A stretch of 37,970 bases of DNA from positions 1-37,970 of the forward strand of contig JACPPM010000282.1 in NCBI GenBank assembly GCA_016191015.1, given 5' to 3'. Shown one piece after another: positions 1-37,970 of the stretch. The position numbers and the translations under genes were made by a program. This DNA comes from Acidobacteriota bacterium (GTDB taxonomy: Bacteria > Acidobacteriota > CAIWXX01). Numbering within the stretch: position 1 is the first letter of the stretch; the number at the start of each line of letters is the position of its first letter. A model generated the notes under the pieces. That model saw nothing but the letters and a program-made list of their open reading frames with translations, was not told the origin of the DNA and did no database searches.

Positions 1-31
1 AGAAGACGTGGTCACCCTGCTTCGTCCCCAT
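1..31 (-). CDS. Start of an unidentified gene (5' partial)
   Basis: On the minus strand an ATG at 31-29 opens a frame beginning MGTKQGDHVF and runs off the window edge. An AAGGGA motif lies about 6 bases upstream, inside the end of the preceding hydrolase gene. The gap to the hydrolase stop codon is only a few bases, so it would be the next gene of the same operon. Ten codons are too few to identify a family; that this is a gene is inferred from the start signal and the tight spacing. Confidence 0.3.
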   Translation of the reverse strand, partial: MGTKQGDHVF

Positions 32-33
32 AC

Positions 34-1128
34 CTAATCCCTTGCCGCCGCACGCTCGAAGGCTTCCCCATGAAACCGGCGCCGTTGTTCGTTCATGTTG
101 AGCTCCTTGTATTCCGGGTGAATCCGATTCGTCAGGAGGATAAGAATCAGGTGGCTCGCGGGATCGATCGCGAAGCTCGTCCCGGTGAAGCCCGTGTGCG
201 CCCCAGCTCTTTCCGACATCGCGGGACCCGCCACGGAGTCACGAGCTGACTGAAGCTGGAGCCCGATCGAGCGGTGATCGGGGAATGATCCCGTGAGGTT
301 GTCGAAGAAAAGCCCCGCGTCTTCGGGGCGCAGAACGAGCTCGGGGCTCAGGATTTCGGCAGCAATGAGGTGAACGTCTCGAGCCGTTGCGAACAGCCCT
401 GCGTTGCCGGCCACGCCCCCGAGGCTGTAGCAGTTGTGATCGTGCACCGTTCCTCGAATCATTTCCTTCCGGAAGCCCTGGTAGCCAGCGCCGAGATCCC
501 CGCACTTGCGTCGCTCGAATTCATTCCCCCCTTCGGTCGCCGCTATCCGCGGAACGAGGGCGGCAGCGGGATTGAAACATGCGGACTCGAGCCGCAGCGG
601 GCGGGCGATCAACTCCGAGAAGAGGAGATCCAGGGCCGCACCACCGGCTTTCTCGAGGATGCGACCGAGCTGGATGTATCCGAGGCAGCTATATCGAACG
701 TCGCCGCCGGGGGCATACTCCAGGTCAACTCGATCGAGTCCACGGCAGATCTCCTTTCGCTCGTAGCCGAAAAGGTAGATCGGTTCCCAATCGGGCAAGC
801 CGGAAGTGTGAGCGAGCAGGTGGTGGATCTGGATCTCTCGACGCCCATCCCACTCGTACGCCGGAAGGAAACGTCTGACCTCGTCCTCGAAATTGATCAG
901 ACGTTGCCGCCGCAGGACCAGCGCGAGAACTGACGTAGCCAGTGGCTTTGTCAGGGAGGCCAGATCATAGATGGTGTCGGTGCCCGCCTTCACGGCATCG
1001 GGCACGAGGCACGCGGCCCCGCCCGCTCCCTCCTCGATCAGATCCTCTCCGCGGGCAACGATGTACGAGTACGAAGGGAAGTACCCCTGTCCTACACCGT
1101 CGTCGAGAAACGACTTTACCTTCGACAC
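34..1128 (-). CDS. Serine hydrolase of the beta-lactamase / penicillin-binding-protein fold (class C type)
   Basis: Predicted 364-residue serine hydrolase. The nucleophile motif SxxK is SLTK at residues 58-61. The second motif is Tyr-Ser-Cys at 146-148, where YSN or YSD is usual. The third is HTGFTGTS from residue 311, with HTG in place of KTG; HTG is common in the esterase-like branch. Other family landmarks are HHLLAHTSGLPDW near 102-114 and a C-terminal LLTNRIHP. The first codon is GTG at 1128-1126, and no clear Shine-Dalgarno sequence precedes it. No signal peptide is evident, so it may be cytoplasmic. It lies 56 bases after a lipoprotein gene on the same strand, probably in one transcript. 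The family gives esterase, D-aminopeptidase or beta-lactamase-like activity; the real substrate cannot be read from the sequence. Confidence 0.85.
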   Translation of the reverse strand: MSKVKSFLDDGVGQGYFPSYSYIVARGEDLIEEGAGGAACLVPDAVKAGTDTIYDLASLTKPLATSVLALVLRRQRLINFEDEVRRFLPAYEWDGRREIQIHHLLAHTSGLPDWEPIYLFGYERKEICRGLDRVDLEYAPGGDVRYSCLGYIQLGRILEKAGGAALDLLFSELIARPLRLESACFNPAAALVPRIAATEGGNEFERRKCGDLGAGYQGFRKEMIRGTVHDHNCYSLGGVAGNAGLFATARDVHLIAAEILSPELVLRPEDAGLFFDNLTGSFPDHRSIGLQLQSARDSVAGPAMSERAGAHTGFTGTSFAIDPASHLILILLTNRIHPEYKELNMNEQRRRFHGEAFERAAARD

Positions 1129-1184
1129 AGCGCAGATTGTGGACCAACAAGGAGCGAGCTCGCAAGGCGCTCCGGCGTGCCCGA

Positions 1185-2693
1185 CTACGGACGGAGGATC
1201 ATGTCTCGAAAATCGATGGTGGGCTTCGTGTATGTGTCGGTCCCAACGATGTTGCCGCGGTGATCGATCCAGTAGTAGTTCGACCCACTCTCCACCTTGA
1301 GCTCCTGCCCGTTCACCGGATCGATGACATCTTCGACACCGAGTGTGACGTTCGAGCGCCGGCGGCTCAATTCGTCCATCGTCTCCTGGCGGTTCCAGTA
1401 CGAATCGTTGATCGATTTCGAGATTTCTGCGCCCGTCTGAGCGACGATCTTCGAGGTCGCAGCCGTGACGTTTTGCTGCATCTGGAGCCAGGAGGGGTTG
1501 ATCTGAAAGGTCTCGATCAGATGGGTGAGAACGGTCCGGGCGAGATCGACCTTGTCAGCCGGGGCGACAAACCCGTAGAGGTATTCGACGTTCCAGAGTC
1601 CCATCCCCTGGCCGGCGGTCCTGAGGGTCGCGGCGAAGTAGTATCCGCGCTGGTCGCCACAAGCGAAGGCCGTTTCCCCGGCCGACAGGCTCACATTCAT
1701 GAAGCCGCCGCTCTGTGCATATATCCGGTTGATCGCACCGGTGAGATCGTTGCGTTCACGCGCATCTGCCAGGGACAGCCGGCCGCAGTCACGCGCCACC
1801 TTCGTCCGCACATACTCCTGCGCAAAGTCCAGACCTGTCAGGTATCGCCGGACCATCATGTTCACACCATAGCCGGGCGAGTACCAGGAGCCCTCCGTGA
1901 ATCCGGTCCACTGCAGAGTCTGGTTCGGCTCGGTGAATTTCGGAACCTCGGCATCCCCTGCCGTGATCCGGATCCGACCGTCAGGCGAGACAACTCCGAT
2001 CGCCCCTCGTGTGTCGACCGGAGCATATCTGAACAGACCTCCACTCGTGCGCCAGTCGGCCGGAACCTCAGTCGTGAAGGCACTCTCCTTCGGATCCTGC
2101 CAACGCACATACCTGATCGAAGGCGCCGGAGGCTCGGCGCCCGAGGGCGCACCCAGCGCGCTGAAGCTTTGCAGGATCTTTCCAAAAACCTCCGCCAGCG
2201 CGTCGAACTGAGCCGCTCCGCACGAGACCACGTAGACGCATCCGGCGGTGCCCTTAGGAGAAACGGCCCACGAGAAGATGGCGGATGCGCGCCTGCTGGA
2301 GGACCTGCCAGTCGTTCTGACGGCAGCGGCGCCGGCTGTCTGCGGAGCGCTCCACTGAATCCCCGGCGCGGCTCGTGAAGCAAGCGTCCCCAGGACCGGC
2401 CTGGCGCTGCTCGAGTCGAGCCGTCCCGGCACGAAGACCGGCCAGATGACGACCTCCGCTCCGTCCGGGCTTTGTGCAACCGCGCGTCCCGACTTGGCGT
2501 CCCCGCGTGCGCTCCAGCCGGGCGGAAGCTGGAGCGAGAAGCCGAGCGGATCCTTGTATGTGGTCCAAGTCTTCTCGACGGGCGCGCCTGCTGCCACGCC
2601 TTCGCTCCGATTCCCACACGCCGCCGCGCCCAGGAAAAAAATCACGACCGCCGCCGAAAACCAAAATGAGGAGGTCTTCGTTGCGCTGTTCAT
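1185..2693 (-). CDS. Large predicted lipoprotein of unknown function
   Basis: 502 residues. The N-terminus has a hydrophobic stretch ending in the lipobox LGAAAC (Cys at about residue 26), so it is probably an envelope lipoprotein. Residues about 42-180 (YKDPLGFSLQLPPGWSA..., with SPDGAEVVIWPVF) resemble the single-domain PsbP/DUF1795-like folds that begin with 'F.i..P.gW'. A second similar unit seems to start near residue 200 (ESAFTTEVPADWRTSGG), suggesting an internal duplication. The C-terminal part contains a conserved-looking segment with NQETMDEL-like and VNGQELKVESGSNYYW text, reminiscent of DUFs found in predicted periplasmic proteins. The start codon is ATG at 2693-2691, with GAGGTGAG about 3 bases upstream and a good sigma-70 promoter behind it. 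Function is unknown. The next gene is the serine hydrolase. Confidence 0.75.
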   Translation of the reverse strand: MNSATKTSSFWFSAAVVIFFLGAAACGNRSEGVAAGAPVEKTWTTYKDPLGFSLQLPPGWSARGDAKSGRAVAQSPDGAEVVIWPVFVPGRLDSSSARPVLGTLASRAAPGIQWSAPQTAGAAAVRTTGRSSSRRASAIFSWAVSPKGTAGCVYVVSCGAAQFDALAEVFGKILQSFSALGAPSGAEPPAPSIRYVRWQDPKESAFTTEVPADWRTSGGLFRYAPVDTRGAIGVVSPDGRIRITAGDAEVPKFTEPNQTLQWTGFTEGSWYSPGYGVNMMVRRYLTGLDFAQEYVRTKVARDCGRLSLADARERNDLTGAINRIYAQSGGFMNVSLSAGETAFACGDQRGYYFAATLRTAGQGMGLWNVEYLYGFVAPADKVDLARTVLTHLIETFQINPSWLQMQQNVTAATSKIVAQTGAEISKSINDSYWNRQETMDELSRRRSNVTLGVEDVIDPVNGQELKVESGSNYYWIDHRGNIVGTDTYTKPTIDFRDMILRP

Positions 2694-2723
2694 GGTCTCA
2701 CCTCAATGTGGGTCTATGCCATG

Positions 2724-2752
2724 ATGCTAGTGACCGCATGGCACGATGTCAA
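2724..2752 (-). promoter_or_regulatory. Sigma-70-type promoter of the lipoprotein gene
   Basis: On the minus strand, TTGACA (2752-2747) is followed by a 17-base spacer and TAGCAT (2729-2724). The predicted start of transcription is near 2717, giving a leader of about 25 bases that contains the GAGGTGAG ribosome-binding site. The -35 box and spacing match consensus; the -10 box matches 4 of 6. It would drive the lipoprotein and hydrolase genes. Confidence 0.6.
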
Positions 2753-2842
2753 TTGCGAGAATCGGAATCCGAGGGCCGCGGGATGGAGCGGTCGAGGCAC
2801 AATCGACTTTCGCGCTTCGGGGAATGCCGATAGGATCTCCGC

Positions 2843-3901
2843 ATGGACATCGCAATGTTCGATTATCCGTTGCCTGCTGAACGGATCGCGCAGGTGCCGC
2901 TCACGGACCGTGAGATGTCGAAGATGCTGGTCCTCGAAGGTGATCGAATCGAAGACCGGCGATTCGTTGAGCTTCCTTCGCTTCTGAGGTCCGGCGACCT
3001 TCTGGTGCTCAACGACAGCCGCGTGTTCCGCGCGAGATTGCGCGATGGGACCACCGAGGTCCTGTTCCTGCGACAGCTCGAAGACGGCGCCCATTGGGAG
3101 GCGCTGTGCCGCCCCGCGCGGAGGTTCGAGCCCGGACGGTGTGTGGAGGTCAAAGGGGTGGCACTGAGAGTCGAGCACCCGCGCGGAAAGTTCGGGAAGC
3201 GGATCATGTGTCCGCCCGATGGCGTGGACCTGATGGCGGTGCTGGAGCAGCTTGGCGAGCCACCTTTGCCTCCCTATATACATCGCAACAGCAGTCCCGA
3301 GCTGCGCGGCATCGACATCGAGCGTTACCAGACGGTCTACGCTGACCCTGCGGGCTCGGCCGCCGCGCCGACAGCCGGCCTGCATTTCAGCAGGAGAATG
3401 CTCGCGGAAATCGAGACCAAATGCGAAGTAGTGCGCATCACGCTTCACGTCTCCAACGCGACCTTCCAGCCGATCCGAACCCAGTCGATCGAAGACCACC
3501 GCATGGACGCCGAGGCGTACATGATCGGCGACGAAGCTGCGCGGCGCATCGAGGAGGCGCGGGAGAGGTCGCGGCGCGGCGAGGGGCGCGTCGTGGCCGT
3601 CGGGACGACCGTCGTGCGCGCGCTCGAGAGCGCGGCCGCTACGGGGAAGATCCTGCCCGGCCGGGGCACGGCATCGCTCTACCTGACCCCCGGCTACCGC
3701 TTCACCGTCGTCGACGCACTCCTGACCAACTTCCACCAGCCCCGTTCATCTCTCCTCGTTCTTGTGTCGGCGTTCGCAGGAATAGGACAGGTCCAGGGAG
3801 CGTACCGACACGCGCTCGACCACGGCTATCGCTTCCTGAGCTACGGCGACTGCATGTTCATTCGACATGCCCACGACAGGCACACACCCGGCCTATCGTA
3901 G
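2843..3901 (+). CDS. queA: S-adenosylmethionine:tRNA ribosyltransferase-isomerase
   Basis: QueA transfers and isomerises the ribose moiety of S-adenosylmethionine onto 7-aminomethyl-7-deazaguanine at the wobble base of tRNA, giving epoxyqueuosine. The 352-residue length is normal for the family. Hallmarks seen are FDYPLPAERIAQ at the start, LLVLNDSRVFRARL near residues 52-65, AAPTAGLHFS near 173-182 and a C-terminal TNFHQPRSSLLVLVSAFAG followed by HGYRFLSYGDCMFI. The ATG at 2843 is preceded by AGGA seven bases upstream. It diverges from the lipoprotein gene. The downstream radical SAM gene is on the same strand about 170 bases later, and no queuosine-specific partner is adjacent. Cytoplasmic. 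Confidence 0.97.
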   Translation: MDIAMFDYPLPAERIAQVPLTDREMSKMLVLEGDRIEDRRFVELPSLLRSGDLLVLNDSRVFRARLRDGTTEVLFLRQLEDGAHWEALCRPARRFEPGRCVEVKGVALRVEHPRGKFGKRIMCPPDGVDLMAVLEQLGEPPLPPYIHRNSSPELRGIDIERYQTVYADPAGSAAAPTAGLHFSRRMLAEIETKCEVVRITLHVSNATFQPIRTQSIEDHRMDAEAYMIGDEAARRIEEARERSRRGEGRVVAVGTTVVRALESAAATGKILPGRGTASLYLTPGYRFTVVDALLTNFHQPRSSLLVLVSAFAGIGQVQGAYRHALDHGYRFLSYGDCMFIRHAHDRHTPGLS

Positions 3902-4068
3902 ATAGTCCACACACGCCCGCCCCTTTCTGATAGAATCCATGACTAGCAAGGGCTGCTTCCTTAGAAAACAGAAAGGTTTCTTATGATAGATAGCGCCGGT
4001 GTCGTTCCTCGCCATTTCGCGATCCCCCGTGGCTGCGGTCGCCCGTGCGACCGGCAAGGCAGGCGGGT

Positions 4069-5619
4069 ATGAAGATTCTGCTCTACTGCCCCGACAACGG
4101 CGTGACCCGCAACTACATGCCTCACCTCTGGATGTTTCTCCTCCAGGCACTGACACCGGAGGGACACGAAACCGTGCTCATCGACGGCAACGCCCGCGCC
4201 ATGGACGAACGGGAGCTCGTGCGGTTTGTGAAGGAGGAGAAAATCGGACTTGTCGGCATCGGCGCGATGACGCGCATGATCGCAAAGGCTTACAGGATGG
4301 CCGATGCCGTGCGGAGTGTCGGCGTTCCCGTCGTGATGGGGGGCCCGCACGTGACGGAAATGCCGGACGAGGCGCTCGGGCGCAATGGCGGACCGCGTCA
4401 CGCTGACGCCGTGGCGGTCGGCGAAGCCGACTACACCTGGCCGCTGATTGTGGAGGACGCGGCCAGAGGTGCTCTCCAAGAGATGTATGCCCCACTCGAT
4501 TCGGCCGGCAAAGAGGTCAAGCCATCCCTCCAGCCGTATCCCGAGATCCCGTGGGAATCGTTGGATCTCCGCCAATTCAACCTTGTGCCGAAGTTCGCGC
4601 GCTCCACGCTCGGATCCCTCGGCAAGGGCTGGGGGACGCTCCGCGTGATCCCGATCGAGACGGGGCGCGGGTGTCCGTACGGCTGCGAGTTCTGTACGGT
4701 GACGGGCTTTTTCGGCGATTCGATCCGGTTCCGCACCAACGAAAGCGTCGTCAACGAGCTGTTGCGGCTCAAGGAGCGAGCGCGGCGCGAGAGCGGACAG
4801 ATGGCGGTTTTCTTCATCGACGACAACTTCGCGATCAACGTCAAGCGCACGAAATCGCTGCTGCGCGACATCATCGCGGCGAACGCCCAGGTCTTCTGGG
4901 TCGCACAGATCAGCGCCAATCTCCTGCGCGACGAGGAGCTCGTGGATCTCATCGCCGCCGCGGGGGGCACGTGGATCTTCATTGGAATGGAGTCGATCGA
5001 TTCCGCTAACCTCGCCGATGTGAACAAGAGCTTCCTCAAGCCCGCGGAGTTTGGAGCGGTGCTGGAACGCCTTGCCCGGCGCAACGTCTATGCGATCACG
5101 TCGTTCATTTTCGGACTGGACAATGACGAGCGTGGAGTTGCCGAGCGGACGCTCCAACAGATCCGGAAGTGGCCGCCGGTCCTTCCAGTCTTCGGCCAGC
5201 TCACGCCATACCCCTCCACTCCCCTCTATGCCCGGCTCCAGGAAGCTGGTCGCCTCACCCGTCCCACTCACTGGATGGATTTTGCCCCGTTTCACATGGC
5301 GCATAGCCCCATGAAGATGACAAGCGAAGATGTCAGGGAGGAGATCCGGCGCGCGTGGACCGCCTCCTACAGTGCCCAAGAGACCTATCGGGCACTCGAC
5401 TCGATCAGTGACCGATCAGTGTTGTACAGCATCAGCCACTTCATCGCCCGCCTCTTTTTCCGCGGGATCTACTTCCGCCAGATGAGCCGCTGGGCCTGGG
5501 TGAAGTTGCTGTTTCAGAATCGAAGGACGATCATGATGCTGGCGGCCCGGTCGATCAGGGCCAGACGTGCCGCGCGCCGCCGGGCCAGGATCGCAGCCGA
5601 GTCGGTTGCCGCCGGCTGA
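4069..5619 (+). CDS. B12-binding-domain radical SAM protein
   Basis: About 516 residues from the ATG at 4069, chosen because MKILLYCPDNG starts the domain directly; an in-frame ATG at 4045 only adds an unlikely leader. Residues 1-130 form a cobalamin-binding-like Rossmann domain, with IGLVGIGAMT and VPVVMGGPHVTEMPDEAL. The usual DxHxxG cobalamin histidine motif is not evident. Radical SAM cysteines are C202, C206 and C209 (GRGCPYGCEFCT), within an ETGRGCPYGCEFC core. DNFAINVKRTKSLL and GMESIDSANLADVNKS are typical of the family barrel. The C-terminal 100 residues include a hydrophobic, aromatic and basic stretch (ARLFFRGIYF...) that may touch the membrane. The family contains methylases and lipid-modifying enzymes such as the hopanoid methylase HpnP; the substrate here is unknown. 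It converges with the sulfatase gene, leaving only 17 bases between stops. Confidence 0.88.
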   Translation: MKILLYCPDNGVTRNYMPHLWMFLLQALTPEGHETVLIDGNARAMDERELVRFVKEEKIGLVGIGAMTRMIAKAYRMADAVRSVGVPVVMGGPHVTEMPDEALGRNGGPRHADAVAVGEADYTWPLIVEDAARGALQEMYAPLDSAGKEVKPSLQPYPEIPWESLDLRQFNLVPKFARSTLGSLGKGWGTLRVIPIETGRGCPYGCEFCTVTGFFGDSIRFRTNESVVNELLRLKERARRESGQMAVFFIDDNFAINVKRTKSLLRDIIAANAQVFWVAQISANLLRDEELVDLIAAAGGTWIFIGMESIDSANLADVNKSFLKPAEFGAVLERLARRNVYAITSFIFGLDNDERGVAERTLQQIRKWPPVLPVFGQLTPYPSTPLYARLQEAGRLTRPTHWMDFAPFHMAHSPMKMTSEDVREEIRRAWTASYSAQETYRALDSISDRSVLYSISHFIARLFFRGIYFRQMSRWAWVKLLFQNRRTIMMLAARSIRARRAARRRARIAAESVAAG

Positions 5620-5636
5620 GGTCGCTCGACACGGAA

Positions 5637-7721
5637 TCAGACCCCCTGCCCACCATCGGGCGGGCTTTCCTGATTCTTGTCCTTGCGGTGGTGCCGGTTC
5701 TTCTCTCCGGCCTGAGTGTCCCCTTCGGCACCATCCTTCTTCTGCTTCGCAGGCTTGGCCTGCGGCTTGTCCTGCGGCTTGTCCTCCCTGGGCGGTTTCT
5801 TGTCGCCCGCGGGCGCCGGCTTCTTCTCAGGCGCCGCGACCGTCGTGCCGCCGTCGCCTCCGCTCGGCGTGGCGTAGCCCAACTCGACAAGTGCCGACTC
5901 TTCCTCGGCCGTGGCTGTGATCTGCTGAGCCTGGGCGAGGCCGGCCAGTTTCTTCTGCTCTTGCGCCCAGATGAGGTGCTGCTGGTGCATGTAGCCTACG
6001 CGTAGGGCAGCGTCGTCGGCGATGTTCAAGTTCTCCGCCGGGTCCTTGTTGATATCGTAGATCTCCCGTTCACCACGGATTCCGTGGATGTAGTGGAATC
6101 CATCTTCACGGACACCATACTGCGGCATCTCACCGGCGGTGCGACCGAAATGCGGCGCGGCTGGCAGGCTTTCACCCGCTGTCGCAGCCGCCAACAAGCT
6201 CCGCCCCTGGAAAGCTCCGGCAGGCGGCGATAAGCCCGCCGCGGCCAGGATGGTGGGCGCCACGTCGATGATCCCGACCACAGCGTCGATCTGAGGCTGT
6301 TTCCTGGGGAGCTGTGTCGGGAGGCGCATGATGAGAGGCACCTTGGCGAATTCGCGATAGAGTCGCGAATTGTGTCCGAATAGACGATGTTCGCCCATCG
6401 CCTCACCGTGATCGCCGAGTAGCACGACCATAGTCTTGTCCAGAAGACCCTGGGAGCGCATCCATGCGAGCAGGCGGCCAACCTGGGCATCAGCATAGTT
6501 GAGGTTCTCGTCGTACCGGCTGGCCATGTACTCGCGGTCCGACGCGCCCAGATCCAACTTCCCCGAATTCACCAGGTCGAAAATCTCTTCGGTCATCCGG
6601 CTCCCCTTGAGAGGGCCGCTGTACGAGCTAGAGAACCTGCCGAGGTATGGCTCGGGCGGGATATGGGGTGCGTGCGGCTCTCGGAGGTGAGCATAGAGGA
6701 AGAACTGATTCTCGCGGTGTTCACCCATCCAGGAAATCGACTCATCCACCACCTCGTTCGCGTCGACGAGGCGCTTGGAGCTCTCCGACCGCTTGTAGAG
6801 CTCGCGCACCGTTCCGAAGCCCCGGTCATAGCCGTAGAGCGATGAAGCATTCGGAGACGCTGTGATCAGCGCGGTTTCCCAACCGGCCTCCTGCAATGAT
6901 TGCGTCACGGTCCTCGCGGACGTCCCCAGACCGAAGCCCTTGAGGACCGAGCCGTGGCGGTCCGGATACTGCGATGTCAGGAGAGATCCCACCGAGGCCT
7001 GGGTGTAGACCGCTTCGGCGTAGGCGTTCCGGAAGAGGACACCTTCTGAGGCGAGGCGATCGATGTCAGGGGTGACTTCCTTCCCGTAGCCGTAGCATCC
7101 GAAGTGACTCGCTCCGGCTGCATCGAGCAAGACGACGAGGAAGTTGACATCATTCCGCCGTGTCGGGACCGGGGCCGGGTTCGGCTGCTGCGGCAACCGA
7201 GTGGACGCCTGCACGCCCCCGCTCCGCTTCTCGATTCGCGGGTTCAGCCACACGCCCACTCCGGGTTTTCCGTCGTTGGTTCGAACGCCCAGAGTGAGAC
7301 GCAGGATGCCGGAGGTTTCCGGAAGCTGCACCTGGACTCTCTTGCCGATGCCGATCTTCCTGAGGACTCTCCGAAACCGGCTATCCTCGAAGATCCTGAC
7401 GGGAGGGTGGCCTTCTTTTGTTTGGACAGATACCGAGTAGAGGGCGGCTCCGTTGCCGGACTGGTCGGGGGCGGCCGCCGCCCCGATCCCGAACGTCAGG
7501 CGGCAGCCGGACTCGTTCTTGAGGTAGTAAGAAATGGAGGTGTCGGGGCGCTGAACTATGCTGACCAGGCCCCCAGAATCTTTCGCCTCCGCCATCGCCT
7601 CCGGTGGTCCCTGGAACTCCGCTACCCCCAGGTTCGCGCCCAGGTCCAGCACCACCGTCCCCTCATCCCGTCCGCCACACGATGCGGACGCCAATAGAAG
7701 GAGAATCAAATACCTTCGCAT
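5637..7721 (-). CDS. Lipoprotein sulfatase / alkaline-phosphatase-superfamily enzyme with Thr at the nucleophile position
   Basis: 694 residues. The N-terminus MRRYLILLLLASASC is a lipoprotein signal with Cys15. Residues 16-185 form an uncharacterised N-terminal domain. The sulfatase domain starts near residue 190 (NFLVVLLDAAGASHFGCYGYG, with metal ligand D200) and includes VVLLGDHGEAMGEHRLFGH and FAKVPLIMRLP. At the CxPSR signature the text is T240-Q-A-S-V before GSLLTSQYP, so the formylglycine Cys/Ser is replaced by Thr. That favours a direct Thr nucleophile, as in phosphotransferases and phosphodiesterases of the superfamily, over classical sulfatase chemistry. The last 75 or so residues are a Lys/Pro/Asp-rich, probably disordered tail. 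The gene diverges from the kinase-like gene, and a good but near-leaderless promoter precedes it. The substrate is unknown. Confidence 0.85.
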   Translation of the reverse strand: MRRYLILLLLASASCGGRDEGTVVLDLGANLGVAEFQGPPEAMAEAKDSGGLVSIVQRPDTSISYYLKNESGCRLTFGIGAAAAPDQSGNGAALYSVSVQTKEGHPPVRIFEDSRFRRVLRKIGIGKRVQVQLPETSGILRLTLGVRTNDGKPGVGVWLNPRIEKRSGGVQASTRLPQQPNPAPVPTRRNDVNFLVVLLDAAGASHFGCYGYGKEVTPDIDRLASEGVLFRNAYAEAVYTQASVGSLLTSQYPDRHGSVLKGFGLGTSARTVTQSLQEAGWETALITASPNASSLYGYDRGFGTVRELYKRSESSKRLVDANEVVDESISWMGEHRENQFFLYAHLREPHAPHIPPEPYLGRFSSSYSGPLKGSRMTEEIFDLVNSGKLDLGASDREYMASRYDENLNYADAQVGRLLAWMRSQGLLDKTMVVLLGDHGEAMGEHRLFGHNSRLYREFAKVPLIMRLPTQLPRKQPQIDAVVGIIDVAPTILAAAGLSPPAGAFQGRSLLAAATAGESLPAAPHFGRTAGEMPQYGVREDGFHYIHGIRGEREIYDINKDPAENLNIADDAALRVGYMHQQHLIWAQEQKKLAGLAQAQQITATAEEESALVELGYATPSGGDGGTTVAAPEKKPAPAGDKKPPREDKPQDKPQAKPAKQKKDGAEGDTQAGEKNRHHRKDKNQESPPDGGQGV

Positions 7722-7730
7722 AGCCGGGTG

Positions 7731-7760
7731 AAAGTATCATGCGGACTTTCGGGCTGTCAA
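7731..7760 (-). promoter_or_regulatory. Predicted promoter of the lipoprotein sulfatase gene
   Basis: On the minus strand, TTGACA (7760-7755) is followed by an 18-base spacer and TACTTT (7736-7731), preceded by TGA as a possible extended -10. The -35 is perfect but the -10 is weak. The transcript would begin only about 3 bases before the ATG at 7721, so it would be almost leaderless. No Shine-Dalgarno sequence is seen, which fits that reading. Confidence 0.4.
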
Positions 7761-7777
7761 CGAACGGTTCCTTGACA
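7755..7777. promoter_or_regulatory. Palindromic operator candidate shared by two divergent promoters
   Basis: The sequence reads TGTCAA-c-GAAC-g-GTTC-c-TTGACA. All positions pair except the centre base and one pair (positions 7761 and 7771). Each outer arm is the -35 hexamer of one of the divergent promoters, and the inner GAAC/GTTC arms add symmetry that the -35 boxes do not need. A dimeric regulator bound here would cover both -35 boxes. That a protein binds here is inferred. Confidence 0.45.
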
Positions 7778-7800
7778 ACCCCGTGGGGCTCGTCTAGTAT
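7772..7800 (+). promoter_or_regulatory. Sigma-70-type promoter of the kinase-like gene
   Basis: TTGACA (7772-7777), a 17-base spacer and TAGTAT (7795-7800) give a near-consensus promoter. The expected start is near 7807, with an approximately 18-base leader before the ATG at 7825. The spacer contains CCCC-gt-GGGG at 7779-7788. It probably drives the kinase-like gene and lepB. Confidence 0.65.
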
Positions 7801-7824
7801 CAGCCTGACTAAAAAGTACTCTCA

Positions 7825-10062
7825 ATGGAGAAGCCTGCTGGCCAGAGGATCGGACGTTACCAGATCGTAGAGAAGATCGGACACGGCCCCATGGGGTCTG
7901 TTTACAAGGCCTACGACCCCATGATCAAGAGGCATCTCGCGATCAAGACCATTCAGGTCGATGCCGCCCCCGACAGCCAGGAATACAGGGACTTCCTTGA
8001 GCGGTTTTACGAGGAGGCGCGCACCGCCGGTAACCTGACGCATCCCAACATCATCACGATCTACGATGTCGGCGAAGACGAGGGGATGCCGTATCTCGTT
8101 TTCGAGCATGTGGAAGGTGAGCTTCTGGCCGAGCTGCTCGCAAGCGGCGCCCACTTCGGCCCGGAGGGGATCATCCTGATTGTCGGTCAGGTCGCTGCGG
8201 CCCTGGACTACGCTCATTCCAATACCGCGCTCCACAAGAACCTGAACCCCGGTAACATCCTCGTCTACCACAAGAACAGGCTCAAGGTCATCGATTTCGG
8301 TATCACCACGCTGGGAGACGCTGATTCGAGTCTCGGGGGCGAGGCCCTCAAGTGGGTTGGATACTTGGCGCCCGAGCGTGCGCGGCCTGATGTCACCCTG
8401 GACCATCGGAGCGACATATACTCCCTCGCGGCCATTGCCTACGGGCTGTTTACCGGGAGCGTGCCGTTCAACGCGTCGTCCGCCAAACAGGTCCTGGACG
8501 GCAACAACGTGGCGAGCGAGTCCGTGCTCCTTCAGGTGCTGGGGTCGCAGGGGTTTCGTGTTGATGCATGGCGTTCGGTATTCCAAACGGCTCTGAGCCC
8601 GGATCCCCACAAGCGGTTCGAGAAGGCCGAGGATTTCGTGCAGGCACTCTGGGATGCCCAGAGCAACGTGTCGGAGTCATTGGAGAATTTCATGCAGGCG
8701 GGGATCGAGACGGGCCGGCCCGCATACACCATGTCAGAGGACCGTGCGGTCACCCTCGCGGCGCCGGCTGTGACAGCATCGTCCCCGTCGCCGCCCCCGC
8801 CAGTTCCGGAGCCTTCATCGTCCGTGGCGACGGTCGTGCTTCCTCCGAGATCAGCCGTGCCCGGCAAAGGCGGCGTGAAAGCGGCAGAGGAACCGTCACC
8901 CGACGCGAGCTTCGTGCCCGAGCAGACGACAGTGCTTCCACCTCGCCCCACGCCCGCGTCCACCGCCCAGCCGACGCGGGAGGCGCCCTCGCCAGAACCG
9001 GAGCCCGCTGCGCCGCCCCGACAGGGACCGGCGCCGACGATTCCCGCTGCGCAGACAACCACGCTTCGGTCCGCGCCGCGCGCAAAAAGCTCCATGTCCG
9101 GCTCGCGCGCCTTTACAATCCTGATCGTCCTCGTCCTTCTGCTCGGAATCACCGCTGGCGCCTATTATCTCTTCACCCGCCCGACACCCGAAGAGGCCGT
9201 CCCGCAACCCGTGCCGCAACCTCCGCCGCCGCCGCCGCCAGCCACTCAGACCCAGGCCGATGCGACGCCTCCGGTTGCCATCGGAAGCCTCGAGCTCCAC
9301 ACGACGCCAGAGGGGGCCACGGTTTATGTGAACGGCGAAGCCGCAGGCCAAACACCGGTCACCAGGAGCGAATTGAAGGTGGGCCTGTATACGTTGAGAT
9401 TCGAGCTCAAGGGCTATGAGACCGTCGAGCAGGCGCAGGAGGTGCTGGCGGGTGTGAGTAGCCCGCAGGTCGTCCAGGTTCCAATGAAGCCGGCCACTCA
9501 GGTGGAATCGACCGGGTCGCTGAAGGTCACATCTACCCCGCCGGGTGCCACAATCATGCTGGATGGGAAGGCGAGTGGAGTCACTCCGAAAACAATCACC
9601 AAACTGCGAGCCGGGAAACATGTGCTCGAGGTGAGCCTGGAAGGACATGTCAAGTGGGCAGGCACCCCGGTCGTCAAGCCAGGCAGGACTCTCGATATCG
9701 CCGCCGAGATGCAACCGGTGCGGACCCAACCTGTGAAACCGCCACCTCCCCCTCCTCCACCCGTCGAGACGGGCCCGTTCGCGCTCGGCCCCGGCATCAG
9801 TTTCGACCGTAGACCGGTCACGGGTGAACAGCCGACTCTGCCGAAGTCTGCGAAGGGCGTGAATGTGTCGGTGCTCGTGAAGATCATTGTCGAGGAATCG
9901 GGGTCTGTCGGCGATATCCGGATTCAGGAGAGCGGCGGGGAGGCGCTGGACCGTATCGTGGTCGAGACGGTCAGAAAGTGGCGCTTCAATCCGGCCATCC
10001 GCGGCGGGAAGGCTGTGAGTGTGTATTTCCTCTACCGTTTCACGTTTAAATCTGCAAAATAG
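7825..10062 (+). CDS. Ser/Thr kinase-like (probable pseudokinase) - transmembrane - double PEGA - TonB C-terminal protein
   Basis: 745 residues. Residues 11-280 form a Hanks-type kinase domain: Gly loop G19-H-G-P-M-G24, ATP lysine K41 (AIK), helix-C E64, DFG at 157-159 and APE at 182-184. The catalytic loop is H137-K-N-L-N-P-G-N144 instead of HRDLKPxN, so the catalytic Asp is Asn139 and the loop Lys is Asn. That predicts weak or absent phosphotransfer. A Pro-rich linker follows, then one membrane helix at about 428-449. Two PEGA domains follow at about 487-555 and 563-620 (TTPEGATVYVNG, STPPGATIMLDG), then a Pro run and a TonB C-terminal domain at about 675-745 (VRKWRFNPAI). The order places the kinase fold inside and the PEGA/TonB part outside the cytoplasm. 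The ATG at 7825 lacks a clear ribosome-binding site. lepB follows 8 bases after the stop. Confidence 0.9.
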   Translation: MEKPAGQRIGRYQIVEKIGHGPMGSVYKAYDPMIKRHLAIKTIQVDAAPDSQEYRDFLERFYEEARTAGNLTHPNIITIYDVGEDEGMPYLVFEHVEGELLAELLASGAHFGPEGIILIVGQVAAALDYAHSNTALHKNLNPGNILVYHKNRLKVIDFGITTLGDADSSLGGEALKWVGYLAPERARPDVTLDHRSDIYSLAAIAYGLFTGSVPFNASSAKQVLDGNNVASESVLLQVLGSQGFRVDAWRSVFQTALSPDPHKRFEKAEDFVQALWDAQSNVSESLENFMQAGIETGRPAYTMSEDRAVTLAAPAVTASSPSPPPPVPEPSSSVATVVLPPRSAVPGKGGVKAAEEPSPDASFVPEQTTVLPPRPTPASTAQPTREAPSPEPEPAAPPRQGPAPTIPAAQTTTLRSAPRAKSSMSGSRAFTILIVLVLLLGITAGAYYLFTRPTPEEAVPQPVPQPPPPPPPATQTQADATPPVAIGSLELHTTPEGATVYVNGEAAGQTPVTRSELKVGLYTLRFELKGYETVEQAQEVLAGVSSPQVVQVPMKPATQVESTGSLKVTSTPPGATIMLDGKASGVTPKTITKLRAGKHVLEVSLEGHVKWAGTPVVKPGRTLDIAAEMQPVRTQPVKPPPPPPPPVETGPFALGPGISFDRRPVTGEQPTLPKSAKGVNVSVLVKIIVEESGSVGDIRIQESGGEALDRIVVETVRKWRFNPAIRGGKAVSVYFLYRFTFKSAK

Positions 10063-10070
10063 GTGGAGTG

Positions 10071-10673
10071 ATGGAGGAGAAGCCCGAGGAGGCGGAGCCG
10101 GTTGAGGGGGTTGCCGGCGAAGATGCCGCCGCTCGGCCTTCGACCGCGAGGTGGGTGCGCGTTCGGCATGAAGCCGCGGTGCTCGCGAAAGATATCGGCA
10201 TCGCCGGAGGGATCTGCGTCCTTGTTTTGCTGTACATCGTCCAGCCTTTCACGGTCGAAGGGACGTCCATGCTTCCGACCCTCGAGAACGGGCAGCGAAT
10301 CATCGTGAATAAGTTCCTGTACAGGGTGCGTGAGATCAGGCGGGGAGACATCGTCGTCTTCTATTATCCCCTTGACCCCAGCAAGTCATTCATCAAGCGC
10401 GTCATCGGGCTGCCGGGCGACACGATCGAGATCAGTGACGGCTTCGTCTATGTGAACGGCGAGAAGTTGCAGGAGCCTTACATCCTCCGCAAATACCGCG
10501 AACACGAGGAGGTCCCGCCAGCGAGAGTACAGCTGGGGCACTACTGGGTCATGGGTGATCACCGCAACGGATCCAATGACAGTCGCGCAGGGTGGCAGGT
10601 GCCGTCGAGATACATTTACGGCAAGGCGTTTCTCAGGTACTGGCCGCTCGTCGACATGGGCAAGCTGAACTAG
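10071..10673 (+). CDS. lepB: Signal peptidase I
   Basis: Type I signal peptidase (S26), which removes signal peptides from exported proteins at the outer face of the inner membrane. It is 200 residues from the ATG at 10071, which GGTGGAG precedes; an in-frame GTG three bases upstream is less likely. There is one membrane helix at about 42-59, followed by the nucleophile motif GTSMLPTL (Ser66). Box D is FIKRVIGLPGD, with general-base Lys109. Later boxes are WVMGDHRNGSNDSR and GKAFLRYWPL. The N-terminal 30 residues are acidic and Pro/Glu rich. It follows the kinase-like gene by 8 bases, so the two are probably co-transcribed. Confidence 0.96.
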   Translation: MEEKPEEAEPVEGVAGEDAAARPSTARWVRVRHEAAVLAKDIGIAGGICVLVLLYIVQPFTVEGTSMLPTLENGQRIIVNKFLYRVREIRRGDIVVFYYPLDPSKSFIKRVIGLPGDTIEISDGFVYVNGEKLQEPYILRKYREHEEVPPARVQLGHYWVMGDHRNGSNDSRAGWQVPSRYIYGKAFLRYWPLVDMGKLN

Positions 10674-10690
10674 CTTGGGGAAACCCGACA

Positions 10691-10804
10691 CTACCTCTTT
10701 CGGACGAAGTAGTGAAGCCACAGGCGCCTTGCCGGATTGTCGGGATCGGAGATCTCCTCGACCCGCTCCCCAGCTTTGTAGGCAAGGGGGTGGCAGGCAA
10801 GCAT
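10691..10804 (-). CDS. Possible 37-residue small protein
   Basis: An ATG at 10804-10802 opens a 37-residue frame on the minus strand containing KAGERVEEISDPDNP and ending LHYFVRKR. It lies in the 258-base gap between convergent lepB and the STT3 gene. The composition looks protein-like, and the reading frame upstream of the preceding TAG also gives plausible text (GIQLYYGAGIQDAALI), so this may be the tail of a decayed gene. There is no strong ribosome-binding site, and no family is recognised. Confidence 0.25.
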   Translation of the reverse strand: MLACHPLAYKAGERVEEISDPDNPARRLWLHYFVRKR

Positions 10805-10931
10805 AATCCGGGCCTACCTGGATCTGATGAGCGCCGCATCCTGAATCCCTGCCCCGTAATACAGCTGGATCCCGACCGGATACCGGCATGATTACACCAA
10901 CCGAGGAGCTGCAGTCGCCGCCTCATCGCCA

Positions 10932-12494
10932 TCAAGGCTCGACCTGCTCCGGTGACCTTATCAGCTCCCACACCTGCACCATCGGCCCTCCGAACGGCGA
11001 GGGCGCCCAAGACATCTGCGGGTCCGAGTACACTAAGCGGAAGAAGCGGAACGGAGCACCCCGCGCCCCCCTCTCCGGCCGGGCTCGCCCCTTGTCATAG
11101 TAGGCCCGCCACCAAAAGGACACCTGCATCAGCCTAGTGATAACGAATGAACCGCCCGCTTCCCCGGACGGCCGGAGATAGTGAGAGGAGGGAACGCCGA
11201 AACAATTCGCCGACCCTGGCAGACGAAGAAACGGGTTGTCCACAACAACGAATCTGATTCCGTTACGCCTGCAATAGTCGGCGAAAGCTTCTTCGCGGAC
11301 GAGAAATGGGGCGGATTGCGCACCTTCGAAAACCCCCAATCCGCCCATCGTACCAAATCCGTCGACGATCACCGGCGAGGCCGAGGTAAAACTGAGAAGG
11401 TGACCCCAATCCCAGGGAGCCAGGATTCGCCCATGACGCCCACCGTCGATCTCCCTGAGCCGATAAGCGGCCCTGAGCATCGCTCCCGCCCCTCGCGTCA
11501 ACACAGGGGACGGATTCTTCAACAGGCGCCCGCACTCGTAAAGGCTCGGCCCAACTGCCAGCAACGCCGCGGCGAGGGCCAGCCGCCTTCTCCCCCCATC
11601 CAACCATCCCGCAACGCATACACCGGCAACGACTGCTAGCGGACCAGCCAACGGGATCACGAATCGCTTGGTGGACAGCGCGGCGAAACAATAGGCCAGG
11701 GCAAACACGGCGACAACCTGGCCGTCCTTGTCTCGCCGCTTCGTGGCGAGGACGAAGAGCGGCCCCACGAGGAATACGGCTCCGCCCACCACACGGAAGT
11801 CCTCCCAGGCGTTCGCCTCCGGGTCAAAGAAGAGAGGACGAAATTCTACAATTGTAGAAAACCATGGATCTCCGCCAAGAAACCCACTGCCGGATGAAAA
11901 AGCTTCGAGGGCACCGGGGACGGCCGCTGCGGCCGCCGATCCCCCGGCCACGGAGAGGAGGATCGCGAGGCCGCGCGCGGGCCCGCGCGCGGGCCCGCGC
12001 GATTCGCCCCGCCGGGAGACCCAGGCCATCAGCGCGCAGGTAACAGCGCCACCAAGCAGAGCGGCGAAGTGGGGATAGCCGAGGTGCCACTGATCATCCG
12101 GGTAGAGTGGTGGCCTGGTGAGCCGATACGCCATCACCGCGGCCGCAGGCATTGCGAAAGCCGCGCTAGCGGCCGCGTGGAGGCGCGCGACGCCGTCTCC
12201 TGCGAGGAGGATAGCCAGGATCGCGACCGCAGCGGCGAGAATCAAGGCCACCTGCACGAAGACGCATGCCAGCAGGGCGGTGGCCACGAGCGCAGCCGAG
12301 CCCAGGAGCGCGCGCGATGAGCCAGCACGCACGAGCAGCACGACGCTGCCCATCAGGCCGAGGAGGAGCGCAGGCTCCAGGAAATGATGATCGATCGAGC
12401 CGATTTGTGAGGCGTTCACCAGCGATGGAGAAAAGGCGATGAACGTCCCAGCGACCATCCCGGCGGTCCGTCCCATCCAACGGGACATGACCAC
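10932..12494 (-). CDS. STT3-type oligosaccharyltransferase, C-terminal fragment after an in-frame stop
   Basis: 520 residues from a GTG at 12494. The open frame really continues upstream to a TGA at 12521-12519, beyond which lies the N-terminal part of the same gene in the same frame. STT3/PglB/AglB enzymes transfer glycan from a polyprenyl carrier to Asn. Features seen are IGSIDHHFLEPA (family DHH motif, at about 32-42), many membrane helices, and A-P-W-D-W-G-H followed by SPVIVDGFG, the counterpart of the WWDYG acceptor-binding motif. A 12-base tandem repeat at 11969-12001 encodes RGPARGPARG. Apart from the TGA the frame is intact, so the break is recent, an assembly error, or read through. 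The nearest minus-strand neighbour downstream is the possible 37-residue ORF. Confidence 0.7.
   Translation of the reverse strand: MVMSRWMGRTAGMVAGTFIAFSPSLVNASQIGSIDHHFLEPALLLGLMGSVVLLVRAGSSRALLGSAALVATALLACVFVQVALILAAAVAILAILLAGDGVARLHAAASAAFAMPAAAVMAYRLTRPPLYPDDQWHLGYPHFAALLGGAVTCALMAWVSRRGESRGPARGPARGLAILLSVAGGSAAAAAVPGALEAFSSGSGFLGGDPWFSTIVEFRPLFFDPEANAWEDFRVVGGAVFLVGPLFVLATKRRDKDGQVVAVFALAYCFAALSTKRFVIPLAGPLAVVAGVCVAGWLDGGRRRLALAAALLAVGPSLYECGRLLKNPSPVLTRGAGAMLRAAYRLREIDGGRHGRILAPWDWGHLLSFTSASPVIVDGFGTMGGLGVFEGAQSAPFLVREEAFADYCRRNGIRFVVVDNPFLRLPGSANCFGVPSSHYLRPSGEAGGSFVITRLMQVSFWWRAYYDKGRARPERGARGAPFRFFRLVYSDPQMSWAPSPFGGPMVQVWELIRSPEQVEP
11969..12001. repeat. GC-only 12-base tandem repeat inside the STT3 gene
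   Basis: A 33-base run of only G and C, built from about two and a half copies of a 12-base unit based on GCGCGCGGGCCC. In the STT3 frame each unit adds R-G-P-A. The array is in frame and strongly self-complementary. Confidence 0.7.
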
Positions 12495-12518
12495 GGCGAC
12501 GATGGCCGCGAGGAGCGA

Positions 12519-12854
12519 TCAGACGAGCGGGGGGAACCACACAGCGCGATTCAGGACCGAGCCGGCAGATCGGCCTCCCAGCATGCGCGCGGCGCCTCCG
12601 GCGGCCAGGTCATAGAGCGGCGGCCATGGACAGTATGAGCCGGCGGGACCACGATCAGGATCGAATTCCAGGATAGATGGGAAACGTGATGCGGAATGGA
12701 TGATCCGCTTCGCGTGATAGAGCTCATCGAATGGCCGGATCTGAGCGACCCCGCCTTGAAATGCACTCCCGAGGTTATTGACCCTGCACAACCCGGCGAC
12801 CAGGAAGAACGCTGCGCCGACGAGCAGCGACGTCCTGCATCGCCGGTCCTTCAT
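12519..12854 (-). CDS. STT3-type oligosaccharyltransferase, N-terminal fragment ending at an in-frame TGA
   Basis: 111 residues from ATG 12854, with AAGGA six bases upstream. A membrane helix at about 9-22 is followed by the first external loop containing F-D-E-L-Y-H (Asp43), which matches the catalytic Asp motif of STT3 (DxxYH). Then come FDPDRGPAG, CPWPPLYD and VWFPPLV, all in the expected STT3 order. The stop TGA (12521-12519) falls where the family continues WFPP(L/V)(L/V)G..AA, and the same frame resumes with SLLAAIVAVVMSRW. One substitution, for example GGA to TGA, would explain the split. Together the halves give about 640 residues, a normal bacterial STT3-like size. Confidence 0.7.
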   Translation of the reverse strand: MKDRRCRTSLLVGAAFFLVAGLCRVNNLGSAFQGGVAQIRPFDELYHAKRIIHSASRFPSILEFDPDRGPAGSYCPWPPLYDLAAGGAARMLGGRSAGSVLNRAVWFPPLV

Positions 12855-12933
12855 CCTCTATCCTTCAGATCTCATCCTCTGTCCCGTCGGTCGCGCCGTA
12901 CGTCCCGAACCCCCCGCCGGCTGGTGTCCCTTC

Positions 12934-14094
12934 TTACAAGGCTCCCTCTTTTATCAGGCTCCGGGCAATCACGACGCGCTGGATCTGGTTGGTCCCTTCG
13001 TATATCTGCGTGATCTTCGCATCGCGCATGTACTTCTCCACGGGATACTCACGGCTGTACCCGTAGCCGCCAAAGAGCTGGACTGCGTCTGTCGTCACTC
13101 TCATCGCAGTATCTGTGGCGAAGACCTTTGCCATCGCCGCCAGTCGGCTGATGTTGCTCTGCCCCTCGTCGATTGCCCTCGCCGCAGCGTAGACAAGCTG
13201 TCGCGCCGCTTCGACCTGCACCGCCATATCCGCCAGGATGAACTGGATGGCCTGGAATGACGAAATGGATTGCCCGAACTGATTGCGGTCTTTCGTATAT
13301 TGGAGCGCCAGCTCGAGGGCTCCTTGGGCCAGCCCGACCGCCTGAGCGGCGACGCCGGGGCGGGCCCGGTCGAGGGTCATCATGGCGTGAGCGAATCCCA
13401 TCCCCTCTTTTCCGCCCAGGAGGTTATCACCGGGAACGCGACAGTCTCTGAAATGCAATTCATGAACCGGCACACATCGGATGCCCATCAGATCCTCGCG
13501 CTTTCCGATCTCGAACCCGGCCATCCCCTTCTCCACGATGAAACTGCTGATGCCTCGGGTTCCTCGGTCGGGGTTCGACGAAGCGAACACCGTGTAAATC
13601 GATGCGGCATTTCCGTTGGTGTTCCATTTCTTCTCCCCCGTCAGGGAGTACCCGCCTCCGTCCTTCTCGGCGCGCGCTTTCAGACTGCCGGCGTCGGAGC
13701 CTGCAGTTTTCTCGGAGAGCCCGAAGGCGATCAGCTTGCGCCCTGCGGCGATATCGGGGAGGTATCTCTTCTTCTGCTCCTCAGTCCCGCCGAGAATGAT
13801 CGGGAACGAGCCCAAGGCATTGACCGCGTAAGCAACCCCCATGCCTCCACAGCCACGGCTGATCTCCTCGACGACCAGGCAGAGGTCGAGGACCCCGGCA
13901 CCATCACCTCCGTATTCCTTCGGCACCCACACACCCATCAAGTTCTTCTCTTTCAGGGCCTCGATAAACGCCCATGGGTACTCCCCGGTGCGATCCAGCT
14001 CGGCCGCGATCGGCCGAACGACTTTGTCGGAGACCTCACGCGCCTTCTCCCGATACTCGAGATTCTGTTTCGTCAAACCCGCCAGTCCTGCCAT
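12934..14094 (-). CDS. Acyl-CoA dehydrogenase
   Basis: 386 residues from ATG 14094. This start is chosen over one 60 bases upstream because AAGGAGGA sits nine bases before it. The FAD-dependent enzyme oxidises acyl-CoA to trans-2-enoyl-CoA. Seen are GLSEKTAGSDAGSL (FAD/substrate loop, about 125-138), W157 in KKWNTNG, RNQFGQ at about 270-275, VQLFGGYGYSREYPVEKYMRDAK, and IYEGTNQIQ with the catalytic Glu366 in the short/medium-chain position. No electron-transfer flavoprotein or thiolase genes lie near. It is flanked by the STT3 gene and a GT-C gene on the same strand, with short gaps, but has no obvious functional tie to either. Cytoplasmic. The likely substrate class is short- or branched-chain acyl-CoA; the exact chain length cannot be told. 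Confidence 0.95.
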   Translation of the reverse strand: MAGLAGLTKQNLEYREKAREVSDKVVRPIAAELDRTGEYPWAFIEALKEKNLMGVWVPKEYGGDGAGVLDLCLVVEEISRGCGGMGVAYAVNALGSFPIILGGTEEQKKRYLPDIAAGRKLIAFGLSEKTAGSDAGSLKARAEKDGGGYSLTGEKKWNTNGNAASIYTVFASSNPDRGTRGISSFIVEKGMAGFEIGKREDLMGIRCVPVHELHFRDCRVPGDNLLGGKEGMGFAHAMMTLDRARPGVAAQAVGLAQGALELALQYTKDRNQFGQSISSFQAIQFILADMAVQVEAARQLVYAAARAIDEGQSNISRLAAMAKVFATDTAMRVTTDAVQLFGGYGYSREYPVEKYMRDAKITQIYEGTNQIQRVVIARSLIKEGAL

Positions 14095-14226
14095 GATGCC
14101 GCATCCTCCTTCACAGAATTGCCTGGCCATTATAGCGCAAAGGGCGCGCGACACGAGAAAGGCCGCGTCCCACTTGCATCCAGGCCCCGTCGCCCCGTTC
14201 TCAGGCGGATCCGGGTTCCCCTGACC

Positions 14227-15915
14227 TCAATCCTCAAAGAGCAGAATCGAATCGCCAGCCCGTGCCAGAGGCTGACGGTGGCGCAATCGCTCCACCAGCT
14301 CCCCAGGAAGGCGTGAAAACGGAGCGATGCCGTTCAGGTGATGCACACTGATCGCCACAACACCCGGTCCATGTTTTTCATCGAGAGGGATGTATGGGAC
14401 CCCGTAGAGAGCCGGATCGACGAGCCCGAAGTACGAGAAGTAGACCCTGTCGATACCCAACCGTGCCATCGTTGATTTGAGATCGTTCAGGTCCTGACCC
14501 CAGTCGACGTTCGAGTCCGAGAGATACCGGCGACCGTTCTGTGGACCGCCGGCCAGAAGGTTGAAGTAAGAGAGGAAGCGCGGAGCGGCCAAAAGTGCGG
14601 ACAGGAGTGAGCACGCCAGGAGGGCCGCGACCGCGGTATGCTGTAGCTTGGGCCTGTTTCCCGGGACAGCGACGATTCCGGCGAGCGTATACAGATAGGG
14701 GAACACAGGCAGCACATACCTGAGACCGAGGTTGGCCCCGATGACAAGCGAGAAGAGGGCGAGTATGCAGGCCGCCGGCAGGAGGAGATGAAGGTAGTCT
14801 GCCTTCCGTTTGCGCACGGCATACACGAGCGTGGCCAGGACGATGAGGATTGTAGAAATCGGCGTTTTCATCAGCAGTGCAGCGACAAAGTAGGCTGGGG
14901 TCTTGACCGCGGAAACATGGCCCATGAAGAAGAACACGTTCCGGCCTTCTTCGATCCTGAGGGTCTCCAGGTCGATGCCCTTCAGATACCACTCGGGCAG
15001 CGGGCTCGGCAGTTTCGAGAGCCACCCGCTGGAGAAGACTCGGAGAGCCCCGCTGCGGAGCTCGAATGAACCAAGCGACCGTCCGGTCCCATCCCAGTCG
15101 TAGCACGTGTTGATCGACACCACGCTGGCGACGATGAGCGCCGCCGCGAGGAGGGCCATGGCGCTTCTTGAGGGCGCCCCGCCGTGTTCCCCATCGGACC
15201 GGCGCAGCGGAATCAGCGCCAGCAGAGCGTGGACGGGCAGCAGGAGAAGCGCCGTGAATTTCGCCAGGAGTGCCGCGACGAAAAAGAGAGCGTACATGAC
15301 CGCCGGCCGCCAACGTCGCTGGCCGGTGGCGCAACGCCACTTCCACAGATAGAAGGATGAGGCGAATAGCAGTGTCGAAAACCCCATGTCCACGGTCGCC
15401 AGATGACCATGCGCGATCGAGTTCGGGCAGGTGCAAAAGAGCGCGAGACTCACCAGCCCGCCCCACGCCCCGAAGAGGGCGCTTGACCAGCGATAGACCA
15501 GAGCAGCCAGCGCGAGCGCCAGGATGATGCAAGCGAGACGAGCAAGGAGAAACGCCTCGACGTAGCGACTTCGGTTGGATTCCATGAATAGCCTGCCGAA
15601 ACGCCATCGGAATTCCGGCTCCTCATCGGATGCGTATCCGGGCGGGAGCGTGCAGTCCAGGAAGGTGATCGGTGAGGCCAGGATCATCTGGACAAGCGGC
15701 GGATTGAAGGCGTTGAGACTGTTTGCATGGCCGAAGCGAACAATCTTGGCGTAGCCCGAGGGGACGATCATGAACTCGTCGACCGTCACCGAGTCGTGGA
15801 TCGCGCCGGACACGGCCAGGATCGCAAAGAGGCCCAGCAGAGCACACGCAATCCAATGGGGGTGCTTCGCGCAGCGCTGCCCGCATCGCCTCCAACAACC
15901 CGCCAGCTGCTCCAC
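14227..15915 (-). CDS. GT-C membrane glycosyltransferase (GT39 / ArnT-PMT-like)
   Basis: 562 residues. The first codon is GTG at 15915-15913, with GGGAG five bases upstream and only 11 bases after the stop of the sulfatase-TPR gene, so the two form an operon. There are about 10-12 membrane helices. The first external loop has VTVDE (D46-E47), the acidic pair that binds the lipid-phosphate sugar donor in GT-C enzymes, and a later loop has GHLATVDMG. The C-terminal domain includes YLSDSNVDWGQDLNDLKS and a conserved-looking IDRVYFSYFG, as in PMT_2-type bacterial proteins. It probably transfers a sugar from a polyprenyl-phosphate donor on the outer face of the inner membrane. The acceptor is unknown; coupling with a sulfatase-superfamily enzyme suggests shared work on a surface polymer. 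Confidence 0.85.
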   Translation of the reverse strand: MEQLAGCWRRCGQRCAKHPHWIACALLGLFAILAVSGAIHDSVTVDEFMIVPSGYAKIVRFGHANSLNAFNPPLVQMILASPITFLDCTLPPGYASDEEPEFRWRFGRLFMESNRSRYVEAFLLARLACIILALALAALVYRWSSALFGAWGGLVSLALFCTCPNSIAHGHLATVDMGFSTLLFASSFYLWKWRCATGQRRWRPAVMYALFFVAALLAKFTALLLLPVHALLALIPLRRSDGEHGGAPSRSAMALLAAALIVASVVSINTCYDWDGTGRSLGSFELRSGALRVFSSGWLSKLPSPLPEWYLKGIDLETLRIEEGRNVFFFMGHVSAVKTPAYFVAALLMKTPISTILIVLATLVYAVRKRKADYLHLLLPAACILALFSLVIGANLGLRYVLPVFPYLYTLAGIVAVPGNRPKLQHTAVAALLACSLLSALLAAPRFLSYFNLLAGGPQNGRRYLSDSNVDWGQDLNDLKSTMARLGIDRVYFSYFGLVDPALYGVPYIPLDEKHGPGVVAISVHHLNGIAPFSRLPGELVERLRHRQPLARAGDSILLFED

Positions 15916-15926
15916 GATGACTCCCG

Positions 15927-18143
15927 TCAGCGGCCGGACAGCGCCCTGGCGGCCTCCAGCTCTCGCTCCGCCTCCGCCTTCCTTCCCATCGCAACCAGGA
16001 TGTCCGCCAGGACAAGATGCGCGAGCCTCTGGACATCAGGATCGTCTGACTTCGCAAGGCCCTCCCGCGCCGTCGCCTCAGCTTCCACGAGGTTCCCACC
16101 CGAATCGGCAATCGACTTCGCCAGCAAAACTCTGGCTTGCCCCCACCCAGGTCGCGCCGAGGCGCACGATCGCAGGTGCGGCAGCGCTTCAGCAGGGCGA
16201 CCTCGTTTGAGGAGGAGGACCCCGAGATTGAACAACGATTCGGCGTGTTCGGGGCTGGCCCTGAGCTCCTGTTGGTATTCGTCGAGAGCCGTGCCATCAT
16301 CCTGCTGCGCCTCAGCCAGCAATGCGAGGTCGTAGTGCAGCCCGGGAAGCCCGGGCCTGATCTTTCGCGCCGCATCGTACTCGTCTGCTGCCTCGCGCAG
16401 GCGCCCGAGTCCCAAAAGACATTCCCCGAGCCGCTTGTGCGTTTGAGCCTCATCCGACCCGACGGCGAGGGCGTCTCGAAAGAACGCGAGAGCATCATCC
16501 AGCCGATCGCCCTCGGCCGCGAGCTCGCCGAGCAGAAACAGCGCCCTCGGGTTCTGAGGATCCAGACGATGGAGCGCGTGGAAAGTCGCCTCGGCTGCCG
16601 ATCTCCGACCCAGAGCTTTCTGCGCCAGGCCGGCCCCGAACAGTCCTGGGAGAAAGTTGGGTTCCAAGGCCAGCGCGGATTCGTAGTGGCGCAGAGATAT
16701 TTCCAGTGCGCCTTGCTTGAAGTTGATGTTACCGGCGAGAAGGTGAGCTTCGGTGACAGCCGGGTCTTGCTTAAGGACCGCGCCGACCTTTTGCAGAGCG
16801 GCGCCGTAGTCCTTCTTGAGCGAGTCGTCAGAGGCGAGACGCAAGAGGTTGAAGAGGGGCAACTTGTCCTTGGGATCGGGCAACGGGGCAGCTTCACTGG
16901 AGGGAAGAGGCGCGCTGGCATAGCCGAGCGCACGGAGAGCATCGAGTGTTTCCGGGTCAGTGGAAACACGGGAAGCGGGGAGCTCTTTTGTCGAGACCTC
17001 GTCGAGATACGCTTTCATCGCCGGTGGGGGAGCGCCTGTGAACACGCTCCGAACTTCACCGGGATCTACCGTGAGGTCGTACGATTCCGGCCGGGTGGTC
17101 TGAACATACTTCTCCGTCAAAATTCGCGCGCAACGAAGAGCCGCCCAGCGATAGTGGAGCTGCGGGTAGAGACTCTCGGCGTAAGCGATCCGGCGGTGAT
17201 CGGGGTGGCCGGCCAGCAGAGGCAGGAGACTCTTGCCGTCGATTCCATCGGGAGGGGCGATGCCGGCGAGCTCCACCACCGTCGGTAGAAGGTCGACGGT
17301 GCGGACGAGGTCCGAGACTACCGTGCCGGGCCGCACGTTCTTCGAAACGACGATCAATGGGACCCTGATCGTCGAATCGTACACAAAGTAGCCGTGCGCC
17401 CCTTCGCCATGATCGCCGAGCCCCTCACCATGATCACTCGTGAAGACGATCGTTGTCGAGTCAAGCCGCGATCCCAGTCGTTCGACCAACAGGCCGATCT
17501 GGCTGTCCACGTAAGCAATCTCGGCATCATAAAGTCCGTACTGCTGACCCCGGTAGCGCGACACGTACGGCTCAGGTGCCTCGTACGGGGAATGCGGGTC
17601 GTAGAGATGAATGAAGGCAAAGAACTTCTTGGCACCCCTCGCGTCGATCCACTTCAACGCTCGATCCATCACTTCTCCTCCAGGGCGCTGGATGGCGTCG
17701 AACGCCTGATTCTCGTAACTCGATAGATCGAACTCGTCGAAGTAGTAGTCGAACCCCTGATTCAACCCGAAACGTCCGTCAAGGACATACGCCCCGACAA
17801 ACGCTCCCGTTTCGTACCCGCCCTCATGCAGCATCTCGGCCATCGTCCGTTCAGAGGGCGGCAGGTAGTACCCACCGTTATCCCTGACGCCGTGGTGAGG
17901 CGGATACTTGCCGGTGAGAATGCTGCAGTGGGATGGGAGGGTGAGGGGTACCGAGGCGATGCAGGTGTCAAATCGTGCCCCTCGCCGGGCCAGCGAATCG
18001 ATCGCTGGCGTGCTGACCCGGGTATACCCGTAAGCCGGCAGATGGTCGAATCTCAGCGTGTCAACCGAGATCAGGACGACGTTCTGCGCGAGGACGGTTC
18101 GCGCGGCGAGCCCACCCAGCAGCAGCCAGCACCTCACACGCAT
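15927..18143 (-). CDS. Sulfatase-superfamily enzyme with C-terminal TPR repeats
   Basis: About 738 residues from ATG 18143; a GTG directly before it is also in frame. The signal peptide ends about A19-Q20 (RTVLA/QN). The sulfatase domain starts at once: VVLISVDTLRFDHLPAYGYTRVSTPAIDSLA. The signature is T-L-P-S-H (Thr at residue 68-69) before CSILTGKYPPHHG, so Thr stands at the formylglycine position, as in many TPR-tailed members. Metal-site text is IVFTSDHGEGLGDHGEGAHG. From about residue 420 there are seven or so TPR units (EAHLLAGNINFKQGALEISLRHYESALALEPN and similar). The TPR part suggests docking to a partner in the periplasm. The GT-C gene follows 11 bases downstream. Whether it hydrolyses sulfate or phosphate esters or transfers a group is not decidable here. 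Confidence 0.88.
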   Translation of the reverse strand: MRVRCWLLLGGLAARTVLAQNVVLISVDTLRFDHLPAYGYTRVSTPAIDSLARRGARFDTCIASVPLTLPSHCSILTGKYPPHHGVRDNGGYYLPPSERTMAEMLHEGGYETGAFVGAYVLDGRFGLNQGFDYYFDEFDLSSYENQAFDAIQRPGGEVMDRALKWIDARGAKKFFAFIHLYDPHSPYEAPEPYVSRYRGQQYGLYDAEIAYVDSQIGLLVERLGSRLDSTTIVFTSDHGEGLGDHGEGAHGYFVYDSTIRVPLIVVSKNVRPGTVVSDLVRTVDLLPTVVELAGIAPPDGIDGKSLLPLLAGHPDHRRIAYAESLYPQLHYRWAALRCARILTEKYVQTTRPESYDLTVDPGEVRSVFTGAPPPAMKAYLDEVSTKELPASRVSTDPETLDALRALGYASAPLPSSEAAPLPDPKDKLPLFNLLRLASDDSLKKDYGAALQKVGAVLKQDPAVTEAHLLAGNINFKQGALEISLRHYESALALEPNFLPGLFGAGLAQKALGRRSAAEATFHALHRLDPQNPRALFLLGELAAEGDRLDDALAFFRDALAVGSDEAQTHKRLGECLLGLGRLREAADEYDAARKIRPGLPGLHYDLALLAEAQQDDGTALDEYQQELRASPEHAESLFNLGVLLLKRGRPAEALPHLRSCASARPGWGQARVLLAKSIADSGGNLVEAEATAREGLAKSDDPDVQRLAHLVLADILVAMGRKAEAERELEAARALSGR

Positions 18144-18145
18144 CA

Positions 18146-18385
18146 CTATACCATCGCCGGCGCCATGTTACTGCTCTGGTGCGACGTCGAGTAGCGATCG
18201 TCAATCACCGGGCTGATCACCGGCCGCCGCAAACCTCGCTTGCAACGGCGTTTCACGGCGCTCCAATACCGATGTGATTCTGGCTCCTTGATCCGCTTCT
18301 CGGCTCTCAAAACCGTATTCTCTGGAACCCACCTCCACACGTGATCACCAGTGTGGGTCGGCACGACACGCATCATCGTCTCCAT
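18146..18385 (-). CDS. Possible 79-residue basic protein upstream of the sulfatase-TPR gene
   Basis: ATG at 18385-18383 with GAAGGG five bases upstream. The frame ends in a TAG (18148-18146) that abuts the sulfatase start. The text is rich in Arg and Lys (RAEKRIKEP, AVKRRCKRGLRRPV). Tight spacing to the next gene supports translation. Codon use is less GC-biased at third positions than in neighbours, and no family is recognised, so it may be chance. Confidence 0.22.
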   Translation of the reverse strand: METMMRVVPTHTGDHVWRWVPENTVLRAEKRIKEPESHRYWSAVKRRCKRGLRRPVISPVIDDRYSTSHQSSNMAPAMV

Positions 18386-18852
18386 GCGTGCCCTTCGACG
18401 GACACCTTAGACCCGGTTGCGACTCCTCACAGAACGACGATTTCCCGATTCTTGATGGCGGCTCGCCCCCGTCGCGGAAGTCGGACGAGCCTTGACTCGT
18501 GCTTGAGAGCCGGGACATACTGCATGACTGGGTGTTGTAAAAGGTGTGGCGCAACGGGTCGGCTGACGTCGAAGGCGCCGCTGGTGCACCCACAGCATCT
18601 GCATCGTCGAGACAACCCGCTCCCGGAGCCAAGAGTAGGGGGGAAGAGTGGTGGGGAAGGGAATGACGCGCTCAACGCCCCGTCGGACATCTGCGAATGG
18701 AGTCCGCCGTCGCCGTCGCCGTGCAGGAGCGGACAAGAGGCTCGCGGGGCTGGGCCTCCCGGAGCACCCAAGGTGGCTCTAAACGACCAGGTCCAGGGTG
18801 GCATGACGAGCCTAGGTCGCCACGCTGCTCGCATGTCAACTGGCACGAGATT
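18147..18852. other. About 700-base stretch with no confident gene
   Basis: Between the sulfatase-TPR gene and the GT87-like gene. It holds the doubtful 79-residue ORF, an inverted repeat at 18335-18356 and purine-rich runs near 18635-18660. No transposase remnant, tRNA or clear promoter was recognised. The N-terminus of the following gene is uncertain, so the right boundary is approximate. Confidence 0.5.
18335..18356. repeat. Inverted repeat with a nested palindrome
   Basis: CCACAC and GTGTGG flank the perfect 8-base palindrome GTGATCAC followed by CA. Its position between divergent genes suits an operator, but nothing else supports that. Confidence 0.35.
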
Positions 18853-20064
18853 GTGATACAGCACACCAATCACCGTCGCATCGCCCTTCTCTGTATGGCC
18901 GGGATGTTGATCGCCGCCGCGCAAGTTTGCACGGCTCTGTGGCGTGCTGACACTGAAGGACAGGACATTTACTTCGCTTGGGTTGAGGGACGAAGGCTGT
19001 TGGCGGGAGAGAACCCGTATGAGCGCGTTTTGAGCGGCGATATGCGGAAGAACGCCAAATACGCGACTTACTTTCCCATCTTCTATGAGTTCTCCGCGGT
19101 GACTCAGGCTATGGGGCTCCGTCAGTACCCCGACTGGATCGCCGTGTGGCGGCTCGTATTCATGTTCTTCTATCTGGGAGTGGCATGCGTGCTCTTCTCT
19201 GTGCTGTCGGCTAGAGGGCAGCCACTCGCAGGTATCCTCGCCGCCGCTTTCTGGCTCTTCAACCGCTGGTCCCTCGGCCTGATCCGAGGAGCGCACCTCG
19301 ACTTCATCCCGATCTTTCTCCTGCTGCTCTCGTTGGGTATCTACGCGAGGCATCGTCGCGCCTCGCTTCTCCTCTACGGCATGTCGCTGGGGTTCAAACA
19401 GATCGCGATTTTCCTCGCTCCACTCTACCTGATCCGCGTCTGGCGCGAGGCTGCGGGGAGCACTGACACCCCCGGCCAAGACGCCAGGGCGAGCCGCGCT
19501 CGGGCATCTGTCCCTCTTCCTGAAACTCCAATCACTGACTCGGCCGTCTCGTCTTCATCACGGGGCTCCCCGCGTCGATCGGGATCGGGCCGAATCCAGC
19601 CGGTCCTCGCAGCCGGCGTCCTCATCATCCTGATCCCGCTCGCCACCTCGATCCCGTTTCTGGTCTGGAACGCGGAGGGGTACGTCCGATCGATCCTGTT
19701 CTCAGTTACGCGGAGTCCGGACGACCACTTCGGGATAGGGTCTCTCGACAGTCTCCTCGGCTGGTCCGGGTTTCCCGCGCGGCTACCGATGTTGTCGATC
19801 ATGCTGCTTGTGTATGCGCTCTTCGCACGCGGCAGGATCGGCATGCTCACCGGCGCACTGCTCGTGATGGCCATCTTCGTGGATTTCAACTCGGTCCTCT
19901 TCCCCCAGTATGTACTGTGGATCGTCCCGCTCATCCCCCTCATCATCTGCGACACTCTAGAATCCTCCCATCCTGGGAAGCCTTCTGCACGAGCCGAGGG
20001 GACGACACCGTCCACACGCGCGCGCGGTACGAGATCCACCGACTCACCAGAAAGCCATGCGTAA
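18853..20064 (+). CDS. Predicted GT87/DUF2029-type membrane mannosyltransferase-like protein
   Basis: About 403 residues if started at the GTG at 18853; ATGs at 18895 or 18904 (before LIAAAQVCTALW) are equally possible and the start is not settled. There are roughly eight to nine membrane helices. After the first helix comes GQDIYFAWVEGRRLLAGENPYE, the D-x(6-10)-ENPY signature of DUF2029 (alpha-1,2-mannosyltransferase-like) GT-C proteins. FKQIAIFLAPLYL and FPQYVLWIVPLIPL are also typical. A hydrophilic Ser/Arg/Pro-rich insert at about residues 200-250 and a similar C-terminal tail lie between or after helices; they look low-complexity and unusual. It probably uses a polyprenyl-phosphate sugar. 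It stands alone, with long non-coding flanks. Confidence 0.75.
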   Translation: MIQHTNHRRIALLCMAGMLIAAAQVCTALWRADTEGQDIYFAWVEGRRLLAGENPYERVLSGDMRKNAKYATYFPIFYEFSAVTQAMGLRQYPDWIAVWRLVFMFFYLGVACVLFSVLSARGQPLAGILAAAFWLFNRWSLGLIRGAHLDFIPIFLLLLSLGIYARHRRASLLLYGMSLGFKQIAIFLAPLYLIRVWREAAGSTDTPGQDARASRARASVPLPETPITDSAVSSSSRGSPRRSGSGRIQPVLAAGVLIILIPLATSIPFLVWNAEGYVRSILFSVTRSPDDHFGIGSLDSLLGWSGFPARLPMLSIMLLVYALFARGRIGMLTGALLVMAIFVDFNSVLFPQYVLWIVPLIPLIICDTLESSHPGKPSARAEGTTPSTRARGTRSTDSPESHA

Positions 20065-20535
20065 GGGAAGGGCACCGACATGCTCACTCATCCAGATGCG
20101 CGATCCCGGCGTATGTGAGTCGCGGGCTCCGTATCAATGTGTTTTCATAGAATTTGGGCGATGGTGGGCATTGGGAAGTCGCGCTTCCGGCGGTGACCGA
20201 GCAGGTCCACTCCAGCGGGGTAGTAGTTTCAATCGTGACGCCATTTCCGCGTGACATGGCCGAGGGAGGCTATCTCTCACGGATGAAATCTCGATCCGAA
20301 GCTCAAATGACTTCTGAGTGTCGTCGCTCATGCGTTTGGCGGTGTGTCCTCTGTATCCCCCAGGCCATGGGCGGAGAGGTAGTGGATGCGACGAAGGACG
20401 ACCGGCCCAGCCCCACTCTCACGCATGCCAGTGAGCTGCTTCACGTCCCCCGAGGGCCGCATGCCCATTGAGCATGCTGACGCACCCTCTGGGGCAGTCA
20501 CTGCCCGAGCACTACCGGTGCGCGGGGGGGACACG
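20065..20535. other. 470-base stretch with no confident gene
   Basis: Between two plus-strand membrane glycosyltransferase-like genes. Frames here are short and lack family features. An AT-richer patch near 20137-20150 (TTTTCATAGAAT) could hold a -10-like TAGAAT but has no matching -35. No terminator hairpin was seen. Confidence 0.45.
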
Positions 20536-22023
20536 ATGTGGTTGCCACTCGCAGCCATGGGAGTACTGTTGGTCTATATGCCGGCCTTTGGGGTGGGATT
20601 CTATGGTGACGATTTTGAGTGGCTTCAGTCGATCTATGGGGTTCGGCACAACCCGTGGCTTCTCCTCTCGCCCGCCAACAACAGTTTTTTCCGGCCCCTC
20701 GTCAAGCTGTCGTATTTCGTGGATTTCCTGCTATTCGGTACAGACCAAGTCGGGTTCGCCGCAACGACGGTGGCTATCCACATTTCGAACGTTATTCTGC
20801 TTGGTTTGCTGGTCAGAATGCTGGGCCGCTCGTGGCGCACAAGTGCAATGGTAGCGTTCCTGTGGGGAAGCTCGGCGCTCAATGACGAGGTGCTACTGAG
20901 CGCCGCCTGTCGTCCGGACTCCATCTCGTTCATGTTCATGCTCCTCTCAATGGTCATCTGCGCGCGTGCGGGCTCGCTCCGAGGGCTGGCGTGGCCAATG
21001 TCGATTCTCTGCGCAGGCTTCGCCGCCGGGTCCAAGGAGTCATGGGTCATCCTTCCGCTCCTAGTTTCTACGATGCTCTGGCTCGTCATGGGTGTGCGGC
21101 TCATCGACTCGGTTCGCCGGACTGTGCTTCTCTTCGGTGTGGCGCTGACCTATACGCTCTTGCTTGTCGGTGTGCCAGTACTCCGCCGGGACTTGTCGCC
21201 ACTCGGCTATGCAACGTGGGAGACTTCGCAGATGGTGCGCAAGGCCGCATACATGCCCCTGAAGTACGTAGGGCTCGGGGAGGGGTTTCAGGGCACTGCG
21301 CTGGAGATAGGTCTTGTTCTTGCGGTACTCACGGCGACCTTGGTAGTGCTTCACATGCTGCGCGCCAAGCTGGCTCTGTTTGGGCTCACCTGGATGCTGA
21401 TTGCGATCGCACCGACGATTCCGATTCACTACCTTCCGAATCGATATCACTATGTTCCTCTGGCCGGGCTCTGGATCGCCATCGTGGCGATCGTGGTTGA
21501 CCTGGTACCATACCTGTCTCGCCGGATCGGCCTTCGTGATTCCCCCCTCTGGGCCGGGGTGGTGTGCTGGTTGTTCCTGCACACTGCGAATCAGACGATC
21601 CTGATCAACTGGGACATACGCGACATGGTGCGCTACAGTGAGATTCACGCCCTGATAGTCGATGCGTTCGAGGGGGTCCGCGGGAAGTTGGGTGTGGGGA
21701 AGCTGTTTCTGTTCCGCAACGATGGCCGCCTTCGGATGCGCGACCGGATGCAGGCGGAGCTGAGCGGTTCACGGAAGCTCCTCTACGCGCGAGAAGGGTC
21801 GATTTGGCAGCTCATACGATTCGAGGCTCTGGCCGAGTTCAGTGAAGATGCCTTCGACTACAAGATCGTGGCTGTATCCCCAGCCGAGCTCCGGTCCGTC
21901 AGGGCGACAATTCCTCTTCTTGTCTTCACGGACGAAGGCTTCCGCTGGGATGCCGGTCTCACCCCCCCTGCAGCGCACCAGGTTCCAGCGGGCACGAGGG
22001 CCTACCGGAGAGTGCCTCGATGA
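20536..22023 (+). CDS. GT-C-type multi-pass membrane protein (glycosyltransferase family 39-like)
   Basis: About 495 residues from ATG 20536, which starts directly on the first membrane helix and has GGGGGGGA upstream; an in-frame ATG at 20461 would add a polar leader. The first helix is followed by GVGFYGDDFEWLQ, with the acidic pair GDD typical of GT-C enzymes, then NNSFFRPLVKLSYFVDFLLFG. There are about ten helices, with LPNRYHYVPLAGLWIA near the end of the membrane part and a soluble C-terminal domain of about 140 residues. It is a paralogue of the gene starting at 37082 (same GFYGDD, YRP/FRP, LLFGT and HLS/HIS order). The family is widespread beside polysaccharide genes. Donor and acceptor are unknown. 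Confidence 0.72.
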   Translation: MWLPLAAMGVLLVYMPAFGVGFYGDDFEWLQSIYGVRHNPWLLLSPANNSFFRPLVKLSYFVDFLLFGTDQVGFAATTVAIHISNVILLGLLVRMLGRSWRTSAMVAFLWGSSALNDEVLLSAACRPDSISFMFMLLSMVICARAGSLRGLAWPMSILCAGFAAGSKESWVILPLLVSTMLWLVMGVRLIDSVRRTVLLFGVALTYTLLLVGVPVLRRDLSPLGYATWETSQMVRKAAYMPLKYVGLGEGFQGTALEIGLVLAVLTATLVVLHMLRAKLALFGLTWMLIAIAPTIPIHYLPNRYHYVPLAGLWIAIVAIVVDLVPYLSRRIGLRDSPLWAGVVCWLFLHTANQTILINWDIRDMVRYSEIHALIVDAFEGVRGKLGVGKLFLFRNDGRLRMRDRMQAELSGSRKLLYAREGSIWQLIRFEALAEFSEDAFDYKIVAVSPAELRSVRATIPLLVFTDEGFRWDAGLTPPAAHQVPAGTRAYRRVPR

Positions 22024-22347
22024 GCACTCGATTAGGGACGGTATTGCAGCCACTCAAGTCCACCCGCGCAGCCCACGCGCACGGCCCCGATCTGACTGAG
22101 CGGTATCTGAGCGAACCGCATAGCTGGTTTCGTTGTGGGAACCCCCACCCGGGCCGTCGCAGGCGAAAGGCAGGCATTGTCCGAGACTCTTCTTGGACCT
22201 GGGGGGGCTCACTGGATTCGGGGAGAATCGCGCGGGCGGCAGTGGCACGGGGAGATATGCTCAACCGGCAGCCGATCGCATCCTACCTGAGCGGCGGGCC
22301 ATGGCGGGATAATTCTGGGGCCCAGTGACAAAAACCGCTACGAGAAT
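22024..22347. other. About 320 bases without a confident gene, upstream of the pilin control region
   Basis: A 102-residue frame starting at an ATGA overlap (22020) exists, but its text is Arg/Gly/Ser-rich and unlike a folded protein. A TGACAAA motif at 22326-22332 lies just before the palindrome that may control the pilin gene. Confidence 0.4.
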
Positions 22348-22362
22348 CGACAAAATTTGTCG
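22348..22362. promoter_or_regulatory. Perfect palindrome, candidate enhancer site for the sigma-54 pilin promoter
   Basis: CGACAAA-A-TTTGTCG is a perfect 7-1-7 inverted repeat centred about 106 bases upstream of the predicted start of transcription, the usual distance for an enhancer-binding activator. The TGTC core is also the core described for PilR sites in Pseudomonas. The link to a PilR-like protein is inferred. Confidence 0.45.
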
Positions 22363-22434
22363 TATCCAGCTTTGCTCGCCGATGCCTGTCCCTTGTTTCG
22401 TACAACATAGAACGGCCCCATGCCCAGTTAAGCA

Positions 22435-22450
22435 TGGCACCGTGCTTGCA
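22435..22450 (+). promoter_or_regulatory. Sigma-54 (-24/-12) promoter of the pilin-like gene
   Basis: TGGCAC-CGTGC-TTGCA matches the sigma-54 consensus TGGCAC-N5-TTGCW, with GG and GC ten bases apart. The start of transcription should be near 22461, giving a 30-base leader. An inverted pair CATGC/GCATG (22419-22436) overlaps its upstream edge. Confidence 0.8.
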
Positions 22451-22476
22451 GTGACTTAAATCGCCATGGCAACCAT

Positions 22477-22486
22477 AAGGAGGTGA
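22477..22486 (+). promoter_or_regulatory. Strong ribosome-binding site of the pilin-like gene
   Basis: AAGGAGGTGA, complementary to most of the 16S anti-Shine-Dalgarno tail, ends four bases before the ATG at 22491. It is far stronger than the sites of neighbouring genes, which suits a highly made structural protein. Confidence 0.8.
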
Positions 22487-22490
22487 GATA

Positions 22491-22964
22491 ATGGCGAAAA
22501 GGCTCAGCAAAGGATTCACACTGGTAGAGCTCCTGATCGTCGTTGCGATCATCGGAATCATTGCGGCGATCGCGATTCCGAACCTGATCACCGCCATACA
22601 GCGCGGGAAGCAGAAGAGGACCGTTGGCGACATGCGTAACATCGGGACTGCGATGGAAGAGTACATCGTGGACGAGGCGAGCTGCATTGCGAACACAGGC
22701 ACGGTCAACACGGCTCTGAACGTACCAATCTTCATACCGTTCTACATCAAGGTCATCCCGACGTTGGACGGTTGGAGGAGTAACCTCCAGTACAATCAGA
22801 ACGGTGCCTTCACGACCACCTTTAACTATTCGCTGTACAGCTTCGGCCGCGAAAAGGCGGCGGATGGCGCCCTGACGTTCGGTTTGGAATACGACAACAA
22901 GTCGTTCAACTACGACATCTATTTCTCTGACGGGCAGTTCACATACAGTCCGCAGCAGAAGTAG
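22491..22964 (+). CDS. Type IV pilin / GspG-like pseudopilin
   Basis: 157 residues. The class III signal is MAKRLSKG/FTLVELL: a short basic leader, cleavage after Gly8, Phe1 and Glu5 of the mature protein, then the hydrophobic spine IVVAIIGIIAAIAIPNL. After the helix come DMRNIGTAMEEY and a C-terminal part with DGWRSNLQYN, YSLYSFGREKAADG, YDIYFSDGQFTYSP. That order (DGW...Y...S.GR...DI.FS.G.F) matches major pseudopilins such as GspG, so it could act in type II secretion or a pilus. No gsp or pil machinery genes are adjacent; it is a single-gene unit with its own sigma-54 promoter, strong ribosome-binding site and hairpin terminator. A prepilin peptidase and assembly ATPase must be encoded elsewhere. 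Confidence 0.9.
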   Translation: MAKRLSKGFTLVELLIVVAIIGIIAAIAIPNLITAIQRGKQKRTVGDMRNIGTAMEEYIVDEASCIANTGTVNTALNVPIFIPFYIKVIPTLDGWRSNLQYNQNGAFTTTFNYSLYSFGREKAADGALTFGLEYDNKSFNYDIYFSDGQFTYSPQQK

Positions 22965-22975
22965 CCTTACGATTG

Positions 22976-23004
22976 GCGGCAGCTCGCCAGCGGCGGGCTG
23001 CCGC
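22976..23004 (+). terminator. Hairpin terminator after the pilin-like gene
   Basis: A 13-base-pair stem (left arm 22976-22988, right arm 22992-23004, one G-U pair) with a three-base AGC loop starts 11 bases after the stop codon. The tail is pyrimidine-rich (TCCCTTCTCTCC) rather than a pure T run, so intrinsic termination is likely but not certain. Confidence 0.65.
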
Positions 23005-23160
23005 TCCCTTCTCTCCCTCCCAGATTGCCCCCGGACAGATCCGAGAACTCCCGGCGCTCGCTTGGGCGTTTCCTTCGGCTGTCCGCCGGGTCACACTGAC
23101 GCCCGACATGAATCAAGTTTCATCAATGCGAACGTCGTATCGCGCTCCGGCAACGTGCCT

Positions 23161-25341
23161 ATGATGCCTTCCGGCGCAGTCGAGCAGGGGAGTCAGCCAC
23201 GAATCCGGTTGCAGCTCTTCCTTGTCGGGGCGTTCTTGCTGTACGTCGAGCTCCTTCTGATCCGGTGGATATCGACCGAGATCCGTGTCTTTGCGTATTT
23301 CAAGAACCTCACCCTGATCGGGTGTTTTCTGGGGATGGGAATCGGATGCATGCTCGTCGGACGCATCCGGCTCAGGTTTGCGTGGTCATATCCTCTGCTC
23401 CTCCTGTTCGTCGCAGCAGTCGTTCTCCCGAATGAGTTAGGACTCTCCGTGAACCAGGTAGTCAGCCAATTCCTCGGGGAGATGATTGACATGCCGCTCT
23501 GGGTCTGGGCAGCCCGAAGCGGCGGGACGGCGTCGAAGGTCGGCGCCCTTGCCGCGCTCATCTTCTTCTTCCTTCTGATCACGATGGTTTTCGTCCCTGG
23601 GGGCCACGGCCTCGCTGTGTGCATGGGCCGGAGTGTGAGCAAGATAAGCGGCTATTCAGCTAACGTCGCGGGTAGTCTCGTGGGAATCTGGTGTTTCTCC
23701 GCGACATCGTATCTCTCACTACCGCCGGCATGCTGGGTTGCAGTCGCCGCGGTGCTCGGGCTACCATTGCTCCGTGGGCGTCGCGACTGGGCCGTGGCGG
23801 TTGGATGCACGGCCGGAATGATCGGACTCTTTTACATCCGGGGAGCCGGGCCTGGCTCTACTGTCTGGTCACCGTATCAGAAGCTTAGCTATCAGCCGGC
23901 TGTAGTCTCGGACTCGAGCGGACGTTCGATCCAGACGGGTTACACGCTGCAAGTCAACGAGACTTTCTACCAAAGGATTGCTAATCTGGACCCGCGGTTT
24001 CTGAGTGCACATCCCGACCTCTTCCCCGAGTACGTCGACCAGGACCATATCGGATACAACCTGGTTTACCGCATTCGGGAGAGTGCAGAGGAGGTCCTTG
24101 TCGTGGGGGCCGGAACGGGCAATGACGTGGCCGCGGCCCTGCGGAACGGGGCGAGACATGTCGATGCAGTGGAAATCGATCCGCGCATCGTCGACATAGG
24201 CAGGGGGATCCATCCCGAGCGCCCCTACGACGATCCCAGAGTGACTGTCTATGTCGACGACGCGCGGTCATATTTCAAGAAGTGCGGTCGAAAGTATGAC
24301 CTGATCGTCATGGGGGCTCTCGACTCCCACACACTCAACTCGGCGCTTTCTAACCTGCGCATCGACAACTTCGTTTACACAGTCGAGGCTTTTCGGGAGG
24401 TCCGCACATTGTTGAGGCCCGATGGCCTCCTCTGGCTCGTTTTCGCATTCGAGCAGCCATTTATCGGGGAACGGTTGTATTTGATGCTCCAGGACGCATT
24501 TGGTGTACAACCGGTGGCGTTCATCAACCGCGAGGTGGGTCTCCTGAGCTCCGCCGGCGGGGGGGCAACCTTTGTGATCGACCGCGAAGGGCGAATCGAG
24601 GAGCGGATAGCTGCGCGACCGCGGGTCCGGCAGATCGTGGAAGAGACGCGAATGAAGCCACAGTCCGCCGTCAACTTGGCGTCCGACGACTGGCCATACC
24701 TCTACATCCGGTCGCCGGCGGTGCCTCGTCTCTACTTGGTGGTCATGGGCGCGATCGTCCTCGTTGCCGCCGCACTGACCCGGCCATTCATCCAGGCCTT
24801 TCACCGCATCTCCCCTCACTTCTTCCTGCTCGGCGCCGCCTTCCTCCTTCTCGAGGTTCAGAGTATCAGCCGCATGGCGCTCCTGCTCGGGAACACGTGG
24901 ATCGTCAACGCGCTGGTGATCTCGGCGATCTTGATCATGATCCTCCTCGCAAACGCCTCGGCCTGCCTCGTAAGCCCGCGTGCTCTCCCTCTGGTTTACG
25001 TGGCCCTTTTCGTGAGCATTCTCATCAGCTACGCGTTTCCGCTGGAGTCCCTTCTCTCGCTGAACGGCACCTCCAAGAGCGCGGCAGCGAGCGTGGTGAT
25101 TGGCATGCCCATCTTCTTCGCCGGCATCATCTTCATCCGTACCTTCGCCACAACTGTCGATGCCGGCATTGCTCTGGGCTCCAACTTGCTCGGTGCCATC
25201 ATTGGAGGGGCATGTGAGTCCGCGTCGTTCGTCGCCGGCTTGAATGCTCTGGCATTACTGGCCCTCGTCTTCTACGTCGCATCGTTCCTGTGTCTGTTCC
25301 TCAGTGGCGAGATGCGACTGATGCACGGACGGTCATCGTGA
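23161..25341 (+). CDS. Multi-pass membrane protein with an internal spermidine-synthase-like domain
   Basis: About 726 residues from the ATG at 23161 (or 23164). An upstream TTG frame exists but has no domain text, and no ribosome-binding site decides the start. Seven or so membrane helices fill residues about 15-240 (LFLVGAFLLYVELLLIRWISTEIRVFAYFKN). A Rossmann methyltransferase/spermidine-synthase-like domain follows at about 310-450: VLVVGAGTGNDVAAALRNGA, VDAVEIDPRIVDIG, DDPRVTVYVDDARSY, YDLIVMGALDSHTL. A second helical block of about seven helices closes the protein. Canonical spermidine synthase acidic residues after the GxGxG strand are partly present, but the polyamine-binding DxxDP is replaced by GALDSH, so activity is open. 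It converges on the second such gene with 58 bases between stops. Confidence 0.78.
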   Translation: MMPSGAVEQGSQPRIRLQLFLVGAFLLYVELLLIRWISTEIRVFAYFKNLTLIGCFLGMGIGCMLVGRIRLRFAWSYPLLLLFVAAVVLPNELGLSVNQVVSQFLGEMIDMPLWVWAARSGGTASKVGALAALIFFFLLITMVFVPGGHGLAVCMGRSVSKISGYSANVAGSLVGIWCFSATSYLSLPPACWVAVAAVLGLPLLRGRRDWAVAVGCTAGMIGLFYIRGAGPGSTVWSPYQKLSYQPAVVSDSSGRSIQTGYTLQVNETFYQRIANLDPRFLSAHPDLFPEYVDQDHIGYNLVYRIRESAEEVLVVGAGTGNDVAAALRNGARHVDAVEIDPRIVDIGRGIHPERPYDDPRVTVYVDDARSYFKKCGRKYDLIVMGALDSHTLNSALSNLRIDNFVYTVEAFREVRTLLRPDGLLWLVFAFEQPFIGERLYLMLQDAFGVQPVAFINREVGLLSSAGGGATFVIDREGRIEERIAARPRVRQIVEETRMKPQSAVNLASDDWPYLYIRSPAVPRLYLVVMGAIVLVAAALTRPFIQAFHRISPHFFLLGAAFLLLEVQSISRMALLLGNTWIVNALVISAILIMILLANASACLVSPRALPLVYVALFVSILISYAFPLESLLSLNGTSKSAAASVVIGMPIFFAGIIFIRTFATTVDAGIALGSNLLGAIIGGACESASFVAGLNALALLALVFYVASFLCLFLSGEMRLMHGRSS

Positions 25342-25399
25342 CAAGATCGATCCATGCCGAAAGTTGCCCTGGCGATGATCCGAGATAGTGCCGAGGGGT

Positions 25400-27805
25400 T
25401 TACGGGTGCTGATTCGTCCCACCCTGCTGCCGCAAGATTGTGGCCTGGCGCTGCAAGACATCCCCGACCGCCCGGTAGTTCTCTGTGAGGGTCCGCTCGA
25501 GCTCCTCCATTCCTGCCAACCCGGATGTGTCGAGGGAGCTCCAGACAGGCTCCCGTACTTTGAGCAGGAACTGGAAATTATCTCGCCATGTGTCGCGCCC
25601 GGTCAAGCGGCCCGATTCGTACTCGACCAGGGGAAGGTCGTCAGTGTGAGCGGGGACTGATTTGAGGAGGGACGCCAGCTTGCCACCTCCGGCTACGAAG
25701 TAACCCAAGATCGAGACCGGGTCCGCGTGCCCCCGCTCCCTGAGGTGCGCGGCTACCTGAGTCTCTTGGACCTCACGCACGAGGTCCGCCAGCCGGACCG
25801 GAGGGCCCCCTGAGTTCCTCCCGACGACAACCGTGAAGGGGTTCAGGGTCGTGTGGACATACCAGACCGTGGTCTCCGGAAACACATCCACGAACGCCTT
25901 CAGGATCATCTGGAAGTTGTCGGGGGTCAGCGTGTAGAGCGGCAGCCACTGCGACACAACACCACCCGGCGCGAGCCGGGAACGGCACAATTGGTAGTAT
26001 TCACGGGTGTACAAGCTCCCATTGCCGCAGTACCTCGGGTGGATCGAGTCGGACAGGATGACATCGAATTGATCGCGCGTGCGCAACAGGAAGTTGCGGC
26101 CGTCGCCGTACCAGATCGAAAGCCTGGGATCGCTGAGCACTCCGCGATTCACATCCGGGAAATGCTTGCCCGACAGCTCGATGACCGCCGGGCTGATCTC
26201 GGCCACCTGAACCGTCTTGACGCGGTGCGTCGAAACAGCGTAGGCAGTGCCTCCGCTCCCGAAGCCGATGTGGAGGACGCGCTCGGCGCGGGCCTTGAGC
26301 AGGAGCGGCAGGTGTCCCTGCATCGCCTGGATGTCGAGGAGGTCCGCGGAGGTCCCCGCGACATTGACCCCGTTGACGCTGATCGACCGCCACGAGGGCG
26401 GGACCATGATCTCTTCGACGGACACGGTCGAGGTCAGGTCCTCAGCGAAATCGATGAGCCTCCGATCACTGCTTTCGCGAAAAAGGTCGCTCCGCATCAG
26501 GATACTCGGTTGCCGCGCCAGGAGGAAACCGGCCACAAGAGCGACGCCAGCGACGGCGTTGAGGAGCTTGCGCCCGGGGCATCGCCGGGCGAGGAGGAGT
26601 GCGGCCACAACGTTGACGGCAGCGGCAGCGCACATCGTTCGATGGACCCCCACGGCCGGAATCAGCGCAAAACTCGCAGCCAGCGAACCGGCCACTCCGC
26701 CGGCGGTGTTCGCGAGATAGAGATGGCCCGCATGGGATTGCTCGGTGCCCGCCTTTGTCGAACAGGCCCGCAGCAGGAGCGGAAAGGAAACCCCCATGAT
26801 GACAGTGGGGATAATCACGAACTGAGTCGCATTCAGGAATAGTGCGACGCTCTGCGCGGCGAATGGCCCGAGGGAGGAGAAAAACGCCTCCATGGCACCG
26901 GTCCGCATGCCGAATCCCTCCAGCAGCCAGTACTGGGAGAAAACCGAGAAGGCCAGGGCGACCTCCAGGAAGGCAAGCACCACCGGAAGCGACCCGCGGA
27001 TGCGATCGGACACGTAGCCCCCGATGATGCTTCCCATGGCCACACCCATCAGAAAGGTCACGAGAAGCAGACTGTAGGCGTAGACCGAGCTCCCGATCTC
27101 GAGCACGAGAATGCGGGTCCAGATGACCTCGAGTGCCAGTGAGGAGAAGCCGCAGAGCGCGTACGCGATGAGGATGGATCTCTCGGGACGGCGGTCTATC
27201 GCGGCCGCGACCTCGATCGGGCCCGGGGTCTCGCGCACAAACCATGCCGCGAGGCACACGAAGAGGTTTCCGGCCACCGCGATCTGAACAGTCGCGTGCA
27301 ACCCCAGAAGAGGGATGAAAAGAAACCCCGCCCCAAGCGCCCCTGCCAGCCCTCCGGCGGTGTTCATCCCGTACACCATCCCGCTTACGATCCCTCGCCG
27401 TTCGAAGTCAGCCCGGGCACGCAACAACAGCGGCAGACTGGCGCCCATCATGATCGTTGGCGGCAGGATGAGGATGGCCAGCAATGACGTCTGCACAACC
27501 GCGTCCACGACGGCAATGCCCGCGATCCCGGCGTAGGCTTGACGGACCCAATCCAGAGCCACGGTCGCGATCAGGCCCCAGACTCCAATTGCTCCCTCGA
27601 GCAATCCGTACATCCGCACCGGTCGCATGAGCAGCATTCTTCCAAACGCAAGCGCTCCGATCGCGAGGCCGCCCATGAACAGGGCCAATATCATGCCGGT
27701 GGCATAGGTCGTGTTGCCGTAGATGAGCGACAGCGACCGCATCCAAACGATCTCGTAGATGAGGCTGGAGAAGCCGGAGATGGTTACGAGCAGATAGAGA
27801 AACAT
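25400..27805 (-). CDS. Fused MFS-like membrane / spermidine-synthase-like protein
   Basis: 801 residues from ATG 27805 with only a weak ribosome-binding site. Residues 1-450 contain two blocks of six or so helices with a repeated pattern (IYEIVWMRSLSLIYGNTTYATGMILALFMGGLAIGALAFGR and a second LALEVIWTRILVLEIGSSVYAYSLLLVTFLMGVAMGS), a clear internal duplication. A soluble spermidine-synthase-like domain lies at about 475-740: VLHIGFGSGGTAYAVST, VAEISPAVIELSGKHFP, DPRLSIWYGDGRNFL, FDVILSDSIHPRYCGNGSLYTREYY, APGGVVSQWLPLY. The family is widespread in bacteria and often called 'fused spermidine synthase/transporter'; biochemical function is not established. It is convergent with, and clearly related in design to, the gene ending at 25341, though helix blocks and domain order differ. 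Confidence 0.85.
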   Translation of the reverse strand: MFLYLLVTISGFSSLIYEIVWMRSLSLIYGNTTYATGMILALFMGGLAIGALAFGRMLLMRPVRMYGLLEGAIGVWGLIATVALDWVRQAYAGIAGIAVVDAVVQTSLLAILILPPTIMMGASLPLLLRARADFERRGIVSGMVYGMNTAGGLAGALGAGFLFIPLLGLHATVQIAVAGNLFVCLAAWFVRETPGPIEVAAAIDRRPERSILIAYALCGFSSLALEVIWTRILVLEIGSSVYAYSLLLVTFLMGVAMGSIIGGYVSDRIRGSLPVVLAFLEVALAFSVFSQYWLLEGFGMRTGAMEAFFSSLGPFAAQSVALFLNATQFVIIPTVIMGVSFPLLLRACSTKAGTEQSHAGHLYLANTAGGVAGSLAASFALIPAVGVHRTMCAAAAVNVVAALLLARRCPGRKLLNAVAGVALVAGFLLARQPSILMRSDLFRESSDRRLIDFAEDLTSTVSVEEIMVPPSWRSISVNGVNVAGTSADLLDIQAMQGHLPLLLKARAERVLHIGFGSGGTAYAVSTHRVKTVQVAEISPAVIELSGKHFPDVNRGVLSDPRLSIWYGDGRNFLLRTRDQFDVILSDSIHPRYCGNGSLYTREYYQLCRSRLAPGGVVSQWLPLYTLTPDNFQMILKAFVDVFPETTVWYVHTTLNPFTVVVGRNSGGPPVRLADLVREVQETQVAAHLRERGHADPVSILGYFVAGGGKLASLLKSVPAHTDDLPLVEYESGRLTGRDTWRDNFQFLLKVREPVWSSLDTSGLAGMEELERTLTENYRAVGDVLQRQATILRQQGGTNQHP

Positions 27806-27943
27806 CGCGAGATTCTACCTGAGTTGGAACTAGGGCGATAGCGCAGACAGGATCCCCGCGCTCCAGGACCGTAAGCTTGATCGGAGTAATGACCAGAAAC
27901 TGATTCTCTGCGAGGATTGGCATGAAGTTCGAGGGGGCAAAAT

Positions 27944-27965
27944 CTTCCGGACTCCTGTCCGGAAG
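27944..27965 (-). terminator. Probable terminator of the gap-pgk-tpiA-secG operon
   Basis: A perfect 9-base-pair stem, CTTCCGGAC and GTCCGGAAG, with a four-base loop. Read on the minus strand it is followed by ATTTTGCC, a short T run. It lies 170 bases after the secG stop. Confidence 0.45.
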
Positions 27966-28056
27966 GGAGGAAGGGAGCGATCGTCTCGACCGATGAGAGT
28001 GGCTCGGAACGCACTCACCCCTTCGCATCGCTCAAGGGCTCCGGCTCCACTCTCAA

Positions 28057-28073
28057 GGCCCGCGAAGCGGGCC
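28057..28073. repeat. GC-rich hairpin downstream of secG
   Basis: GGCCCGC-GAA-GCGGGCC is a perfect 7-base-pair stem with a three-base loop, 65 bases after secG. No T run follows on either strand, so it may be a pausing or RNA-stabilising hairpin rather than a terminator. Confidence 0.4.
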
Positions 28074-28137
28074 GGACGCTCTCACGCGCGGTGGAGACGC
28101 AATCTCTCTTCGGTTGCGGCGCCACCGCGAGGGGGCG

Positions 28138-28431
28138 TTATTTCCCCTTCGGCGGTTGCTGGGTCTGGCCGGCCGGCGTCTCCGGGATCACTGAGGTCGG
28201 TGGCCGGCTGCCGTAGAAGTAGAGGGTCATCGACGTCAACATGAACAGTATCGCGGCCACCGTGGTCGCCTTCGAGAGAAACGTCGCGGCGCCGCGAGGC
28301 CCGAACGTCGTCTGGCTGCTGCCGCCCCCGAACGCGCTCGCGAGGTCAGCGCCCTTGCCCGATTGCAAGAGCACGACCAGAATGAGAACCAGGCAGACAA
28401 TCACGTGAACGATCGAAACAAATATCTCCAT
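28138..28431 (-). CDS. secG: Preprotein translocase subunit SecG
   Basis: 97 residues. SecG is the small accessory subunit of the SecYEG inner-membrane channel. Two membrane helices flank the conserved cytoplasmic loop: IVHVIVCLVLILVVLLQSGKGADLASAFGGGSSQTTFGPRGAATFLSKATTVAAILFMLTS contains the hallmark LLQSGKGADL and FG..G...FL.K.T. A Pro/Gln/Lys-rich 25-residue tail follows. The ATG (28431-28429) directly abuts the tpiA stop codon, indicating translational coupling. The order tpiA-secG is common in bacteria. Confidence 0.95.
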   Translation of the reverse strand: MEIFVSIVHVIVCLVLILVVLLQSGKGADLASAFGGGSSQTTFGPRGAATFLSKATTVAAILFMLTSMTLYFYGSRPPTSVIPETPAGQTQQPPKGK

Positions 28432-29184
28432 CTATATCCTCTTCAAAGAGCCTCTTACAATATCCGAAAAGCTGTCAACCTTCAAGCTGGCTCCCCCGAC
28501 CAGCGCTCCGTCGATGTCCGGCTGCGCGGAGAGGCTCACGATGTTGTCGGGCTTGACGCTGCCGCCGTAGAGGATCCTGATGCCGCCGGCAGCGGCTCCG
28601 TACCTTCTTCCGAGCCAGGCCCGGATGAACCCATGCACCTCCTGTGCCTGCTCGGGAGACGCCACCTTGCCGGTGCCGATAGCCCAGACGGGTTCGTAGG
28701 CGATCGTAAGCAGGTCGCAGCCGGCGCCCTCGAGCCCTCCGGCGAGCTGCCGCTCGACCACCCCCAGCGTGCTGCCGCCCTCCCGCTCGACCAGCGTCTC
28801 CCCGACGCACACGATCGCCTCCAGTCCTGCTGCCACAGCCGATTTCAGTTTCCGGTTGACTGACTCCTCAGTCTCGCCAAAAAACTGGCGGCGTTCCGAG
28901 TGGCCTATGATGACGCAATGACAGCCGGCATCGACGAGCATCCCGGCGGATACCTCGCCCGTAAAGGCACCACTCTTCTCCCAGTGGAGGTCTTGCGCTC
29001 CGAGCCGCAGTCTCGATCCACGGATGGCCTCGGAGACAGTGCTGAGCGCCGTGTAGGGCGGACACAGCGCGACATCGATGTTGTCGATTTGCCCGATCTG
29101 TGCAGCAAGGCCGCCCGCGAGCTCAGCCGCCTCCCGTACCGTCCCGTGCATCTTCCAGTTGCCGGCGACGTATGGTCTTCTCAT
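28432..29184 (-). CDS. tpiA: Triosephosphate isomerase
   Basis: 250 residues, normal length. It interconverts dihydroxyacetone phosphate and glyceraldehyde 3-phosphate in glycolysis and gluconeogenesis. Catalytic residues are visible: N9 and K11 in GNWKMHG, H95 in GHSERR, E164 in AYEPVWAIGTGK, and the phosphate-binding YGGSVKPDN near 206-214. The ATG overlaps the pgk stop codon by ATGA, so translation is probably coupled. Third gene of the gap-pgk-tpiA-secG operon. Cytoplasmic. Confidence 0.98.
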   Translation of the reverse strand: MRRPYVAGNWKMHGTVREAAELAGGLAAQIGQIDNIDVALCPPYTALSTVSEAIRGSRLRLGAQDLHWEKSGAFTGEVSAGMLVDAGCHCVIIGHSERRQFFGETEESVNRKLKSAVAAGLEAIVCVGETLVEREGGSTLGVVERQLAGGLEGAGCDLLTIAYEPVWAIGTGKVASPEQAQEVHGFIRAWLGRRYGAAAGGIRILYGGSVKPDNIVSLSAQPDIDGALVGGASLKVDSFSDIVRGSLKRI

Positions 29185-30365
29185 CTGTCGTTCAGCGCCT
29201 CCACGCCGGGCAGCTTGTCGCCCGAGAGGAACTCGAGGCTGGCTCCACCGCCGGTCGAGATATGTGTGATCTCGTCTGCCACTCCGGCCTTTTCCACGGC
29301 CGAGATCGAGTCCCCTCCGCCCACAATCGTGGTGGCAGCCGAGGCGGCCACGGCCCGTGCAACGCCGATCGTCCCGGCCGCAAACGAGTCAATCTCGAAC
29401 ACACCCATCGGTCCGTTCCAGACGACAGTACCGGCGTCGCGAATCTTGCCGGCAAACTCCGTGATGCTCTGTGGGCCGATGTCGAGGCCCATCCACTCGG
29501 CGTCAATGGTAGCGGCTTCCGACGTCTTCGTCGGGACACCAGCTTTCATTTCCGGCGCCGTGACATGATCGACCGGCAAAAGGAGCGGCACCTTACGTGA
29601 TTCGGCATCCTTCATGACGCGCGCCGCCATGTCGACCTTCTCGGCTTCGACCAGCGATCTGCCCGTGGCGTATCCCTTGGCACGGAAGAAGGTATACGCC
29701 ATCGCGCCCCCGATCAGGAGAGCGTCGACCTTGCCGAGCAGGTTGTCGATCACGCCGATCTTGTCGGAGACCTTGGCGCCCCCGAGAATAGCGACGAAGG
29801 GGCGCGTGGGGCTTTCCAGGGCGCCGCCGAGGTAGCGGAGCTCCTTTTCCATCAGCAGCCCCGAGACCGCGACCTTCACATGCGCGGTGATGCCGGCGGT
29901 CGATGCGTGCGCACGATGCGCCGAACCGAAGGCATCGTTGACAAAGATGTCGATTCCTTCAGCAAGCTGTGCGGAGAAAGCCGCATCGTTCGCCTCCTCC
30001 TCCGCGTGGAACCGGACGTTTTCGAGCATCAGGACGTCGCCATCGTTGAGACCTGAACGCATGTTCGCGACTTCGGGACCGACGCAATCCGGCGCCATCA
30101 AGACCGGCCGGCCAAGCAGCTCGGCGAGTCGGTCCGCTGCGGGCTTAAGACTCATCGCCGGTTTCGGCTTGCCTTTCGGGCGCCCCAGATGTGATGCCAG
30201 CAGAACTCGCGCCCCTTTCTCGAGCGCCAAGCGGATCGACGGCAATGACGCTCGGATGCGCGTATCGTCGGTAATTCGTCCTTCTGCGTTCAACGGTACA
30301 TTGAAGTCTACTCGCATGAACACGGTCTGCCCGCCGAGCGCGACGTCATTGATCGATTTCTTCAT
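29181..30365 (-). CDS. pgk: Phosphoglycerate kinase
   Basis: 394 residues, normal for bacteria. It transfers the phosphate of 1,3-bisphosphoglycerate to ADP. Substrate-binding text VFMRVDFNVPLN (about 15-26), LASHLGRPKG (about 56-66), MLENVRFHAEEEAND and FVNDAFGSAHRAHAS is present in order, as are the nucleotide-side motifs AILGGAKVSDKI, VVWNGPMGVFE and GGGDSISAVEKAG. The start ATG 30365 has GGAGACGAAGAGA upstream. It lies 91 bases after gap and overlaps tpiA by four bases. Cytoplasmic. Confidence 0.98.
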   Translation of the reverse strand: MKKSINDVALGGQTVFMRVDFNVPLNAEGRITDDTRIRASLPSIRLALEKGARVLLASHLGRPKGKPKPAMSLKPAADRLAELLGRPVLMAPDCVGPEVANMRSGLNDGDVLMLENVRFHAEEEANDAAFSAQLAEGIDIFVNDAFGSAHRAHASTAGITAHVKVAVSGLLMEKELRYLGGALESPTRPFVAILGGAKVSDKIGVIDNLLGKVDALLIGGAMAYTFFRAKGYATGRSLVEAEKVDMAARVMKDAESRKVPLLLPVDHVTAPEMKAGVPTKTSEAATIDAEWMGLDIGPQSITEFAGKIRDAGTVVWNGPMGVFEIDSFAAGTIGVARAVAASAATTIVGGGDSISAVEKAGVADEITHISTGGGASLEFLSGDKLPGVEALNDR

Positions 30366-30456
30366 TCTCTTCGTCTCCAGGACCCACGGTTCGCCTCCGT
30401 GACTGGACTCTTCCCATCGCCCTTCACGCCCGGCGTTCGAAGCAGCGCCGGTGGTC

Positions 30457-31464
<1,008 letters not shown>

Positions 31465-31560
31465 CTACTCCGAAATGAAGCATTTACATTAGCAAAATCA
31501 ACCGTCTCAAGGCAAACGGACGCCGGAGACCAGCTCATGGTCGGCCCCTGACTTTTGTTG

Positions 31561-32481
31561 CTACCAGGTACGCAGCCACGAAACGATATCGGCGATGTCC
31601 ACGGTTCGAGCCATGTCGAGCATCTCGCCGACGCGGCCCACATCATCCAGATCGACCGTCATACCGGGTTTGAAAAAAGGGGCCAGCCGGCGGTATCGCT
31701 TATGCGTGAGGAGCTGCCTGCACTGGTAGTCCACGACTCCCAAGCCACCGTCGATCATGAGGCTCAGGAGGGGCTTGGCCCACTGCGCGTATCCCCAATC
31801 GTGCGTCTGACCCGCGACGTAGCGGCCGGAGATCCCCGTGCCGACCGAAAGCAGCCGGATGTCCCGAAGCTGAATGCGCGGGGGATATCGATCGTCGAGT
31901 GCCTGGGCCAACGCAGCGACACTCGGGTTGTTCACCACAACGCCGCCGTCGATGTAGCCTTTGTAGGTCGGAAAATAGGCGGGACCGGCACTCGTCGCCA
32001 TCGCCACATCCACCACCAGCTCCGCTCGGTCATCCCCTGGCCCGGCGAAATTGTGAAAGAACTTCGCTTTCCACTGACGGGGCCGGCCATGCTCGCCCTC
32101 GTTGTCGAGGTCAAAGGCCGGGATGAGAACGTGGCGCGGGAGATCCCCCAGAGTCTTCCTGCCGAAGGATCGGCGCAGAAACGCTTTCAGCTTCGAATTC
32201 CCGTACTCGGCGCCGATGATGCGGCCCAGATCCGCGACGTCGTCAAGCCAGGTGTCCGAGAAGATCCTCTGACCGTTTCGGATGTACTGGTTTTTGATCT
32301 CGCCCGGCGCCATGCCATCGGCCAGCCCGAGCGCAATGACTCCGCCGGTGGAGGTGCCAGCGAAGAGATCCACCGCGGCGAGAAACGGCACTTCACTCTC
32401 GAGTCGTTCGAGCAGAGCGGCCGAGAGCACACCCCGAACGCCGCCTCCATCCAACGAAAGAATGCGAAACGCCACTATCAT
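31561..32481 (-). CDS. Patatin-like phospholipase
   Basis: About 307 residues. Patatin-fold Ser/Asp lipid acyl hydrolase. The oxyanion loop is LSLDGGGVRGVLS, the nucleophile motif GTSTGG (Ser in GxSxG) follows about 40 residues later, and the catalytic Asp is in YIDGGVVVNNP. VAMATSAGPAYFPTYKG between them is typical. ATG 32481 touches a GGGAGG ribosome-binding motif with no spacer, whereas GTG 32475, two codons later, has it six bases upstream. GTG may be the true start. The frame stays open to 32727, but that leader lacks domain text. It is cytoplasmic as written. The family includes phospholipases, storage-lipid hydrolases and defence effectors; no defence partner genes are adjacent. Confidence 0.88.
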   Translation of the reverse strand: MIVAFRILSLDGGGVRGVLSAALLERLESEVPFLAAVDLFAGTSTGGVIALGLADGMAPGEIKNQYIRNGQRIFSDTWLDDVADLGRIIGAEYGNSKLKAFLRRSFGRKTLGDLPRHVLIPAFDLDNEGEHGRPRQWKAKFFHNFAGPGDDRAELVVDVAMATSAGPAYFPTYKGYIDGGVVVNNPSVAALAQALDDRYPPRIQLRDIRLLSVGTGISGRYVAGQTHDWGYAQWAKPLLSLMIDGGLGVVDYQCRQLLTHKRYRRLAPFFKPGMTVDLDDVGRVGEMLDMARTVDIADIVSWLRTW

Positions 32482-32531
32482 CCTCCCTGCACGGCGAAGC
32501 GGCCCGCGTAACGGAACATCTGCGGGAATCG

Positions 32532-32573
32532 GCACCGGGAAGGCGTGGCTGGCATTACTCGCGTTCCCGGTGC
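32532..32573. repeat. 10-base-pair inverted repeat in the patatin leader
   Basis: GCACCGGGAA (32532-32541) and TTCCCGGTGC (32564-32573) are perfect complements with a 22-base loop, 50-90 bases upstream of the patatin start. It could fold in the leader mRNA or act as an operator between the divergent genes. Confidence 0.45.
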
Positions 32574-32735
32574 TGGCCTCCAAATGATCATGGTGAAGAT
32601 GCATCATGTTACCACAGAGACCGGCGTGCCCCGTGCGCTCTTCCGCGGGCGCACTGGCTGAGGGAATGACTTGACCGCAAACACACCGAGTCGTTGTAGG
32701 ATAGCCGCTGAGGGCACTAGCGGACATCGATTCAG

Positions 32736-33548
32736 ATGAGGAGAGACAGGCTTTCGGGGTGGCGGCGCGTGGCGACGGCGGCCTGGAGCGCCCCGGATAA
32801 CCCGCAGTTTTTCGGCGCCATCGACATCGAGGCCGCGGCTGTGCTCGAATTCATCGAGCGCGCCAGAGCTGCGGGGCGCCAGGTCACGCCGACTCACCTT
32901 GTCGGCCGTGCTGTTGCCCGCGCTCTCGCCGCCGTCCCCGATGTCAACGTGCGGATCGTGCGCGGTCGCGTGATTCCGAATCCGACGGTCGACGTGTTCT
33001 TCGTCGTCGCGATCGACGGCAACAAGTCGCTCTCGGGCGTAAAGGTCGAACGTGCCGACGCGAAGAATGTCTATGAGATTGCCACGGAGCTCGCCACGCG
33101 CGCCCGACTCCTCAAAGAGGGAAAGGACAAGGACTTCTCGAAGGCCAAGCTCTTCATGGACGGCCTGCCGTGGCCGCTCCCCAGGTTCGCCATTCGCTTC
33201 GCCAGCTGGCTCGCCGGCGATCGCGGGATGAGCATACGGACCCTCGGGATCACGCCGAGGCCGTTCGGGAGCGCGATGGTCACGAGCGTCGGGATGTTCG
33301 GACTGCCCGTCGGTTTCGCTCCCCTCTCGCCAATGTACCGCATGCCGATCCTCGTGGCCGTCGCCGAGATCGTGGAAAAGCCGGTCGCCGTCGATGGCCG
33401 CGTCGTCACTCGCTGGATGCTCCCGATCGGCGGGACCTTCGATCATCGCTATTTCGACGGTTGGCACATCGCCGAGCTGCTCAAGCCGTTCCGCGAATAC
33501 TTGGCAAATCCCGGGAATTTCGAACCCGCGCCCGGTGGAGGGGAATAA
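32736..33548 (+). CDS. Stand-alone 2-oxoacid dehydrogenase E2-type acyltransferase domain
   Basis: 270 residues that make up only the catalytic (chloramphenicol-acetyltransferase-like) domain. Text typical of the family: TPTHLVGRAVARALAAVPDVNVRI, PTVDVFFVVAI, FGSAMVTSVGMFG, MPILVAVAEIVEKPVAVDGRVV, and near the C-terminus FDHRYFDGWH with the catalytic His and Asp (HxxxDG). There is no lipoyl domain, no peripheral-subunit-binding domain, and a Pro/Ala linker is missing, so it cannot form an ordinary dehydrogenase core on its own. Stand-alone members are known in Actinobacteria and other groups, with unknown acceptors. No Shine-Dalgarno sequence is evident before the ATG at 32736. It is divergent from the patatin gene and ends against the large inverted repeat. 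Confidence 0.82.
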   Translation: MRRDRLSGWRRVATAAWSAPDNPQFFGAIDIEAAAVLEFIERARAAGRQVTPTHLVGRAVARALAAVPDVNVRIVRGRVIPNPTVDVFFVVAIDGNKSLSGVKVERADAKNVYEIATELATRARLLKEGKDKDFSKAKLFMDGLPWPLPRFAIRFASWLAGDRGMSIRTLGITPRPFGSAMVTSVGMFGLPVGFAPLSPMYRMPILVAVAEIVEKPVAVDGRVVTRWMLPIGGTFDHRYFDGWHIAELLKPFREYLANPGNFEPAPGGGE

Positions 33549-33603
33549 CGGCGGAGAGAGATTCCGAGGAAGTGTCGGATCAGGACCAACATTAAAGGCC
33601 TGA

Positions 33604-33683
33604 GTTCAAAGTTCAAAGTTCAAAGTTCAAAGCTGCATGGCACATCGATCATGAAGTTGAACTTTGAACTTCGAACTTTGAAC
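33604..33683. repeat. Heptamer-built giant inverted repeat between convergent genes
   Basis: The left arm is four tandem copies of GTTCAAA (33604-33631). The right arm (33656-33683) is four inverted units, GTTGAAC, TTTGAAC, TTCGAAC and TTTGAAC. The arms can pair over about 28 bases with two mismatches around a 24-base loop. It sits between two convergent genes and could work as a bidirectional terminator, though the stem is AT-rich and no T run follows. It may instead be a dispersed repeat. Confidence 0.7.
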
Positions 33684-33694
33684 GACTTCGGCCG

Positions 33695-34948
33695 TTACCA
33701 GCTCCAGCGCATGGAGGTGCGGATGCGGCGTGCGCCGGAGAGGGCGCCGAGCGGGCTCGAGCGAGCGCCGTGCGGGAGATCCGTGCCGGCCGTGAGGCTG
33801 AAGGTGTCGCTGGCTTCGTAGGTCGCCTCGGCTTTCAGTACTCCACCTGCTGGTTGGAACGAGCCCACCCAGGCGATTTTCCAACTCCCCCACCCCTCGC
33901 TCTGGTTGAACGCAAGGATGAAGCCGGGGAGAAGGGCCCTGTCGAAAAGAAACGCCTTGTTGATCGGCGTGGCACGGGCATTCCCCATTACCGTGACGAT
34001 GAAGCTGCCGTCACGCACCGGACGCTCGGCACCGAGTGCCCAGATGAGCGCGTCTCTGAGATCACGATCGCGCGAGTGGAGGGCCGTCGCTTCGCCGCGC
34101 ACGACCCACGACCCGACTATCCGCGACACCTCAAGCCCCGCCCCACTCTCGTTCGCGAAACGCCGATGGGTCACGAGCGGCTCTGAGCCCTCCTCCGTGC
34201 CCTCTCCCGTATCCGTCTCCGCTTCGATCAGCGGAGCGGGCCGCACGCCGGCTCGCCCCCACAGTCCGAAATCCCATTGCCCCCACGTGTACTGCAGACG
34301 AACCGCTCCGAATCCACGCTTCGGCGCCGCGTCATGGGCGTCTTGCAGAAAGATCCCAGCCCACGACACTGGGGAGTATCTTCCCGTCATCACGGGCAGG
34401 CGCCACGGGGTCGTGACGGCACAGTCATAGAGCTCGTATCGCAGCGCCCCCCTCTGCCCCTGCACCCTCGCCCCCCACAAAGGGAGTTTTTCGTCGCCGA
34501 GTGGATCAGACGCGTCGCGAGGCAAAAACGCATCCGCGGGCGAGTAGCCGTCTGTCTTGCCCCAGCCCAGCTCGAATCTCCCGATTTGTAAATCCATAGC
34601 CGTGGCGATGGGGATCGTCGCGTACAGTTCTCGAATCGAGAGCGGCGAACGGCGAGAGCGGCGGTCGGCCACGTCGAGACCGAACGCGCCACGCTCGGCC
34701 GACGTGATCCCCTCCGCGCGCACAGAGGCCCTCACGCGGATTCGACCTATCCTGGCGTCCTCTTTGAGCAAAAGCGTCCCCCAGCCCGTGGCAGGTGGAT
34801 CGTCGTCCGTTGCGTCTTCGAAGAAGATGAAGCTCTTCGCTTCGACGGAGCCGCTGAGCTCGTGCGCATGCGATCGCGATGCGAGGAGCGCGCAGATGAT
34901 CGCAGCCGTAAGGTCGCTCTTGATGCTTCTTGCCGATTTCGTTTTCAA
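33695..34948 (-). CDS. Predicted outer-membrane beta-barrel protein
   Basis: 417 residues if started at the TTG 34948; there is no ATG nearby in frame and no ribosome-binding site, so the start is insecure. A signal peptide is likely (LTAAIICALLASRSHA/HE). The mature protein shows alternating polar and hydrophobic strands throughout, such as RIRVRASVRAEG, IGRFELGWGK, RLQYTWGQWDFGLWGRAG and SWVVRGEATALHSRD. It ends in MRWSW, so the last residue is aromatic (Trp), a Bam-type outer-membrane signal. The segment DLQIGRFELGWGKTDGYSPADAFLPRDASDP resembles bacterial alginate-export/DUF1302-type porins. The family is uncertain. Divergent from the small outer-membrane-type gene next to it. Confidence 0.72.
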   Translation of the reverse strand: MKTKSARSIKSDLTAAIICALLASRSHAHELSGSVEAKSFIFFEDATDDDPPATGWGTLLLKEDARIGRIRVRASVRAEGITSAERGAFGLDVADRRSRRSPLSIRELYATIPIATAMDLQIGRFELGWGKTDGYSPADAFLPRDASDPLGDEKLPLWGARVQGQRGALRYELYDCAVTTPWRLPVMTGRYSPVSWAGIFLQDAHDAAPKRGFGAVRLQYTWGQWDFGLWGRAGVRPAPLIEAETDTGEGTEEGSEPLVTHRRFANESGAGLEVSRIVGSWVVRGEATALHSRDRDLRDALIWALGAERPVRDGSFIVTVMGNARATPINKAFLFDRALLPGFILAFNQSEGWGSWKIAWVGSFQPAGGVLKAEATYEASDTFSLTAGTDLPHGARSSPLGALSGARRIRTSMRWSW

Positions 34949-35015
34949 CAGAGGGTGGTATTATACCCCTATGCCATTGAGGATGACCCGGACCGTCTGT
35001 CCGAAAGGATGCCAG

Positions 35016-35606
35016 GTGCGGACAATCACCATCCTCATTCTGCTCTGCTCTCTCTTTTCGTTTTCCGCTCACGCCCGAACTCTCGAACGGGGCACGGTCG
35101 CGATCGGCGGTTCATCCAGCCTGATGTATATCAATCAGACGCAGAGCCCGGAGGGCGATGAAGGTGATACGGATCTGACCGTGGTGTCAGTGGGCATCGA
35201 CATGGATTTCTACATCGTGAAAAACCTCGGCGCCGGTTTGCTGCTGAGCTACCAGAAGGCATCGGCTGATTTCAGTGAATCCGACGGCCTGGATGCGTCC
35301 GCGATTCTCATCGGGCCGCAGGTGAAATACAACCTGGATCTCAGCGAGAGAACGAATCTCTTCGTGACCGGCGTCGTCGGCTTCCAGCGTGCGAAGCTGA
35401 CCGAGACAGCCGACGGCGTCGAGGAAGTGTACGATGATGTCCGTGGTGGCTTCTGGAGTGCAGGAGGTGGTGCGAAGTTTTTTCTGAACGAACGCGCCAG
35501 CATCGACGCGTCTGTGCGGTACCAGAGTGCAAAGCTCGAGGATGGCGAGGTGTTCTCGACGGCGGGGTTCGTCGTCGGGGTCGGATTCACGCTCTATCTC
35601 CATTGA
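35016..35606 (+). CDS. Small outer-membrane beta-barrel protein
   Basis: 196 residues from GTG 35016, chosen because AAAGGA lies six bases upstream and the protein then starts with an ideal signal peptide (MRTITILILLCSLFSFSAHA/RT). ATGs at 34971 and 34983 are in frame but add a charged leader. The mature part is an OmpW/OmpA-type eight-stranded barrel by pattern: MYINQTQ, DFYIVKNLGAGLLLSYQ, ILIGPQVKYNLDL, NLFVTGVVGFQRAKL, GGGAKFFLNERASIDASVRYQSAKL, ending VGFTLYLH. The length and the GGGAKFFLNE text fit the opacity-type outer-membrane proteins. A TATTAT sequence at 34959-34964 may be the -10 of its promoter, with no clear -35. Confidence 0.78.
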   Translation: MRTITILILLCSLFSFSAHARTLERGTVAIGGSSSLMYINQTQSPEGDEGDTDLTVVSVGIDMDFYIVKNLGAGLLLSYQKASADFSESDGLDASAILIGPQVKYNLDLSERTNLFVTGVVGFQRAKLTETADGVEEVYDDVRGGFWSAGGGAKFFLNERASIDASVRYQSAKLEDGEVFSTAGFVVGVGFTLYLH

Positions 35607-35651
35607 ACAACGAGGGAACAGGAGAGCGACCCGCAGGGTAAACAGGGCTGA

Positions 35652-35667
35652 GGTCCCCGAGGGGACC
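35652..35667. repeat. Short perfect hairpin before the unknown membrane-anchored gene
   Basis: GGTCCCC-GA-GGGGACC, a 7-base-pair stem with a two-base loop, lies between two plus-strand genes, 46 bases after one stop and six bases before the GGGAGG ribosome-binding site of the next. It may be a weak terminator or a translation control element. Confidence 0.4.
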
Positions 35668-35684
35668 GTCTTGGGAGGCAAATC

Positions 35685-37085
35685 ATGATGCGGCTGCTCA
35701 ATGTCCTCGGCATCCTGGTGCTCGGCGGTATCGTCGCGTTCATCGCACTCAACCTATTCGACTCCGAAGCGGTTCAGAACCCGATCACGCCACCGAACCT
35801 CAAACCGGCATCTCTCGCGGCCGATAACGGCTTCTACATCCTCTGGCTCCTGGCCGAGCCAGCGGAAACAGAGATCGCGGCGCGATCGGCGATCATGCCG
35901 ATCCGCGCGCTGTTCGATCCGGGTTACGATAACGAGCGCACGATCGCTGCTTATGTTGAGACGAAGATCAGCAAGGCTCGGTCCTCCCAAGCCTGGAAGG
36001 AGTTTTCCCCACCGTTTCCCGCCGACACAGATCCTGCGGGGAAAGACTGGTTCCCGTTCTTCACTGACAACCGACAGGCCGTGGTGAAACAGAAGGAGCA
36101 GTACGCTGTTCTGTTGAGCAGATACGAACGCCTGCTGGCCTCGCCGAGAATCGAGGACTTCACCTTGCCTCGCGACGACGCGCCACTTCCGAACTTGGTG
36201 ATGTGGATGAAGGTCGCGAAGCTCTCTACGGGCATCCAGATCGTGCAGGCGCTCGACGGTCAATGGGCGGAAGCCGCCTCCGCGCTGATCGCCCAAGTGG
36301 ACCTCTGCCGGCGATCGATTTCAAACAGCCGGGCGCTCGTCTTCAATCTGGTAGGGAAGGCGGTAATGACCCAATCACTCCGCGCTCTGGCCTGCCTGCT
36401 CAGCCAGGAAGCGTGCCCACCCGCCGTCATGTCACAGGTGCTGGGCGGTCTCGCCCCCCTGACCTACGCGGAGTTCGGCACGCGCCAGGGGTTCACCTTC
36501 GAGTATCTTGCGATGGCGGACCAGATCGATCGTATCGAATCCGGTCGGCTACGGGAAGACGACCTTGACCTCCCCCTCCCGGGCTATTTGGGTCCCCTCC
36601 TGCTCAACTCGAACCGTACGAAGCAATACTTCGCCGAATACTGGAACAAGATGATCGAATACGAGAGCAAGCCTCCTCACACCTGGCCGGCGCTCACCGC
36701 TCTCGGCTACACACGGCAGTCCTCGCATTTCCTGTGGTGGGTTCGAAACCCCGTCGGCAAGATCGTCGCAGATATCGCCATTCCGAACATGGAGGGAGTC
36801 GCGCGCAGGAGCTACGCACTGAAGGCCCGGCACGATCTGGTGAGGATATCAGCGGAGCTACATCTCAAGCGCCGGGCTGGCCAATCAGCTGGGGCGCTAC
36901 TCCCAAGTCTCGAGAGCTATCGAGCGTTGGATCCATACTCCGGGCGACACTACATCTACAATGAGGGAAACGGGGTCCTCTATAGTATCGGCCCAGACAG
37001 GGTGGATGGAGGGGGCATAGAAAAGCTGATGAGGTCCAGCATGGATTCCGACATCGTGATGATATGCTCACTCGCATCCAAATGA
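35685..37085 (+). CDS. Membrane-anchored protein of unknown function with a C-terminal GspG-like DPYSG...GPDxxDGGG motif
   Basis: 466 residues from ATG 35685, with GGGAGG six bases upstream. One N-terminal membrane helix (LLNVLGILVLGGIVAFIALNLF) is followed by a long, mostly helical region rich in Leu, Ala and Arg (about 60-400). Near the end (about 416-445) the text ALDPYSGRHYIYNEGNG, LYSIGPDRVDGGG resembles the calcium-binding tail of pseudopilins (DP.sG..Y.Y...g....YS.GpD..Dggg). Similar tails occur in uncharacterised proteins of Planctomycetes and related phyla. The protein is probably exposed to the periplasm. The next gene starts inside its stop (ATGA), so the two are coupled. No enzyme motif was found. 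Confidence 0.7.
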   Translation: MMRLLNVLGILVLGGIVAFIALNLFDSEAVQNPITPPNLKPASLAADNGFYILWLLAEPAETEIAARSAIMPIRALFDPGYDNERTIAAYVETKISKARSSQAWKEFSPPFPADTDPAGKDWFPFFTDNRQAVVKQKEQYAVLLSRYERLLASPRIEDFTLPRDDAPLPNLVMWMKVAKLSTGIQIVQALDGQWAEAASALIAQVDLCRRSISNSRALVFNLVGKAVMTQSLRALACLLSQEACPPAVMSQVLGGLAPLTYAEFGTRQGFTFEYLAMADQIDRIESGRLREDDLDLPLPGYLGPLLLNSNRTKQYFAEYWNKMIEYESKPPHTWPALTALGYTRQSSHFLWWVRNPVGKIVADIAIPNMEGVARRSYALKARHDLVRISAELHLKRRAGQSAGALLPSLESYRALDPYSGRHYIYNEGNGVLYSIGPDRVDGGGIEKLMRSSMDSDIVMICSLASK

Positions 37086-37756
37086 CCCCGGCGGGGGCTA
37101 CTCAACGCTCAGGGCCCAACCACGGTGAGCATGGTGAGCCCGCCCGTCTCGGCCGTCCCCACCGGTGGATGCGGGTGAGGCTGGGGGTGCAAACCGAGAG
37201 CCGCGGCTGCGATTACACCGCACAGGGAGCCCGAGGCATCCTCGGCGTCATCCCGGCCTGCATCGTCGCCGTGCTTCTCCTGTCGCCGGTGCTCGTAGCC
37301 GGATTCTACGGAGACGACTACGTTCTCTGGCACCTTGGAGTGCAGCTCCTTCGCGATCCCGGGCGCCTGTTCATCGGACCGGAGAACTTCTATCGGCCCG
37401 CGAATACGTGGCTGTTCGGACTCAACCAACTGCTCTTCGGTACAAACCCACTCGGGTATCACGTCGTCACTCTGGGGATGCACCTGTCGTGCGGCATCCT
37501 TCTCGGCTTCTTGCTTAGACGATTCGTGTCCTCACCGTGGGCCGTATTCGCGGGCACGGCCGTCTGGATGTGTTCTCCTTACTCTTTCGAGCCATTGCAA
37601 TATGTCAATGTCGCTTACAACGACCTCACCGTCTTGCTCGTCTGGCTGGGCCTGGCTGTGCTCTGGCCGCGACCCGGACAAGCTTGGACTCGTGGGCGCC
37701 TCGCGAGTGTGACTGTGCTCGCGATCGCATCATTCGTCTCCTCGCCCTCGACAGTA
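37082..37756 (+). pseudogene. GT-C-type membrane protein, interrupted by an IS-like element
   Basis: The ATG overlaps the upstream stop codon (ATGA), with no clear ribosome-binding site; M at 37169 is an alternative. About 225 codons remain. There is a helix, then VLVAGFYGDDYVLWHLG (acidic GDD), FYRPANTWLFGLNQLLFGTNPLGYHVVTLGMHLSCG, and further helices with AYNDLTVLLVWLGLAVLW. It is a paralogue of the gene starting at 20536, sharing the same motif order. The family text stops near residue 225 (VLAIASFVSSPSTV), where an IS200/IS605-like end begins. The frame then runs as unrelated residues to a stop at 37877-37879. The protein should be about twice this length, so the gene is cut. Confidence 0.65.
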
Positions 37757-37794
37757 AACAACTACCGCCTGGAAGGCGGTAGCTTTCGGTTGTT
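37757..37794. mobile_element. Terminal hairpin of an IS200/IS605-like element
   Basis: CTACCGCCT-GGA-AGGCGGTAG (37762-37782) is a perfect 9-base-pair hairpin with a three-base loop. It is flanked by AACAA on one side and TTGTT on the other. It lies just past the point where the GT-C gene loses its family text and carries the stop codon of a Y1-transposase-like frame. Subterminal hairpins of this kind mark the ends of IS200/IS605 elements. The left end is outside the window. Confidence 0.6.
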
Positions 37795-37970
37795 GTCGAT
37801 TACAAATCGACTATCATCGTGCCCTGGTTCGCTCTCCTGCGCCTCGATGTGCCTCTCAGCCATTTCATCGGTCAGATAACCAGCGCTTGCTCGAAGACAG
37901 CCCCAAGTCCCATGGTGCCATCCCCCAGCAACGTGAATGTGGTCGCTGGCCGTGTGCGTCCAGTTCGTAT
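37762..37970 (-). CDS. Y1 (IS200/IS605-family) transposase, C-terminal fragment
   Basis: The minus strand is open for 68 codons from the window edge to a TAG at 37764-37762, inside the terminal hairpin. The text GYLTDEMAERHIEAQ matches the C-terminal helix of Y1 transposases (W...Y...S.G..tdE....YIE.Q), with HGTWGCLRAS before it and DSRFVID after it. The HUH and catalytic Tyr motifs would lie upstream, beyond the window. Identity is from recognised pattern only, and the N-terminal part of this fragment may include frameshift decay. No accessory tnpB is visible here. Confidence 0.55.
   Translation of the reverse strand, partial: TNWTHTASDHIHVAGGWHHGTWGCLRASAGYLTDEMAERHIEAQESEPGHDDSRFVIDNNRKLPPSRR

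What the first reader, a model, noticed from the sequence alone, without database searches (positions are those of the whole stretch)
7825..10062. Probable pseudokinase fused to double PEGA and TonB C-terminal domains
The Gly loop, ATP Lys41, helix-C Glu64, DFG and APE are intact, but HRDLKPxN reads H-K-N-L-N-P-G-N, so both the catalytic Asp and the loop Lys are Asn. Such a protein could bind ATP and signal without phosphotransfer, while PEGA repeats and a TonB C-terminal domain face outward. This combination, directly before lepB, is unusual.
Basis: partly seen in the sequence, partly recalled or inferred. Interest (0 to 1): 0.62.

Follow-up and report, generated by a model that had tools for sequence, protein, structure and literature searches.

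The report
Lineage-specific dead kinase receptor protein
In this bacterium, a membrane-spanning kinase found in several related bacteria has lost the residues that transfer phosphate but kept those that hold ATP, so it probably works as an ATP-binding signalling scaffold instead of an enzyme.

Summary
Window 7825-10062 (+) encodes 745 aa: a PknB-like kinase domain, a TM helix, two PEGA domains and a TonB C-terminal domain, followed 5 bp later by lepB. The catalytic loop reads HKNLNPGN.

Orthologues with the same architecture occur in the one held same-family genome (also directly before lepB) and in 12 genomes of another family of the phylum. All 13 keep HRD[IV]KP[SA]N and GTPxYMSPEQ. Only the window copy has lost R138, D139, K141, the activation-loop Thr (T169S), and G176-T177-P178 (KWV). 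All 11 nucleotide/Mg residues remain. Changes span several codons, the frame is open and codon composition is normal, so this is neither a sequencing error nor visible pseudogene decay. The kinase domain evolved about five times faster than its sister's; the PEGA/TonB part did not.

I judge it a real, recently derived, probably nucleotide-binding pseudokinase receptor (0.85 for loss of canonical phosphotransfer). How it signals is inference. The architecture and lepB linkage are conserved, so they are not the unusual part; the Asp/Lys/Thr loss is. In the other family an FHA-zinc ribbon-RDD gene sits between kinase and lepB; no full-length copy was found here. New member of a known kind.

The parts
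7825..10062 (+). whole gene: pseudokinase - linker - TM - 2x PEGA - TonB_C, 745 aa
7858..8655 (+). kinase-fold domain, residues 12-277; closest solved kinases by sequence and fold are PknB-type
   Evidence: Pfam Pkinase; AlphaFold2 pLDDT 87, pTM 0.87; Foldseek top hits PknB/Stk1/PknA
8233..8256 (+). degenerate catalytic loop HKNLNPGN (residues 137-144; HRDxKPxN in all 13 orthologues)
8293..8388 (+). DFG (157-159) kept; degenerate activation segment and P+1 loop (T169S, GTP 176-178 to KWV, SPEQ to APER)
8677..9105 (+). Pro/Thr-rich cytosolic linker (residues 285-427) with TxxL-type sites at 336 (TVVL) and 368 (TTVL), and TTTL at 411
9106..9177 (+). single transmembrane helix, about residues 428-451
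   Evidence: hydropathy scan, (best 19-residue window 432-450, mean 2.47; the only segment above 1.6)
9283..9489 (+). PEGA domain 1 (residues 487-555)
   Evidence: Pfam PF08308, two stretches; all-beta model
9514..9720 (+). PEGA domain 2 (residues 564-632)
   Evidence: Pfam PF08308; all-beta model
9832..10050 (+). TonB C-terminal domain (about residues 670-742)
   Evidence: Pfam PF03544 E 2.7e-11; TIGR01352 above its cut-off; Foldseek to TonB CTD in 6i97_D, TMt 0.84, 32% identity
10068..10673 (+). lepB, signal peptidase I, probably co-transcribed (5-8 bp after the stop)
   Evidence: Pfam PF10502; TIGR02227 above its cut-off

Best explanation
The gene encodes a single-pass inner-membrane receptor-type protein whose cytosolic PknB-like domain has recently lost canonical phosphotransfer while keeping a fold and residues suited to bind Mg-ATP. 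Its ancestor was an active-looking kinase of the same architecture. Shown here by sequence: loss of catalytic Asp, catalytic-loop Lys, P+1 Thr and activation-loop Thr; retention of all 11 nucleotide/Mg residues; kinase-domain-only acceleration; conserved outer part; linkage to lepB. Inferred: with ATP bound, the domain acts as a conformational scaffold or allosteric partner. Outside cues would come through PEGA/TonB_C, and Thr sites in the linker may be phosphorylated in trans by some of the other kinases of this genome (66 other kinase domains keep the HRD Asp), so that the protein presents docking sites instead of making them.
For: Orthologues: 13 of 13 (G001 plus 12 genomes of family f38) keep D, K, N, GTP, SPEQ and the activation-loop Thr; the window alone differs. 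Orthology: window and G001 are sisters (98*), near the f38 clade. Rates: kinase end branch 0.99 against 0.20 for the sister, PEGA/TonB part 0.32 against 0.44; of 146 kinase columns invariant in f38, 30 changed only in the window and 9 only in G001 (binomial p 0.001). Nucleotide/Mg columns: 0 of 11 changed, against 11 of the other 38 conserved columns (Fisher p 0.05). Constraint: GC by codon position of the kinase part 0.63/0.39/0.78, as in lepB 0.62/0.40/0.79; no stop. Fold: pLDDT 87, PknB nearest. Equivalents of the PknB back-to-back dimer residues R10, L33, D76 (recalled from memory, mapped by hand on the alignment) are R11, I34, D81, invariant in all orthologues. Linker TxxL sites: 2 against 0.07 expected (p 0.006).
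Against: No activity, ATP-binding or expression data exist. Some kinases with an altered HRD Asp keep weak activity (HER3, from memory). Faster evolution of the kinase domain could be the start of decay. Retention of the ATP site is only marginally beyond chance against other conserved columns. The dimer residues are common in PknB-like kinases, so their retention is weak evidence. In-trans phosphorylation and the partner are not identified. There is only one pseudokinase genome, so selection on the dead state cannot be measured.
Confidence: 0.65

Rival explanations
1. The kinase domain is in early decay: the periplasmic PEGA-TonB_C part still has a job, and the dead kinase domain is only a tolerated cytosolic anchor.
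For: Kinase part five times faster than the sister's while the outer part is not; losses concentrate in function-critical columns.
Against: Open frame, normal codon-position composition, confident fold, all nucleotide/Mg, Glu64, APE, D197 and R264 positions kept. Neutral decay should also hit these.
Confidence: 0.18
2. The protein is still an active, atypical kinase or another ATP-using transferase (AMPylation, glutamylation) that uses different residues.
For: ATP/Mg residues are complete. Bacterial kinase-fold proteins with altered motifs can have new activities: SidJ, SelO (PMC12599244).
Against: Asp139, Lys141 and Thr177, which together hold the phosphotransfer network in Hanks kinases (established knowledge), are all gone. 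No substitute acidic residue is evident next to the loop. The motif patterns of SelO and SidJ listed are different.
Confidence: 0.12
3. Sequencing or assembly artefact in a metagenome bin.
For: All 13 orthologues have HRD; only one genome carries the change.
Against: Changes at K138, N139, N141, S169, K176, W177, V178 and R185 need many base changes, with no frameshift and with composition equal to lepB; the bin is rated 100% complete with 0.31% contamination.
Confidence: 0.03

Closest known systems
Active-looking kinase-TM-2xPEGA-TonB_C orthologues (G001 C126; 12 genomes of family f38; no published name found)
   Same: full-length homology, same domain order, lepB close downstream
   Different: HRDxKPxN, GTPxYMSPEQ and activation-loop Thr intact; f38 has an FHA-zinc ribbon-RDD gene between kinase and lepB (checked in 6 genomes)
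PknB/Stk1 PASTA receptor kinases
   Same: closest solved kinase domain by sequence and fold; cytosolic kinase, one TM, external repeats
   Different: PASTA instead of PEGA/TonB_C; catalytically active
MviN (ActPs3) pseudokinase of mycobacteria
   Same: membrane protein with a pseudokinase domain; the phosphorylated pseudokinase domain binds an FHA protein, FhaA (PMC11898655)
   Different: VALT, no HRD, no DFG (PMC12599244); domain of a lipid II flippase; here the ATP and DFG residues are intact
ActPs2 pseudokinases
   Same: HRD Asp to Asn
   Different: ActPs2 also has Lys to Arg, mostly loses DFG, and is predominantly actinobacterial
CP1 pseudokinases (e.g. Leptospira Q8F1M0, Hkslcpgn)
   Same: similar-looking loop HKxLxPGN
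   Different: CP1 lacks TM regions and its pseudokinases are fused to COG3899; neither fits here

Membership tests
Hanks-type (PknB-like) kinase fold | bilobal protein kinase domain | tested here: met
   Pfam PF00069 E 1e-39; model pLDDT 87 with PknB as top fold match
Active Hanks-type kinase | HRD catalytic Asp, VAIK Lys and DFG Asp | tested here: not met
   Asp139 is Asn; Lys41 and Asp157 are present
Pseudokinase (definition in PMC12599244) | at least one of beta3 Lys, HRD Asp, DFG Asp missing | tested here: met
   HRD Asp is Asn, plus loss of K141 and T177
Pseudokinase | no phosphotransfer activity measured | not testable with these tools
   needs a biochemical assay
ActPs2 pseudokinases | beta3 Lys to Arg and DFG deletion besides HRN | tested here: not met
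   K41 and DFG present
CP1 pseudokinases | COG3899 fusion, no TM | tested here: not met
   TM at 428-451; no ATPase domain in the Pfam scan
PEGA domain protein | Pfam PF08308 above gathering score | tested here: met
   104 bits, cut-off 20.8, two stretches
TonB C-terminal domain | PF03544/TIGR01352 above cut-off and TonB CTD fold | tested here: met
   44.2 bits against 24.6; 45.9 against 27.1; 6i97_D TMt 0.84
Energy-transducing TonB | N-terminal TM that couples to ExbB/ExbD | tested here: inconclusive
   the TM is internal (about 428-451) and shows no obvious TonB-type His by eye; coupling was not tested

The most novel reading that the evidence does not exclude
A recent, traceable kinase-to-pseudokinase conversion of a whole receptor: the FHA partner gene is absent from this family, and then in one lineage the phosphotransfer network (Asp, Lys, P+1 Thr, activation-loop Thr) was lost together while ATP site, linker phospho-sites and outer sensor stayed. 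This would turn an enzyme into an ATP-gated docking scaffold phosphorylated in trans.
Probability: 0.3. Interest if true: 0.55.

Novelty: new member of a known kind. Interest (0 to 1): 0.4.

Why it matters
Bacterial pseudokinases are known but little studied experimentally (PMC12599244). This one comes with 13 orthologues of identical architecture whose catalytic motifs are intact, so it offers a before/after pair for asking what a receptor kinase still does once catalysis is removed by evolution, and whether ATP binding alone is kept for signalling. It also points to a conserved locus kinase(-FHA-RDD)-lepB, with a sensor made of PEGA and TonB C-terminal domains, for which my literature searches found no description.

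Tried and rejected
Sequencing error (rejected: scattered multi-codon changes). Intact second copy in the same genome (rejected: no second PEGA-PEGA-TonB_C match at E <= 1e-15). Pseudokinases as common in this genome (rejected: 66 of 68 other kinase domains with a readable loop keep Asp). Membership in ActPs2 or CP1 (rejected). The FHA-RDD gene moved elsewhere in this genome: only FHA-level or RDD-level partial matches in G000 and G001, so loss here or gain in f38 cannot be told apart. The search for related loci in named genomes gave only distant kinases, so the organism could not be named. Literature searches for PEGA + pseudokinase, PEGA + TonB kinase and PknB D138N gave nothing useful. Gee et al. 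2012 not held.

Full report
OBSERVATION. The ORF 7825-10062 (+) runs from ATG to TAG and encodes 745 aa. Pfam finds Pkinase 12-277, two PEGA stretches and TonB_C 676-742. A single TM helix lies at about 428-451, with the basic stretch APRAKSSMSGSR just before it, so N-in/C-out topology is expected. The catalytic loop codons CAC AAG AAC CTG AAC CCC GGT AAC read HKNLNPGN. It missed that the P+1 motif GTP is KWV, that the activation-loop Thr is Ser169 and that SPEQ is APER.

SETTING. The window is contig C250 of a 6.43 Mb bin in 349 contigs, rated 100% complete and 0.31% contaminated, with 72 kinase-like places. lepB starts 5-8 bp after the stop, so co-transcription is likely. The upstream gene (5637-7721) is a sulfatase-type protein on the other strand.

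ORTHOLOGUES. The class holds only two genomes. The other, G001, has a 771-aa protein of the same architecture directly before lepB, with IIHRDVKPSNIL and GTPCYMSPEQ. A phylum search found full-length relatives in family f38, and 12 of 14 f38 genomes carry one. In the alignment all 13 orthologues keep HRD[IV]KP[SA]N, DFG, GTPxYMSPEQ and the activation-loop Thr; the window alone departs. The kinase tree joins window and G001 with starred support, near the f38 clade. No second copy of the PEGA-TonB_C part was found in the genome, so the dead form is not a spare duplicate of an intact one.

ERROR OR DECAY? Against 54 relatives, 49 kinase columns are conserved in at least 90%. The window differs at 11 of them, G001 at 3, and nearly all of the closest relatives at 0-2. 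Eight changes are private to the window relative to G001: R138K, D139N, K141N, T169S, G176K, T177W, Q185R, K259P. Seven of these lie in the catalytic loop and the activation/P+1 segment. Asp, Lys and P+1 Thr form one hydrogen-bond network in Hanks kinases (established knowledge), so their joint loss is coherent. Such spread, in a frame with codon-position GC 0.63/0.39/0.78 (lepB 0.62/0.40/0.79), is not a base-calling error. The kinase end branch is 0.99 against 0.20 in the sister, whereas the PEGA/TonB part is 0.32 against 0.44. Of 146 columns invariant in f38, 30 changed only in the window and 9 only in G001 (p 0.001). So constraint changed in the kinase domain alone. All 11 nucleotide/Mg residues (G19, G21, G24, V26, A39, K41, E64, N144, D157, F158, G159) are kept; 0 of 11 against 11 of 38 other conserved columns changed (Fisher p 0.05), which is suggestive only.

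STRUCTURE. The kinase model has pLDDT 87 and pTM 0.87; confidence is lowest in the activation loop (163-169) and is also low around 221-240 and at the C-terminal tail. The best fold matches are PknB, Stk1 and PknA. The outer part gives all-beta domains and a TonB C-terminal domain matching the TonB CTD bound to FoxA, 6i97_D, TMt 0.84. Relative domain placement is undefined (pTM 0.38).

CONTEXT THAT MAY EXPLAIN IT. In f38 the gene after the kinase is an FHA-double zinc ribbon-RDD membrane protein (Pfam), found directly downstream in all six f38 genomes searched (in one of them, G404, in two pieces). lepB follows in the loci with enough flank. Kinase linkers carry T[VILMT][VILM][LIMV] sites beyond shuffled expectation in several orthologues (9 against 0.38; 6 against 0.16) but in others not at all. 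The window keeps two (p 0.006). FHA domains read phospho-Thr (established knowledge), so an ancestral circuit kinase - linker pThr - FHA protein is a reasonable inference. In f1 no full-length FHA-RDD gene was found in either genome. The window then also lost catalysis. Phosphorylated pseudokinase plus FHA protein is a known arrangement in mycobacteria: MviN and FhaA (PMC11898655).

BASELINE. Among 68 other kinase domains in this genome with a readable loop, 66 keep the Asp. The exceptions are L119 (HGALSPVD, HFN) and L125 (HGGIKPHN). The window protein is thus one of about three pseudokinases here; L119 lacks DFG, and the ATP site of L125 was not fully read.

MECHANISM. Most likely a non-catalytic receptor that binds Mg-ATP and signals by conformation, dimer contacts or linker Thr phosphorylated in trans. 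The PknB dimer equivalents R11, I34 and D81 are kept, but such residues are widespread. Only the sequence steps are shown; binding, partners and output are inferred.

NOVELTY. Bacterial pseudokinases are known (review PMC12599244). This one fits neither of the two families tested (ActPs2, CP1), and kinase-PEGA-TonB_C proteins were not found in the held literature. The architecture itself is a shared, apparently active family. I rate it a new member of a known kind, interest 0.4.

Noticed in passing
window 10932-12860 (-): STT3/AglB-like oligosaccharyl transferase (TIGR04154 match E 1e-20 but far below its cut-off; DELYH and WDWG-like motifs by eye) whose frame is interrupted by one in-frame TGA at 12519-12521; the N-terminal part continues upstream in the same frame.
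   Followed up: partly
L081 6754-8046, L083 2515-3858 and four further f38 genomes: FHA-double zinc ribbon-RDD membrane protein encoded between the PEGA-TonB_C kinase and lepB in family f38; no full-length copy in this genome or its sister.
   Followed up: partly
L119 (G000 C207 17200-18500, - strand): Second pseudokinase in the same genome: HGALSPVD for HRDxKPxN and HFN for DFG.
   Followed up: no
L125 (G000 C259 6400-7700): Third kinase-like domain without HRD: HGGIKPHN.
   Followed up: no
L077 linker: Kinase linker with nine TVVM/TVLM-type sites, a likely array of phospho-Thr docking sites.
   Followed up: no
window 15927-18146 (-): Sulfatase fused to TPR repeats; a second sulfatase-type protein besides the one at 5637-7721.
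   Followed up: no

Follow-up and report, generated by a model that had tools for sequence, protein, structure and literature searches.

Introduction

Bacterial genomes in general often contain interrupted genes, and those split by a nonsense mutation show one stop in an otherwise open frame that relatives read through. Bacterial selenoproteins present a second setting for an in-frame TGA, one in which a hairpin lies downstream and the genome encodes selenocysteine (Sec) machinery. According to the available text of one survey (PMC1794560), every selenoprotein-containing bacterium had FdhA or SelD. The available portion of another study (PMC1088965) required two or more Cys homologues and more than 50% TGA/Cys pairs before retaining a selenoprotein candidate, and regarded a lone TGA sequence as potentially a sequencing error. 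With regard to the gene product considered here, the closest described proteins are the oligosaccharyltransferases (OSTs) of the STT3/AglB/PglB kind. Their DXD-type, TIXE and WWDYG motifs and the metal-ligand role of the first DXD-type Asp are taken from the available text of an AglB structure paper (PMC8342417).

Here, we analysed a window of 37,970 bases, which is the whole of contig C250 in a 6.43 Mb draft genome of 349 contigs, and examined an STT3-like frame in it that carries one in-frame TGA. A literature search found nothing on STT3 in Acidobacteria, nor on stop-interrupted genes in MAGs. We consider a single recent nonsense mutation in a patchily held STT3-like membrane protein gene of this uncultured bacterium to be the best explanation, with a probability of about 0.62.

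An STT3-like frame with one in-frame TGA

The STT3-like frame lies on the minus strand, where codon 112 is TGA (tca on the plus strand), and the only other stop in it is the terminal TGA at codon 641. The frame continues across codon 112 with zero indels, and the motifs quoted in the initial annotation all fall within it (PFDELYH at residue 41, WFPPLV at 106, DHH at 155, PWDWG at 480). Given that homology is present before and after the stop, the claim of that annotation that a lone in-frame TGA splits an STT3 gene is borne out. The features of the locus are as follows.

12855..12871, minus strand: leader region of the upstream ATG, in which AAGGA lies six bases before the start codon
10932..12854, minus strand: complete STT3-like frame of 640 codons and a terminal TGA, matching PF02516
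12519..12854, minus strand: N-terminal fragment of 111 aa that contains the first DXD-type motif (PFDELYH)
12726..12728, minus strand: codon of Asp43 in the first DXD-type motif, a metal ligand in AglB (role from the available text of PMC8342417)
12519..12521, minus strand: in-frame TGA, codon 112, within a hydrophobic segment (residues 105-123)
10932..12494, minus strand: C-terminal open frame, 520 aa, from the first possible restart, a GTG at codon 121
12470..12486, minus strand: downstream hairpin and strongest SECIS-like candidate, which does not stand out clearly from background
12384..12392, minus strand: Asp155-His-His157, second DXD motif (motif from the same text)
11844..11855, minus strand: Thr334-Ile-Val-Glu337, TIXE motif (same source)
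11403..11417, minus strand: PWDWG (residues 480-484), at the WWDYG position (same source)

The five alternative frames of 12854..10932 contain 9 to 20 stops each, and first-order simulations of this stretch (n = 2000) gave 11.5 stops on average, with two or fewer in a share of only 0.0005. Long open runs are by themselves weak evidence in GC-rich DNA, as a mechanical scan of the window found one stop between two long open runs at 10 places, which include the STT3-like site and take in neighbouring genes and antisense frames. The STT3-like site stands out among these places because homology is present on both sides of the TGA and relatives 37-43% identical read through it.

The frame matches PF02516, the Pfam STT3 profile, at 49 bits (cut-off 24.5), and a whole-genome search recovered it at E = 3.4e-12, flagged with one internal TGA, as the single STT3-like copy in the genome. 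Its resemblance to STT3/AglB/PglB OSTs extends to the first DXD-type Asp, the TIXE motif and the WWDYG-like PWDWG, all in the same order, and its second DXD motif is Asp-His-His as in AfAglB; in contrast to these enzymes, the present frame is broken at codon 112. A simple scan gave 10 hydrophobic segments, compared with 13 transmembrane helices in STT3/AglB/PglB OSTs. The profile for archaeosortase-associated OSTs (TIGR04154) aligned over residues 14-419 at 135.7 bits, a likeness well under its cut-off of 450. N-glycosylation as the function is not assured, since the last motif is without its Asp in four of the five close relatives covering it (PWSWG, PWSWG, PWSLG and PWHAG). A phmmer search of the PDB returned no sequence match to the protein at E ≤ 1, and an AlphaFold model built from 2 sequences only had a mean pLDDT of 33.2 and is meaningless. 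We also noticed a GC-only short repeat within the frame (11969-12001), encoding RGPARGPARG, that is absent from the relative L007.

Relatives and the TGA column

The STT3-like gene is patchy, as its nearest relatives sit in other families. In a phylum search, 20 of 395 other genomes had a match to the protein at any identity, and in four of these the identity was 39-42%; a smaller search of related genomes found matches in 4 of 59 others, and the sole other genome of the family has at best a 29% relative. The class-wide search covered two genomes only, the present one included, and the sets searched held no second genome of the same species or genus. The few bacterial STT3-like proteins found to carry AglB-type catalytic motifs have some value as a set.

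The close alignment consists of L007, an Acidobacteria gp7 contig from a metagenome genome, obtained through a genome-contig search, and five of the 26 phylum matches. Eight other matches were aligned as a distant set, reduced to six usable rows by removing L050 and L062 (wrong frame), and 12 were left out. Identities in the close alignment were 42.6% for L007, 40.3% for L045, 38.3% for L046 and 37.3% for L003; L047 (37%) and L061 (41%) are partial sequences broken off at contig ends, where the part-length matches in genome G229 also stop. At the TGA column, the six closest relatives read S, F, F, F, G and G, the six usable distant rows show five G and one L, and no stop occurs in either group. 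The expectation that Gly is usual at this site thus fits five of the six distant rows and only two of the six closest sequences; the original residue is not nameable with confidence, because the column reads S, F, G or L. Among the 26 phylum matches, one is the present gene and 24, many of them partial or distant, have no stop in the matched stretch. The remaining one, L045 (flagged in genome G175), had been listed with a TAG interruption, which we rejected because this TAG is its own terminal stop.

State of the gene

Third-position GC is 0.703 before the TGA and 0.726 after it, with the 22 other frames of the window ranging from 0.680 to 0.814. The codon-usage score is positive only in the STT3-like frame, on both sides of the TGA. 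At 0.095 and 0.074 for the two parts, the scores lie towards the low end of those of the 22 other frames (0.061 to 0.283), which makes coding quality imperfect evidence.

We counted how often each sequence departs from residues that do not vary among the remaining four full-length relatives. The present gene departs at 2 of 26 such residues before the TGA and 11 of 78 after it, exactly as L007 does; the corresponding values are 8/32 and 14/81 for L045, 1/25 and 19/86 for L046, and 6/30 and 19/86 for L003. By this count, invariant residues are retained as well as in the closest relative, L007. The catalytic motifs are also retained despite the TGA, which separates Asp43 from the remaining motifs.

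A probable nonsense mutation and its main rival

If codon 112 acts as a stop, ribosomes starting at the upstream ATG would halt after 111 residues, inside the hydrophobic segment. The resulting N-terminal fragment would have the first catalytic Asp, would lack every other active-site motif and therefore would not be expected to work as an enzyme; judging from the sequences, neither fragment should work. The rest of the gene would not yet have decayed. The evidence in favour of this reading includes the single stop and absence of indels in 640 codons, the motifs and invariant residues kept, the patchy distribution of the gene, and the use of TGA as a stop in this genome. The lone stop, the otherwise open frame and the relatives reading through are features shared with nonsense-interrupted bacterial genes, from which nothing that we tested sets this gene apart; it shows little decay. 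We regard the lesion as probably real in the cells, recent and abolishing function, which would mean that one lineage has lost an STT3-like protein belonging to a bacterial family of patchy distribution. The retained frame and motifs are, however, also expected of a working recoded gene, and in this respect count against a nonsense mutation.

The main rival is that the TGA is a single wrong consensus base, or a minority base from mixed strains, in a gene that is intact and ordinary. We consider this possible and clearly less probable than a nonsense mutation. The same picture would be expected, above all given so little decay, and the gene comes from a draft assembly of 349 contigs with no second genome of its species or genus in the sets searched. 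Arguing against a base error, the window has no N, and the genome holds one other interrupted gene, an ABC-ATPase with a TAG. Our preference for a nonsense mutation follows from this second case and from how often bacterial genes are interrupted, and is a judgement rather than a measurement. Whether nonsense allele or base error, the finding is an ordinary one.

The other interrupted gene came from scoring 150 of 180 ABC-ATPase candidates, which yielded 83 matches, one with an internal stop (TAG, in a truncated gene). At this locus (L076, G000:C136:9000-11000), the ABC-ATPase match begins at profile position 62 and the TAG lies just upstream, making it another broken gene.

Possible readthrough, restart or selenocysteine insertion

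Part of the protein could be made through ordinary leaky readthrough or restart, as a small amount of enzyme or as two halves that cooperate, but this appears improbable. In-frame starts occur soon past the TGA, at codons 121, 123 and 127, and the C-terminal frame stays open for 520 codons. We saw no Shine-Dalgarno-like sequence ahead of these three codons, in contrast to the AAGGA at the upstream ATG, although this argument is weak because only about three of the eight neighbour leaders inspected carry a GGAG-type motif. The break also falls within a hydrophobic segment, and no UCA anticodon was found among the 38 tRNAs called out of 39 matches, the single Trp tRNA having a CCA anticodon. Absence from this tRNA set is weak evidence, since the set is incomplete, with no Ile or Asp tRNA seen.

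Still less probable, and in our view very unlikely, is that UGA at codon 112 is read as Sec in the membrane segment of an STT3-like selenoprotein. Such a reading is worth testing because the genome has SelA (502 bits), SelB (344 bits) and SelD (325 bits), the last of which carries an in-frame TGA in CAG*ASK, which we take to be a known Sec place. In the SelD gene (L095, G000:C63:4087-5007, minus strand), this TGA is followed by a stable hairpin. Taken together, SelD (L095), SelA (L085) and SelB (L041 and L074) point to putative Sec use in this genome, where UGA would accordingly not always be a stop. As a second positive control, we looked for a Sec formate dehydrogenase; none of nine molybdopterin-domain matches had an internal stop, leaving SelD as the only Sec gene seen. 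A tRNA-Sec was not recognised in the incomplete tRNA set of the genome, and no Rfam family reached its gathering score in the window or near selA, selB or selD. One RF01852 match at 47.7 against a gathering score of 47 (150 of 883 candidates scored) was rejected, as ARAGORN called it tRNA-Ser(TGA) and it scores better as an ordinary tRNA.

The STT3 site shares with bacterial selenoproteins, including SelD of this genome, an in-frame TGA, a downstream hairpin and Sec machinery in the genome; it differs from them in having no Cys in its column or close by and a hairpin loop at the outer limit of the SECIS rule. Cys was absent from the TGA column in all six close and all six usable distant relatives, with 12 further matches lying outside the alignment. 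Within 8 columns, the only Cys in the close set belongs to one relative, 4 columns off, and the STT3-like protein itself has none within 8 residues of the TGA. We know of no selenoprotein in the STT3-like glycosyltransferase class, and no redox role in STT3 chemistry is known to us. The site also lies in a hydrophobic segment. On the homologue counts used in the available portion of PMC1088965, the site would not be retained as a selenoprotein candidate. The same portion names GrdA as an accepted selenoprotein that also has no known Cys homologues, so the Cys-column test is not absolute.

Under the SECIS rule that we used, the loop has 3-14 nt, contains a G near its start and lies 16-37 nt from the UGA. 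The hairpin at the STT3 site, with a 6-bp stem and its loop 37 nt downstream of the TGA, falls within this loose rule at the outer limit; SelD passes with the same stem length and its loop at 17 nt. With a stem of at least 6, 29.2% of 8937 ordinary codons also pass, and the rule therefore separates little. The available portion of PMC1088965 describes SECIS as a small apical loop with a guanosine, no more specifically than that. By fold, the 52 bases after the TGA fall within the top 8.3% of 903 background stretches (3.2% for SelD). Compared with shuffles, z was -0.92 for 52 bases, -0.90 for 45 and 0.10 for 71, and the 121 bases around the TGA gave z = -2.24, with 6 of 200 shuffles as good. 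Folding near the TGA is suggestive at most as a point against a nonsense mutation. If the TGA did encode Sec, this residue would lie in a membrane segment of the STT3-like glycosyltransferase and would imply selenium-dependent glycosylation. Where a genome has Sec machinery, a clean in-frame TGA is tempting and calls for caution, as the Cys-column test fails here and the hairpin test does not set the site apart from background. The candidates proposed in the initial annotation (nonsense mutation, base-call error, readthrough) were sound and can now be narrowed, given that neither the Cys column nor the hairpin supports readthrough by Sec.

Genome-wide recoding of TGA, already judged unlikely from the sequence, is rejected, as RF1 and RF2 are both present (prfB 468.5 bits, cut-off 370), 8 of 22 window frames end in TGA, five of these with Pfam matches over cut-off (PGK among them), and no UCA anticodon was called.

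Neighbouring genes and possible acceptors

In L007, the minus strand carries a pilin-like frame (MKKRQSGFTLIELL) with its start at 7403, facing the STT3-like gene (4563-6848, plus strand); the pilin-like product is a possible acceptor candidate. The window has a GspG/pilin-like gene of its own at 22491-22964. Closer to the STT3-like frame, Ser/Thr protein kinase, PEGA and TonB C-terminal domains occur in a single frame at 7825-10062, and a signal peptidase I gene comes next (10068-10673). Two convergent long frames of 759 and 801 residues (23062-25341, plus strand; 25400-27805, minus strand) each have a spermine-synthase-like domain in mid-frame.
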